Below are positions 1 through 44,302 of a stretch of 44,302 nucleotides of DNA, in pieces. Origin of the DNA: Phycisphaerales bacterium (lineage in GTDB: Bacteria > Planctomycetota > Phycisphaerae > Phycisphaerales > SM1A02); NCBI GenBank assembly GCA_028823105.1, contig JAPKCC010000013.1:1-44302 (forward strand). The letters are read 5' to 3'. The notes under the pieces were generated by a model. It saw only the letters and a list, made by a program, of their open reading frames with translations. It was not told where the DNA came from and did no database searches. The translations under genes and the position numbers were made by a program. Within the stretch, counting starts at the first letter, position 1. Each line of letters opens with the position of its first letter.

Positions 1-20
1 GCATGATCCGGCATGATCCG
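1..20. repeat. 10-bp direct repeat, two copies
   Basis: The unit gcatgatccg occurs twice in tandem, followed by diverged copies up to about base 43. It lies downstream of the aminotransferase stop codon (minus strand). No function is evident. Confidence 0.6.
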
Positions 21-56
21 GCCGGAACCCGCCTGAACCGGCCAGGCCGTCGGGGA

Positions 57-1451
57 TCAGTGGAAGGACTCACGAACCACCACGCCGGGGGCCCGCTGGA
101 GCATTCCCAGTAGGCCACGGACCGCGGCGCCGCGGCCGCGGCCGATCTCCATCAGCGACTCTCGGAATGCCTCGACGATCCAATCGACGTCTTCGTTGGA
201 GATCACCAGCGGCGGAACGATCTTGATCACCCCGCTCCCCTTGCTCGTCGATTGGGCGAGCAAGCGGTGCTTGGCCAACAGACGAACCACCAGCGCTTGC
301 GCCACGAGGGTTGGAGTCCGACCGGCAAGGCCGGGAAGTTCGATCGCGAGCGCCGATGGATCAATCTCGATGCCGATCATCAAGCCACGGCCGCGCACTT
401 CGCGGATCCCGGGCACGTCGGCGGCCACCCGTCGCAGCCCGCGGATCAGGGCGGCGCCGCACTCCGAAGCTCGTTCGATCAGTCGCTCCTCGCGAAGCAC
501 GTGCAGCACCGCCAGGCCATTGGTCATCGCGAGGGGGTTCTCGCGAAACGTCGAACTGTGGACCACGGAGCGTTCCACCGAATCGAACACACGGTCGAAG
601 ATCGGCGCCCGACCGAGGATCGCCCCCAGCGGCACGGTTCCCGCCGACAGCCCCTTGGACAGACAGACCATGTCCGCTTCAACGCCGTCCACCCTGCTTG
701 CCAGCGCCGCGCCCGCTCGCCCCAGTCCGGTCTGCACTTCGTCGGCGACCAGAAGCGTCCCCGTGTCGCGGCAGATCTCCGCAACCTCCTTGAGCACGCC
801 GGCCGGATGTGGGATCACACCCTTTCCCTGGATCGGTTCGAAGAAGAACGCCGCGACGGATTCGTCCTCCAGCGTCCTTCGGAGGGCGTCGAGGTCTCCG
901 AAAGGAACCTCCCGACATCCAGGCATCAGCGGCTCAAAGCCTCGCCGCAACCAGTCCGATCCGTTGATCGAAAGGGCACCGAGCGTGAGCCCGTGAAACG
1001 CATTCGACCAGTACGCGAAACCGGACCGTCCCGTGGCGGCACGGGCGATCTTCATGGCAGCCTCGATCGCCTCCGCACCGCTGTTGACGAAGAAGACCCG
1101 GTCGTCCGGGCGATCAACGAATCGCTTCAGCGATTCCGCCAACGCCACCGCGAGCGGCGGCGTATCAAACTGCACCAGCGCCGGGGGCGCGATCCGCAGC
1201 GCCTGTTCTAGCGCATCACGAACTACGGGATGGTTACGTCCGAGTGAGAGGCTCGCAAAACCGCCGATCGCGTCGAGATAACGGTCACCCGCCTCATCGA
1301 AGAGGTACGGCCCCTCTCCGCGGACGAATCGTTTTTCGAAACCGACCAGACGAAGCAGATCGTGAAAACGAGGGTTCAGATGCTGTGCGTAGGCGGGACC
1401 GGAATCCGGTCCGAACGAGTCGAGAATCGCCTGCAGGTCGAATGACGCCAT
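57..1451 (-). CDS. Class III PLP-dependent aminotransferase
   Basis: A 464-residue cytosolic fold-type I aminotransferase of the class III (ornithine/acetylornithine/putrescine aminotransferase) family. Visible signatures are the substrate-binding segment NSGAEAIEAAMK near residue 123, the PLP-ring aspartate in ADEVQTGLGR (D237), and the Schiff-base lysine in LSKGLSAG (K266). Length is normal for the family. It would move an amino group between an omega-amino or aldehyde substrate and a 2-oxo acid. The substrate cannot be read from sequence. It lies 51 bases downstream of the secreted-protein gene at 1503-2291 on the same strand, so the two may be co-transcribed. It is close to the aryl-polyene-like genes but separated from them by the oppositely oriented glycosyltransferase, so a role in that pathway is only a possibility. 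Confidence 0.9.
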   Translation of the reverse strand: MASFDLQAILDSFGPDSGPAYAQHLNPRFHDLLRLVGFEKRFVRGEGPYLFDEAGDRYLDAIGGFASLSLGRNHPVVRDALEQALRIAPPALVQFDTPPLAVALAESLKRFVDRPDDRVFFVNSGAEAIEAAMKIARAATGRSGFAYWSNAFHGLTLGALSINGSDWLRRGFEPLMPGCREVPFGDLDALRRTLEDESVAAFFFEPIQGKGVIPHPAGVLKEVAEICRDTGTLLVADEVQTGLGRAGAALASRVDGVEADMVCLSKGLSAGTVPLGAILGRAPIFDRVFDSVERSVVHSSTFRENPLAMTNGLAVLHVLREERLIERASECGAALIRGLRRVAADVPGIREVRGRGLMIGIEIDPSALAIELPGLAGRTPTLVAQALVVRLLAKHRLLAQSTSKGSGVIKIVPPLVISNEDVDWIVEAFRESLMEIGRGRGAAVRGLLGMLQRAPGVVVRESFH

Positions 1452-1502
1452 GCGTACCTTTGCTTCTTACTCCGCCCGCCGGCATTCCGCTGGCGGCAGG
1501 CA

Positions 1503-2291
1503 TCAGTCATCCGAGGCGCGTTTCAGCGAACGCAGCACGCCCGCGTGATCGGTGTCATTGTTGTAAAAGATGAACGCCGAGATGTCGCGGCTGTCCGTAA
1601 ATGCGACGGGCCCCACGCCTTTGGCCAGGAACATGTACTTCCAAGCATTCACCGACGCGGGTCCAATGCTGCCGTTGTACGAGACCTTGATCAATCTGGT
1701 GCCATAGGTTCCGTGCGGGACCTTCACCTTCCAACCGCCCAGATCGGTCCAAGTGCATTTCACCTTACCGGAGTAACTCACATCGGTCGGAGAATCCAGA
1801 TCGAAGATGCTGATCTTGATCTCTTCGCTCACTTCGTTCTTTGCCGTCGACGAGGCATGGACGATCGGCTCCGGCGGCGAAAGCCGGATGATGAACGCAT
1901 TCGGCTTCGAGACATCGGTCGCCGCGACAAGTCCGTGGTCCTTGTCCTTCTTTAGGTACCTGGTGGTTCCGCTGGGGAGTTCGACGGCCCAGCCCTTGAC
2001 TCCTGCACCCGGCTTGCTTCCCGGGGCTCGATCGATCCGAGTCAGGACGTGCTTGAGCGTCTTCTTTCTTTCCTTCGGATGATCAAAAATGTACACCGTT
2101 GATTCGAGCGGAAGCCAGTCGGCGGCGTCGGTGATCGTGGGCACCGAGGCATCGGGGCCGAGCACCACACCGGGAAGGCTCGCGAGGATCCGCTGCGCGT
2201 CGCGCTGCGGAAGCGTTTTCAGCGGGTCATCCTGGGTGCTACCGGATGCCGAGAACAAAATGGACAGGATCAGGGTGTGAATGAAGGTCAT
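1503..2291 (-). CDS. Secreted protein of unknown function
   Basis: A 262-residue protein that I do not recognise. The chosen ATG at 2291 gives a clean signal peptide (MTFIHTLILSILFSASG), with likely cleavage after about residue 18; a start seven codons upstream is also open. The mature part is rich in Lys, Asp, Ser and Thr, and the C-terminal half looks beta-rich. It has no visible catalytic motif, lipobox or membrane segment, so it is probably exported to the periplasm or outside. It sits upstream of the class III aminotransferase on the same strand and is divergent from the glycosyltransferase gene. Confidence 0.7.
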   Translation of the reverse strand: MTFIHTLILSILFSASGSTQDDPLKTLPQRDAQRILASLPGVVLGPDASVPTITDAADWLPLESTVYIFDHPKERKKTLKHVLTRIDRAPGSKPGAGVKGWAVELPSGTTRYLKKDKDHGLVAATDVSKPNAFIIRLSPPEPIVHASSTAKNEVSEEIKISIFDLDSPTDVSYSGKVKCTWTDLGGWKVKVPHGTYGTRLIKVSYNGSIGPASVNAWKYMFLAKGVGPVAFTDSRDISAFIFYNNDTDHAGVLRSLKRASDD

Positions 2292-2391
2292 CGCCGCATG
2301 GTACCGGCTCACCGCAACTTCCTGTATTCGAGATCGAGGTTGGAGACGAAATCGGAATTCCGGCCTTGCAGGACGTAAGATCCAGCATCGG

Positions 2392-2433
2392 GCCGATGCG
2401 GCCGATGCGGCCGATGCGGCCGATGCGGCCGAT
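2392..2433. repeat. 9-bp tandem repeat (gccgatgcg), 4.7 copies
   Basis: Four perfect copies of gccgatgcg and a partial fifth lie in the 189-base region between two divergent genes, 30-50 bases upstream of the glycosyltransferase start. The unit length is a multiple of three but the repeat is outside the chosen reading frames. It could be a slippage-prone spacer affecting promoter geometry. No factor-binding role can be shown. Confidence 0.8.
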
Positions 2434-2465
2434 CATGGAAGCCCCTGCCTCGCGGATCACCTATG

Positions 2466-2472
2466 AAGGAAG
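2466..2472 (+). promoter_or_regulatory. Ribosome binding site deciding the GT2 start
   Basis: The purine-rich AAGGAAG lies 8 bases before the ATG at 2481. The alternative ATG at 2463 has no comparable site and would place this motif inside the coding region. It therefore favours the start at 2481. Confidence 0.55.
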
Positions 2473-2480
2473 CGGATCAA

Positions 2481-3584
2481 ATGGCGACGGGTAAGACTCC
2501 CTCGGGCGCCGAGCCGGTCATCGCGGTGCTCGTCCCCACCTATGACAACCGGTCAACCCTCGATGCGGTGCTTCGCGGCGCGGCCGCGCACGGCCTCCCC
2601 GTGGTGGCGATCGACGACGCCAGTACCGATGGCGGCGACGCGGTGCTGGCGGAACTCGAGGCCGAAGGCGTCGTCCATCGACGGCTCCGACTCCCTCGAA
2701 ATCTCGGCAAAGCCGGCGCGCTCCGCGCCGGTTTCGAACTCTGCCGGCAGGCTGGCTTCACGCATGCGATCACCTGCGACTCGGACGCCCAACATGACAC
2801 CGATCTCATTCCGATCTTCGCGGAGGCGACTCGAACCGACGCCGGCGCGTATCTTCTGGGCTGCCGCTTCCCACTTCATCCCGACCAGCCGCGTCGCAAC
2901 CTACTGGGGCGGATCTTGAGCAACGTCGCCATCCGTGCGCATTCCGGCGTGACGGTGGGTGACGCCGCGTGTGGATTCCGGTGCTGGCCGCTGGAACTTC
3001 CCGCGACGGTACGCGGGCTCTCCGGCCGGTATGCATGGGAAGAAGAGATGATCACTAGAGCAGCCTGGGCCGGCTGGCCGATCACTTCGATCGACGTTCC
3101 CGCGATTTACCATCCGCCATCGACCCGAGTGAGCCACTATCGCTTCCGACGAGACTGGTCCGAGGGCATCGGGATCTACCTACTCCTGCTTCTTGAAGCA
3201 GTCCTTCCACGCTTCTCGCGATCTTCGGGTGGCAGGCGCCCGTTTCGAGACGGATTCCTGCGGCGTTTCGATCGATTGCTCTCTCCGGGCCCGCTTCGTG
3301 GTCGTCGGCTGGAAGCCGCGACAGCGCGTTGGTTCCAGGTCATTGCCCTCGCGATCGGCGGACTGACCGCCGTCATCGCCCCCCCCTCGATCGTGACGCT
3401 CGCAGCGATCGCGTGGATCGGCTGGAGGTGGCATGCGGGTTTCGCCGCGATGGTCATCGCCGCCACGCCCAGCCTGCTTGAATTGGAAGCCTTCGACGGC
3501 AAGATGGAATGGTTCATCCTGGTCGCGGTCGCCTGCCTGCTCTCGGGCGTGATTCGAAAACCCGCGTCGACACGCCAACCCTGA
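2481..3584 (+). CDS. GT2 family glycosyltransferase with C-terminal membrane segments
   Basis: A 367-residue GT-A fold family 2 glycosyltransferase. The N-terminal catalytic domain (about residues 10-230) shows VLVPTYDNRSTL, the nucleotide-binding IDDASTDGG, and a metal-binding CDSDAQHD segment equivalent to DXD. An acceptor-side acidic motif WEEEM follows. The last 90 residues contain at least two hydrophobic segments (around the IALAIGGLTAVIAPPS region and near the C-terminus), so it is probably an inner-membrane protein with a cytosolic active site. It converges on the AMP-ligase gene with only two bases between stop codons. Xanthomonadin and other aryl-polyene loci carry a glycosyltransferase, so glycosylation of the polyene or its lipid carrier is a reasonable inference. 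It could equally be a general cell-envelope enzyme. Confidence 0.85.
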   Translation: MATGKTPSGAEPVIAVLVPTYDNRSTLDAVLRGAAAHGLPVVAIDDASTDGGDAVLAELEAEGVVHRRLRLPRNLGKAGALRAGFELCRQAGFTHAITCDSDAQHDTDLIPIFAEATRTDAGAYLLGCRFPLHPDQPRRNLLGRILSNVAIRAHSGVTVGDAACGFRCWPLELPATVRGLSGRYAWEEEMITRAAWAGWPITSIDVPAIYHPPSTRVSHYRFRRDWSEGIGIYLLLLLEAVLPRFSRSSGGRRPFRDGFLRRFDRLLSPGPLRGRRLEAATARWFQVIALAIGGLTAVIAPPSIVTLAAIAWIGWRWHAGFAAMVIAATPSLLELEAFDGKMEWFILVAVACLLSGVIRKPASTRQP

Positions 3585-3586
3585 AC

Positions 3587-5071
3587 TCAGACACTGGTGG
3601 ATCGTCCCGCGGTCTCAATCAGTCGCCCGCGGAGCAGCTTTCCGGTCAGGGTACGCGGCAACGAATCCACGAAGTCGATGACTCTCGGCCGCTGATGCGG
3701 TGCGAGTTCACGCGCTGCCAAGGATCCGAGCGCTCGGCGTACCGAAGCTTCCAGTTCGAGATCACCTGGACGATCGACGACCACCACCGCCCGAACTCTG
3801 GTCACCGTCTCAGTCAACGGCAGGGGAATGATCGCCACTTCCCGGATCGCCGGATGACCGGCGAGCACTCCTTCGACTTCGGTGGGATTTACTTTCAACC
3901 CACCGACATCGAATTGGATCTTCGATCTCCCCGTGATCTCGACCCGCCCATCGCCATGCACTCGGCCAAGATCGCCGGTCCGAAAATGGCCCTCTAATCG
4001 ACGGCCGAGATCGACCTTCGCATCTCGCGCCGTCAGATAGCCGGCGAACATCGCGTCGCTCTGCACCACAAGCTCGCCCGAGCCTTCGCTGGTCACGACG
4101 GGCGATTCCCCGGCATCCTCATCCACCACCGTGGCCACCTGTACCGAGACGCCATCGACCGCTGAATCGACGCCGTCCATTCCGTACGTGATGGTCCCGA
4201 GTTCGGTCGCACCGTAGAGGTTGCCCGTCGGGCAACCCCACGCCTCGGCAAACGCTTGCCGGACCGTTGCGGGCAGCGGACTTCCCGCCGAGTAGGCGAG
4301 CCGAAGTTTCGACCCGAGCCGCCCCACCCGAGCCGCCGCTTCGAGCGTCACGGGAACGCCGGGAAACACCGTCACACCATCGGCCAACGCCTCGATGCCC
4401 TCCGCCAGATCAAATCCCAGTCGAAAGCGGACTGATGCTCCAGCCCGCATCGGCGCGAGCACGCCATGTTCGATGCCGTAAGCATGCTGCATGGGGAGCG
4501 TGGCGAGAACCTCGTCTTCATCCACCAACTCCAGAACCTTGAGCAAGGTGCTCGAGACCCGATCCAAACCGGCGGCGGTTCGTAATGCCACGGCCGGCCG
4601 ACCAGTCGTCCCTGAACTTCGCAACAATAGGGATCCCTTCGATCCTCGGTCGAGCGATCCCGCCTTGTTTCCCCGCGCAGTACCGGCTTCGTCCATCACC
4701 TGAAAATGAACCTTCGCGGGGGACGCGGCCCATCCGACGGCCGCGTCTGTCTCGATGACTGCGTCAACTCGATGCGCGTCGTAGAGACTTGCACGATCCC
4801 GCGCCGACGTTTCAATACCGATGGGTAGCACGCGGCGGCCAGATCCCAGAATCGCCAGCAAACCCGCCCAGTACCCGGCACCGCTCGGGCCATGAAGCAT
4901 GACCACGCCATCTTGGGGGACGGATCCGTCGAGGTGTTGAGCGGCCTGACCGGCGGCGGCGAGAATTTCGCCCCGACTGGTCGCCCGTCCCGACGTGAGA
5001 TCGCGAACCGCCACCCGGTCCGGGTCGCGGTCCACCGACGCCATGAAATCTCGGATCAGCTCGGCTGCCAC
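3587..5071 (-). CDS. AMP-dependent aryl-acid:ACP/CoA ligase
   Basis: A 494-residue adenylate-forming enzyme of the ANL superfamily. Core motifs in order: the P-loop LLLRSSGTTGRP near residue 150, YGATELG near 290, the ribose-binding FRTGDLG near 370, and the C-terminal TLTGKLLRG whose lysine serves adenylation. It would activate a carboxylic acid as an acyl-AMP and transfer it to a thiol. Directly downstream of a chorismatase and a halogenase, and in the same operon as an ACP, it most likely activates hydroxybenzoate and loads the ACP, as in xanthomonadin biosynthesis. The GTG start at 5071 overlaps the halogenase end by 16 bases; an ATG at 5044 would instead leave an 11-base gap, and neither has a convincing Shine-Dalgarno. 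It is the last gene of the minus-strand operon. Confidence 0.88.
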   Translation of the reverse strand: MAAELIRDFMASVDRDPDRVAVRDLTSGRATSRGEILAAAGQAAQHLDGSVPQDGVVMLHGPSGAGYWAGLLAILGSGRRVLPIGIETSARDRASLYDAHRVDAVIETDAAVGWAASPAKVHFQVMDEAGTARGNKAGSLDRGSKGSLLLRSSGTTGRPAVALRTAAGLDRVSSTLLKVLELVDEDEVLATLPMQHAYGIEHGVLAPMRAGASVRFRLGFDLAEGIEALADGVTVFPGVPVTLEAAARVGRLGSKLRLAYSAGSPLPATVRQAFAEAWGCPTGNLYGATELGTITYGMDGVDSAVDGVSVQVATVVDEDAGESPVVTSEGSGELVVQSDAMFAGYLTARDAKVDLGRRLEGHFRTGDLGRVHGDGRVEITGRSKIQFDVGGLKVNPTEVEGVLAGHPAIREVAIIPLPLTETVTRVRAVVVVDRPGDLELEASVRRALGSLAARELAPHQRPRVIDFVDSLPRTLTGKLLRGRLIETAGRSTSV

Positions 5072-6444
5072 GAAGGTTGTCCGCGATGTTGCCTCTTAAT
5101 GCCACGGAACACACCGGATTGCGACTTGGGCAACATGATGCCGCCCGACTGCAGCAAGGAATGTGGACGGATCCACTCCACGACCTTCCGGTGCCGGTTC
5201 ACTTCCTTGAGCCACCGCATGACTTCCCATCGCCAACGGACTCGAAACGGAACACCTTCGAAGATCTCTCCGGCGAGCATGTTGACCACCGCCGCATCGA
5301 TTTCGAGCCGGCCTTGGCCGCTCACCAGAAGCTCCCGAAACGAATGATCGTAGAAGTTTGAGATGAGCGATAGAAAGCTCGAACGCAGTCGCTTGACGCG
5401 CTTTCCGTACGCCTTCGATGCGGCGGACGCCGCCATCCGGCCCGCATCTACGTCGATGATCCGTTGCGCCGATTGCATGCCCCCGTCGATTCCCAGACTC
5501 ACGCCGGTTGACCAAACGGGGTCAATAAAGGCCGCGGCATCTCCGGCCAAGAACCAACCGTCACCCGCGTAGGGCTCGCAGGTGTAGGAGAAGTCACCCG
5601 TGACTTGATTCGTCTTGGGTCCGACCGCATCGCGGAGCCGATGCTTGACCAACGGGCAGTTCTCGATGCACCAGTCCAGTCTTTGGTTCGCAGGCACCGG
5701 AATGAGTCTCGCCAGCTTGTCATCAAGGACCACACCCACACTGGTCGTCTTCTCGTCAATGGGAATCATCCAGAACCAACCTTCGCGGCACATCGCAAGC
5801 GTGGCGAAGCCTTGCCGATCACCGCTCGGTCGATCGACGCCTTCGAAGTGCTCGAAGTACGAAACGTTTTGATATCCCTCAAGGAGCTTTCGGGTACCAA
5901 AATGCCGACCCAAGACACAAGCCTGACCGCTGGCATCGATCAGCCAGTTGGCCTGAATCGGCCCGGATTCGAGCTGCAAGCGGACGTCACCCCGAGCTAG
6001 ATGATCTATGGAAACCACGGATTCGCCGAATCGATAGGTGGCACCTGCCTCCATCGCAACGTCTGCGAGCATCTGATCAAAGAGCGATCGCCGGACGTTG
6101 AAGGTCTCCTTGATGGTGTCGCCGAGCATCCGGTCAAACGGAATCGCCGCGGGGTCGCGACGGCCGTCCCCAAATGAGATTTCCAAACCCAACTTGACCA
6201 CATGGGGAAGTTCGCGGACTCGATCCATGAGCCCGAGTCTCTCCATCACCCGATTGGTGTGGGGAAGCATCGATTCGCCGATTCGGAATCGCGGAAAGGT
6301 CTCCTTGTCGATCACCAGGACTTTCTTGCCCGCACGAGCAAGTTCGAGCGCCGCAATGCTCCCGGACGGCCCTGCGCCGATGACCACGACGTCCCAGACG
6401 TCCAAGGACTCTCCCGATGCAATCGCTTCAGAGTGGGCAATCAT
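5056..6444 (-). CDS. Flavin-dependent halogenase / FAD oxidoreductase
   Basis: A 462-residue FAD enzyme of the flavin-dependent halogenase family. It has the dinucleotide-binding GAGPSG (residues 23-28), the halogenase-type FPRFRIGESMLP segment (50-61), a candidate catalytic lysine K84, the halogenase signature WxWxIP (W223-P228, WFWMIP) and a late GDAAAFIDPVWSTG FAD motif. The ATG at 6444 is chosen because ATGA overlaps the chorismatase stop; upstream extension is a shadow of that gene. Family members install Cl or Br on electron-rich aromatic or pyrrole rings using FADH2 and O2. Beside a chorismatase and an aryl ligase, the likely target is a hydroxybenzoyl or aryl-polyene head group; xanthomonadins are brominated aryl polyenes. 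WxWxIP also occurs in some relatives without halogenase activity, so a hydroxylase or reductase remains possible. Confidence 0.85.
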   Translation of the reverse strand: MIAHSEAIASGESLDVWDVVVIGAGPSGSIAALELARAGKKVLVIDKETFPRFRIGESMLPHTNRVMERLGLMDRVRELPHVVKLGLEISFGDGRRDPAAIPFDRMLGDTIKETFNVRRSLFDQMLADVAMEAGATYRFGESVVSIDHLARGDVRLQLESGPIQANWLIDASGQACVLGRHFGTRKLLEGYQNVSYFEHFEGVDRPSGDRQGFATLAMCREGWFWMIPIDEKTTSVGVVLDDKLARLIPVPANQRLDWCIENCPLVKHRLRDAVGPKTNQVTGDFSYTCEPYAGDGWFLAGDAAAFIDPVWSTGVSLGIDGGMQSAQRIIDVDAGRMAASAASKAYGKRVKRLRSSFLSLISNFYDHSFRELLVSGQGRLEIDAAVVNMLAGEIFEGVPFRVRWRWEVMRWLKEVNRHRKVVEWIRPHSLLQSGGIMLPKSQSGVFRGIKRQHRGQPSWQPS

Positions 6445-7439
6445 GCGTCGCGCTCCGCGGCGGTCGCCAGCCCCGCACACTCGATCTCGACCAGAAGCTC
6501 CGGCCGGCAGAGTTGCTGGGTTCTGAACTCGATCGTGACCTGATGCCTCGGCCATCGACGTTTTACGGCGGACAGAACGTCCCCACGCCGACTGAAGTTC
6601 GGAAGATAGATCAGCCAGTGATCGAGATCCGCCGGCGTGATTCCCGCCCGGCACGCGTCGACCACCATGGTCAGATTGTCGAGCGTCTCCTCAAGCTGGC
6701 GATTGAAGTCATGGGCGTGCGCCGAGTCTTCTCCCACCACGCTCGCGGTGCCACTGACCAGAATGCACTCGCCTCCGTCGGTTTGGATCGTCGCGGCGCG
6801 AACGAATGCCGGCGGGAGATCCCCGAACTTTTCAGAGTACTCGGCGGGAAGAACCTGCCGCGGATTGTCGACTGGACGAGGCATCCCGTCGCCGTGCAGA
6901 AGATGGAGAATCAGATCCTCACCGGCGTGGCCGACGCCTGACGCCACTGGAAACTTCAGCGGACCTTGATACACGTCCTGGAAGGACTGGAACCGCCCCG
7001 CGTTGAACGCCATGTATCGATCTCGCACCACGCCAAAACTTGAATTTCGATCGTCTTCCGCCGGATCGTTGATGCGAGGTATGAAATTCCAGGCCCGAAG
7101 CAGGTGACCGTTCGGAACACCCTGCAGCAGTCGACGGTACGCCTGACGAGTGGCTTGCTCAAAGTCCTGCCCACGCATCAAGGATGCCGCCGGGACCACG
7201 ACCGTCCGAACCGCCCAATCGCCGAACGTTCGTTCACTCGCACGGATACTGGGGTCGCACTCGAGTTCCAGTTCGGTCGCGTCATCTCCGACCAAGGCTT
7301 TGGTCCAGATCGGAAGGTCGGCGACCGAGCCCTCTGCGATCCAGTAGTCCTGCAGATCGAAATCGCTCTTCACGACGGGATCGCCCGGCGATGAAGCGGA
7401 CGGTTGCTGCGGTGTGCTTTCTCGGACACTCGAACTCAT
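6441..7439 (-). CDS. Chorismatase (FkbO/Hyg5/XanB2-type)
   Basis: A 332-residue cytosolic enzyme of the chorismatase family, which removes pyruvate from chorismate to give hydroxybenzoates or a dihydroxycyclohexadienoate. Family hallmarks visible are LRAWNFIPRIN, RYMAFNAGR, VASGVG, VDNPRQV, LVSGTASVVG and the C-terminal LLVEIE carrying the catalytic glutamate (E318). A cysteine seven residues earlier (C311) matches, as I recall it, the residue distinguishing 3-hydroxybenzoate-forming Hyg5/XanB2 types from FkbO. The ATG at 7439 forms an ATGA with the ketosynthase stop, and its own stop forms ATGA with the halogenase start. In this operon it most likely supplies 3- or 4-hydroxybenzoate as the polyketide starter, the role of XanB2 in Xanthomonas. 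A ubiquinone role is less likely given the context. Confidence 0.9.
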   Translation of the reverse strand: MSSSVRESTPQQPSASSPGDPVVKSDFDLQDYWIAEGSVADLPIWTKALVGDDATELELECDPSIRASERTFGDWAVRTVVVPAASLMRGQDFEQATRQAYRRLLQGVPNGHLLRAWNFIPRINDPAEDDRNSSFGVVRDRYMAFNAGRFQSFQDVYQGPLKFPVASGVGHAGEDLILHLLHGDGMPRPVDNPRQVLPAEYSEKFGDLPPAFVRAATIQTDGGECILVSGTASVVGEDSAHAHDFNRQLEETLDNLTMVVDACRAGITPADLDHWLIYLPNFSRRGDVLSAVKRRWPRHQVTIEFRTQQLCRPELLVEIECAGLATAAERDA

Positions 7440-9712
7440 GAGGGAGATGATACTCCCCCGATCTCCAGAGAACCCGCACCACCGGCAGAATCCGGCCACG
7501 CGATCGCCTCGGTCCTACCCGCTCGCATCGCATCCGCGGCGGCGAGCAGCGGACCGACGGACCCTCGTTCCACCCGCGTGGCAGATGGACGATGGGATCC
7601 CGTCTCCGGGAGCCGACGCCTCCTCATCGCCAGATCAACCACTCGACCAGCCAGGCTCTCGGCGGGCGGTCCGATGATCGGGATGATCGAGCTGATCGAG
7701 TCGATCGGCCCTTCCGCGGTATCCGGAATGACGTTCACCAACGAGTCGATGCTTGCCAGAGTTCCCCCCGATGCGGGCCAGTTCACTTTGGATCCGATCA
7801 AGACGCCCTTGGCCACACCGCCTCGATCACGCAACGAAGAGGCTCGCTCGAGTACGAAGGCGATCGCCCCTTCCGCACTCGGCTGCTCGGTGCCGTGCCC
7901 GAGATCGTGCAAGATCTTCCGAACCATCGGATGCGTCTCTTCCGCCGCGACCACGATGGCCCGTTCGGACTGGCCGGTCTGAAGGTGCCGACGTGCGAGA
8001 TGCATCGCCTCGATGCCCGCGATCACGGTTCCACCGACCGACAGGGTCAGTCCTTCAAGACCGAGCCCGAGGCTGAGCTGAGCGCTTCCGATGTTCGGCA
8101 CGCTCTCGGCGAAGTAAAGGGGATTCCCGGCGCCCAGGCCATCACGGATCAACTCCTGATAGAAGTCGATCGTGTACTCCAGTGCACCGAATCTCGTCCC
8201 GACGAATCCTGCGCATGCCCTGACCTCTGCGTCCTCAAGCCCCGCGTCTCGAACCGCGAGGATGCCGGCTGCTCTGACCAGTCGCGAGAACCGAGCGAGT
8301 CGACGCACCGCTCGGGCATCGTCAAGACCTTCCAACGCGCCATCGTCAAGCCCAAGTTCGCCAGTGCGAATCGGCGCCTGGTCCTCCGAAGGAACGAGTA
8401 CCCCGCAGCCGGAGATCAGGATCGCATCGCCGGCCGTCGAGGATGCGTGCACCGCTCGGCCGGGAAAATGCGGGGTGATCGGATGCGACGCGTCGGCGGC
8501 TTCCACCAGAATCGCCGCGTCTGCGCCGCCGAATCCTAGTGACACCACTGCGGCACGCTCGATGCTTCCGGATCGCGGTCCCTCGCACAGAAGATCCAGT
8601 TTCGGGAAGGACTCCCGGTCGATACTCGCGTTGGCCGCGGCTGGCAACCGGGATTGCTCCATCGCGGCAATGACCACTGCGAGTTCCACCGCGCCGGCGG
8701 CGGCGAGGGTATGTCCGATGCGACTCTTCAGCGCCGTCACCGGAACCTCCGGGAGCCTGTCTCCGAACGCAGCCGACAGAGCGGCGTACTCCGCGGCATC
8801 GTTCGCCGGCGTCGAGGTGGCATGCGCCGCGACGAGATCGGGAAGCCTTCGCGAGGGTTCCATCGCCCGGGTCGCGTCCCGAAGCGCGCGAGCGGCGCCA
8901 CGACCATCGGGGGCAGGCTGAGTCAGATGATGCGCATCGCTGGCGCCTCCCCAGCCGAGAATGCGGGCGATCGGGCGGGTTCCACGAGCTTTCGCGTCAT
9001 CCGCCCGTTCGACGATGAATACGCCATATCCCTCACCCAGCCGCATGCCAGTTCGATCCGCGGTGAACGGGCGAAGGGGGCCCTCACTCACCAGTCGAAG
9101 GCACTTAAAACCGGCGAAGGCAAACTCGCTGATCGGATCGTACGACACCGCGATCAGAACATCCGCCTCGTCAGCCAGGAGCGTCGTCGCCGCGATCGCC
9201 AATGTGCTGACCCCGGAGGCGCACGCCGCCGAGACCGTCGACCCGCCCAGCGGAAGTCCGGTGCCAGCCAACGCGGCTCGCGTGACCGTCGCGGTTGTGG
9301 TCCTCGAAAATTCGCCGAGCCGCCCGGTTCGAATCCCCTCGCCGAGATGTCGCATCCCTCCGAGCGTCGTCCCGAAGATCGTCTCGAAGCGTCGTCCTTC
9401 GGATTTCATTCGTTGGATCGTCTGGTGATCGAGATCCGCCTCCGCCAGCGCCTGGCGGATGGAACGACTCAAGAGCTTTTCCGCTCGATCCGGGACCGGT
9501 CCGACCACGGGGTCAGATTCGGCAACCTGCGCGGCTCGGATCTTCGCGACAGATGCTCCCGGCGACTCTGGAAGGAACTCACCTTCGATCGCGGGAGCAT
9601 CTTCGATCGCGGTCCGACCTTCGAGCATGGCGGCCAGAATCTCGGACCGATGCTCGCCCAGCGAACAACTCGCCGCAGCCGCCGTGAGTACCAAACCTTC
9701 ATCCCAATTCAC
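7436..9712 (-). CDS. Ketosynthase fused to chain-length-factor-like domain
   Basis: A single 758-residue reading frame holding two thiolase-fold domains. Domain 1 (about 1-405) is a complete FabF-type ketosynthase: nucleophile C164 in SAACASG, H297 in AHATSTPAND, and K329/H334 in LKSRIGHTLAAAG, ending with the GFGGADAAIL motif. Domain 2 (about 430-640, then a tail to 758) resembles the short ketosynthase N-terminal-like chain length factors of aryl-polyene loci: it keeps PNIGSAQLS and a GTVIAG loop, but valine (V563) stands where the cysteine should be and both histidines are absent. In known aryl-polyene systems these are two proteins forming a heterodimer that elongates ACP-bound acyl chains with malonyl units. 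Here they appear fused. The start is a GTG in a GTGA overlap with the dehydratase stop, and the stop overlaps the chorismatase start. Confidence 0.88.
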   Translation of the reverse strand: MNWDEGLVLTAAAASCSLGEHRSEILAAMLEGRTAIEDAPAIEGEFLPESPGASVAKIRAAQVAESDPVVGPVPDRAEKLLSRSIRQALAEADLDHQTIQRMKSEGRRFETIFGTTLGGMRHLGEGIRTGRLGEFSRTTTATVTRAALAGTGLPLGGSTVSAACASGVSTLAIAATTLLADEADVLIAVSYDPISEFAFAGFKCLRLVSEGPLRPFTADRTGMRLGEGYGVFIVERADDAKARGTRPIARILGWGGASDAHHLTQPAPDGRGAARALRDATRAMEPSRRLPDLVAAHATSTPANDAAEYAALSAAFGDRLPEVPVTALKSRIGHTLAAAGAVELAVVIAAMEQSRLPAAANASIDRESFPKLDLLCEGPRSGSIERAAVVSLGFGGADAAILVEAADASHPITPHFPGRAVHASSTAGDAILISGCGVLVPSEDQAPIRTGELGLDDGALEGLDDARAVRRLARFSRLVRAAGILAVRDAGLEDAEVRACAGFVGTRFGALEYTIDFYQELIRDGLGAGNPLYFAESVPNIGSAQLSLGLGLEGLTLSVGGTVIAGIEAMHLARRHLQTGQSERAIVVAAEETHPMVRKILHDLGHGTEQPSAEGAIAFVLERASSLRDRGGVAKGVLIGSKVNWPASGGTLASIDSLVNVIPDTAEGPIDSISSIIPIIGPPAESLAGRVVDLAMRRRRLPETGSHRPSATRVERGSVGPLLAAADAMRAGRTEAIAWPDSAGGAGSLEIGGVSSPS

Positions 9713-10161
9713 AATGCCGCATCCTTGCGGTCGGACGGCAGACTTACACCCACGCAGCCGATCGCCACGCTGGCCCCGTCGACCGTCGCGTCGAAATTGA
9801 ACCGATGGATCGAGCCGAATCGCCCGACGGACGTCACCTCAAGAATAATGGTCGCCGGCGGCTCGACGGGTCGTCGGAACTTCGCTTCGTTGAACACCAG
9901 CATTCCGCCGGCGTCGCCGCCGGCTCGGCGGTGGGCGACCACGCCCGCGAGTTGCGCCGCCGCTTCGGTAATCAAGACTCCGGGAACGATGGGATGGCCC
10001 GGGAAGTGCCCTCGAAAGAAGTCCTCATCGCCACGTACCACCCACGCACCGCGGGCCGCATCGTCACTCAATGCCTCGATCCGATCGAGGAATCGAAACG
10101 GAGGTTCGTGCGGCAGATTTCGCAAGGCCGACGCAAACTGTTCATTGCCCGCCTCGGTCAC
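9709..10161 (-). CDS. FabZ-like 3-hydroxyacyl-ACP dehydratase
   Basis: A 150-residue hot-dog-fold dehydratase. The FabZ active-site helix HFPGHPIVPG carries the catalytic histidine H52, and E66 lies on the following helix in LITEAAAQL. An N-terminal MLP-like segment (NLPHEPPFRFLDRI) is also typical. It removes water from 3-hydroxyacyl-ACP to give the trans double bond, which in a polyene pathway is needed in every cycle. The GTG start overlaps the ACP stop (GTGA) and its own stop overlaps the ketosynthase start. Aryl-polyene loci often have two dehydratases; only one is present here. It could in principle serve fatty-acid synthesis, but its tight coupling to the ACP and KS-CLF argues for the pathway. 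Confidence 0.9.
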   Translation of the reverse strand: MTEAGNEQFASALRNLPHEPPFRFLDRIEALSDDAARGAWVVRGDEDFFRGHFPGHPIVPGVLITEAAAQLAGVVAHRRAGGDAGGMLVFNEAKFRRPVEPPATIILEVTSVGRFGSIHRFNFDATVDGASVAIGCVGVSLPSDRKDAAL

Positions 10162-10421
10162 GCGTCAGTCCGAAGCGATTCGACGAACCCGACAAAGTTG
10201 CCGATGGTGCCCATGGTGTCCTTACCAAGCTTTTCGTTAGGGATCTTGATTCCCAGTCTCTTCTCGGTACCCGTGACCACCATGAGAAGATCGAGCGAGT
10301 CGAGGCCCAGTTCGTCACCGACCAGCGGCGTCTCCGGACCAAGTTCGATCATCCCAAGCTTCAAGTCCGTCCGGAGAACTTCGCAGACGATGTCCAGAAG
10401 ATCCGCAGTGTCGTTGGTCAT
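10158..10421 (-). CDS. Acyl carrier protein
   Basis: An 87-residue acyl carrier protein. The phosphopantetheine attachment site is the serine S42 in LGLDSLDLL, within a four-helix acidic fold of normal length. It would carry the aryl starter and the growing polyene between ligase, ketosynthase, dehydratase and tailoring enzymes. It is the first gene after the only substantial spacer in the operon (87 bases), and has a strong ribosome binding site, consistent with the high expression a carrier protein needs. No phosphopantetheinyl transferase is in the window, so activation must come from elsewhere. Confidence 0.94.
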   Translation of the reverse strand: MTNDTADLLDIVCEVLRTDLKLGMIELGPETPLVGDELGLDSLDLLMVVTGTEKRLGIKIPNEKLGKDTMGTIGNFVGFVESLRTDA

Positions 10422-10427
10422 TCTTGT

Positions 10428-10433
10428 CTCCTT
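10428..10433 (-). promoter_or_regulatory. Strong ribosome binding site of the ACP gene
   Basis: Read on the minus strand the sequence is AAGGAG, six bases before the ATG at 10421. It is the clearest Shine-Dalgarno in the operon; the other pathway genes start inside overlaps. The 87-base spacer (10422-10508) could also hold an internal promoter, but I see no convincing -35/-10 pair. Confidence 0.7.
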
Positions 10434-10508
10434 GACGGCAAATGTGCCGCCGCCTTGATCTGCTCGCTTGAGCGTTACATTTGTCGGAATCGTCGATTCG
10501 ATCGTCGC

Positions 10509-11783
10509 TCAATGCCAACGTGAGATCGCTATTCGAGCGCCCACCATGCAGACCACGGTGGTCGTGAAGATAAGGGCAAGCGCCGGACTGATCCGGCCCA
10601 GCATGGCGGCCAATGTATCGTCCGACGATGTGTACCAGAGTACCTGCTGCATCGCCTTGATGGCACGGGCATTGAAAGCCCAATCTCCGATCGCCTGTAA
10701 TGACGGTGGCATCAGAAAGATGGGAATCATGCTCCCGCCGACCGCGCTCAGGATCAGCACTGTGATGGTGCCAATCGTGGTTTGCTGCCTTCGAGTCTTC
10801 GCAATGCACGTGATGAGGAGCCCGAGACCGGCGGCCGCAGCCGCGACCATCGGAACCAGGATCAGAAGCGCGATCATCTGGCGAAACGAAAAGAAGCGGA
10901 CTCCAAAGACCAGCGCGGCCCAGGCGAGCATCGCCGCAATCTGCACCGACCCGACCATGATGGCGAAAATGAACCGATTGAGGATCACGGCCCAGGGACC
11001 GATTCCCGACGCCCGCATTCGATCCAGTACCCCGCGTTCTTGATCTTCGAGCAACCAGCCCGTGGTCGACAAGGCGCTGAAGAGCATGAACATCACGCCA
11101 ATCGCGGCGGTGTAATACGTCACGAGACTCGGCCCCCCTTGGCCGACGGTCACCGCATTTGCCTCGATCGGCACCTGAGTCGCATTCGCGAGGCGGGCGA
11201 TCATCGGCGAAGCCGTCGATCCCGAGCCCGACGGGAAGGACTGGAGCGACTCCGCGAGTTTCCGCTGCGGCGCCGTGAGTTCGCCGGTGATCATCTCAAG
11301 CACGCGGATCTCGCGGCCGAGCATCTGAGGAGCCAGGCCCTTCCAGGTTGCCGCCGCCAGCACGCCTTTGGCAAAGTCGGGAGCAATCGGATTCGCGGGA
11401 TCAAATCGAACCTGCAACGGAGGAATCTTCGCCGTTGGATCGGACAGTGCCGCTCCGAAGCCGGACGGGATGATGACCGCCGCAGGGAAAGCACCGCTGG
11501 CAACCTGGCGGTCCGCTGCGGCGACATCCGCGCCTTTGATCGTCTGAAGATTCACCCGAGCGCTTGATTCCTTGACCGCGGTTTCAAGCGCCTTCGATGC
11601 GGCGCTTTGATCGAGGTCGAGCAGCGCGATGCGAATCTGGTTGTCGCCGTTCCTCCCGAATCCCTGGAAGACGCTCGCGAAGATTGAGAGAAAGATGATC
11701 GGCACCATCGCATAGAGGAGGAGCCCGAGTCGATCTCGATGCAGCGTAATCCACGCGATCCGAAGTAGCGCGAGACGCTTCAT
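10509..11783 (-). CDS. ABC-2 type exporter permease
   Basis: A 424-residue permease of the ABC-2 (ABC2_membrane_3/YhgE-like) type. It has one N-terminal membrane segment (about residues 17-38), a large extracytoplasmic domain of roughly 180 residues, then five or six hydrophobic segments in the C-terminal half starting around TYYTAAIGVMFMLFS. The cytoplasmic loop WLLEDQERGVLDRMRASG is typical of ABC-2 permeases. It would form the membrane part of an ATP-driven exporter, probably with the ATPase at 14787-15743, the only ATPase gene in the operon. Its start overlaps the upstream acyltransferase stop (ATGA). Export of the finished or lipid-linked product is inferred; characterised aryl-polyene loci use an MMPL-family exporter instead. 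Confidence 0.88.
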   Translation of the reverse strand: MKRLALLRIAWITLHRDRLGLLLYAMVPIIFLSIFASVFQGFGRNGDNQIRIALLDLDQSAASKALETAVKESSARVNLQTIKGADVAAADRQVASGAFPAAVIIPSGFGAALSDPTAKIPPLQVRFDPANPIAPDFAKGVLAAATWKGLAPQMLGREIRVLEMITGELTAPQRKLAESLQSFPSGSGSTASPMIARLANATQVPIEANAVTVGQGGPSLVTYYTAAIGVMFMLFSALSTTGWLLEDQERGVLDRMRASGIGPWAVILNRFIFAIMVGSVQIAAMLAWAALVFGVRFFSFRQMIALLILVPMVAAAAAGLGLLITCIAKTRRQQTTIGTITVLILSAVGGSMIPIFLMPPSLQAIGDWAFNARAIKAMQQVLWYTSSDDTLAAMLGRISPALALIFTTTVVCMVGARIAISRWH

Positions 11784-12721
11784 GCGGCGCTCCGATCATC
11801 ACCGGTGTCCGTGGACTCGGCTTCTCCGCCCCGCCAGACGGGATGTACGTTGAGCCACTGCTCAGGCATGGCGCGGATTCTCGCTTCGACGAGTTCTACC
11901 CAACGCCGCATGGCGGGATTTGATCCGGGGTCGCGGTGAAGATCGCCATCCACCTCGATGGGCGCCTCCATCTGCATGCCGAGCCGTCCATTTGGCAGCC
12001 ACCAGTTGAAGACCGGGACCAGCCTGCTCTCGGTTGCCTGAGCCAACTTGAAGGGCCCGACCGGGATCTCCATCTGTCGTCCGAACATGGGCATGAAGAC
12101 TCCGGTCTGGCCGGGTTGGACCCGATCGCCGAGCAAGGCGACGACTTCCCCTCGACCCAACGCCTCCCGGACTTCCATCCACGCGGTGAGCCCGTCGTCG
12201 ACCGCATGGCCGATCACCCCAAGCAGGCTGCGGGCCCGAGCCCTGATCGTCTCCAAAGTCTTGATCCGATCTCGGCGGTAGAGCACGTGCACCGGCGCGT
12301 GGCGACTCATGAAGGCCGCCGCGGGCTCGAATTCCCCCATGTGAATAGACAGCAGGATCAGGCCACGCCGGTTCCGGTCCTGAAAGTACTCGCGGAAGTC
12401 GGTGAGACCATGGACCGCGTCGATGCGCTTCAACAACGTCTCGGGGTTTGCTCGCGACGCGATCACCAAGCCTTCCATATATCGCTGCATGTGGTCGAGC
12501 ACGCCGAGACCATAGGCATCCAGACGCTGTTCGTCCGCGTCCGGCCCGAGAATGATCCGACCGTTTTCCCGCAAAGCTTCCCGCCAGACCGGGGCGTGAC
12601 GCCAAGTCTGACGCACCATCAGGGGTCGGATTCGATGCATGAGACCCGGAACCCGATCGTAGCCATGAAGCAGCGAGGACACTGCCAATCGTTCACCTCG
12701 TGAGACCGCCGCATATTTCAT
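11780..12721 (-). CDS. LpxL/HtrB-type lysophospholipid acyltransferase
   Basis: A 313-residue acyltransferase of the lipid A biosynthesis (LABLAT) family. The catalytic HX4E motif is H127-E132 in SIHMGEFE; YRRDR, a second LGDR motif and the VPVFNWW strand follow as in LpxL homologues. It would transfer an acyl chain from an acyl-ACP or acyl-CoA to a lipid acceptor at the inner membrane. No strong N-terminal membrane helix is visible, unlike classic LpxL. Both ends sit in ATGA overlaps with PlsC upstream and the ABC-2 permease downstream. Aryl-polyene and flexirubin loci carry such acyltransferases, thought to anchor the polyene to a glycerolipid; that role is inferred here. Confidence 0.85.
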   Translation of the reverse strand: MKYAAVSRGERLAVSSLLHGYDRVPGLMHRIRPLMVRQTWRHAPVWREALRENGRIILGPDADEQRLDAYGLGVLDHMQRYMEGLVIASRANPETLLKRIDAVHGLTDFREYFQDRNRRGLILLSIHMGEFEPAAAFMSRHAPVHVLYRRDRIKTLETIRARARSLLGVIGHAVDDGLTAWMEVREALGRGEVVALLGDRVQPGQTGVFMPMFGRQMEIPVGPFKLAQATESRLVPVFNWWLPNGRLGMQMEAPIEVDGDLHRDPGSNPAMRRWVELVEARIRAMPEQWLNVHPVWRGGEAESTDTGDDRSAA

Positions 12722-13473
12722 CCCACATGCTCCGGAGTCAGTTCTTCAATCCGATCGACCTCGCACGAAACCGGCGAAGTGGACAAAGCCTCGATGGCGG
12801 CCGCGAGTCGTTTGGTGAACGCCGCCGCCGTCTCGTCGGGGGCCGCCCTCATAGGCTCGCCGGCGATCATCCGAAGCGCTGCCGAACGGGGCCACCCGAC
12901 GCCGGGTGGGAGAATGTACTCGGTCCCTTCGATGCGCACTGGAATCACCGGTAGATCATTACGTCGAGCGAGCTCCGCCGCTCCATGACGGAAGCGGCCG
13001 AGCCGACCATCACGACTTCGAGTCGCTTCCGGGAAGATCACCAGACTCCATCCGGCGGCGATCATCGCATCGATCCGATCGAGTTCGGAATACTCACCCC
13101 CCACGCGATCGATGAGCATGACGTTCATGGCGCTTCGGATGAACCAGATGACGAACCTGCGGAAGAACCGTTCGAACCACGGCTGGTCTGATTCAGCCCT
13201 GAAGAAGTCGAGACCCCCGACCGTCGCCGTCCGATTTCGGCGACTCGCCGGAATCGACATGAACAGCAAAGGCGTATCGATGAGACTGTGGTGATTCGAG
13301 ACCATGATCGATTGCGGCATTTCCCTGACTCGTTCAAATCCCGATCGTCGAATCGGGACCCTGCAAACGGACCGGCCGGCAAAGTGGAGGAACGACAAGA
13401 CGCTCCGAGCGATCACTCTCGAAGGGATCGACATCGGTATGCAGAATTCGGCGACCGCCCGGGGAGCGATCAT
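12718..13473 (-). CDS. PlsC-type 1-acylglycerol-3-phosphate acyltransferase family
   Basis: A 251-residue PlsC-family acyltransferase. The catalytic HX4D motif is H61-D66 in SNHHSLIDTP, and the acceptor-binding FPEATRS motif lies at 147-153, followed by VIPVRIEG. Family members esterify glycerophosphate-type hydroxyl groups with acyl-ACP or acyl-CoA at the inner face of the inner membrane. The start at 13473 is supported by an ATGA overlap with the lipoprotein stop, and its stop overlaps the LpxL-type gene. Two different acyltransferases side by side suggest the pathway product is built into a lipid. A general phospholipid role cannot be excluded. Confidence 0.88.
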   Translation of the reverse strand: MIAPRAVAEFCIPMSIPSRVIARSVLSFLHFAGRSVCRVPIRRSGFERVREMPQSIMVSNHHSLIDTPLLFMSIPASRRNRTATVGGLDFFRAESDQPWFERFFRRFVIWFIRSAMNVMLIDRVGGEYSELDRIDAMIAAGWSLVIFPEATRSRDGRLGRFRHGAAELARRNDLPVIPVRIEGTEYILPPGVGWPRSAALRMIAGEPMRAAPDETAAAFTKRLAAAIEALSTSPVSCEVDRIEELTPEHVG

Positions 13474-14132
13474 CGGCCGACTCCGACCTGGATTCCATCC
13501 GGCATCGTCTCTCGACCGCGACCACTGCCGGCAGCCGAGTCGTCACTCCGGCTCGACAGATTTCGAATCCTGATCGAAGTTATCGTCAAGGGTGGCAAGA
13601 GTTCGATCGTGGCATCACCGAACCGCGGTGGACCGAAGAGCACGGTGACGTTGTTGGAGAACCCATAGGGCTCGCTCGGAATGCCGAAGGCGCCTCGAGC
13701 GAGGTTGTCGTCCTCGTCGACATCGATAAAGACCGAGATGGCGGTTGGACGTGCCGGAAGATCTTCAAACTCAACGATCGTCAACGGGGGCGTCACCGGG
13801 ACGGATCTCGCCGCCGCCCATCCGGTCGATTTAAGCCAGCCATCCGGCGACTGAACGACCGCGACTTTCATCTGCTTGCCGGCATCGTTGGGGGTCGCGA
13901 GCTCGATCCGGAGCGTCGTCGTCTCGAAAATACCCGGGTCTGCCTCGACGGCCGGCGGTGCCTGGCAGCCTGCGGCGAGCAACGAGGCCACAAACGCGGT
14001 CGCGAGCGTTGCGGAACCGGCGAAGCGGTGTCGGCCCGAGCACGTCGGAGGGACCGATGAGCGTTCATTCCACGGGGACTCGGGCACGGAATTCTCCAAG
14101 CAGGCCACCGACGTATCGATATTCAACATCAA
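13470..14132 (-). CDS. DUF2141-family lipoprotein
   Basis: Up to 220 residues. The segment from about residue 75 to 185 matches DUF2141 proteins: FIDVDEDDNLARGAFGIPSEPYG and the glycine/proline-rich turn before FGDATIEL. A lipobox (LLAAGC) preceded by a hydrophobic stretch indicates a lipoprotein, so it is probably anchored in the periplasm or outer membrane. The molecular function of the family is unknown. The start is uncertain: ATG at 14132 overlaps the methyltransferase by 68 bases, while GTG at 14087 would give a more usual signal-peptide length. The stop sits in an ATGA with PlsC. Periplasmic lipoproteins are common in aryl-polyene loci, where they may help carry the product outward. 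Confidence 0.75.
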   Translation of the reverse strand: MMLNIDTSVACLENSVPESPWNERSSVPPTCSGRHRFAGSATLATAFVASLLAAGCQAPPAVEADPGIFETTTLRIELATPNDAGKQMKVAVVQSPDGWLKSTGWAAARSVPVTPPLTIVEFEDLPARPTAISVFIDVDEDDNLARGAFGIPSEPYGFSNNVTVLFGPPRFGDATIELLPPLTITSIRIRNLSSRSDDSAAGSGRGRETMPDGIQVGVGR

Positions 14133-14790
14133 GGAATCCAGATTTCTTCAACGACTCCACCACGAGCTCCGGTGACTCAAAAGAGGATATCGAATCCCAA
14201 AAATGTCGCATCAGTTCACCGATGGCTCGGGAGCCGCAGGCCAGCGAGCAGACGTGAGCACCCAGACCGCGAATCAGGAATCTCAGAAGCCGCTGCTTCG
14301 CCGGTGATCGGGGAATCACCATCTCGAGGAGCACCAAACGCCCCCCCGGCCGAAGCACGCGACACGCCTCGGCGAATGCCTCCGAGAGATCCTCGACGTA
14401 TCGAATCGCGAAGCCGCTCACCATGGCGTCCATCGACGCGTCCCCGACCGGGATGGACGCGAACGAGCCATCTCGGACATCGCGCACCCCGGCCCTAGAA
14501 GCCAACGCACGCATCTCCGGCGAAGGATCGACGGCGATGATCGCCGAGGAATCGGGAAGGAATCTCTGAGCTGCCAACGCCAGAGAACCCGTACCGCTTC
14601 CCACATCCACCAGCGACGCATCCGTCGGAAGCTCGAGCGAGAGGATGGTCCGACGGCGATACCAGTTGCTGGTTCCGAAACTCATCAGATTGTTGAGCCG
14701 GTCGTACCGATTGGCGGCACGATCATAGAGACGCCTGACCTCAGGATCGGCGCCCAACGGTGACTCGATCACGGCCATGGATTCCTTCAT
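14065..14790 (-). CDS. UbiE/MenG-type SAM-dependent methyltransferase
   Basis: A 241-residue class I methyltransferase. The SAM-binding motif VDVGSGTGSL is at 61-70, the acidic VDPSPEM loop follows, and the RVLRPGGRLVLLE segment is typical of UbiE/MenG C-methyltransferases. The N-terminal YDRLNNLMSFG block is the UbiE signature. The ATG at 14790 is in an ATGA overlap with the ABC ATPase stop. Within the operon it could methylate the aromatic head group; some aryl-polyene loci encode a methyltransferase for this. The alternative is the menaquinone C-methyltransferase of central metabolism placed in the operon by chance. Sequence alone does not decide. Confidence 0.86.
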   Translation of the reverse strand: MKESMAVIESPLGADPEVRRLYDRAANRYDRLNNLMSFGTSNWYRRRTILSLELPTDASLVDVGSGTGSLALAAQRFLPDSSAIIAVDPSPEMRALASRAGVRDVRDGSFASIPVGDASMDAMVSGFAIRYVEDLSEAFAEACRVLRPGGRLVLLEMVIPRSPAKQRLLRFLIRGLGAHVCSLACGSRAIGELMRHFWDSISSFESPELVVESLKKSGFLDVEYRYVGGLLGEFRARVPVE

Positions 14791-15743
14791 TCCCGAAGAC
14801 CCTGTCCGGTCAATGCCAAGAAGACCTCTTCCAGGCTCGCCTCATGGAGCCGTACGCCCTCGATACCGCCGGGAATTGCTTCGAGCGTGGTCAGCGCAAC
14901 CTGCAATTCGTCGCCGAGACCATGAAGCGGGACACGGATCGTCCGCCCGTTCCAGGCCCCGATCGGCGGCGCGAAATCTGGCCCGACCGGATCCACCGGA
15001 CGAACCTCGAGTTCGAACGAGGACACAAGATGCTCTTCGGCGAGCGATGCTGTATCGCCTCTCGCCACCAGATTTCCATGATCGATGATCGCCACGGAAT
15101 CGACCAGCGTCTCGGCTTCCTCGATCAGATGTGTCGCATGCAGAATCGTGGCCCCGTTCGACCGCAGTTCCTCGATCATCCTCCAGATCGCCGCCCGAGC
15201 CTGAGGATCGACACCCTCGGTCGGTTCATCGAGAAGGAGCAGGCGAGGACGATGCAGAATGCTCACCGCGAGGTTCAGACGCCGCTGCATTCCGCCCGAG
15301 TAGTACCGCACTTGATCATCCGCCCGATCTTCGAGCTGACTGAAGGCGAGCGCCCACCCGACTCGATCGGCGCGATCGCGTCGCTCCACGCCGAGGAGAT
15401 CCGCGTAGTTCACCAGATGTTCGCGAGCGGTCATGGTCTCATGCAGCGCGATCTGTTGCGGCACGAAACCGAGGTCGCCCGCCGTTGGCCTTCCGCCGCC
15501 AAAGGCGGAGACGGTCCCGGAATCCTCCCGAATGAGCCCGGCGATGCACCGCATCAATGTCGTCTTGCCCGCGCCATTCGGCCCGAGCAACGCGGTCCAT
15601 TCCCCTCGGCCGAGTTCAAGATCCACCCCTGCCAGCGCGGCCACCTTACCGAAGGACTTGTGGAGGCCCTGCACCCGCAGCGCTGGCTGCGACGGCGAGG
15701 TTGAGGGAACTCCTCCCGAGATAATTTTTTCGGATCTAGGCAT
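14787..15743 (-). CDS. ABC exporter ATP-binding protein
   Basis: A 318-residue ABC ATPase of the drug/lipid exporter (CcmA/YbhF) type. Walker A GPNGAGKT is at 54-61, the signature YYSGGMQRR near 143, Walker B LLLLDEP next to it, then EGVDPQAR and the H-loop histidine in LHATHLIEEAE. The last 100 residues form the extra C-terminal domain common in exporters of this class. The start at 15743 is chosen because it forms TGATG with the NagB/PIG-L stop and the upstream reading frame is a shadow of that gene. It most likely powers the ABC-2 permease encoded four genes downstream. Confidence 0.9.
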   Translation of the reverse strand: MPRSEKIISGGVPSTSPSQPALRVQGLHKSFGKVAALAGVDLELGRGEWTALLGPNGAGKTTLMRCIAGLIREDSGTVSAFGGGRPTAGDLGFVPQQIALHETMTAREHLVNYADLLGVERRDRADRVGWALAFSQLEDRADDQVRYYSGGMQRRLNLAVSILHRPRLLLLDEPTEGVDPQARAAIWRMIEELRSNGATILHATHLIEEAETLVDSVAIIDHGNLVARGDTASLAEEHLVSSFELEVRPVDPVGPDFAPPIGAWNGRTIRVPLHGLGDELQVALTTLEAIPGGIEGVRLHEASLEEVFLALTGQGLRE

Positions 15744-17770
15744 CAGTCGAGAGGCCGCCCGTCCCATTTCACGAATGCCTCGACCGCTTCGTATTCGGCG
15801 AAGCCGAGTTGATCGAGACGTTTCGCCGTGCCGCGGTTTCGCTGCTCCGCTCGTTGCCAGAACTCCCGCTCGTCGGGCCCCGGAAAGAGGGCCTTGTCTT
15901 TCTGTGACTGGTGCTTGAAGATCGCGGTGATCTTCCGCTTGAGCTCGCCGGGAGAGACGGGCACCGCCATGTCGAATTGCTCGATTGCCCATTCCTGCCA
16001 GGCGCCGCGATAAAGCCAGAGCACGCAATCGGCCGCCCAGGAATCTTCGGCGACCTCCGCCATCCCCTTGAACACCGCCGCGAGGCAGGTTCGATGGGTT
16101 CCGTGCGGATCGGAGAGGTCCCCCGCTGCGTAGACCTGATGCGGCTGCACGTCGCGAAGCAGGTCGGTGATGATCGTCACGTCCGCGTCACTCAACGGCT
16201 TCTTGGTGACTCGGCCCGTCTCGTAGAACGGTAGATCGAGAAAATGGAGATTGTCGTCGGGCACGCCACAACTCCGGCCTGCATCCGTCGCTTCGATCCG
16301 GCGGATCAGTCCCTTAATCTGCTGGACTTCGGGAATGTCCACTTCGCCGGGGCTCTTCTTTCGGAGCACGTCCGCGACCCGACGCTCCAGTGCCTCGGCT
16401 TCGGCGGCGCCGAATCCGAAGGTCCTGTTGAAGTGCGATACGAAATCAGCGAAGCGAAGCGCTTCGCTGTCGAACACCGCGATGTTTCCAGAGGTCTGGT
16501 ACGCCACGTGCACTTCATGGCCTTGGTCCACGAGCCTGATGAGCGTCCCTCCCATCGAGATCACGTCGTCATCCGGATGCGGGCTGAAGATGAGGATCCG
16601 CTTCGGAAAGACCTCGTTGGTCGGACGATCGATGTCGCCGGACCGCTTCCGTCCAGCGGGTTTCCCGCCGGGCCACCCCGTGATCGAACGCTGAACCGAT
16701 CGGAAGACCTCAAGATTCAGCTCGTACACACTCCCTCGCTCGGCAAGAAGTTCCTGCAGCCCGTTCTCGTTGTAATCCTCAGCCTCGAGTTTGAGAATGG
16801 CCTTGGAGACTTGATCTGCCAGCCAGACCACAGCCTTCTTGACCAGTCGCTCGGACCAGACGACCTGCCCCACCGACCACGGCGTTGCAAGTCGGGAGAG
16901 CCCCGCGGCCGCACCCTCGTCTAGATAGGCGGTCGCGTCCGGGTGTCGCTGAAGGAACGAGGCGGCGATGGTATCGGTGACCTCCCCCTCGATGGCGAAC
17001 GCCGCCACTCTCGCCTTTCCTTCGCCGAAGGCCATCAGCACCACTCTTCGAGCATCGAGAATCGAGCCGACACCCATCGTCATCGCCCGCGTCGGGACGT
17101 TCTCCTCCCCGAAGAAGTCGCTTGCCGCATCCTTCAGGGTGACCCGATCCAGATGAATCAAACGCGTTCGACTGTCCACGCTCGAACCCGGTTCGTTGAA
17201 TCCAACATGGCCGGTCCGGCCGAGACCGAGAAGTTGCAGATCGATGCCACCGGCGTCGACGATCGCCTGCTCGTACGCGGTGCAATACGGCCGAATCTCC
17301 TCGAAGGCGATGGTGCCGTCGGGGACGTGGGTATTGGCAGGATCGATATCAATGTGATCGAACAGATGCTCGTTCATGAATCGACGGTAGCTCTGAAGCG
17401 CCTCTGGCTTCATCGGCCAGTATTCATCGAGATTAAAAGTCACCACGTTGGCGAAGGAAAGCTCCTCCTCCCGGTGCATTCGGATCAGTTCGCCGTAGAC
17501 CTGAGTCGGCGTCGAACCTGTCGCGAGCCCGAGGACACAGCGAGCCCCGACCGCCTCCCGCGCACGAATGAGCGCCGCGATTTCTTGAGCGATTGCGATG
17601 CTGACGTCCGCGGCTCGCTCGAAGACGATGGTCTCGATCCGCTCGACATCGAAATGGACCGGCGGGTCGCAGGCCTGGCCGTTGGCTATATACCGGCCGC
17701 CGCCACCCGTTTCATCGCTTGATGAACTCCGTCCAAGGTCTGCTGGCGAATTCGGCTCGATGGCGTTCAT
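15743..17770 (-). CDS. NagB-like domain fused to PIG-L/LmbE deacetylase domain
   Basis: A 675-residue two-domain cytosolic protein. Domain 1 (about 40-330) is glucosamine-6-phosphate deaminase-like: GLATGSTPTQVY near 81, FNLDEYW with the catalytic-type aspartate at 112-118, and GLGRTGHVGFNEPGS at 182-196. Domain 2 (about 390-675) is PIG-L/LmbE-like: the zinc-binding SPHPDDD near 396-402 and a later SDPHGTHRT motif. Together the domains could deacetylate an N-acetyl-sugar derivative and isomerise/deaminate the amino sugar; such fusions occur in Bacteroidetes and planctomycetes. A GAGAGG ribosome binding site precedes the ATG. It is the first gene of the minus-strand run, joined to the ATPase gene by a one-base overlap. 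Whether it takes part in the pigment pathway or is a house-keeping amino-sugar gene is unclear. Confidence 0.88.
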   Translation of the reverse strand: MNAIEPNSPADLGRSSSSDETGGGGRYIANGQACDPPVHFDVERIETIVFERAADVSIAIAQEIAALIRAREAVGARCVLGLATGSTPTQVYGELIRMHREEELSFANVVTFNLDEYWPMKPEALQSYRRFMNEHLFDHIDIDPANTHVPDGTIAFEEIRPYCTAYEQAIVDAGGIDLQLLGLGRTGHVGFNEPGSSVDSRTRLIHLDRVTLKDAASDFFGEENVPTRAMTMGVGSILDARRVVLMAFGEGKARVAAFAIEGEVTDTIAASFLQRHPDATAYLDEGAAAGLSRLATPWSVGQVVWSERLVKKAVVWLADQVSKAILKLEAEDYNENGLQELLAERGSVYELNLEVFRSVQRSITGWPGGKPAGRKRSGDIDRPTNEVFPKRILIFSPHPDDDVISMGGTLIRLVDQGHEVHVAYQTSGNIAVFDSEALRFADFVSHFNRTFGFGAAEAEALERRVADVLRKKSPGEVDIPEVQQIKGLIRRIEATDAGRSCGVPDDNLHFLDLPFYETGRVTKKPLSDADVTIITDLLRDVQPHQVYAAGDLSDPHGTHRTCLAAVFKGMAEVAEDSWAADCVLWLYRGAWQEWAIEQFDMAVPVSPGELKRKITAIFKHQSQKDKALFPGPDEREFWQRAEQRNRGTAKRLDQLGFAEYEAVEAFVKWDGRPLD

Positions 17771-17972
17771 GGTGGCCCTCTCGATCGCTCGATGGAATCG
17801 AGGAATCAGCGTTGATGGAGTATCGACCCCCTGAGACTAGCGGAAGCGGGTGACATCGTTCAAGAAGACCTCTCACGGTGTGGACAAATCGGGGTCGAAA
17901 CACCCGAAGCCCGATCGACACGATCATTGCCGGCTGCAAAGCCGATCCTGTCGATCCGTTATCCTTCCAAGC
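17771..17972. other. Divergent intergenic region (operon promoter region)
   Basis: The 202 bases separate the minus-strand operon from the plus-strand TPR-sulfotransferase, so promoters for both must lie here or inside flanking genes. I see no convincing sigma-70 box pair. A small hairpin (CGGCT, GCAA loop, AGCCG) is present around 17932-17945. Confidence 0.4.
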
Positions 17973-19475
17973 ATGGCTAGGAACTCCTCGCAGATCGCCG
18001 CCCAACTGAAACAGGCCGCCGCCCTTTTCGAGGGTGGCCGGTCGCGTCAGGCGAGAGAACTCGCGTCGGAAGTCCTCAAGAAAGAGCCTCGCAACGTCCA
18101 AGCCCTCCGAATCTTCGCCCTTTCCGCCGTGAAATCGCTGCAATGGCCCGAAGGGATGAAGGCGGCGGAGAAGGCGTACAAGATCTCCCCGAACGACCCG
18201 AACGTTCTGGCCACCTGTTCGACCGTACTGATCGCCGGTGGCCGTTTCGATGAGGCTTTGGCGAGGGCGAAAACGGCCCTGCGAGTCGCCCCCAACGACG
18301 CTCGCGCGTACGGAAACTACTCCGAATGCCTCATCTGGACCGGGCAATACCAGGCGTGCATCGACCTGCTCCAGAAACGGGCTGACGCTGGACGACTCAC
18401 ACCAGGGACGGCCGCGACCTTCGTCGCCGCCTGCTTCGAACTCGGCCGATACGACGAGGCGATCAAGGCCGCCCAGGGGTTCCTCGACGCCCATGGCGAC
18501 ACGCAGCCGCCGGTCGTGACTCGACCCCTGTATTCGCTCCTTGGTCGATCGCTGGAGAAGGCCGGCCTTCCGGCGGAAGCGGTGATCGTCTTCGAGAAGA
18601 TGAATGGACTCGTCGAAGGCCGGTACGACCCTGTTGAGGCTGATCGATTGACCGATCGTCTCATCAGTGCGTTCCCTGCGGAACTCTACAAGGGCAGAGG
18701 TACTTCACCCAACGCCGAGAGCCGTCTGCCGGTGTTCATCATCGGACTTGCTCGCAGTGGCACGTCGCTTACCGAGCGCGTGGTCGGTGCCCATCCGGAT
18801 GCCCACGGTGTCGGCGAGACGACCTTGCTCGATGAAGTCCTCACGACGCACCTCGGCGAGGTCGGCGCCAATCAGGCCTTCATGGCGGCGGAGGCCGACG
18901 ACGTGATGCTTGAGCGCATTCGGACCGACTACCTCCGTGGCCTTCAGCTGCAAGGAGGTCGCAGCAAGCAACGGATCGCCAACAAGAGCCTCATGCTGCC
19001 CCGGCAGGCGGGCATCATCGGGCTGCTCTTTCCCAACGCGACCATCCTCTTCACCGAACGCGATCTCCACGACACCGCAATCTCGATCTGGGCCAATATC
19101 TTCGATCCAATTCGCATGGCCTGGACGACCCGGTTGGATTGGATCGGCACCATCGCGGCCATGCACCAGCGGATGATGAAGCACTGGATGAAGTCACTCC
19201 CGAACCCCATGCTGACCGTCAACTACCGCGACCTCGCGAAGAATCCGGCGGAGACCGTGCCGGGAATCATCGAGGCATGTGGTCTGCCGTGGGACGACGC
19301 CTGCCTTTCGCCCGAGAAAGCCGCTACCGAGAAGAAGAGTGGCCGCTTCGCCCCCACGCTCTCCGAGCAACAGCTCCGCCGACCCATCAACACGTCCGCC
19401 ATCGGGCGTGCCGAAGCCTTCACGGAAAAGATCGTGGAGTTCCAGAAGGGCTTCGACTCGATCCGGAAGGATTGA
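17973..19475 (+). CDS. TPR-repeat sulfotransferase-family protein
   Basis: A 500-residue protein. Residues 1-235 are helical tetratricopeptide-like repeats (for example the A-x-K-A-x-x-I-x-P-N-D pattern near 64-75 and 98-110). Residues 253-500 form a sulfotransferase domain: the PAPS 5'-phosphosulfate loop GLARSGTSL at 258-266, a VGETTLLDE segment, and later the FTERDLHDTAIS strand equivalent to the 3'-phosphate site. This architecture is common in planctomycetes and proteobacteria and is related to protein-tyrosine sulfotransferases. Acceptor unknown. The ATG at 17973 is chosen because the upstream extension has no homology-like character. It is divergent from the biosynthetic operon and converges on the DUF1801 gene. 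Confidence 0.88.
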   Translation: MARNSSQIAAQLKQAAALFEGGRSRQARELASEVLKKEPRNVQALRIFALSAVKSLQWPEGMKAAEKAYKISPNDPNVLATCSTVLIAGGRFDEALARAKTALRVAPNDARAYGNYSECLIWTGQYQACIDLLQKRADAGRLTPGTAATFVAACFELGRYDEAIKAAQGFLDAHGDTQPPVVTRPLYSLLGRSLEKAGLPAEAVIVFEKMNGLVEGRYDPVEADRLTDRLISAFPAELYKGRGTSPNAESRLPVFIIGLARSGTSLTERVVGAHPDAHGVGETTLLDEVLTTHLGEVGANQAFMAAEADDVMLERIRTDYLRGLQLQGGRSKQRIANKSLMLPRQAGIIGLLFPNATILFTERDLHDTAISIWANIFDPIRMAWTTRLDWIGTIAAMHQRMMKHWMKSLPNPMLTVNYRDLAKNPAETVPGIIEACGLPWDDACLSPEKAATEKKSGRFAPTLSEQQLRRPINTSAIGRAEAFTEKIVEFQKGFDSIRKD

Positions 19476-19480
19476 TCGCG

Positions 19481-19520
19481 AAGAGGCGAGAAGAAGCGAG
19501 AAGAAGCGAGAAGAAGCGAG
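19481..19520. repeat. 10-bp tandem repeat (aagaagcgag)
   Basis: Three perfect copies and one variant (aagaggcgag) begin five bases after the sulfotransferase stop codon, in the 220-base convergent intergenic region. The rest of that region (to 19695) shows a weak inverted repeat, attgcttc/gaagcaat, with a 21-base loop that could act in termination. No gene is seen there. Confidence 0.8.
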
Positions 19521-19695
19521 GCGATTCGCCATTGCTTCACCCCCGTTCCAAACAACATCGAAGCAATCGCCAGTTCCGTCGGCGGCCGCCGATGCGCCTG
19601 ATCAGTCGCCGATGCTCGACGCCGAGCAGCACCATTGGATCGACGTCGAGCGGAAGGAGTTCTTCCGGGCCAATGAAATGCGGGCCCGTGCCGGC

Positions 19696-20250
19696 TTACT
19701 TCTTCGTGGTCTTTCTGGCCGTCGCCTTCTTCTTCGTCACCGTCTTCTTCTTGGTCACGGTCTTCTTGCCGATCTTCTTCGTGACCGCCTTCTTCTTCGG
19801 GGCGGGTACTCGTGCTTGGTACACCGCCAGGAACTTCTTCACGGAGACCTTCTTGATCAACTTGCCGACCAACGGAAGCGGAATGCCCTCAAGCGATTTC
19901 ACCCGCACGCAACTCTTCCCGGCGTCCCATCGCTTCCCGGTCTTCCGCCACTCCGTCTCGAACCAGGCCTGCAAGTCCGGATCCATGTAGACGCAGAGAA
20001 AATACAGTCCGATGTGATTCTTCTGACTCGCGACGCTTGCGAAGGGCAGCGGTTGCTTCGGATCGCAGTGATACCCGTCGGGAAATACCGAGTGAGGCAC
20101 GAACCACGCCGGCATGCCGTACTGCATCCCTTCCTCGTAGCCCTTCGGGAGATTGCGGTTGATCACCTCGCGGATCGCATCAATGGCCTCCCGGCGATCA
20201 TCGGAGAGACCGGACAGGTACTTTTGAATGTCCCGGTGGGTTTTCGCCAT
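19696..20250 (-). CDS. DUF1801 protein with lysine-rich C-terminal tail
   Basis: A 184-residue protein. Residues 1-145 match the DUF1801 (YdhG-like) fold: the helical start DIQKYLSGL, the core YGMPAWFV and the later HIGLYFLCVY segment. The last 35 residues are an extreme Lys/Thr/Ala/Val tail of repeated KK and TKKK units, like the C-terminal tails of histone H1 and bacterial H1-like proteins. DUF1801 proteins have no established biochemical role. The tail would bind DNA, RNA or another polyanion non-specifically, so nucleoid association is possible. It is convergent with the sulfotransferase gene and divergent from the DUF1080 gene. Confidence 0.87.
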   Translation of the reverse strand: MAKTHRDIQKYLSGLSDDRREAIDAIREVINRNLPKGYEEGMQYGMPAWFVPHSVFPDGYHCDPKQPLPFASVASQKNHIGLYFLCVYMDPDLQAWFETEWRKTGKRWDAGKSCVRVKSLEGIPLPLVGKLIKKVSVKKFLAVYQARVPAPKKKAVTKKIGKKTVTKKKTVTKKKATARKTTKK

Positions 20251-20409
20251 GTACCTCTATATACCGAATCTCCTCCAGATTCGAGAGCCACTCGGCACGC
20301 AGGACCATCCAGACCATCTCGCGACGTCGAAATCCCTCCGACGCGTGGCGGTCATCGGGTTGATACCCGCCGTCCCATCGCGTTCACCGCTCGCGATACC
20401 ATCTGGTCC

Positions 20410-21204
20410 ATGACCATCATCACCCTCGTCATCACGCTCTTCCTCGGTACCGTCGCCGCAGATCCCCCAGCCGTGGCGGAGCAACCGAAACTCCGCGTCG
20501 GGGACCGAATGGTCGAGACCGGCCCCATCCTCCCACTCTTCGATGGCGACTCACTCCGTGCGTGGAAAGGAGATCCGAAGTTCTGGTCGGTGGAAGACGG
20601 CGCGATCGTCGGCCGGTCCACCGCCGACAATCCCTGCACCACCACGACGTATCTTCATCACGCCGGGACCTTCGCGGATTTCGAACTCGAGTTCGAGATC
20701 AAGCTCGAGGGCGCCGGATCAAATAGCGGCATGCAGTACCGGTCCACCCCCGCCGGACCCAACGTCACCGACGGCCACGATCTCTCCGGATACCAGGCCG
20801 ACTTCGACATCAACCATCGGTACAGCGGCATCCTCTATGAGACCCGCGGCCGGGGTATCGCGGTCAACCGAGGCGAGTCGATCCGGTTCAAGCCCGATGG
20901 CACCCGCGTCGAGATCGCGCCGCGGCGTCCAGACCCGGAACTTCGGAAGAAACTGCAGGCCGTGGACGCAGACCAGAAGTCGAAGGGCTGGCACCAATAC
21001 CGGATCGTCGCGTTCGGCCCTCGGCTCGAACACTGGATCGACGGCGAACGAATGGCATTGATCGAAGATCAATCGCCACAGGCGGCGTCGAAGGGAATCC
21101 TCGCGCTCCAGGTCCATCAGGGTGCGCCGATGACCGTCCGCGTACGGAACATCCGGATCCGCGAGTTGGCGATTCCCGAGGCCGGGGAAATCAGTACCGA
21201 CTGA
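20410..21204 (+). CDS. Secreted DUF1080 (3-keto-disaccharide hydrolase) protein
   Basis: A 264-residue protein with a signal peptide (MTIITLVITLFLGTVAADP) followed by one DUF1080 domain, a concanavalin-like beta sandwich. Typical features are LFDGDSLRAWKG, WSVEDGAIVG, FELEFEIKL, NSGMQYRS, GYQADFD and the closing ILALQVHQG. DUF1080 proteins are strongly expanded in planctomycetes and some hydrolyse 3-keto-glycosides. The exported location fits polysaccharide or glycoside breakdown. The start at 20410 is the only ATG that gives the signal peptide. It stands alone, 77 bases before the AIM24-like gene on the same strand. Confidence 0.92.
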   Translation: MTIITLVITLFLGTVAADPPAVAEQPKLRVGDRMVETGPILPLFDGDSLRAWKGDPKFWSVEDGAIVGRSTADNPCTTTTYLHHAGTFADFELEFEIKLEGAGSNSGMQYRSTPAGPNVTDGHDLSGYQADFDINHRYSGILYETRGRGIAVNRGESIRFKPDGTRVEIAPRRPDPELRKKLQAVDADQKSKGWHQYRIVAFGPRLEHWIDGERMALIEDQSPQAASKGILALQVHQGAPMTVRVRNIRIRELAIPEAGEISTD

Positions 21205-21281
21205 CGCAATGACCGTCTCTCGATTCCCAATAGGCTTGCAGGCACGTTGCACCGAATCATCTCACGACCACTGGAGATCCG

Positions 21282-21989
21282 ATGGCTGAATTCTCGATCC
21301 AAGGCTCGACCGACCCCTTCCTCGCCGCCGAACTCGCCCAAGGTGAGACGGTGGTCGCCGAGGGCGGCGCGATGGCGGCGATGGATCACACCATCGTGCT
21401 CACCGGCAAGGCGAAGGGCGGCGTGCTCAAGTCGCTCGCCCGCGCCGCCACCACCGGGGAGTCGTTCTTCATGCAGCACGCCACGGCACAAGACGGCCCT
21501 GGTCGAATCCTCTTCGCCCCGGGTCACCCCGGCGAGGTCCGGGTGGTCGAACTGAACGACGATTCCTGGTCGCTGACCGACGGCGCCTTCCTCTGCGCCG
21601 AGGATTCGCTCGAAATCGCCACCAAGCGGAACAAGAGCATGAGCGGCTCGTTCTTTGGCGGCACCGGCGGGTTCTTCATCATGAACGTCTCGGGTACGGG
21701 CAAACTCGTGGTCTCCGCGCTCGGGGCCATCCAAGAGATGGCGATTCCGAAGGACGGCGAACTCATCGTGGACAGCGGTCACGTGGTCGGGTGGCCAAGT
21801 ACCGCCGAAATGACCGCCTCGCTCTCCACCGGCCAGGGCGGCGGCATCCTCGGCAAGATGGTCGGATCGGTGAAGACCGGCGAAGGCGTGGTACTTCGAT
21901 TCAAGGGAACCGGCAAGATCCTGGTCGCGTCGCGTGCCCAGCCCGCGTTCATCGGTTGGATCTCAAGTCGCATCCCAAAGTCGAGCTGA
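21282..21989 (+). CDS. AIM24/TIGR00266-family protein
   Basis: A 235-residue protein of the AIM24 (TIGR00266) family, built of repeated beta-hairpins and glycine-rich turns: EGGAMAAMDHTI, GGVLKSLARA, GESFFMQHATA, GTGGFFIMNVSGTGK and the C-terminal KTGEGVVLRFKGTGKILVASR. No signal peptide, so probably cytosolic or peripherally membrane-associated. A GGAG ribosome binding site stands 6 bases before the ATG. Function of bacterial members is not established; mitochondrial AIM24 affects inner-membrane organisation. Confidence 0.9.
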   Translation: MAEFSIQGSTDPFLAAELAQGETVVAEGGAMAAMDHTIVLTGKAKGGVLKSLARAATTGESFFMQHATAQDGPGRILFAPGHPGEVRVVELNDDSWSLTDGAFLCAEDSLEIATKRNKSMSGSFFGGTGGFFIMNVSGTGKLVVSALGAIQEMAIPKDGELIVDSGHVVGWPSTAEMTASLSTGQGGGILGKMVGSVKTGEGVVLRFKGTGKILVASRAQPAFIGWISSRIPKSS

Positions 21990-22129
21990 TTCGCCGAGGA
22001 TCCGATTTCGGAGGTGAACGACGATCTACGTAGCACCGCCGACCATGCGTACCCGGCACCAAGAACTGACGTCGCGTCCGACAGGCGAATCGATCCCCTC
22101 AGGCTTCCCGCCCACCGGGGATCTTTCAT

Positions 22130-23548
22130 TCACTCGATCACCAGATCAGTTCGTGATGCGTCGACGTCGAAGGCGAGCGATCGGAACCACGGGAAGAGGT
22201 CTTCGCCGACCGCGATGCTCCACACCGCGACCGCGTCGTCCATCGAGTAGCCGTCCCGGCCAGGCTCAAGCACCCGCCGCTTGGTCTGAAAGTATTTCGC
22301 CATCGCGCCGGGGCCGTGCTGGCGTTCGAGTTCTTCAAAGACGAAGTACGACTTTCCCCAGATGACATCGCGATGGGCATTCTCCGCCAGCGGGTTCGCT
22401 TCGGTGAGTTCCGGGTCGCGACGTTTCGCCTTGGCGATCTGCCGGGCGATCGTCTCGTCGGCCTTCTCGAATCCCAGTCGTCGGCCGGTCTCGATGCCGA
22501 GCCAGGTCGCGATCGGTTCGTTCCACAACGGTTCGGCATGCGGCAGTACCCAGGAGTGCCCCGCTTCGTGGGCGATGAGTTCGATCATTGGATACCGCTG
22601 CTCCGGGTAATTCCCCCACCACGCCCCAATCGCGATCAGCACGCCACTTGAGAAGCCGCCGCCACCAGTCGGAAGAATGAGCATCGTCTTGATCATTCCC
22701 GGTGACGGTTCAACACCCGTGATGTCCACCAGATGTGGACGGACTTCTTCGTAGACCTCGTAGACGGCATCCGCGAACGGCGCAGTCCCCTCCTGGAACT
22801 GCAGGGTGAGCGGCCCGATCTTCTTCGTCAATTCCGCACGGATGGGTCGCAATCGCTTCGAAGGATCAATTGGTTTCGTTTCGGCGCGGGAGACCAGCAT
22901 CGGGGTAACCCAGGCGGCGTTGATCGGATCGCTCGCGTCGGGCTTGCGTCCGAACAAGCCGCGACTGCCGAGGACGACCTGCCCTTTTCCCAACGTTCGA
23001 GACGCGAGCACCGGACGATCTTCATGGTCCGTCGCAAGAATCGTCCACTGAGCGCCGACGTCGAGCACGTTGCCACCGTAATAGGTGATATCGACGCCCA
23101 TCAGTTCCCCGGCGCCCGCGATCGGCTTCTTCGCCCGCGTGGTGCTAAACGCACCGCCGAGCTCACCCGCCAAGACTTGCCCCGGGGGCATCGGATCGCG
23201 ACCGTCCCCCATCAGTAACACCGTGCCACCCGCCTCCACGAACTGCTTCACATGGGCGATCGATGCTGAGCTGTACGGGATCCGAGGATTTCCCGCGGTC
23301 AGCATCAGCAGGTTGACGTTGTCGAGGTCGAGCTTCGAGAGCGTGCCCCAGTTCTGAGTGCTCGCCGCCACGCCCTTGAGGTACTGCCGGTGGAACCGAC
23401 CGTCCATATAGAAGGTGAACTCCTGGCTGACGTCGGCCACGGCGTGCACCGTGGGCGGCGCTGCATCGGCGGCCCGGCGGTTCATGCCGAGCATGAGGAT
23501 CAACAGCAGGGCGAACGAGATCGACGCAACGTGACGATGGTGCAACAT
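22130..23548 (-). CDS. Secreted zinc metallopeptidase-like protein
   Basis: A 472-residue exported protein. The signal peptide lies at residues 8-30 when the ATG at 23548 is used. Residues 40-220 resemble a glutamine-amidotransferase-like (ThuA-type) Rossmann domain: LLMLTAGNPR, KQFVEAGGTVLLMGDG. Residues 250-472 contain the zinc-binding HEXXH (H327EAGH331) and a downstream NEPIATW motif (E344) like the NEG-FA-W glutamate of M1 gluzincins, although the spacing of 13 is shorter than usual. Predicted periplasmic or secreted peptidase, substrate unknown. It is divergent from a second HEXXH gene 86 bases away. Confidence 0.75.
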   Translation of the reverse strand: MLHHRHVASISFALLLILMLGMNRRAADAAPPTVHAVADVSQEFTFYMDGRFHRQYLKGVAASTQNWGTLSKLDLDNVNLLMLTAGNPRIPYSSASIAHVKQFVEAGGTVLLMGDGRDPMPPGQVLAGELGGAFSTTRAKKPIAGAGELMGVDITYYGGNVLDVGAQWTILATDHEDRPVLASRTLGKGQVVLGSRGLFGRKPDASDPINAAWVTPMLVSRAETKPIDPSKRLRPIRAELTKKIGPLTLQFQEGTAPFADAVYEVYEEVRPHLVDITGVEPSPGMIKTMLILPTGGGGFSSGVLIAIGAWWGNYPEQRYPMIELIAHEAGHSWVLPHAEPLWNEPIATWLGIETGRRLGFEKADETIARQIAKAKRRDPELTEANPLAENAHRDVIWGKSYFVFEELERQHGPGAMAKYFQTKRRVLEPGRDGYSMDDAVAVWSIAVGEDLFPWFRSLAFDVDASRTDLVIE

Positions 23549-23634
23549 GTGGTCTAGCCTACCGCCCCGCCTCCCCGATCCCGCCCTCGATTCAAAAACT
23601 CGCCACCACCGCGATTCCATGGCAGGATACGGCC

Positions 23635-24435
23635 ATGATCACCGCACTCCTTGCCGTCGCTGGGCCCCTCCTCTTCGCTGGCCCGACTCCGCCCTGTTGC
23701 AATGACGCGGCGACCGCCTCCTCGGCCACCGTCGCCGGGATGCCGGCGCCACCCCCCACGCCGACCGCCGACTACGACACAGTCAAGATGCGAGGCTGGA
23801 CGATCCGAGTGAACCCCGCGATCGCCGCCAAGGATCCCGCCCTGCTCGCCGCGACCCTCGAAGAACTTGATCACCAGCTCTACGCGATGACCCGGGTGAT
23901 TCCGAAGCCCGCCCTCGCCCGACTCAAGGACATCGAGATCTGGGTCGAGCTCGACATGCACAAGACGGCGTGCATGTGCTACCACGTTTCCAAAGACTGG
24001 CTGATTCCCAACGGCTACAACCCCGACAAGGAAGGCACGGTCGAGATCGGCAACGCCCAAGCATTCCTCGACTGGACAAAGGGTCAGCCGTGGATGGTGC
24101 TGCACGAACTCGCCCACGGGTATCACGACCAGGTCCTCGGATATCAGTACCAACCGTTGATCGATGCCTGGCGTCGTATGGACGATGCCGGGGTCTACGA
24201 GACGGTCGGCCACATCTCCGGCAACCCCCGCCGCCACTACGCCCTCACCAATCAGATGGAATGGTTCGCGGAGACCACCGAGGCGCTCTACGGCACCAAC
24301 GACTTCCATCCCTACGTCCGCAGCGAACTCCGCGAGATCGACCCCGAGGGCGCGGCGCTGGTGAGATCGGTCTGGGAATTGAATCCGGTCCCCGCGGGCC
24401 CGGCAGCGGGGTCCGCGACCAACGCCGACTCGTGA
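23635..24435 (+). CDS. Secreted HEXXH metallopeptidase-like protein
   Basis: A 266-residue exported protein: hydrophobic signal at residues 1-16, a low-complexity Ala/Pro/Thr linker to about 46, then a compact catalytic domain with VLHELAHGYHD (H157-H161) and FAETTEALYG supplying the probable third zinc ligand E213. This pattern is seen in uncharacterised planctomycete and verrucomicrobial peptidase-like proteins related to the anthrax lethal factor/Mlc titration factor fold. Two adjacent cysteines (C21, C22) and a C-x-C (C113, C115) could form disulfides. Function is inferred from motifs only. Confidence 0.78.
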   Translation: MITALLAVAGPLLFAGPTPPCCNDAATASSATVAGMPAPPPTPTADYDTVKMRGWTIRVNPAIAAKDPALLAATLEELDHQLYAMTRVIPKPALARLKDIEIWVELDMHKTACMCYHVSKDWLIPNGYNPDKEGTVEIGNAQAFLDWTKGQPWMVLHELAHGYHDQVLGYQYQPLIDAWRRMDDAGVYETVGHISGNPRRHYALTNQMEWFAETTEALYGTNDFHPYVRSELREIDPEGAALVRSVWELNPVPAGPAAGSATNADS

Positions 24436-24622
24436 ACGTCTTGTAACCTCGTCTTGAGGGATGCCGATTGAATTTCTCGCCATCGCAATGGCCGCGTGGA
24501 CGGGTTTTCAAATCGACCGACATTCCGCATTGAATCGATTACCGCTGGTGCTAAGGTGGATCGGCTCCGATCACGCCTCCGACCCATTTTTGTCACCTTC
24601 TCGTCATCATGGAAATGTACGT

Positions 24623-26257
24623 ATGCCTCGCTCGTCAACACGCTCCCTAAAGTTCTTCCACGGCCCTGCGGTCCTGATGCTGGCCTCCGCGATGAGCGGT
24701 GCCGCGTTCGCGCAGTGGAGCGACGACGCGGCGGTCAATCTCCCGATCGGCGCCGAGGCGGGATCGCAGAACCAAGCGTTGATCGCCCGGCTACCCGACG
24801 GCACCAGCTACGTCTCCTGGCTCACCAATCCGGGTGGTGGTTACGACGTCGCCCTCCAACGAATGACGCCCGCTGGCACACCAGAGTGGCTGACCGGCGG
24901 CATCACTGTGGCGGATCGCTCCTTCTCCTCGACCCAGTCTTATGGCCTTTCTGTTGATACCAGCGGCGCCGCATTGCTGGCGTATCGGGGCGACTCACTA
25001 CCGGGGACTCAGATCGTCGCCAACCGGGTGCTCGCCGACGGCTCCCTTCCTTGGGGCGACGGCGTCGTGCTCAATGGCGGAAGTTCACAGGACGTGGCAT
25101 CGCCGACCATCGCCGCGACCAGCGACGGCAACAGCGTCGCGGCCTGGACGCGATTTCCCAACAGCGGCCCGTCCGTGATCGAACTTCGAAAACTCTCCCC
25201 CGACGGCGACATTGTCTGGTCGCACACCATGGTGCGATCGACGGGTATCGCCGCAAGCTCACTGGTCGCGTCGGATGCTCCCGGGGCAAGTGGACAGTGC
25301 GTCCTCATGACCGTCGGCTTCGGCGGATTTACCTCGCCCCGCCCGTTGAAGGCGCAGAAGTTCAACACCGACGGCGCCGAAATGTGGGGTGCGAATGACG
25401 TTGGGATCTTCACCAGCGGATCCGTGCAGATCGGCAACTTCCCCAAACTGGTCACCGATCACACTGGCGGCGCACTCGCCACCTGGTACAGCTCGGTTCC
25501 GAGCCTCCGCTGCTTCGTGCAGCAGGTCCGCGCCGATGGTTCGCTTCGCTTTACCACCTCGCAATACGGGGTGACCGGAATCGGCGAGACCCAGGTGAAT
25601 CCAGTCGCCTGTATCGACCCGGCCTCTGATGACATCACCTGCTACTGGGTCACCCAGAATTCTTCCCAAAGCCAGTTCTCCTTGAAGGGACAACGGTTCA
25701 CCGGCACCTCACGAGCGTGGGGAAACTCAGGAATCACCTTCCTTCCCCTCGGCTCGACCTCCCTGCAACCCGCGGGATGTCATCCGCGGGCCGACGGCGG
25801 CACCACCGCCATCTGGAACAGCGGCAGCATCCCCCAGCCCGTGATGATTACCGCTGCGAGCTTCAATACTCTCGGCCATCCGATCTGGAAGGGCGGCGCC
25901 GGCGGCGTAAACGGTGGCATCGCCATCTCCACGCCGAACTCCAACAAGAGCCGCACCGCGACCGCAACCAGCCCGAGCGGGGAGATCGTCATTGCCTGGA
26001 GCGATGACCGAATGATCTTCGGCGGAAGCGGCAACCCGCGAATCTACGGACAAAACCTGCTGCCCGACGGCATGCTCGGCGACGCGGCGTTGGTCGGCGA
26101 CCTCAATCACGATGGCATCGTCAACGCCGAAGACCTCGGCCTCCTGATCGCCGCGTGGGGGATTTGCCCTCGAGGCGTGCCTTGCGACGCAGACCTCAAC
26201 CTCGACGGACGGGTCGATGCCGCGGATCTGGGCTTCCTGTTCGCCAACTGGACCTGA
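24623..26257 (+). CDS. Secreted repeat protein with C-terminal dockerin-like calcium repeats
   Basis: A 544-residue exported protein. A signal peptide ends at about AAFAQ (residue 32). Residues 33-480 consist of loosely repeated beta units with Gly/Asp/Thr-rich turns and phrases such as GGALATWYS and GEIVIAWSDDR, probably a beta-propeller. Residues 490-544 carry two calcium-binding loops, DLNHDGIVNAEDLG and DLNLDGRVDAADLG, the dockerin type I pattern typical of planctomycete secreted proteins. The dockerin may serve cell-surface attachment. The start at 24623 is the ATG that gives the signal peptide. The 187-base leader has no other gene. Confidence 0.85.
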   Translation: MPRSSTRSLKFFHGPAVLMLASAMSGAAFAQWSDDAAVNLPIGAEAGSQNQALIARLPDGTSYVSWLTNPGGGYDVALQRMTPAGTPEWLTGGITVADRSFSSTQSYGLSVDTSGAALLAYRGDSLPGTQIVANRVLADGSLPWGDGVVLNGGSSQDVASPTIAATSDGNSVAAWTRFPNSGPSVIELRKLSPDGDIVWSHTMVRSTGIAASSLVASDAPGASGQCVLMTVGFGGFTSPRPLKAQKFNTDGAEMWGANDVGIFTSGSVQIGNFPKLVTDHTGGALATWYSSVPSLRCFVQQVRADGSLRFTTSQYGVTGIGETQVNPVACIDPASDDITCYWVTQNSSQSQFSLKGQRFTGTSRAWGNSGITFLPLGSTSLQPAGCHPRADGGTTAIWNSGSIPQPVMITAASFNTLGHPIWKGGAGGVNGGIAISTPNSNKSRTATATSPSGEIVIAWSDDRMIFGGSGNPRIYGQNLLPDGMLGDAALVGDLNHDGIVNAEDLGLLIAAWGICPRGVPCDADLNLDGRVDAADLGFLFANWT

Positions 26258-26340
26258 GCGAGACACGCGGAACCATCGACGGCTCCAGAGGTAGACTCGG
26301 TGACCCACCACGCCACCGAACGCCCACACGGAGCCCGACC

Positions 26341-27384
26341 ATGCACCGCCCAACTCGACGACACTCGATCTTCGCCACCGTATGCACGGTATGCGCCATC
26401 GCATTCCTCGCCATGCCACTGACGCCCGCCGTCGCCTCTGCGGGACAGGATGCGCCGGCCAAACCGACGACGAAGAAGCCTGGGCTCTACCCGCAGGCCG
26501 ACGATGCCCAGGAGCGAATCGACGCGGCGCTCGCTCGCGCCAAGGCGGACAACACCAGAGTCATGATTCAGTGGGGTGACGATTGGTGCGGTTGGTGCAT
26601 CAAACTTCATGACCTCTGCGGATCGAACCGAGACCTCTCACGCAAGCTCCTCTACGAATACGAAGTGGTCTTGGTACCCGTCGGCCGCTTCGACCGAAAT
26701 CTCGATATCGCCGAGGCGTATCAAGCGGACTTCAAGGGCAACGGTGTCCCATTCCTCACCGTGCTGGCCGCGGATGGAAGTGTCATCACCAATCAAGAGA
26801 CCGGCTCGCTCGAAGCGGGCGGCGCCCATGATCCGGCGAAGGTCATGGCATTTCTAGAGACCAATCAGGCACCGGCGAGAGACGCCGCGACCAGCCTCAA
26901 GAACGCGCTTGCGGAATCGAAGAAATCCGGCCATCCCGTGATGTTGCACTTCGGCGCCCCATGGTGCGGTTGGTGCCATCGCCTCGAGGGGTGGATGAAC
27001 TCCGAGCCCGCGAAGTCGATCCTTGGCCGCCACCTGGTCGACTGCAAGATCGACACCGATCGAGACACCGGCGGCAAGGCGATCTTTGAGGCCTACACCC
27101 GCGGGAAGTCCACCGGCATCCCCTGGTTCGTGTTCCTCGCCGCCGATGGCAACACCCTTTCCACCAGCGACGGCCCTGACGGCAACGTGGGATTCCCCTC
27201 GACCGATGGCGAGATCGCCGCGTTTGGTGCGGCCTTGAAGAAGGCGGATCCGACTTTCACCGATGCAGAGCTCCAAACCCTCGCCGAATCACTCGTCGCG
27301 AACCGGAAGGCTCGCGAAGCTCAAGCAAAGGCCGCTCGCGAGGCACGGGCGGCGACGGAAGCCGCGAAGCAGGGCGGCGCGTGA
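26341..27384 (+). CDS. Secreted protein with two thioredoxin-fold domains
   Basis: A 347-residue exported protein. Signal peptide to about residue 34. Two thioredoxin-like domains follow: the first with CGWC at C83-C86 (WGDDWCGWCIKLH) and the second with CGWC at C209-C212 (FGAPWCGWCHRLE), each with a downstream cis-proline segment (GVPFL and GIPWF). The C-terminal 40 residues are an Ala/Arg/Lys-rich helix. It probably acts as a periplasmic thiol-disulfide reductase or isomerase. The ATG at 26341 gives the signal peptide. Its stop overlaps the GTG start of the SASA gene, so the two are probably an operon. Confidence 0.88.
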   Translation: MHRPTRRHSIFATVCTVCAIAFLAMPLTPAVASAGQDAPAKPTTKKPGLYPQADDAQERIDAALARAKADNTRVMIQWGDDWCGWCIKLHDLCGSNRDLSRKLLYEYEVVLVPVGRFDRNLDIAEAYQADFKGNGVPFLTVLAADGSVITNQETGSLEAGGAHDPAKVMAFLETNQAPARDAATSLKNALAESKKSGHPVMLHFGAPWCGWCHRLEGWMNSEPAKSILGRHLVDCKIDTDRDTGGKAIFEAYTRGKSTGIPWFVFLAADGNTLSTSDGPDGNVGFPSTDGEIAAFGAALKKADPTFTDAELQTLAESLVANRKAREAQAKAAREARAATEAAKQGGA

Positions 27385-28352
27385 CCCTACTACCGACCTT
27401 GGCGGCGGTCGGGATCGCGATCGCGACGACCGCCGCGCCCTCGCCTCCCGGAGAGTCCGGCACGTTCAAGGTTTTTCTTCTCGCCGGCCAGAGCAACATG
27501 GAAGGCCAGGCGGTCGTCGACCTCGACCATGTCGAACATTACAACGGTGGTCGCGGCACCCTCGCCCGACTCGGCCAGGACCCAAGGACCAGCTCGAAAC
27601 TCGCTCACCTTCGGAATGAAGACGGAAGCTGGGCCTCACGCGACGACGTGTTCTGCTGGTACAAGCCGGCGAATGGGGATCTCAAGGCCGGCCCGCTCTC
27701 GATCGGGTTCGCGGTCTATCCAGGGCAACATCACTTCGGTCCGGAACTGCAGATCGGACACATCCTCGGGGATGCGTTCGTCGAACCTGTGCTTCTCATC
27801 AAGACCGCGTGGGGTGGCAAGAGCCTGCACGTCGATTTTCGTCCGCCATCCGCCGGTGGAGCCGTCGGTCCCTTCTATAGAAGGATGCTGGAGGAATACG
27901 CGGAAGGACTTCGGGATGCGCGACGGCGATTCTCGTCGCTCGAGGGACTCGAACCGGATCTCGAGGGCGTCATTTGGTTTCAGGGGTGGAACGACATGTT
28001 CGTCGACGGCGGAATCGACGCGTATCCACCGAATCTCGTCCACCTCACCGCCGACCTTCGACGGCACTTCGGCAATCCTGGCCTGGCCATCGTGGTCGGG
28101 GAGACTGGAAACGCGGGCGACGATCGGTTTCGAACGCAGCAGCGAACCGGCACGGAACTGATTCCGCCGCCATCCGCCTTCGTTCCGACCCGGTCGTTTC
28201 TTCGAAAGCCTGAGGACTCACCAAACCAGGGACACGGTCACCACTGGTTCGGAAACGCCGAGAGCTACTTCCTCATCGGCGATGCACTCGGCCACGCGAT
28301 GCTTCGACTGGTGGAGCCGATGTTGAAGCCAAAGGTCGAGCCGAGCCCCTGA
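27381..28352 (+). CDS. SASA-type carbohydrate esterase
   Basis: A 323-residue secreted SGNH-fold esterase of the SASA (sialate O-acetylesterase, DUF303) family. The nucleophile block is FLLAGQSNMEG with S38; GVIWFQGWND carries the second conserved block, and a late GHGHHWFG segment supplies the histidine. An N-terminal hydrophobic segment (residues 4-19) acts as signal peptide. It would remove acetyl groups from extracellular polysaccharides. The GTG start at 27381 forms GTGA with the stop of the thioredoxin-fold gene. It converges on the JmjC gene with 27 bases between. Confidence 0.85.
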   Translation: MTLLPTLAAVGIAIATTAAPSPPGESGTFKVFLLAGQSNMEGQAVVDLDHVEHYNGGRGTLARLGQDPRTSSKLAHLRNEDGSWASRDDVFCWYKPANGDLKAGPLSIGFAVYPGQHHFGPELQIGHILGDAFVEPVLLIKTAWGGKSLHVDFRPPSAGGAVGPFYRRMLEEYAEGLRDARRRFSSLEGLEPDLEGVIWFQGWNDMFVDGGIDAYPPNLVHLTADLRRHFGNPGLAIVVGETGNAGDDRFRTQQRTGTELIPPPSAFVPTRSFLRKPEDSPNQGHGHHWFGNAESYFLIGDALGHAMLRLVEPMLKPKVEPSP

Positions 28353-28379
28353 TCTCGAACGAACGATGCCGGAGTCCCT

Positions 28380-29681
28380 TCAGGAACCGACGGTCGGCAT
28401 GAGCCACGACAAGTCGCCGCCCATCGCCGGTGCCGGGATCGACGCTCGAATCTCCGGCGCGGGCTTATTCGAGATTCGCATCAGTCCGTTTCGAACCAGA
28501 TTCCGGCAGAGGGTCAACTTCGCGTCATTGGCCATCAGATCCGGGGCATCGGCGATCCGGAAGATGGCGTGCTCCTCGAGGAAGCCCATCACCGGGTCGA
28601 GCTTGAGCGGGAGCGACATCGATCCGCCGCAGCGAATCCGATAGTCCATCGGTGTCCGCCGGACGCTCCACGGGCACCCCTCTGGTCGTTCGATGACGGT
28701 TTCGAGACTCATCGATTCCACACCGATCGCCGATTCGAACGAGCCGGTGGTGCCGGCTGCTCGCGCATAGGATTCCGAACTGATTGCCACGAGCCGATCG
28801 ACGTCGATCGGCGTCTCAAGGCCATCGGCAATGGCCGCCAGTTCCCGGAACATCTCGGCGGCCGAATTCTCCTTCTCCTCGCCCTTCATGATCGCGGTTG
28901 AGACCCGTCGACGAAGCCCCTCATCCTCGAAGGCAAGTAAGTCGACCAGCCTTGACAGAAACTCGTGCCGTCGAAGTGGATAGAGCCCGATCGTGAGATG
29001 AATCGAGTGCTCGGTCGTCGATGCCGCCGAATGCGGCACACCTCGCGGCAGATAGAGCAGATCGCCCGGATGCAGCGTCACCTCTCGAACCGGATCACCG
29101 TATTCCGGCTTTGAACTCTGGAGCATGGAAAACATCTCTGCCGCAAGCGGCGTGCTCTCGAGGGGCAGCGCCTGGTCCACCTCGTGGAGCCGCCAGGTCT
29201 TCGAACCGTCGGTTTGAAGAACCAGCACATCGTGACCATCGACGTGGGTGTCGAAGCCCTGTGATTGTGGCGGCGTGCAATAGACGTTGCACTTGACGTC
29301 GCACGCCAGCGTTTCCTTGAGGTCATCGATGATTCGTTCCACCGGCGGCCAGTACGCTTCCGCACCGTTGAAGATGATCGTCTTCCCCATCGCGAAGGAG
29401 GACGTGAGATGGCCCTCGCCGTTGTCCTCTGAGGCCCCCACCATCGCGTTCAGTTGCACCGTCTCCTCGGGATCTTCGCCTTTAGGAACCACTCGGACGT
29501 TCCCTCCGACCTGAGGTTTCATGTACCGGACGCAGTGGCCCATCGACTCGAGATCGAAGATGCCCTTGACGAGCTCTGGCGCCTTGCGCTCCAGATGCAG
29601 AATGTCCCGCTCCAAGTAATCTGAAAGAAATTCGGTCAATCCGATCGGGGCAAAGACCTTTGCGGCGGTTTGAATGGTCAT
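28380..29681 (-). CDS. JmjC/cupin_4-type 2-oxoglutarate oxygenase
   Basis: A 433-residue cytosolic JmjC-domain protein related to YcfD/RoxA, MINA53 and NO66 hydroxylases. The iron triad is H146-x-D148 and H217 (THVDGHDVLVLQ and YLPRGVPHSAA), and K161 in the TDGSKTW strand is a candidate 2-oxoglutarate ligand. The C-terminal 150 residues form the winged-helix-like part common to the family. Characterised relatives hydroxylate Arg or His in ribosomal proteins, but others act on peptides. It is divergent, with 115 bases between, from a sulfotransferase-like gene and the NHLM export operon, so tailoring of an exported peptide is a plausible but unproven role. Confidence 0.87.
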   Translation of the reverse strand: MTIQTAAKVFAPIGLTEFLSDYLERDILHLERKAPELVKGIFDLESMGHCVRYMKPQVGGNVRVVPKGEDPEETVQLNAMVGASEDNGEGHLTSSFAMGKTIIFNGAEAYWPPVERIIDDLKETLACDVKCNVYCTPPQSQGFDTHVDGHDVLVLQTDGSKTWRLHEVDQALPLESTPLAAEMFSMLQSSKPEYGDPVREVTLHPGDLLYLPRGVPHSAASTTEHSIHLTIGLYPLRRHEFLSRLVDLLAFEDEGLRRRVSTAIMKGEEKENSAAEMFRELAAIADGLETPIDVDRLVAISSESYARAAGTTGSFESAIGVESMSLETVIERPEGCPWSVRRTPMDYRIRCGGSMSLPLKLDPVMGFLEEHAIFRIADAPDLMANDAKLTLCRNLVRNGLMRISNKPAPEIRASIPAPAMGGDLSWLMPTVGS

Positions 29682-29796
29682 TGGATATCCGTCAGTCTCA
29701 AGTTAAGGGGAAAAGAATATCGTCGTGGATCTTCTCACTTAGACAATAGCAACAGCCGCCTCGAAGGCCACCATTGATTGTTAGGCTTTCGAACTC
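29682..29796. promoter_or_regulatory. Divergent promoter region, JmjC and sulfotransferase/export genes
   Basis: The 115-base spacer is more AT-rich than its surroundings and must contain the promoters of two divergent genes. On the minus strand a TTGTCT box (29741-29746) lies upstream of a GATATT-like box, but the spacing of about 19 is not ideal. Confidence 0.35.
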
Positions 29797-30756
29797 ATGA
29801 CGATGAATCCCGACAGAAAACTGGATGATCATCACGGGCTTGCCGAGATCGGCGTGCAGGACGGTTTCACACCAATCACGATCCTGCCGTCGAATGCGGC
29901 GCAAGGAACTCCTTTGCGGGTGATCTGGGCGGAGATCGGCCACGGCCCTTTTCATGCCCCATTCTTCGGCGAAGATCTCACGGTCCGACTGGCGGACGCA
30001 CGGTGGTTCGTCTCCACGGACGCCCCTCTTCTTGCCTACGCCATCCGGTCGCCCGGGGTGCCCTTGCGCGGCGCGATACTCCACATGTCCCGCTGTGGGA
30101 GCACGCTCGCTCGAAATCTTCTCGGAGCAACCGATCGATCACTGGTGATGTCAGAGGCCAGCCTCGTGAATTCTGCCCTCGCGGAATTCACCACCCGTTC
30201 ACTCCAGCCCGCGATGTCAGGATTCCTTCGCCCGGATGGCGACCGGCTCCAACGTGGTTACTTGAAGTGCACGAGTTGGAACGTCCTGGCCGCCGATCGA
30301 CTTCTCGATTCCTTCCCGGGATTGCCCCTGATATTCATCGAGCGAAACCCACTGGAAGTCCTCGTATCACTCAGTCGTACTCCGGGCTGGGGCGAAGGAT
30401 TTCCGAAGGAATTGAATTCACCCGAGCTTGGTGAGTCTGATAACGCTATCGAACGGGTCGCCATCAGACTCCGCGACTTTCTCGTGGCGGCTCGCCGACT
30501 CGAACGACAAGGCCTCTGCCGGATCGTCAAATACCCCGACATCACCTCGCGATTCATCGACGGGGACCTGCCCGAGTACTTCGGCTACGACGTGGACGCG
30601 ACGACTCGCACGAGAATGCTCGGCGTCGCCGAATTCAACAGCAAGAACCTCGGAAATCGATTCCGATCCGACTCCGCGGAAAAGCAGAAAGTCGCCAGGG
30701 AGAGCCCCGAGCTCAATCGGGCATACGAAAAACACTTACAAGGTCTTGAGGTCTGA
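29797..30756 (+). CDS. Sulfotransferase-like P-loop protein
   Basis: A 319-residue protein of the sulfotransferase superfamily. The phosphosulfate-binding loop is HMSRCGSTL at 96-104, followed by a helix and the VMSEASLVNS segment; the LIFIERNPLEVLVSL strand is the second cofactor site (R-N-P-x-E). The N-terminal 80 residues form a separate beta-rich domain of unknown role. Members with this CGST loop are often annotated sulfotransferase or, wrongly, aspartyl hydroxylase. It lies upstream of the NHLM export operon on the same strand, 129 bases before the adaptor gene, and divergent from a JmjC oxygenase; sulfation of an exported peptide or polysaccharide is conceivable. No experimental substrate is known. 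Confidence 0.8.
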   Translation: MTMNPDRKLDDHHGLAEIGVQDGFTPITILPSNAAQGTPLRVIWAEIGHGPFHAPFFGEDLTVRLADARWFVSTDAPLLAYAIRSPGVPLRGAILHMSRCGSTLARNLLGATDRSLVMSEASLVNSALAEFTTRSLQPAMSGFLRPDGDRLQRGYLKCTSWNVLAADRLLDSFPGLPLIFIERNPLEVLVSLSRTPGWGEGFPKELNSPELGESDNAIERVAIRLRDFLVAARRLERQGLCRIVKYPDITSRFIDGDLPEYFGYDVDATTRTRMLGVAEFNSKNLGNRFRSDSAEKQKVARESPELNRAYEKHLQGLEV

Positions 30757-30885
30757 ACAACGCTTCCAAACGGCGCTGCTGGCCTTTGCATTATCGGACG
30801 CTTTTCCCGTTTCGACGGTCCACGAGAACGGAGAATCACGGTATCCTCGATCTTGAACCTTCGTTCATTGAGAGGAAGACTCAGG

Positions 30886-32232
30886 ATGTCCCAGCGGAAG
30901 ATCCAAGCCATTACCAGATCGGAAGCCCAGGAGCATCTCTCTTCGGCGGAGCAGTTGGACCAGGCGATGGTGGTCGTGAAGGGACGCGCGTGGATCCTTC
31001 TTGCCGTCATCGTCGCGATTCTCGCAGCCGGGGTGTTCTGGGGATTCGTCGGGCGCATTCCCCGGGAGATCGACGGGGTCGGAATCACTGCAAAGGGCAG
31101 TCTCCCGATCAGCATCGACAATCCCGACATCACCGGCGCCGTCCTGAGCGTTTCCACCAAACGAGGGGATATCCTCGAAGCCGGCGCCACGATTGCGACG
31201 ATCGGAAGCCCCAAGGCGACCCAGGCCATCGTGCAGGCTCAAGCGAATGTTGATTCGCTCATCCAAGCGGACAAAGCCTCCACGGCCGCCGAAGAAACTG
31301 CGATGGCCAAACTCGCTGCTTCGACGAAACTCCAGACAGACACGGCGAACCGCAGCCTCGAAAGCAATAAGGTTCTGATAGCGCTCTACGAGAAACAAGT
31401 CGAAAACAGCAAGGCCCTCAGCGAGAAAAAGCTGATCCCCAAGAGCCAACTCATCACCGACCAATCCACCCTGTTCAGCACGCAGGAACAGGAATTAAGC
31501 CTCACCGCCCAGATCTCCCAGTTTCAGTCGACACTGCAACAAAGCCAGACCCAGATCGACTCGAGCCGCTCGAGCCGCCGATCCGCCATCGCGACGGCCG
31601 AAGCACAACTCGAAGCCACCCGGCAGGCGAAGGACGCGAACGAGAAGATCCTAGCGCCGATGCGTTGTGAAGTGCTCGCCATCCTCGTTCAACAGGGCCA
31701 ATTCGTCACACCAGGGGCGGCGCTTGGCACTGTCATCTTGATGCCTGAATCGACGGACGACGCGGCATCGAACGTCGACGTCATCGATCACGTCATCGGC
31801 TTTATTCCATTCGCCAAGGGCGTCCAGGTGAAGCCCGGAATGACGGCGGAGATCGCCCTTCCATTCGCAACCTCCACGCAGTACGGATTCATTAAGGGAG
31901 TCGTCCGGGATGTCGCCACGTATGCCGCCAGCGAAAGCTCCATCACGGCGATGCTGGGAAACGCGAGCCTGACGAAGATCGTGAAGGATACGACCGGCGG
32001 CGTCGCCCTCCAAGTCATCATCGATCTGACGCCCGACGAGCGCACCGCGAGTGGACTGGCGTGGACCTCACGTAAGGGATTCCCGTCGAGGCTGCCCCGC
32101 ATGTCGGAGTGCGATATCAAAATTTTCACCCTCGAGGACAAGCCGATCGACCTCGTTCTTCCTTGGTTCAAGCAGATCCTCGGAATCGACGTGGATACCG
32201 GCCCTGCCGGCGTGGCCGCTTCCAGCGGCTGA
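30886..32232 (+). CDS. NHLM/NHLP-type HlyD-like secretion adaptor
   Basis: A 448-residue periplasmic adaptor. The cytosolic N-terminus carries LSSAEQLDQ, the pattern seen in NHLM bacteriocin-system HlyD proteins; one membrane helix follows (about residues 38-60), then a lipoyl-like half (GAVLSVSTKRGDILEAGATI), a long coiled coil of about 120 residues, and the second lipoyl half (CEVLAILVQQGQFVTPGAALG). A GAGGAAG ribosome binding site about 9 bases before the ATG at 30886 decides the start. It would link the inner-membrane ABC transporters to the TolC-like channel. It opens the export operon, with a 28-base gap to the peptidase transporter. Confidence 0.9.
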   Translation: MSQRKIQAITRSEAQEHLSSAEQLDQAMVVVKGRAWILLAVIVAILAAGVFWGFVGRIPREIDGVGITAKGSLPISIDNPDITGAVLSVSTKRGDILEAGATIATIGSPKATQAIVQAQANVDSLIQADKASTAAEETAMAKLAASTKLQTDTANRSLESNKVLIALYEKQVENSKALSEKKLIPKSQLITDQSTLFSTQEQELSLTAQISQFQSTLQQSQTQIDSSRSSRRSAIATAEAQLEATRQAKDANEKILAPMRCEVLAILVQQGQFVTPGAALGTVILMPESTDDAASNVDVIDHVIGFIPFAKGVQVKPGMTAEIALPFATSTQYGFIKGVVRDVATYAASESSITAMLGNASLTKIVKDTTGGVALQVIIDLTPDERTASGLAWTSRKGFPSRLPRMSECDIKIFTLEDKPIDLVLPWFKQILGIDVDTGPAGVAASSG

Positions 32233-32260
32233 TCCGAACCTCGCGCAATAAGCAATTCGA

Positions 32261-34459
32261 ATGACCCGAGTCCCGTCACCAAGCAAGAATCTCGTTACGA
32301 CCCCAACCGTCCTCCAGATGGAAGCTGTCGAGTGCGGTGCCGCGTCGCTTGCGATGATCCTTGCCTACTACAAGCGGTTCATACCGCTTGAGAAACTTCG
32401 GGTCGATTGCGGCGTCTCGCGGGACGGATCCAAGGCGAACCGGATCAACATCGCCGCCAAGATGCACGGGCTCGAAGCCAAAGGCATGCGGCGGAGCATC
32501 GACGAACTTCGTACCCAGTCCCTTCGACCGTCGATCCTCTTCTGGGGATTCGGACACTTCGTCGTCTTTGAGGGGATGAAGGGCAACAAGTTCCGCATCA
32601 ACGATCCGGGCGGCGGTCGAAAACTCGTCTCCGCAGAAGATTTCAGCAAGAGCTTTACCGGCATCGTGCTTGAATTCAAACCCGGCAAGGACTTCCAGCC
32701 CGAGGGGGAACCGACGTCGCTGTTCTCCGGATTCCTCGCATGGACGAAAGGTAATCGGTCTGGAATCCTCTTTCCGATGCTCTGCGGCGCGGTCCTTGCG
32801 ATTCCCGGCCTGCTCATCCCAGGCCTCACGAGCGTGTTCATCAATGACGTGGTGATCGGCTCCGAGCCTCTCTGGGCAGGTTCGATCCTGCTCGCGATGG
32901 GAATCGCCGTTCTGTTGATGGCCATACTCACCTGGCTTCAGCAGGTCACGCTCGCACGGGTCCAGATACGGATGTTCCTGCAACATTCCCTTGAAATGTG
33001 CGAGCACATCGTTCGACTGCCGATGCTTTTCTTCCAGCAGAGATTCCCCGGGGACCTGGTTTCCCGATTCGTGTCCAACCAGACCATCGCCCAGAATCTC
33101 GCTGGCGGCATCTCCAACGGGATCGTCCAGATCACCACGGCGAGCGTCTACGCGATGGCGATGCTCGCCTATGACTGGAAGATCGGCGTACTCTCGATCG
33201 TTGCCACGACCGTTCTCATCGCCGCGGTGAGATACACCAATCGCAAGGTCATCGACAGCAATAACTCGCTCCAGCAGGAGATCGGACACCAGTACGGCGC
33301 CCTCATGATGATGCTCCGGGATATCCCCGAGATCAAGGCGACGAGTCGGGAAAACGATGTCTTCTCCAACTGGTCGGGCTACCAAGCCAAGAGCTCCAAT
33401 GCACAGCAACACCTCGGTCTGATCACCGCCTGGCTGGACGCCTGCCCCACGTTGATCAACGGCATCCTCCTCAACGTGATCATTCTCACCTACGGCTCTT
33501 TGCAGGTGATTAATGGCGAGCTGACGCTGGGTGGTCTCATCGCAATGCAAATGCTTGGTGGGCTCCTGATCGTTCCGGTCCAGCAGATCGTTCTGCTCGC
33601 AAGAATGCTCCAGACCACGCGGGCCGACCTGGCTCGTGTCGCTGACGTCCTCCACTATCCAGAGGACCCGACCCTCCAGATGGGTGTCGGGGTGAAACCT
33701 GAAGGGACCTCGGAGGAATCGATCCTTCCCGAACGACTGGCAGGCCGGGTGGAATTCCGATCAGTTCAGTTCGGCTACGACCGGACCGCCCCGGCGCTTC
33801 TCGACGATATCTCCTTCGAGGTGGATTCCGGAGCTCGAATCGCGGTGGTCGGCGGAACCGGGTCGGGGAAGTCAATCCTCGCGAACCTGCTCCTAGGACT
33901 GAACCTCCCCTGGTCGGGAGAGATTCTCTTGGACGGGACGCCACTCGCCGAAGTGCCTGCGGCGCAGCGTGTCAACTCTATCTCCGGCGTCAATCAGGAC
34001 GTGACGATCTTCCGAGGGTCGATCCGCGACAACGTGACCATGTGGGACTCAACAATTTCCGACGACCTGGTGATCCGCGCCATCCACGACGCGTCATGCA
34101 GCGAACTCCTCGAACGGCCCGGAGCGCTCGATGCAACCCTGCAGGAAGGCGGCCGAAATCTCAGCGGCGGCCAGAAACAACGACTTGAGATCGCACGATG
34201 CCTCGCCCGTAACCCGACCATCTTGGTGCTTGACGGTGCGACTTCCGCACTCGATTCAAAGACCGAATCGCACATCGAAGAACGGCTTCGCGCCCGTGGA
34301 TGCACCTCGCTGATTGTCTCCAATCGCGTGAACTCGATTCGAGACGCCGACGAGATATTGGTCCTCGGCGACGGCGGCATTGCCGAACGAGGTACTCACG
34401 AGGAACTCCTCGCACTTGGCGGCACGTACCACCGACTGGTCGGAGGGGCTGACGCATGA
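32261..34459 (+). CDS. NHLM-type C39 peptidase/ABC transporter with degenerate ATPase
   Basis: A 732-residue inner-membrane transporter. Residues 1-145 are a C39 peptidase with the full triad: oxyanion Q19, nucleophile C25 (MEAVECGAASL), H99 and D115; the SRDGSKANR segment is typical of the NHLM family. Six membrane helices lie between about 165 and 440. The nucleotide-binding domain has intact Walker A (GGTGSGKS) and signature LSGGQ. However, Walker B reads LVLDGATSALD, so the catalytic glutamate is Gly (659), and the H-loop reads VSNRVNSI with Asn (688) for His. It should cleave a leader after Gly-Gly and export the cargo, but its own ATP site looks catalytically weak. Its ATGA stop overlaps the partner transporter start. 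Confidence 0.92.
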   Translation: MTRVPSPSKNLVTTPTVLQMEAVECGAASLAMILAYYKRFIPLEKLRVDCGVSRDGSKANRINIAAKMHGLEAKGMRRSIDELRTQSLRPSILFWGFGHFVVFEGMKGNKFRINDPGGGRKLVSAEDFSKSFTGIVLEFKPGKDFQPEGEPTSLFSGFLAWTKGNRSGILFPMLCGAVLAIPGLLIPGLTSVFINDVVIGSEPLWAGSILLAMGIAVLLMAILTWLQQVTLARVQIRMFLQHSLEMCEHIVRLPMLFFQQRFPGDLVSRFVSNQTIAQNLAGGISNGIVQITTASVYAMAMLAYDWKIGVLSIVATTVLIAAVRYTNRKVIDSNNSLQQEIGHQYGALMMMLRDIPEIKATSRENDVFSNWSGYQAKSSNAQQHLGLITAWLDACPTLINGILLNVIILTYGSLQVINGELTLGGLIAMQMLGGLLIVPVQQIVLLARMLQTTRADLARVADVLHYPEDPTLQMGVGVKPEGTSEESILPERLAGRVEFRSVQFGYDRTAPALLDDISFEVDSGARIAVVGGTGSGKSILANLLLGLNLPWSGEILLDGTPLAEVPAAQRVNSISGVNQDVTIFRGSIRDNVTMWDSTISDDLVIRAIHDASCSELLERPGALDATLQEGGRNLSGGQKQRLEIARCLARNPTILVLDGATSALDSKTESHIEERLRARGCTSLIVSNRVNSIRDADEILVLGDGGIAERGTHEELLALGGTYHRLVGGADA

Positions 34460-37323
34460 ACACGCCCGACCATTCATCCTCCGACTCCGCGAGCCTCGGT
34501 GCCGCACTCGAGATCTCGGCGTCCGCCCACGAATTTCCGAAGAGCGTCCGAACCATCACCGTCCAGTCCGGCACCTTGTACGTGTTCGCACGCCGCCGGC
34601 GAGAGACGGGTTACTCGGCGCAATCCCGCATTCTCGAACTGCCCGCTGATTCCATTCTGGTACTCCCCGATTCTTCGGATTCCTCGATTCAATTCCGGAT
34701 CGCCGGGTCGAGTTCGACACGGGCTCGCGGGCTTGGCCAGGATGCCACGGAAGCACTCCTGGCATCGAGCGACGGCGCCTCGTGCATCAACACCCTGTGC
34801 GACGCGATCACCAATCAGACCTCGGAGACGGTCGCCCCTGAGGGAGCACCAACGGTCGCGACGATCGGCGTCGAGTTGGAACTTGATCCGGGCCGTTCAT
34901 TGGTGGCCACATCCCCTGATCAACCGGTGACCTGGCTCTTCGAAGCAGAGGGCGGTGGCCTGATCGCCACGCCGGCAACCTCCTGTGGTCCCATCACCGT
35001 CGACGGTCCACGTCGACTGATGCCATTCGACACCTCCGGCGCCGTCGAACGGATGAGTCCGGCGGTCATGGCCGAAACGTTGTCGACCCTTTTTCTCGAG
35101 TTCACTGACCAACGCCTGCAGCTTGAGGACCTCACCTTTGGCCAGCGGGTCCGCGCGAGCGAGCGTGCCGACGTGGCGAGAGTGGACTCGACCGCGAATG
35201 CGGTCGCGGCGGGAATTTCCCTCGGACGCCCGACGCCTCTCGCGGCCAACGCCAGTTCTGGGTTCGATGCCGCATGCCGCCGCGTCGTCTTGGAACTGGG
35301 CGTCACGATCAAGAACAAGATCGTCTATCAGCAGAACACGGCACGGTCACCGATCGAACAGTTCGCCCGGGCGGCCAGAGTCCAGATACGAGAAGTAACG
35401 CTTGAGACCGGATGGTGGAACAGCGAATGCGGCCATCTGCTCGGTTGGGTCGACGAGAATCGAACCCCGGTTGCGTTGATCCGCCAACGCCGCGGATATC
35501 TGGCTCATGTGCATCATGAGACCAACCAGGTCGAGAAGATACCGGTCGATGCCGCATTCGCGGCGAGACTTTCGGCCCGATGCGTCACCTTCTATCCGTC
35601 ACTTCCGGCGCGGGCCATCACGATTCGAGATCTCCTCAAGCTCGCATTCCGAGGAAGCCGAACCGACCTGCTCAAAACCCTCGCCGCGACCATTTCCATC
35701 TCGCTCCTGAACCTCGTGACCCCCCTGGTGATCGCCCTGATCACCAGCACAGTGGTTCCACTCGCCGACGTCGATCTGGCCTACGCCCTCGGGCTCGGCC
35801 TCTTGCTCGCCGCATTCTCCACCGCGCTCATCGGCGTGGTCTCCGGATTGGCGTTCCTTCGCGTCGAGTCTCGATCGAGCTACTTTCTGCTGGCCGCGTT
35901 CGTCGATCGAACCCTGCAACTCCCCTCAACCTTTTTCCGCGAAACCAGTTCCGGCGACCTGTCCCAACGAGTGATGGCGATCGAGCAAATCCGAAGCAAG
36001 CTCACGCAGTCGGTGATCATGAGCCTCACCAGCTTCGTGTCAGGATTTTCGTTCGTCGCACTCATGTTCACGTATGACAGCACCCTCGCGCTGTACGCGA
36101 GCGGGCTGGTGGTTGGGCTGATCGTCGGCTTAGTCACGATCGGAGTCCTACTCGCACGACGCGAGTACATCGAGTCGGTCAGCAAGGGCGAGCTTGACGG
36201 CACCGCCCTTGATCTGATCACCGGCGTGCGACAAGTGAGACTGCAGGGATCATCCGCCAGGATGATCGCCATGCTGCTCGAGCGGCTCGGCGACGTCGCT
36301 CGGCAGGCGTACATCACGCAGATCCTCAGCGCCATTCTCACCCTGTTCACCCGCGTCTACCCCCTTGCCGCGACGCTGACGATCTTCGGGATCTTCGCGT
36401 ATGGAATCCAGCAGGGCGACAAGACCATCTCCAACGCAGATTTCCTTGGGTTTAACGCCGCACTCGGAGGATTCTTCGCCAGCACCACCCTCATCGGCAT
36501 GACCTTCAATTCGTTGGTCTCGATCATCCCGATGTACCAACGTCTCCGGCCTCTGATGGATGCGGTACCGGAAATCGCGGAGAACATGCCCTCGCCAGGT
36601 CGGCTCGACGGGCGAATCGAACTCCGCAACATCACGTTCCGATATGACGAGGCTCTTCCCCTCGTCCTCGATGGAGTCGACATGTACGCCGACCCGGGCG
36701 AATGCATCGCCATCGTCGGCCAGACGGGCTGCGGTAAGTCGACGCTGATGAAAATCATCCTCGGCCTGGAAAAGGCCGAAGCAGGATCAGTCTTCTTCGA
36801 TGGCGTCGAACTCGAAAGCGTCGACGCCGCTCAGGTCCGCTCCCAACTCGGCGTGGTGATGCAGTCGAACACCCTCACCGGAGGCAACGTCAGGAGCACG
36901 ATCCTCGGCCTCGGGACCGAGAAGTCGATGGACGTCGCCTGGGATGCCGCTCGTCTCGTGCAGATGGAGCAGGAAATCGACGACATGCCGATGGGCATGC
37001 TCACGATGGTCTCGGCGGGCTCTTTCTCTGGCGGCCAAGCCCAACGCCTGCTCATCGCCCGGGCACTCGTCGGTAATCCTCGAATCCTGCTGCTGGATGA
37101 GGCCACCAGCGCGCTCGATGACCACTCGCAAGCCGCCGTCACCGCAAGCATCATGCAACTGGGCGCCACCCGGGTCATCATTGCTCATCGTCTCAGCACC
37201 ATTCTGGAGGCTGATCGGATCTACGTTCTCGACAAGGGGAGCGTCGTTCAGACCGGAACCTTCGAGGAATTGAGCTCGGTTCCGGGCCTGTTCCGCGAGT
37301 TGGTGGAGAATCAGAGACTGTGA
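34456..37323 (+). CDS. NHLM-type partner ABC transporter
   Basis: A 955-residue ABC exporter half, as long as NHLM partner transporters usually are. The first 400 residues are a cytosolic region of unknown role with no C39 triad, starting with a cupin- or cyclic-nucleotide-binding-like beta fold. Membrane helices follow at about 410-690. The nucleotide-binding domain is intact: Walker A GQTGCGKS (755-762), signature FSGGQ (857-861), Walker B glutamate E882 in LLLDEATSALD, and H911 in IAHRLSTI. It pairs with the preceding transporter, which has a degenerate site, so the dimer should have one catalytic ATP site. The start and stop overlap both neighbours (ATGA and GTGA), giving strict co-translation. 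Confidence 0.93.
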   Translation: MNTPDHSSSDSASLGAALEISASAHEFPKSVRTITVQSGTLYVFARRRRETGYSAQSRILELPADSILVLPDSSDSSIQFRIAGSSSTRARGLGQDATEALLASSDGASCINTLCDAITNQTSETVAPEGAPTVATIGVELELDPGRSLVATSPDQPVTWLFEAEGGGLIATPATSCGPITVDGPRRLMPFDTSGAVERMSPAVMAETLSTLFLEFTDQRLQLEDLTFGQRVRASERADVARVDSTANAVAAGISLGRPTPLAANASSGFDAACRRVVLELGVTIKNKIVYQQNTARSPIEQFARAARVQIREVTLETGWWNSECGHLLGWVDENRTPVALIRQRRGYLAHVHHETNQVEKIPVDAAFAARLSARCVTFYPSLPARAITIRDLLKLAFRGSRTDLLKTLAATISISLLNLVTPLVIALITSTVVPLADVDLAYALGLGLLLAAFSTALIGVVSGLAFLRVESRSSYFLLAAFVDRTLQLPSTFFRETSSGDLSQRVMAIEQIRSKLTQSVIMSLTSFVSGFSFVALMFTYDSTLALYASGLVVGLIVGLVTIGVLLARREYIESVSKGELDGTALDLITGVRQVRLQGSSARMIAMLLERLGDVARQAYITQILSAILTLFTRVYPLAATLTIFGIFAYGIQQGDKTISNADFLGFNAALGGFFASTTLIGMTFNSLVSIIPMYQRLRPLMDAVPEIAENMPSPGRLDGRIELRNITFRYDEALPLVLDGVDMYADPGECIAIVGQTGCGKSTLMKIILGLEKAEAGSVFFDGVELESVDAAQVRSQLGVVMQSNTLTGGNVRSTILGLGTEKSMDVAWDAARLVQMEQEIDDMPMGMLTMVSAGSFSGGQAQRLLIARALVGNPRILLLDEATSALDDHSQAAVTASIMQLGATRVIIAHRLSTILEADRIYVLDKGSVVQTGTFEELSSVPGLFRELVENQRL

Positions 37324-39194
37324 TTAACCCGCACCTCGACATCCTCGCTTTCCGACGCAGCCGCGCCGTTTCCTTGGTGATGCTCCTTGGCTTCGTTGGT
37401 TGCGCCTCCCCGCTCGACACCGATCATGAGGACATCCGCACGATCAAGGAACAACTTGGAGAGATCCGTGTTCTTGGTGAAAGCAAAGGTCTGACCGAAG
37501 GCAAGAGCCTCGATTCGATCCTCAATCCAGACACGGAGGACGATCGCAAGAAGCAGGACCAGCTTCAAATCGAGGAACGGCTCAACCGGATCGCAGATTT
37601 GGTCAAGCCTGGAAAGACGATCGACCTCACGCTTCAGGAAACCCGACGTCGGACTCTGGAGCACAACCTCTCCATTCAGGCCGTCCTTCTCGACCCCAAG
37701 ATCGCGAAGCAGGCCGTGCGACTGCAACAGGCCAAGTTCGAGAACACGTTCAATCTCAGCGTCACCCAGTCCCGCACGGTGTCTCCGGGCTACAACAGCG
37801 TCGCGAGAAGAAATATCGACGTCGAATCCGACACTTTTGTCGCGGTGCCGTCGGTCAGCGTCCCGCTCCGAAGCGGCGGAGATCTGACGATCGACTGGAC
37901 TTCCGAGTCGTACCTGAATTCTTCAGGTGGAACGGATTCCGGACTCGCGATCATTCAGCCGGGCGTCTCGATCACCCAGCCGATCCTTCGCGATGCCGGG
38001 TATGACTACAACGAGTCATCCATCGTGATCGCGCAGGCTGCCGAAGCCGAAGCTGAAGCCGCGACCCAATTCTCGATACTCAGCACGCTGCTCGCCGCGG
38101 AGACCGCGTACTGGAACGTGTACCTCGCCACCGAAACACTCGCCGTCCAGAAGGACATCTACACCTACACCAAGAAAACCCTCGACGATACCCGGCTACA
38201 GGTCAATGCCGGTTTCGGATCGATTTCGTCGGTTTACAACTTCGAAGTCACGCTCTCCAGCACGGTCTCCAACCTGATCTCCGCGGAAGACAATCTGGCG
38301 ACCGCCATTCGAAACCTGAAATCGATGATGCAGATTCCGGAACTCTCGCTCGATGGGTCGGTCATCATCACGCCATCGACCAAGCCGATTCTTCGAACAT
38401 ACGACTTCAATACCACGCTCCTGGTGGATGCTGCGGTCCGAAATCGCGCCGACCTGCTCGAACTCGAAGCGGAACAGATCGCCGCAACCATCGAAGTCCT
38501 CGCGGCCAAGAACCAACTCCTCCCTGAGTTGGACTTCATGGCGAGCTACACCCTCAATGGCTTTGACTCCAACGGCCGGTCACTGACCACCGCCCGGCAG
38601 GACCTTTTTGACGGCCTACGAACCGCCAACGAGCCAGGCTTCTCGATCGGCGTGATGGCATCCGTGCCGCTCGGAAATGAAGCGGCAAACGCGAACTATC
38701 AATCTGCTCTGTTCTCCCGACTCCAGACGATCGCCAACACCCGCCAGCAGGAGGTCACCGTCGCGACCGAGGTCCTGAACGCGATCGACAGCCTCGAATT
38801 CGGCTGGGAGCAGATCCTCATCGCCCGATACGAGGTCGCGGCCGCAAACCGAAATCTGGAAGCCATGAGGACCTTGTTTCAGATGGGCGAGCGAAACAGT
38901 AACGATCTTGCCAATGCCATTAATCTGCTCTCCCGGGCTCGGATCAATAGCGCCACGCAGGATTCGGACTACCAGATCGCCCTCGCGAACCTTGCCGCCG
39001 CGACCGGCTGCCTGCTCGGCCACGCGGGCGTGGAATGGAGGGATGCGAGTCATCTTGAACTTCTCGAAGCCCCTCAGACGCTCTCGCCACCGATTCCCTT
39101 CGACGTCGCGGACGGAATACCGCCGGCATCCAGCTCGAAGGAAGAGGCTCCTTCGGCCACCGTCGCACCCGTGCCCGTGACCAACGATGAGTGA
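37320..39194 (+). CDS. TolC-like outer-membrane efflux lipoprotein
   Basis: A 624-residue outer-membrane factor. The N-terminus has a lipobox (LGFVGC), then a 70-residue acidic/helical region unlike classic TolC. Residues 100-590 carry the two-fold OEP repeat: long helices such as QETRRRTLEHNLSIQAV and beta-strand pairs before and after PLRSGGDLTIDW and SVPLGNEAANA. The C-terminal tail is low-complexity. It would form the channel through which the exported peptide leaves. The GTG start forms GTGA with the transporter stop. It overlaps the next gene by 8 bases. Confidence 0.9.
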   Translation: MINPHLDILAFRRSRAVSLVMLLGFVGCASPLDTDHEDIRTIKEQLGEIRVLGESKGLTEGKSLDSILNPDTEDDRKKQDQLQIEERLNRIADLVKPGKTIDLTLQETRRRTLEHNLSIQAVLLDPKIAKQAVRLQQAKFENTFNLSVTQSRTVSPGYNSVARRNIDVESDTFVAVPSVSVPLRSGGDLTIDWTSESYLNSSGGTDSGLAIIQPGVSITQPILRDAGYDYNESSIVIAQAAEAEAEAATQFSILSTLLAAETAYWNVYLATETLAVQKDIYTYTKKTLDDTRLQVNAGFGSISSVYNFEVTLSSTVSNLISAEDNLATAIRNLKSMMQIPELSLDGSVIITPSTKPILRTYDFNTTLLVDAAVRNRADLLELEAEQIAATIEVLAAKNQLLPELDFMASYTLNGFDSNGRSLTTARQDLFDGLRTANEPGFSIGVMASVPLGNEAANANYQSALFSRLQTIANTRQQEVTVATEVLNAIDSLEFGWEQILIARYEVAAANRNLEAMRTLFQMGERNSNDLANAINLLSRARINSATQDSDYQIALANLAAATGCLLGHAGVEWRDASHLELLEAPQTLSPPIPFDVADGIPPASSSKEEAPSATVAPVPVTNDE

Positions 39195-40263
39195 GCCCGT
39201 CGACCTTTCGGCTTATCTCGCGAACGCCTTCCTCCCCGCAGCCAGCAAGTCGCTTCCGACCCTCCCGCTTGCGGACGAATCACACGTGGCGGGGTGGAGG
39301 TCATGGCGGCCCGACGGCCCCATGACCCCAGCGGACCTCGCCGAACGCATGCCACAGGCCGCCTTCGCAATCGAAGCGGGAATGGCGAAGAGCCCTGCCT
39401 ATCGGGCAGCGATTCTGGCGGCTGATGCTTCATCAATCCCTTCGAACCCGGTCCTACCCAATGGGGCACTGGACTTCTCGGTTCAGGCCGACTTCGCCGG
39501 GCATCTCCCGGTCGTCCGCACCCACGATCGCGACCTCTTCGAGTGGATGTTCCGGACCCTCGGCGCTCGCTGCGAGCCCGTTCCGATCTCGCCTCAGGTC
39601 CACGCCTTACTGATCACCGGACTCATCGCGCCCGGTCGAATCACCGCCACCCACGAAGCGTGGGACGCGGGCGAATTCCGCGACGACCCCGCGGTGACCG
39701 GCATCGATCAGTGGAACCAGGCGATGCCGTTGCTCGACAAGGCCGACCCTACGCGGTTTCGAGACCGGTTACTCATCGTGCACGACGACGTCTATGCCGG
39801 TCTGGAGGCGATCGAACTCGATCCCCCGCTCGATCCTACAACGTGGCTTGAGAAGTCGAGGATCATCCGTCATCACCATGAGTTCGCTCACTATGCGACC
39901 AGGCGTCTCTTCCAGAACATGCGGCTGAACCTGCATGACGAGATCATTGCCGACTGCATGGGTTTCCTGGCGGCGTTTGGCCGGTTCGACTCGACGCTCT
40001 TCCTTCGAGCCATGGGTATCGAATCGGATCGAGTGCCGGTGTCGGACGCTCGAGCGTGGACCTACGTACAGGGATTGACGGAACCAGACGTGCTCGAGGC
40101 CTGCCGGCTGACCATTGATGCCGCTCGCAACACCGACGCGTGGATCGAACTCATGCCGGGAATCTCCCCCCCGCAGGTACTCCAGTGCCTAGCGAGGACG
40201 AGCCTTCCCGAAATCGCCGGACCTGATGCCATCGAACTCCTGACCGCCACGCTCGAAAGCTAA
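39187..40263 (+). CDS. HEXXH-containing putative metallopeptidase of the export operon
   Basis: A 358-residue protein with no signal peptide. It contains RHHHEFAHYATRR, giving HEXXH at H231-H235, and 17 residues later NLHDEIIADCMGF, where E252 and D256 could complete a zinc site (gluzincin-like ExxxD). I do not recognise the N-terminal 200 residues. It begins 8 bases before the end of the TolC-like gene, so it belongs to the export operon. Possible roles: leader or cargo processing in the cytosol, or turnover of immature peptide. All are inferred from the motif and position. Confidence 0.72.
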   Translation: MSEPVDLSAYLANAFLPAASKSLPTLPLADESHVAGWRSWRPDGPMTPADLAERMPQAAFAIEAGMAKSPAYRAAILAADASSIPSNPVLPNGALDFSVQADFAGHLPVVRTHDRDLFEWMFRTLGARCEPVPISPQVHALLITGLIAPGRITATHEAWDAGEFRDDPAVTGIDQWNQAMPLLDKADPTRFRDRLLIVHDDVYAGLEAIELDPPLDPTTWLEKSRIIRHHHEFAHYATRRLFQNMRLNLHDEIIADCMGFLAAFGRFDSTLFLRAMGIESDRVPVSDARAWTYVQGLTEPDVLEACRLTIDAARNTDAWIELMPGISPPQVLQCLARTSLPEIAGPDAIELLTATLES

Positions 40264-40339
40264 GCCCGCCGTGGCCCGAGCGGCGGCAAGCGTTCCTGCC
40301 ACACCACACACCAACGTCGGATCAGGTATCAACTCCGCT

Positions 40340-40762
40340 ATGAATCCGCTCGACGACCCCCTCGGACATCTGAAGTCCCTCCCTGACCGAGCCGCTCGTT
40401 ATGAGTGGCTGGATGGCCTCGACCGAATCGATCGCAATCGGGTTCTTAATCGGCTCGCGGAAGAGGACCGACGTCGCTATCGGCAACACACCGATGCCCG
40501 AGTCAAGGCGGGAAAGAAGCTCACGCTTGCCACGGCCGACGCGGCTCGCACCGCTGCCGCGATCGCCGGAAGAGCCACCGAGATCGGCGACATGATCCAG
40601 GCGCTCTACACCGTCATGCCCAAACTCACGGAAAGCCAACGAGCATGGGTCGAACGGATCGATCAAGCCGGCGCCGCGGCACGAGGCAGCTCGCGTTTCT
40701 CACCTCGACAGGCCTCGGTGATCCGCGATCTCTATCGCAAGCGGTTCCAGGGAAAATCGTGA
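40340..40762 (+). CDS. Small charged helical protein of unknown function
   Basis: A 140-residue hypothetical protein, mostly helical, rich in Arg, Ala and Asp, with no signal peptide or transmembrane segment. An Ala-rich middle section (ADAARTAAAIAGRATEIG) is flanked by charged ends. It has no Gly-Gly leader motif and no cysteines, so it does not look like a RiPP precursor. ATG at 40340 is chosen; a GTG at 40271 would extend it by 23 residues. It is the last clear gene after the export operon, 76 bases behind the HEXXH gene. Confidence 0.55.
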   Translation: MNPLDDPLGHLKSLPDRAARYEWLDGLDRIDRNRVLNRLAEEDRRRYRQHTDARVKAGKKLTLATADAARTAAAIAGRATEIGDMIQALYTVMPKLTESQRAWVERIDQAGAAARGSSRFSPRQASVIRDLYRKRFQGKS

Positions 40763-40899
40763 CCCTAGAGCCGCGGCTCTGGAGAGCTGGCCTCGAAATC
40801 CACGTCTGGTTTCCGTCCGACCAGACCAGCCGTTATCGTGTCATCGCATCGCCGGCGGTACCGGCCAGTTCCTCGGTTGATCCGGCGAAGCCGTCGTGA
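40759..40899 (+). CDS. Possible 46-residue small ORF (doubtful)
   Basis: A GTG start overlapping the preceding stop (GTGA) opens 46 codons with Trp, Arg and aromatic residues near the N-terminus (MTLEPRLWRAGLEIHVW). The overlap style matches several neighbouring genes, but the reading frame is short, lacks a ribosome binding site and a leader motif, and may be chance. The rest of the interval to 41020 holds no other gene I can support. Confidence 0.2.
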   Translation: MTLEPRLWRAGLEIHVWFPSDQTSRYRVIASPAVPASSSVDPAKPS

Positions 40900-41020
40900 C
40901 TCCAGAGAGCGACGACTGGTTCCGCGTCGATCTCTACCTGCTCGAATGAAACCCGCCGTTTCGTCGGATGCTCCGTTTCGATTCTTCTCCCCAAGAATGC
41001 TCTGTAAGAAAGACCCCACC

Positions 41021-41545
41021 ATGCCCATCCACTCCAACACATTCGCCTCGAGATCCTGCTCCACCCTCGTCGCAACTTTCCTCGCCCTGATCACGCTTGC
41101 CGGATGCAATACCACCGGCCAGAACCGCCTGGACGGCCCACCAACGCTCACGGTCTACAACGCGCCGCCACTGATTCTTCAGACCGAAGCCCAAAAACGA
41201 GATGCCGGCGTCAATGCGATCGTCGGATGGCATGCAGACCTTGATGACTCCGAAGGCGAAGACGCGACCACCATCGGCGTCTGCAACGGCACCATACAGG
41301 TCACCCGTCTAGAGAAGGACACCGAGCATCGGATGACTCTGATTGAACTCGACTGGAACGGAAACACCGACTCCATCGTGGTTGGCGGGTCGCACCCGTA
41401 TCCGAAGAAGACCATCGAGACGGACACACCGATCGTCCGAGGCATTCTCGGGGGTACGGGGAAGTACCACGCCACCCGCGGCCAGATGATCAGCACCCGT
41501 CTCCCCAGTGGCTGGTATCGGCACGATATCTGGCTGATCGATTGA
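41021..41545 (+). CDS. Lipoprotein with dirigent/allene-oxide-cyclase-like C-terminus
   Basis: A 174-residue lipoprotein: signal peptide with lipobox LITLAGC, then a beta-rich domain. The C-terminal part GILGGTGKYHATRG matches the GGTGxxxxARG block shared by plant dirigent proteins and allene-oxide-cyclase-like barrels, and is preceded by the paired strands expected in such a barrel. Bacterial members have no known activity; a lipid- or phenol-binding barrel is the likeliest guess. The start at 41021 gives the signal peptide. It sits alone, 123 bases before the propeller-like gene on the same strand. Confidence 0.7.
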   Translation: MPIHSNTFASRSCSTLVATFLALITLAGCNTTGQNRLDGPPTLTVYNAPPLILQTEAQKRDAGVNAIVGWHADLDDSEGEDATTIGVCNGTIQVTRLEKDTEHRMTLIELDWNGNTDSIVVGGSHPYPKKTIETDTPIVRGILGGTGKYHATRGQMISTRLPSGWYRHDIWLID

Positions 41546-41668
41546 TCGCCGGGACACGGTCGTTGCCTTGAGACGATCCAAGGGACGTTCCGAGACGACA
41601 TCGATGCACCGCCCGATCGGAATTTCGCGATACTCCGAACACACCTCACCCTCTCGCGGAGATCTCCC

Positions 41669-42673
41669 ATGCGTCGACGTCTCGAAATCCACCGACTTCT
41701 CCCCGTGGTCGCTGCCTCGGTCGCCATGTGTGCCATCCCGGAAGCCGCCACCGCGCAACACCGGCTCATCACGCAGGGCAACGGCACGCTCGCGATCGTC
41801 GATGCGCAATCCGAGGTCGAATGGGAGATGCCCTGGGGTGGAATCCACGACATCCACGTGCTGCCCGACGGACACGTCATGGTGCAGCGGGGCGCCTCGG
41901 AAGTCGTCGAAATCGATCCGAAGACGAAGCAAGTTGTCTGGTCCTACGACAGTCGGGTGAAGAACGGTAACGATGGGAAGGCCGTCGAAGTCCATGCCTT
42001 CCAACCGCTCCCGCCGAAGTCGGCACTCAACCCAACTGACACTTGGCGATTGATGATCGCCGAGAGCGGACCAGCGCGGATTATCGAAGTCGACCGCGCT
42101 GGCACCATCCACGCGACAACGCCTTTGATCGTCAAGAACCCGCATCCCCACATGGACACCCGGCTGGTCCGCAAGATCTCGAAGGACCGCTACCTCGTCT
42201 GTCATGAAGGCGACGGCGCCGTTCGCGAGTATGCCCAAGGCACCGGCGAATTGCTCTGGGACTACGACGTTCCGATGGGGGTTGGCGACCATACCGGCGA
42301 CGCCAAGGGTGGCCACGGACCAGAAGCAGTCGGGAACAAGTGTTTCGGCGCGGTTCGTCTCGCCAACGGCAATACCCTGATCGCGACCGGCAACGGGCAC
42401 AGCGTGATTGAAGTCAATCCCGCGAAGAAGATCGTATGGAGCCTCACGCAGCACGAGCTCCCGAACATCCGGCTCGCGTGGGTCACCACTCTGGAAGTTC
42501 TGCCCAACGGAAATTACATGATCGGCAACTGTCACGCCGGCCCCGGTCAGCCGCTCTTGATCGAGCTCGATCCGAAGACCAAGAAGGTCGCCTGGACGTT
42601 TGATCAGTTCGAACGTTTCGGCAACAGCGTTCCGAATTCACAGATTCTCGATGCCCCCGGCGCAATCCGATAG
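41669..42673 (+). CDS. Secreted beta-propeller-like protein
   Basis: A 334-residue exported protein with a signal peptide ending near AATAQ (residue 29). The mature part has repeated propeller-like blades: WGGIHDIHVLPDGHVMVQ, EVVEIDPKTKQVVWSYD, FGAVRLANGNTLIATGNG and VTTLEVLPNGNYMIGN, resembling PQQ-type or arylsulfotransferase-like six-bladed propellers. No catalytic residue is obvious. It may bind a ligand in the periplasm or extracellularly. A GGAG motif precedes the start codon. It converges on the TlpA-like gene. Confidence 0.82.
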   Translation: MRRRLEIHRLLPVVAASVAMCAIPEAATAQHRLITQGNGTLAIVDAQSEVEWEMPWGGIHDIHVLPDGHVMVQRGASEVVEIDPKTKQVVWSYDSRVKNGNDGKAVEVHAFQPLPPKSALNPTDTWRLMIAESGPARIIEVDRAGTIHATTPLIVKNPHPHMDTRLVRKISKDRYLVCHEGDGAVREYAQGTGELLWDYDVPMGVGDHTGDAKGGHGPEAVGNKCFGAVRLANGNTLIATGNGHSVIEVNPAKKIVWSLTQHELPNIRLAWVTTLEVLPNGNYMIGNCHAGPGQPLLIELDPKTKKVAWTFDQFERFGNSVPNSQILDAPGAIR

Positions 42674-42726
42674 AACCACCGACACCCGGGCCGGCCTCCC
42701 CAGACCCATGTCGACCGACGGATCCA

Positions 42727-43347
42727 CTAGCCGGCCCCCGCAATTTCGACCTGTTCCTTGAGTTGGGCAAGCAGATCGATGTCGATGTACGCCTTCACGT
42801 AGGTGATGATTCCATCGGCATCGATCACGAAGATCCGAGGCCAGCTACGCACGCCATAGACACTGTCGAAGTCGTCATGAGCGCCTTCCATGTAGAAATC
42901 AATCGTGTCGGCATACTCGGCGATCGATGCTTCATCCGGCATCAACCTGCTGGACGCCGAGGAAGTATGCACGACATTGTGCACCGCCACGACCGCCACT
43001 GGAAGTCCCTCTTCACGCGTCCATTCGACAAGTTCGGCGAGGCGCGGCATGTCGCGGGTGCACGCTTGGCAGCCTCTGATCCAAAACGCCAGAACCACCA
43101 CGTCGCCTTCGGCGGTTGCTTCTGAGAGCGTGAATTCCGGGGCTCCGTTTTGGCTCGCCTTCACTGTGAAATCCGGCGCACGGAACCCGACCATCGCCTC
43201 TGAATAGGCGATCGATTCCTGCCAACTCATGGAAGCGAGCGGCTCGGGCGGTTCAGAGACCCGGGGAGAGACCTCACAGCCCGCGATGATCAGACCGACC
43301 ACGGATGCCATCAAGACCATCAAACGATGCCGCAGTGGATGTGTCAT
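42727..43347 (-). CDS. TlpA/ResA-like thioredoxin-fold lipoprotein
   Basis: A 206-residue lipoprotein: the lipobox cysteine is C24 (LIIAGC) and a thioredoxin-fold domain spans about 52-200. The redox site is C93-x-x-C96 in WIRGCQACTRDMP and the cis-proline lies in SWPRIFVID near 165. The APDF start and the LSEATAEGDVVVLAFW strand are typical of TlpA/ResA/AhpC-type reductases. It would transfer reducing equivalents to cytochrome apoproteins or other periplasmic thiols. No cytochrome gene is near. It converges with the propeller gene; 189 bases separate it from the hydrolase. Confidence 0.88.
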   Translation of the reverse strand: MTHPLRHRLMVLMASVVGLIIAGCEVSPRVSEPPEPLASMSWQESIAYSEAMVGFRAPDFTVKASQNGAPEFTLSEATAEGDVVVLAFWIRGCQACTRDMPRLAELVEWTREEGLPVAVVAVHNVVHTSSASSRLMPDEASIAEYADTIDFYMEGAHDDFDSVYGVRSWPRIFVIDADGIITYVKAYIDIDLLAQLKEQVEIAGAG

Positions 43348-43536
43348 GAACAGGGCTCCATGCGAGAATCTACGTCCCGCCGTGAATCTGGTTGCAAATA
43401 CAGGCCGTGGCCTACGCTCATGGCCCTGATTCGTACCTAGAGATGCCCGCAGCAGGTGCTCCGTGCATCAAGGGCACCGTGCCCAATGGAAGCGTCGTCG
43501 GCACGCACCAATCTTCTTTCGCGTGACGCCCCGCCG

Positions 43537-44302
43537 TCACGCCGCCTTCTTCTCGTCTGCCTCCGGCGCCGCACCGGATGTTGCAGGGTCCTCGACCTCT
43601 TCTGGCCGTTCTCCCTCCGGAAGTTCGATCAAGAACCGCGACGCGTTGTCGGGCCGTGCTTCGAGCAGCGGCCGCCACGTCTCATCGCCGTCGACGAACA
43701 CCTTGAGCCACGCCAGGGAGAAACGCCCCACGTCGCCGCCTGCGTACCTCGGGTTGAGCGGCAGGGTGTGGCCGCCACGTCGGACTTCGTAGAGCAGCTT
43801 TGGCGTGGCATCGGGAAGATTCTCGTAGTGCCTGAGGGCATGCTTCTTGACCGGGGCAGGACCATCGCGCTCGCCGCCGAGAAAGAACACCGGAACATCA
43901 TGCGTGAGGTACGGCCGTGGCTTCCAGGGACACAGCGCCAGTACCGCCTTGATCGAGGGATCGAGGGTGGCCGCGACCTGCGCCCCGCCGCCTCCCATCG
44001 ACCAACCACCGACCGCCACTCGCGTCGGATCGAGCCGTTTGAAAAGCGGCGAATCTTCGCGTTCGTTCTCCGCTCGAATCGTCACCATGCCATCGACCAG
44101 TGCTTCGCCTCGGGCATCCGGATTCACCGAAAGGTTGTTCGTGCCGATGGTCATCACCACGAAACCATGCGACGCCAGATACGGTCCCCACCGCGACATG
44201 CTCCGCTCCGGACCCATAAACCCGGGAATCAGAACCACACTCGCCAGGCCGGTGAGTTCGGGCTGCGTCGACTCGGCGACCTCGGCATCGGCATCGGCAT
44301 CG
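43537..44302 (-). CDS. Alpha/beta hydrolase, partial (5' end outside window)
   Basis: The reading frame remains open to the window edge, so the protein is cut at its N-terminus; about 255 residues are visible. Motifs: the oxyanion-side VVLIPGFMG near the N-terminus of the visible part, the nucleophile elbow GGWSMGGGG, the acid in FLGGERDGPAP and the histidine in RRGGHTLPLN. This matches the dienelactone hydrolase/PET-hydrolase-like/chlorophyllase group. The visible start is an acidic DADADA stretch followed by a linker; the C-terminus is also acidic and rich in Glu and Ala. Probably exported, but the signal peptide is not in the window. Confidence 0.85.
   Translation of the reverse strand, partial: DADADAEVAESTQPELTGLASVVLIPGFMGPERSMSRWGPYLASHGFVVMTIGTNNLSVNPDARGEALVDGMVTIRAENEREDSPLFKRLDPTRVAVGGWSMGGGGAQVAATLDPSIKAVLALCPWKPRPYLTHDVPVFFLGGERDGPAPVKKHALRHYENLPDATPKLLYEVRRGGHTLPLNPRYAGGDVGRFSLAWLKVFVDGDETWRPLLEARPDNASRFLIELPEGERPEEVEDPATSGAAPEADEKKAA
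44284..44301. repeat. Hexanucleotide repeat (ggcatc) x3 in a coding region
   Basis: Three tandem copies of ggcatc encode Asp-Ala repeats on the minus strand in the hydrolase linker. The window ends inside the repeat, so its real length is unknown. Confidence 0.7.

What the first reader, a model, noticed from the sequence alone, without database searches (positions are those of the whole stretch)
28380..40263. Peptide export operon of NHLM type with oxygenase and sulfotransferase neighbours but no visible precursor
C39 ABC transporter, partner ABC transporter, HlyD-like adaptor and TolC-like channel match systems that export Nif11/nitrile-hydratase-leader peptides. A JmjC oxygenase and a sulfotransferase-like protein stand at its 5' side, and an HEXXH protein is coupled at its 3' side. 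Together they could be a modified-peptide system in which hydroxylation and sulfation are the tailoring steps. No short Gly-Gly leader peptide was found.
Basis: partly seen in the sequence, partly recalled or inferred. Interest (0 to 1): 0.7.

Follow-up and report, generated by a model that had tools for sequence, protein, structure and literature searches.

The report
Lanthipeptide exporter with scattered precursor genes
This stretch of a planctomycete genome encodes the export machine of a system that appears to make many ring-containing peptides from precursor genes scattered over the chromosome, and two enzymes beside it may decorate those peptides.

Summary
The genes are as described: JmjC oxygenase (28380-29681-), sulfotransferase (29797-30756+), HlyD, C39-ABC, partner ABC, TolC and an HExxH protein (DUF7005), the last five a tight operon. 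The window holds no precursor, but the genome does: five leader_NHLP matches (four over cut-off) on other contigs, with conserved leaders ending in AAGG and short Cys-rich cores. A class II lanthipeptide synthetase (LanM) with the ProcM-like CCG motif sits beside one. In three relatives LanM directly follows the exporter operon; in one of these, six precursors precede it. So this is the export module of a split, prochlorosin-like lanthipeptide system in Phycisphaerales. Against: cores from genomes with the sulfotransferase are not richer in Tyr (11 of 27 against 16 of 37), and both genes are missing from some clusters. Hydroxylation and sulfation are plausible accessory steps; lanthionine formation is the probable core chemistry. 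DUF7005 follows the exporter with or without LanM, so probably acts on leader or export. New variant of a known kind; no product observed.

The parts
28380..29681 (-). JmjC_2 (PF08007) 2-oxoglutarate/Fe oxygenase, NO66/MINA-like; divergent from the rest
   Evidence: Pfam 89 bits; closest solved chains NO66 and MINA histidyl hydroxylases, E 2.6e-19 to 1.5e-16; H146, D148 and H217 invariant in 8 aligned homologues
29682..29796 (.). 115-base gap between divergent JmjC and sulfotransferase genes (presumed promoter region, inferred)
   Evidence: ORF coordinates; the divergent pair recurs in G020 and SP137
29797..30756 (+). PAPS-dependent sulfotransferase (inferred), tyrosylprotein-sulfotransferase-like fold
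   Evidence: Sulfotransfer_3 sub-threshold; AlphaFold pLDDT 74.9; all 50 listed Foldseek rows are sulfotransferases, best E 2.4e-5, TM only 0.30-0.45; VIA best TPST1/TPST2/tick TPST Z 13.5-14.0; RCGST and R183/S191 invariant in 6
30853..32232 (+). NHLM-type HlyD periplasmic adaptor (TTG start as listed; an ATG lies 33 bases on)
   Evidence: TIGR03794 159.7 bits, over cut-off; translation
32261..34459 (+). NHLM ABC1: C39 peptidase plus ABC permease/ATPase (cleaves after Gly-Gly and exports; inferred)
   Evidence: PF03412 110 bits; TIGR03796 821 bits against a cut-off of 853; QMEAVECG in the translation
34456..37323 (+). NHLM ABC2: partner permease/ATPase with an N-terminal extension of about 270 residues before the model match
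   Evidence: TIGR03797 667 bits against a cut-off of 709, residues 272-953
37320..39194 (+). TolC-like outer membrane channel
   Evidence: OEP 147 bits
39187..40263 (+). DUF7005 (PF22541), HExxH protein; frequent partner of NHLM exporters
   Evidence: Pfam 172 bits; HEFxH, E252 and D256 invariant in the 15-row alignment; exporter genes in 17 of 21 loci; model pLDDT 93.5

Best explanation
The window carries the export-and-finishing module of a split, prochlorosin-like class II lanthipeptide system. Precursors (an NHLP leader of about 81 residues ending in AAGG, then a short hypervariable core) are made from genes scattered over the genome. One substrate-tolerant CCG-type LanM, on another contig, dehydrates Ser/Thr and joins them to Cys. 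The C39 domain of ABC1 cuts after Gly-Gly, and ABC1/ABC2/HlyD/TolC carry the core out of the cell. DUF7005 acts on leader or export. JmjC hydroxylates and the TPST-like enzyme sulfates some of the peptides before export. Shown: gene content, scattered precursors, LanM with CCG, shared operon in relatives, recurrent linkage of JmjC, sulfotransferase and DUF7005. Inferred: every chemical step, the substrate residues, the order of events, and that this exporter rather than the second one on C109 serves these precursors.
For: Own genome: 5 NHLP leader matches, 4 over cut-off; the same search rang in 0 of 14 control genomes. A LanM lies divergently beside one precursor, TIGR03897 521 bits against a cut-off of 304. 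The 8 of 41 genomes with a LanM (own plus 40 relatives) are exactly the 8 whose best ABC1 match is at least 50% identical. In G013, G020 and G005 the order is HlyD-ABC1-ABC2-TolC-DUF7005-LanM, and G005 has six precursors upstream. 10 of 10 LanMs examined carry CCG (those of G006, G007 and G044 not examined), the ProcM-like motif (PMC10783134, passages). In 60 full precursors leaders are 69% alike while cores are 33% alike, as with shuffled cores (32%); Cys is 7.8% of core residues against 0.9% in ten window proteins. JmjC/sulfotransferase pair: in the genus, after LanM in G020, inverted in SP137. Among 392 phylum genomes close JmjC homologues (over 650 bits, 3 genomes) and the sulfotransferase (2 genomes; the own genome also has a relic on C158) lie beside the exporter. 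PAPS supply: two APS kinase matches in the genome.
Against: No product is known. The window's exporter has no precursor or LanM in the stretches read around it, in its own genome or in four genus relatives. A second NHLM-like exporter exists in the genome (C109). ABC1 and ABC2 fall just under the NHLM equivalog cut-offs. Only 48 of 71 cores contain Cys, so not all can form lanthionines. Cores from genomes with the sulfotransferase are not richer in Tyr: 11 of 27 against 16 of 37 in G004, G005 and G013; 7 cores from three other MAGs left out. JmjC and sulfotransferase are absent or unseen in several clusters: neither found in G005, and JmjC split with no sulfotransferase in G013.
Confidence: 0.77

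Rival explanations
1. The exporter and LanM make lanthipeptides, but JmjC and sulfotransferase are neighbours with another job, for example hydroxylating a ribosomal protein (as NO66, MINA and RoxA do, recalled) and sulfating a cell-surface molecule.
For: JmjC is nearest to ribosomal oxygenases among solved structures. In the window's genus a wider region is syntenic, so linkage within the genus counts once. Tyr is not enriched in cores of genomes with the sulfotransferase.
Against: The pair keeps company with the exporter in two other arrangements. JmjC without this sulfotransferase does so in G393. A distant JmjC directly follows an NHLM-like ABC pair in G057, with a peptide carrying a Gly-Gly motif (read by eye) two genes on. 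A Cupin_8/JmjC protein sits between NHLP-like precursors and a DUF7005 exporter in an acidobacterium. Neither gene was found in the 33 of 41 genomes without a LanM.
Confidence: 0.3
2. JmjC and sulfotransferase form a relay: JmjC installs a hydroxyl on a core residue and the sulfotransferase esterifies it, giving a sulfated hydroxy-amino acid in place of sulfotyrosine.
For: They behave as a divergent gene pair. The lack of Tyr enrichment leaves room for another acceptor. A JmjC hydroxylase acts in a RiPP pathway (PMC12257519, passages).
Against: The fold is nearest to tyrosylprotein sulfotransferases. JmjC occurs without this sulfotransferase in G393, where a GNAT fills its slot. No chemistry seen.
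Confidence: 0.2
3. DUF7005 is not a peptidase but an iron/2-oxoglutarate HExxH hydroxylase of the kind now known in RiPP clusters, making it a third tailoring enzyme.
For: HExxH proteins in RiPP clusters have turned out to be 2-oxoglutarate hydroxylases with a zincin-like fold (PMC12636437, passages). DUF7005 has no clear match to a solved peptidase.
Against: No member of the 15-row alignment matches an NCBIfam HExxH model even at E 10. DUF7005 accompanies the exporter with LanM and without, which suits a leader or export function better than core chemistry.
Confidence: 0.25
4. The operon is an ordinary type I exporter of an unmodified Gly-Gly peptide or protein, unrelated to the scattered NHLP precursors.
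For: No precursor in the window; a second exporter is present.
Against: LanM and this exporter type form one operon in three relatives, one of them with precursors, and LanM and exporter occur in the same 8 of 41 genomes.
Confidence: 0.07

Closest known systems
Prochlorosins / synechococsins (ProcM, SyncM) of marine picocyanobacteria (PMC10783134, passages)
   Same: One CCG-type LanM for many precursors with a conserved leader ending in Gly-Gly and variable cores; precursors away from LanM (scattering in cyanobacteria partly recalled)
   Different: Leader is NHLP (TIGR03793) and no Nif11 leader was found; here there is an NHLM-type exporter with DUF7005, plus JmjC and sulfotransferase
NHLM export systems (TIGR03794/03796/03797)
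   Same: HlyD, C39-ABC and partner ABC together, NHLP precursors in the genome
   Different: ABC1 and ABC2 score 4-6% under the equivalog cut-offs; TolC and DUF7005 overlap in the same operon
RaxX-RaxST-RaxA-RaxB of Xanthomonas (PMC6637879, passages)
   Same: Sulfotransferase, HlyD-type adaptor and Gly-Gly-cleaving ABC exporter in one cluster; peptide sulfated and leader removed on export
   Different: RaxX is one peptide sulfated on Tyr, no LanM or JmjC in the passages seen; here many precursors, LanM and JmjC. RaxST was not compared by sequence
Sulfotyrosine lanthipeptides with SscST/SslST (mentioned in PMC12135136, passages)
   Same: Sulfotransferase in a lanthipeptide system
   Different: Actinomycete clusters with dedicated PAPS genes; no NHLM exporter mentioned in the passages seen. 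Sequences not compared
Biphenomycin clusters: JmjC hydroxylase BpmG and HExxH hydroxylase BpmH (PMC12257519, passages)
   Same: JmjC and HExxH proteins in a RiPP cluster
   Different: Related pathway built on MNIO, arginase and B12-radical SAM; no LanM or NHLM exporter in the passages seen

Membership tests
NHLM export system | HlyD over the NCBIfam cut-off (TIGR03794) | tested here: met
   159.7 against 156.2 bits
NHLM export system | ABC1 and ABC2 over the NCBIfam equivalog cut-offs | tested here: not met
   821 against 853 and 667 against 709 bits, though each is the best-scoring family; described as NHLM-type, diverged
NHLM export system | NHLP or Nif11 precursors in the genome | tested here: met
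   5 leader_NHLP matches, 4 over cut-off; no Nif11
Class II lanthipeptide system | LanM with dehydratase and LanC-like domains | tested here: met
   DUF4135 286 bits, LANC_like 108 bits; TIGR03897 521 against a cut-off of 304; on contig C112, not in the window
Class II lanthipeptide system | Lanthionine rings in the product | not testable with these tools
   Needs mass spectrometry
ProcM-like (CCG) LanM group | CCG motif (third Cys zinc ligand) | tested here: met
   10 of 10 LanMs examined, own included; meaning of the motif from PMC10783134 passages
Prochlorosins | Nif11-type leader | tested here: not met
   0 matches in the own genome; leaders are NHLP. Works like a prochlorosin system, not filed as one
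Prochlorosins | Conserved leader with hypervariable core in many precursors | tested here: met
   60 full precursors from own genome and relatives, leader identity 0.69, core 0.33 against 0.32 shuffled
PAPS sulfotransferases | Sulfotransferase fold with both PAPS-binding motifs | tested here: met
   Foldseek and VIA; RCGST, R183 and S191 invariant in 6; that these are the PAPS motifs is recalled. Pfam score is below the family cut-off
Tyrosylprotein sulfotransferases | Sulfates Tyr in a peptide | not testable with these tools
   Fold nearest TPSTs, Z 13.5-14.0, but STF9 ties at 13.8; no Tyr enrichment
JmjC 2-oxoglutarate oxygenases | HxD...H iron triad | tested here: met
   H146, D148, H217 invariant in 8; the role of the triad is recalled
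2-oxoglutarate HExxH hydroxylases (TIGR04267) | Match to the family model | tested here: inconclusive
   No match in 15 DUF7005 members at E up to 10; HMMER filters drop weak hits; no TIGR04267 member in 99 phylum genomes to compare
HExxH metallopeptidases (zincins) | Zincin fold around HExxH | tested here: inconclusive
   HEFxH plus E252/D256; 9 of the top 13 VIA rows are zinc peptidases (label recalled) but Z is only 3.3-4.2

The most novel reading that the evidence does not exclude
A planctomycete runs a one-enzyme, many-peptide lanthipeptide library whose members are hydroxylated by JmjC and then sulfated on the new hydroxyl by a TPST-like enzyme, and are released by an exporter with its own HExxH processing protein. 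That would be a combinatorial RiPP library with a built-in hydroxylation-sulfation relay.
Probability: 0.17. Interest if true: 0.8.

Novelty: new variant of a known kind. Interest (0 to 1): 0.6.

Why it matters
Many-precursor, single-LanM peptide libraries are best known from picocyanobacteria, where their biological function is unknown (PMC10783134, passages). An unrelated lineage with the same logic but another leader family, an NHLM-type exporter and two extra tailoring candidates gives an independent case for asking what such libraries are for. It also gives DUF7005, a family of unknown function, a genomic role to test, and predicts sulfated or hydroxylated lanthipeptides that can be looked for.

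Tried and rejected
Nif11 precursors in the own genome: none. Precursor inside the window: none at E up to 10; the one Gly-Gly-like short ORF my pattern gave (30418-30735-) is antisense inside the sulfotransferase and was rejected.

DUF7005 fold: no Foldseek match in PDB or in viral models with E up to 0.001 and VIA Z at most 4.2; the zinc peptidases among the top rows are weak support only. A profile hit of positions 117-160 to an antitoxin (E 0.032) is probably chance. TIGR04267 members to compare with: none in 99 phylum genomes.

Tyr enrichment as a test of Tyr sulfation: no support. Counting the five same-genus genomes as separate evidence for JmjC/sulfotransferase linkage was rejected, because a wider region is syntenic. 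In the 21 DUF7005 loci four show no exporter: L140, L143, L149, L153 (a weak 80-bit ABC piece in L140 was not counted). In L149 and L153 a contig end lies at the gene; L140 and L143 have about 10 kb on both sides and are real exceptions. The scan is pattern-based (83 candidate stretches, 21 confirmed), so 21 is a lower bound.

Papers: full-text searches found no paper with lanthipeptide, JmjC and sulfotransferase together, two with lanthipeptide and JmjC, four with lanthipeptide, sulfotransferase and sulfation, one with prochlorosin and sulfotransferase (listing only), three with prochlorosin and planctomycete (listing only). Searches listed 20 of 40 and 10 of 18. Most subscription journals are not in that library.
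Full report
What is there. The window (contig C82 of a 3.35 Mb, 194-contig, 97% complete assembly) holds, from 28380 to 40263, a JmjC_2 oxygenase on the minus strand and, divergently, a sulfotransferase, an NHLM-type HlyD, a C39-ABC transporter, a partner ABC transporter, a TolC channel and DUF7005. The ABC1/ABC2, ABC2/TolC and TolC/DUF7005 reading frames overlap and HlyD ends 28 bases before ABC1, so these five are probably one transcript (inferred). HlyD is over its NCBIfam cut-off; ABC1 and ABC2 are best matched by the NHLM models but 4-6% under the equivalog cut-offs. Titles of the closest records name Phycisphaera and Phycisphaerales MAGs; that several are marine is recalled from sample names.

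Where the precursors are. The window has none: a leader profile finds nothing at E up to 10 in ORFs of 25 aa or more. The genome has five matches to leader_NHLP on contigs C7, C160 (two, one cut by the contig end), C112 and C76, four over cut-off; the control set of 14 genomes gave none. The cores after the Gly-Gly are GCGCGGTTNNCGYPHSILSLD, RTLAPYFC, ALAQGSFDPKCNTSFAVASTCPNCAP and GGGHNTQHATICQRGNMVPCDMINIGGNKSPFS. Of 41 genomes (own plus 40 relatives) 10 have such leaders, 9 over cut-off. A profile found 69 ORFs, partial ones and one chimera included, in the stretches read. In 60 full precursors leaders are 69% identical on average (600 random pairs), cores 33%, the same as against shuffled cores (32%); Cys makes 7.8% of core residues, 2.0% of leaders and 0.9% of ten window proteins. 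Of 71 cores 48 contain Cys. Several precursors lie at contig ends, so the count in this genome is a lower bound. Two core families are conserved between species (GCGCGGTT......CNTSF...CP...).

The modifying enzyme. Divergently beside the C112 precursor lies a 1146-aa LanM: DUF4135 and LANC_like, TIGR03897 521 bits against 304, nearest solved chains LicM2 and CylM. Ten of ten LanMs examined have the CCG motif (those of G006, G007 and G044 were not examined), which marks the promiscuous ProcM-like group (PMC10783134, passages). LanM occurs in 8 of 41 genomes, the same eight whose best ABC1 match is at least 50% identical. In G005 the order is six NHLP precursors, HlyD, ABC1, ABC2, TolC, DUF7005, LanM; in G013 and G020 it is HlyD to LanM. 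In the window's own genome and in G001 and G003 LanM lies with a precursor on another contig.

JmjC and sulfotransferase. In the 41 genomes JmjC is in 7 (in G013 split over two frames) and the sulfotransferase in 6; all of these carry a LanM. In five genus members a wider region is syntenic, and I count it as one case. Further cases: G020, where the divergent pair follows LanM, and SP137 (L141), where the pair is inverted with JmjC next to HlyD and the sulfotransferase cut by the contig end. In G393 JmjC is there but a GNAT occupies the sulfotransferase slot. Among 392 phylum genomes close JmjC homologues (over 650 bits) are in three, and each lies on the exporter contig; two weaker matches exist: G057, where JmjC directly follows an NHLM-like ABC pair and a peptide with a Gly-Gly motif (read by eye) lies two genes on, and G224, a contig-start fragment without visible exporter. 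The sulfotransferase is in 2 of 392 at E up to 1e-10, both beside the exporter; the own genome also has a relic on C158. In an acidobacterial DUF7005 locus (L150) three NHLP-like precursors (27-34 bits), a GNAT and a Cupin_8/JmjC protein precede the exporter. JmjC keeps its HxD...H triad in 8 homologues and is nearest NO66 and MINA. The sulfotransferase model (pLDDT 74.9) matches only sulfotransferases in the 50 rows listed, with TM-scores of 0.30-0.45; in the second look seven of the top eight are tyrosylprotein sulfotransferases, Z 13.5-14.0, with STF9 tied. The genome has two APS kinase matches.

Against the tailoring idea. Tyr-containing cores are 11 of 27 in genomes with the sulfotransferase and 16 of 37 in G004, G005 and G013; seven cores from three other MAGs were left out. 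So either few precursors are sulfated, or the acceptor is not Tyr, or the target is something else. G005 (88% complete) has precursors, LanM and exporter, but neither gene was found. A second NHLM-like exporter on C109 could also serve the precursors.

DUF7005. A pattern-based scan of one genome for each of 84,980 species gave 21 loci; 17 have NHLM-type exporter genes in reach and 8 a LanM. In one (L145) DUF7005 and LanM share one open frame. Exporter-linked copies come from records named as Planctomycetes, Acidobacteria and proteobacterial families, with LanM or without. That suits an action on leader or export. HEFxH, E252 and D256 are invariant in 15 rows; the model is confident (pLDDT 93.5) but has no clear fold match. 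HExxH proteins in RiPP clusters can be hydroxylases (PMC12636437, passages), so its chemistry is open.

Reading. Most likely this is the export-and-finishing module of a prochlorosin-like lanthipeptide system whose LanM and precursors lie elsewhere. It is not a prochlorosin by leader family. Precedents for single features are in print: sulfotransferase with Gly-Gly exporter (RaxST; PMC6637879, passages), lanthipeptide sulfotransferases (PMC12135136, passages), JmjC in a RiPP cluster (PMC12257519, passages). I did not find the combination in the listings. No product has been seen, so every chemical step is inference.

Noticed in passing
L097:3-338 (G000:C158) and L096:7873-8172 (G006:C22): C-terminal part of a sulfotransferase as a relic: in the own genome fused in frame to part of an NHLP leader at the contig start, in G006 just downstream of two precursors.
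   Followed up: partly
L097:308-1252, L096:6959-7903, L125:5328-6320, L168:2265-3275: A GNAT acetyltransferase family next to precursors or the sulfotransferase relic in G000, G006 and G001, and in the sulfotransferase slot of G393; a possible further tailoring enzyme.
   Followed up: partly
L050 (G000:C109:1-9451): Second NHLM-like exporter in the own genome: HlyD 166.6 bits over cut-off, ABC1 332 and ABC2 286 far below theirs.
   Followed up: partly
L145:9992-14371: DUF7005 and LanM in one uninterrupted frame of 1459 aa, a possible natural fusion in one MAG.
   Followed up: no
L166:113-8844 (G057:C90): HlyD-ABC1-ABC2-JmjC in one direction, then a gene without Pfam match and a small ORF with a Gly-Gly motif and an Arg/His/Asp-rich tail.
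   Followed up: partly
L150:3933-19028: Acidobacterial cluster: three NHLP-like precursors, GNAT, Cupin_8/JmjC, then DUF7005-TolC-HlyD-ABC1-ABC2.
   Followed up: partly
L101:6384-6938, L102:6158-6712, L098:7704-8165: ORFs with two NHLP leader-like units in a row; that in L098 shows no Gly-Gly core.
   Followed up: no
G006:C54:12076-15474 and G007:C250:314-3709: LanM matches contain one in-frame TGA each; not examined further.
   Followed up: no
window 40271-41545: Two ORFs after DUF7005 without Pfam match; similar sequence was seen only in the genus loci among those compared.
   Followed up: no
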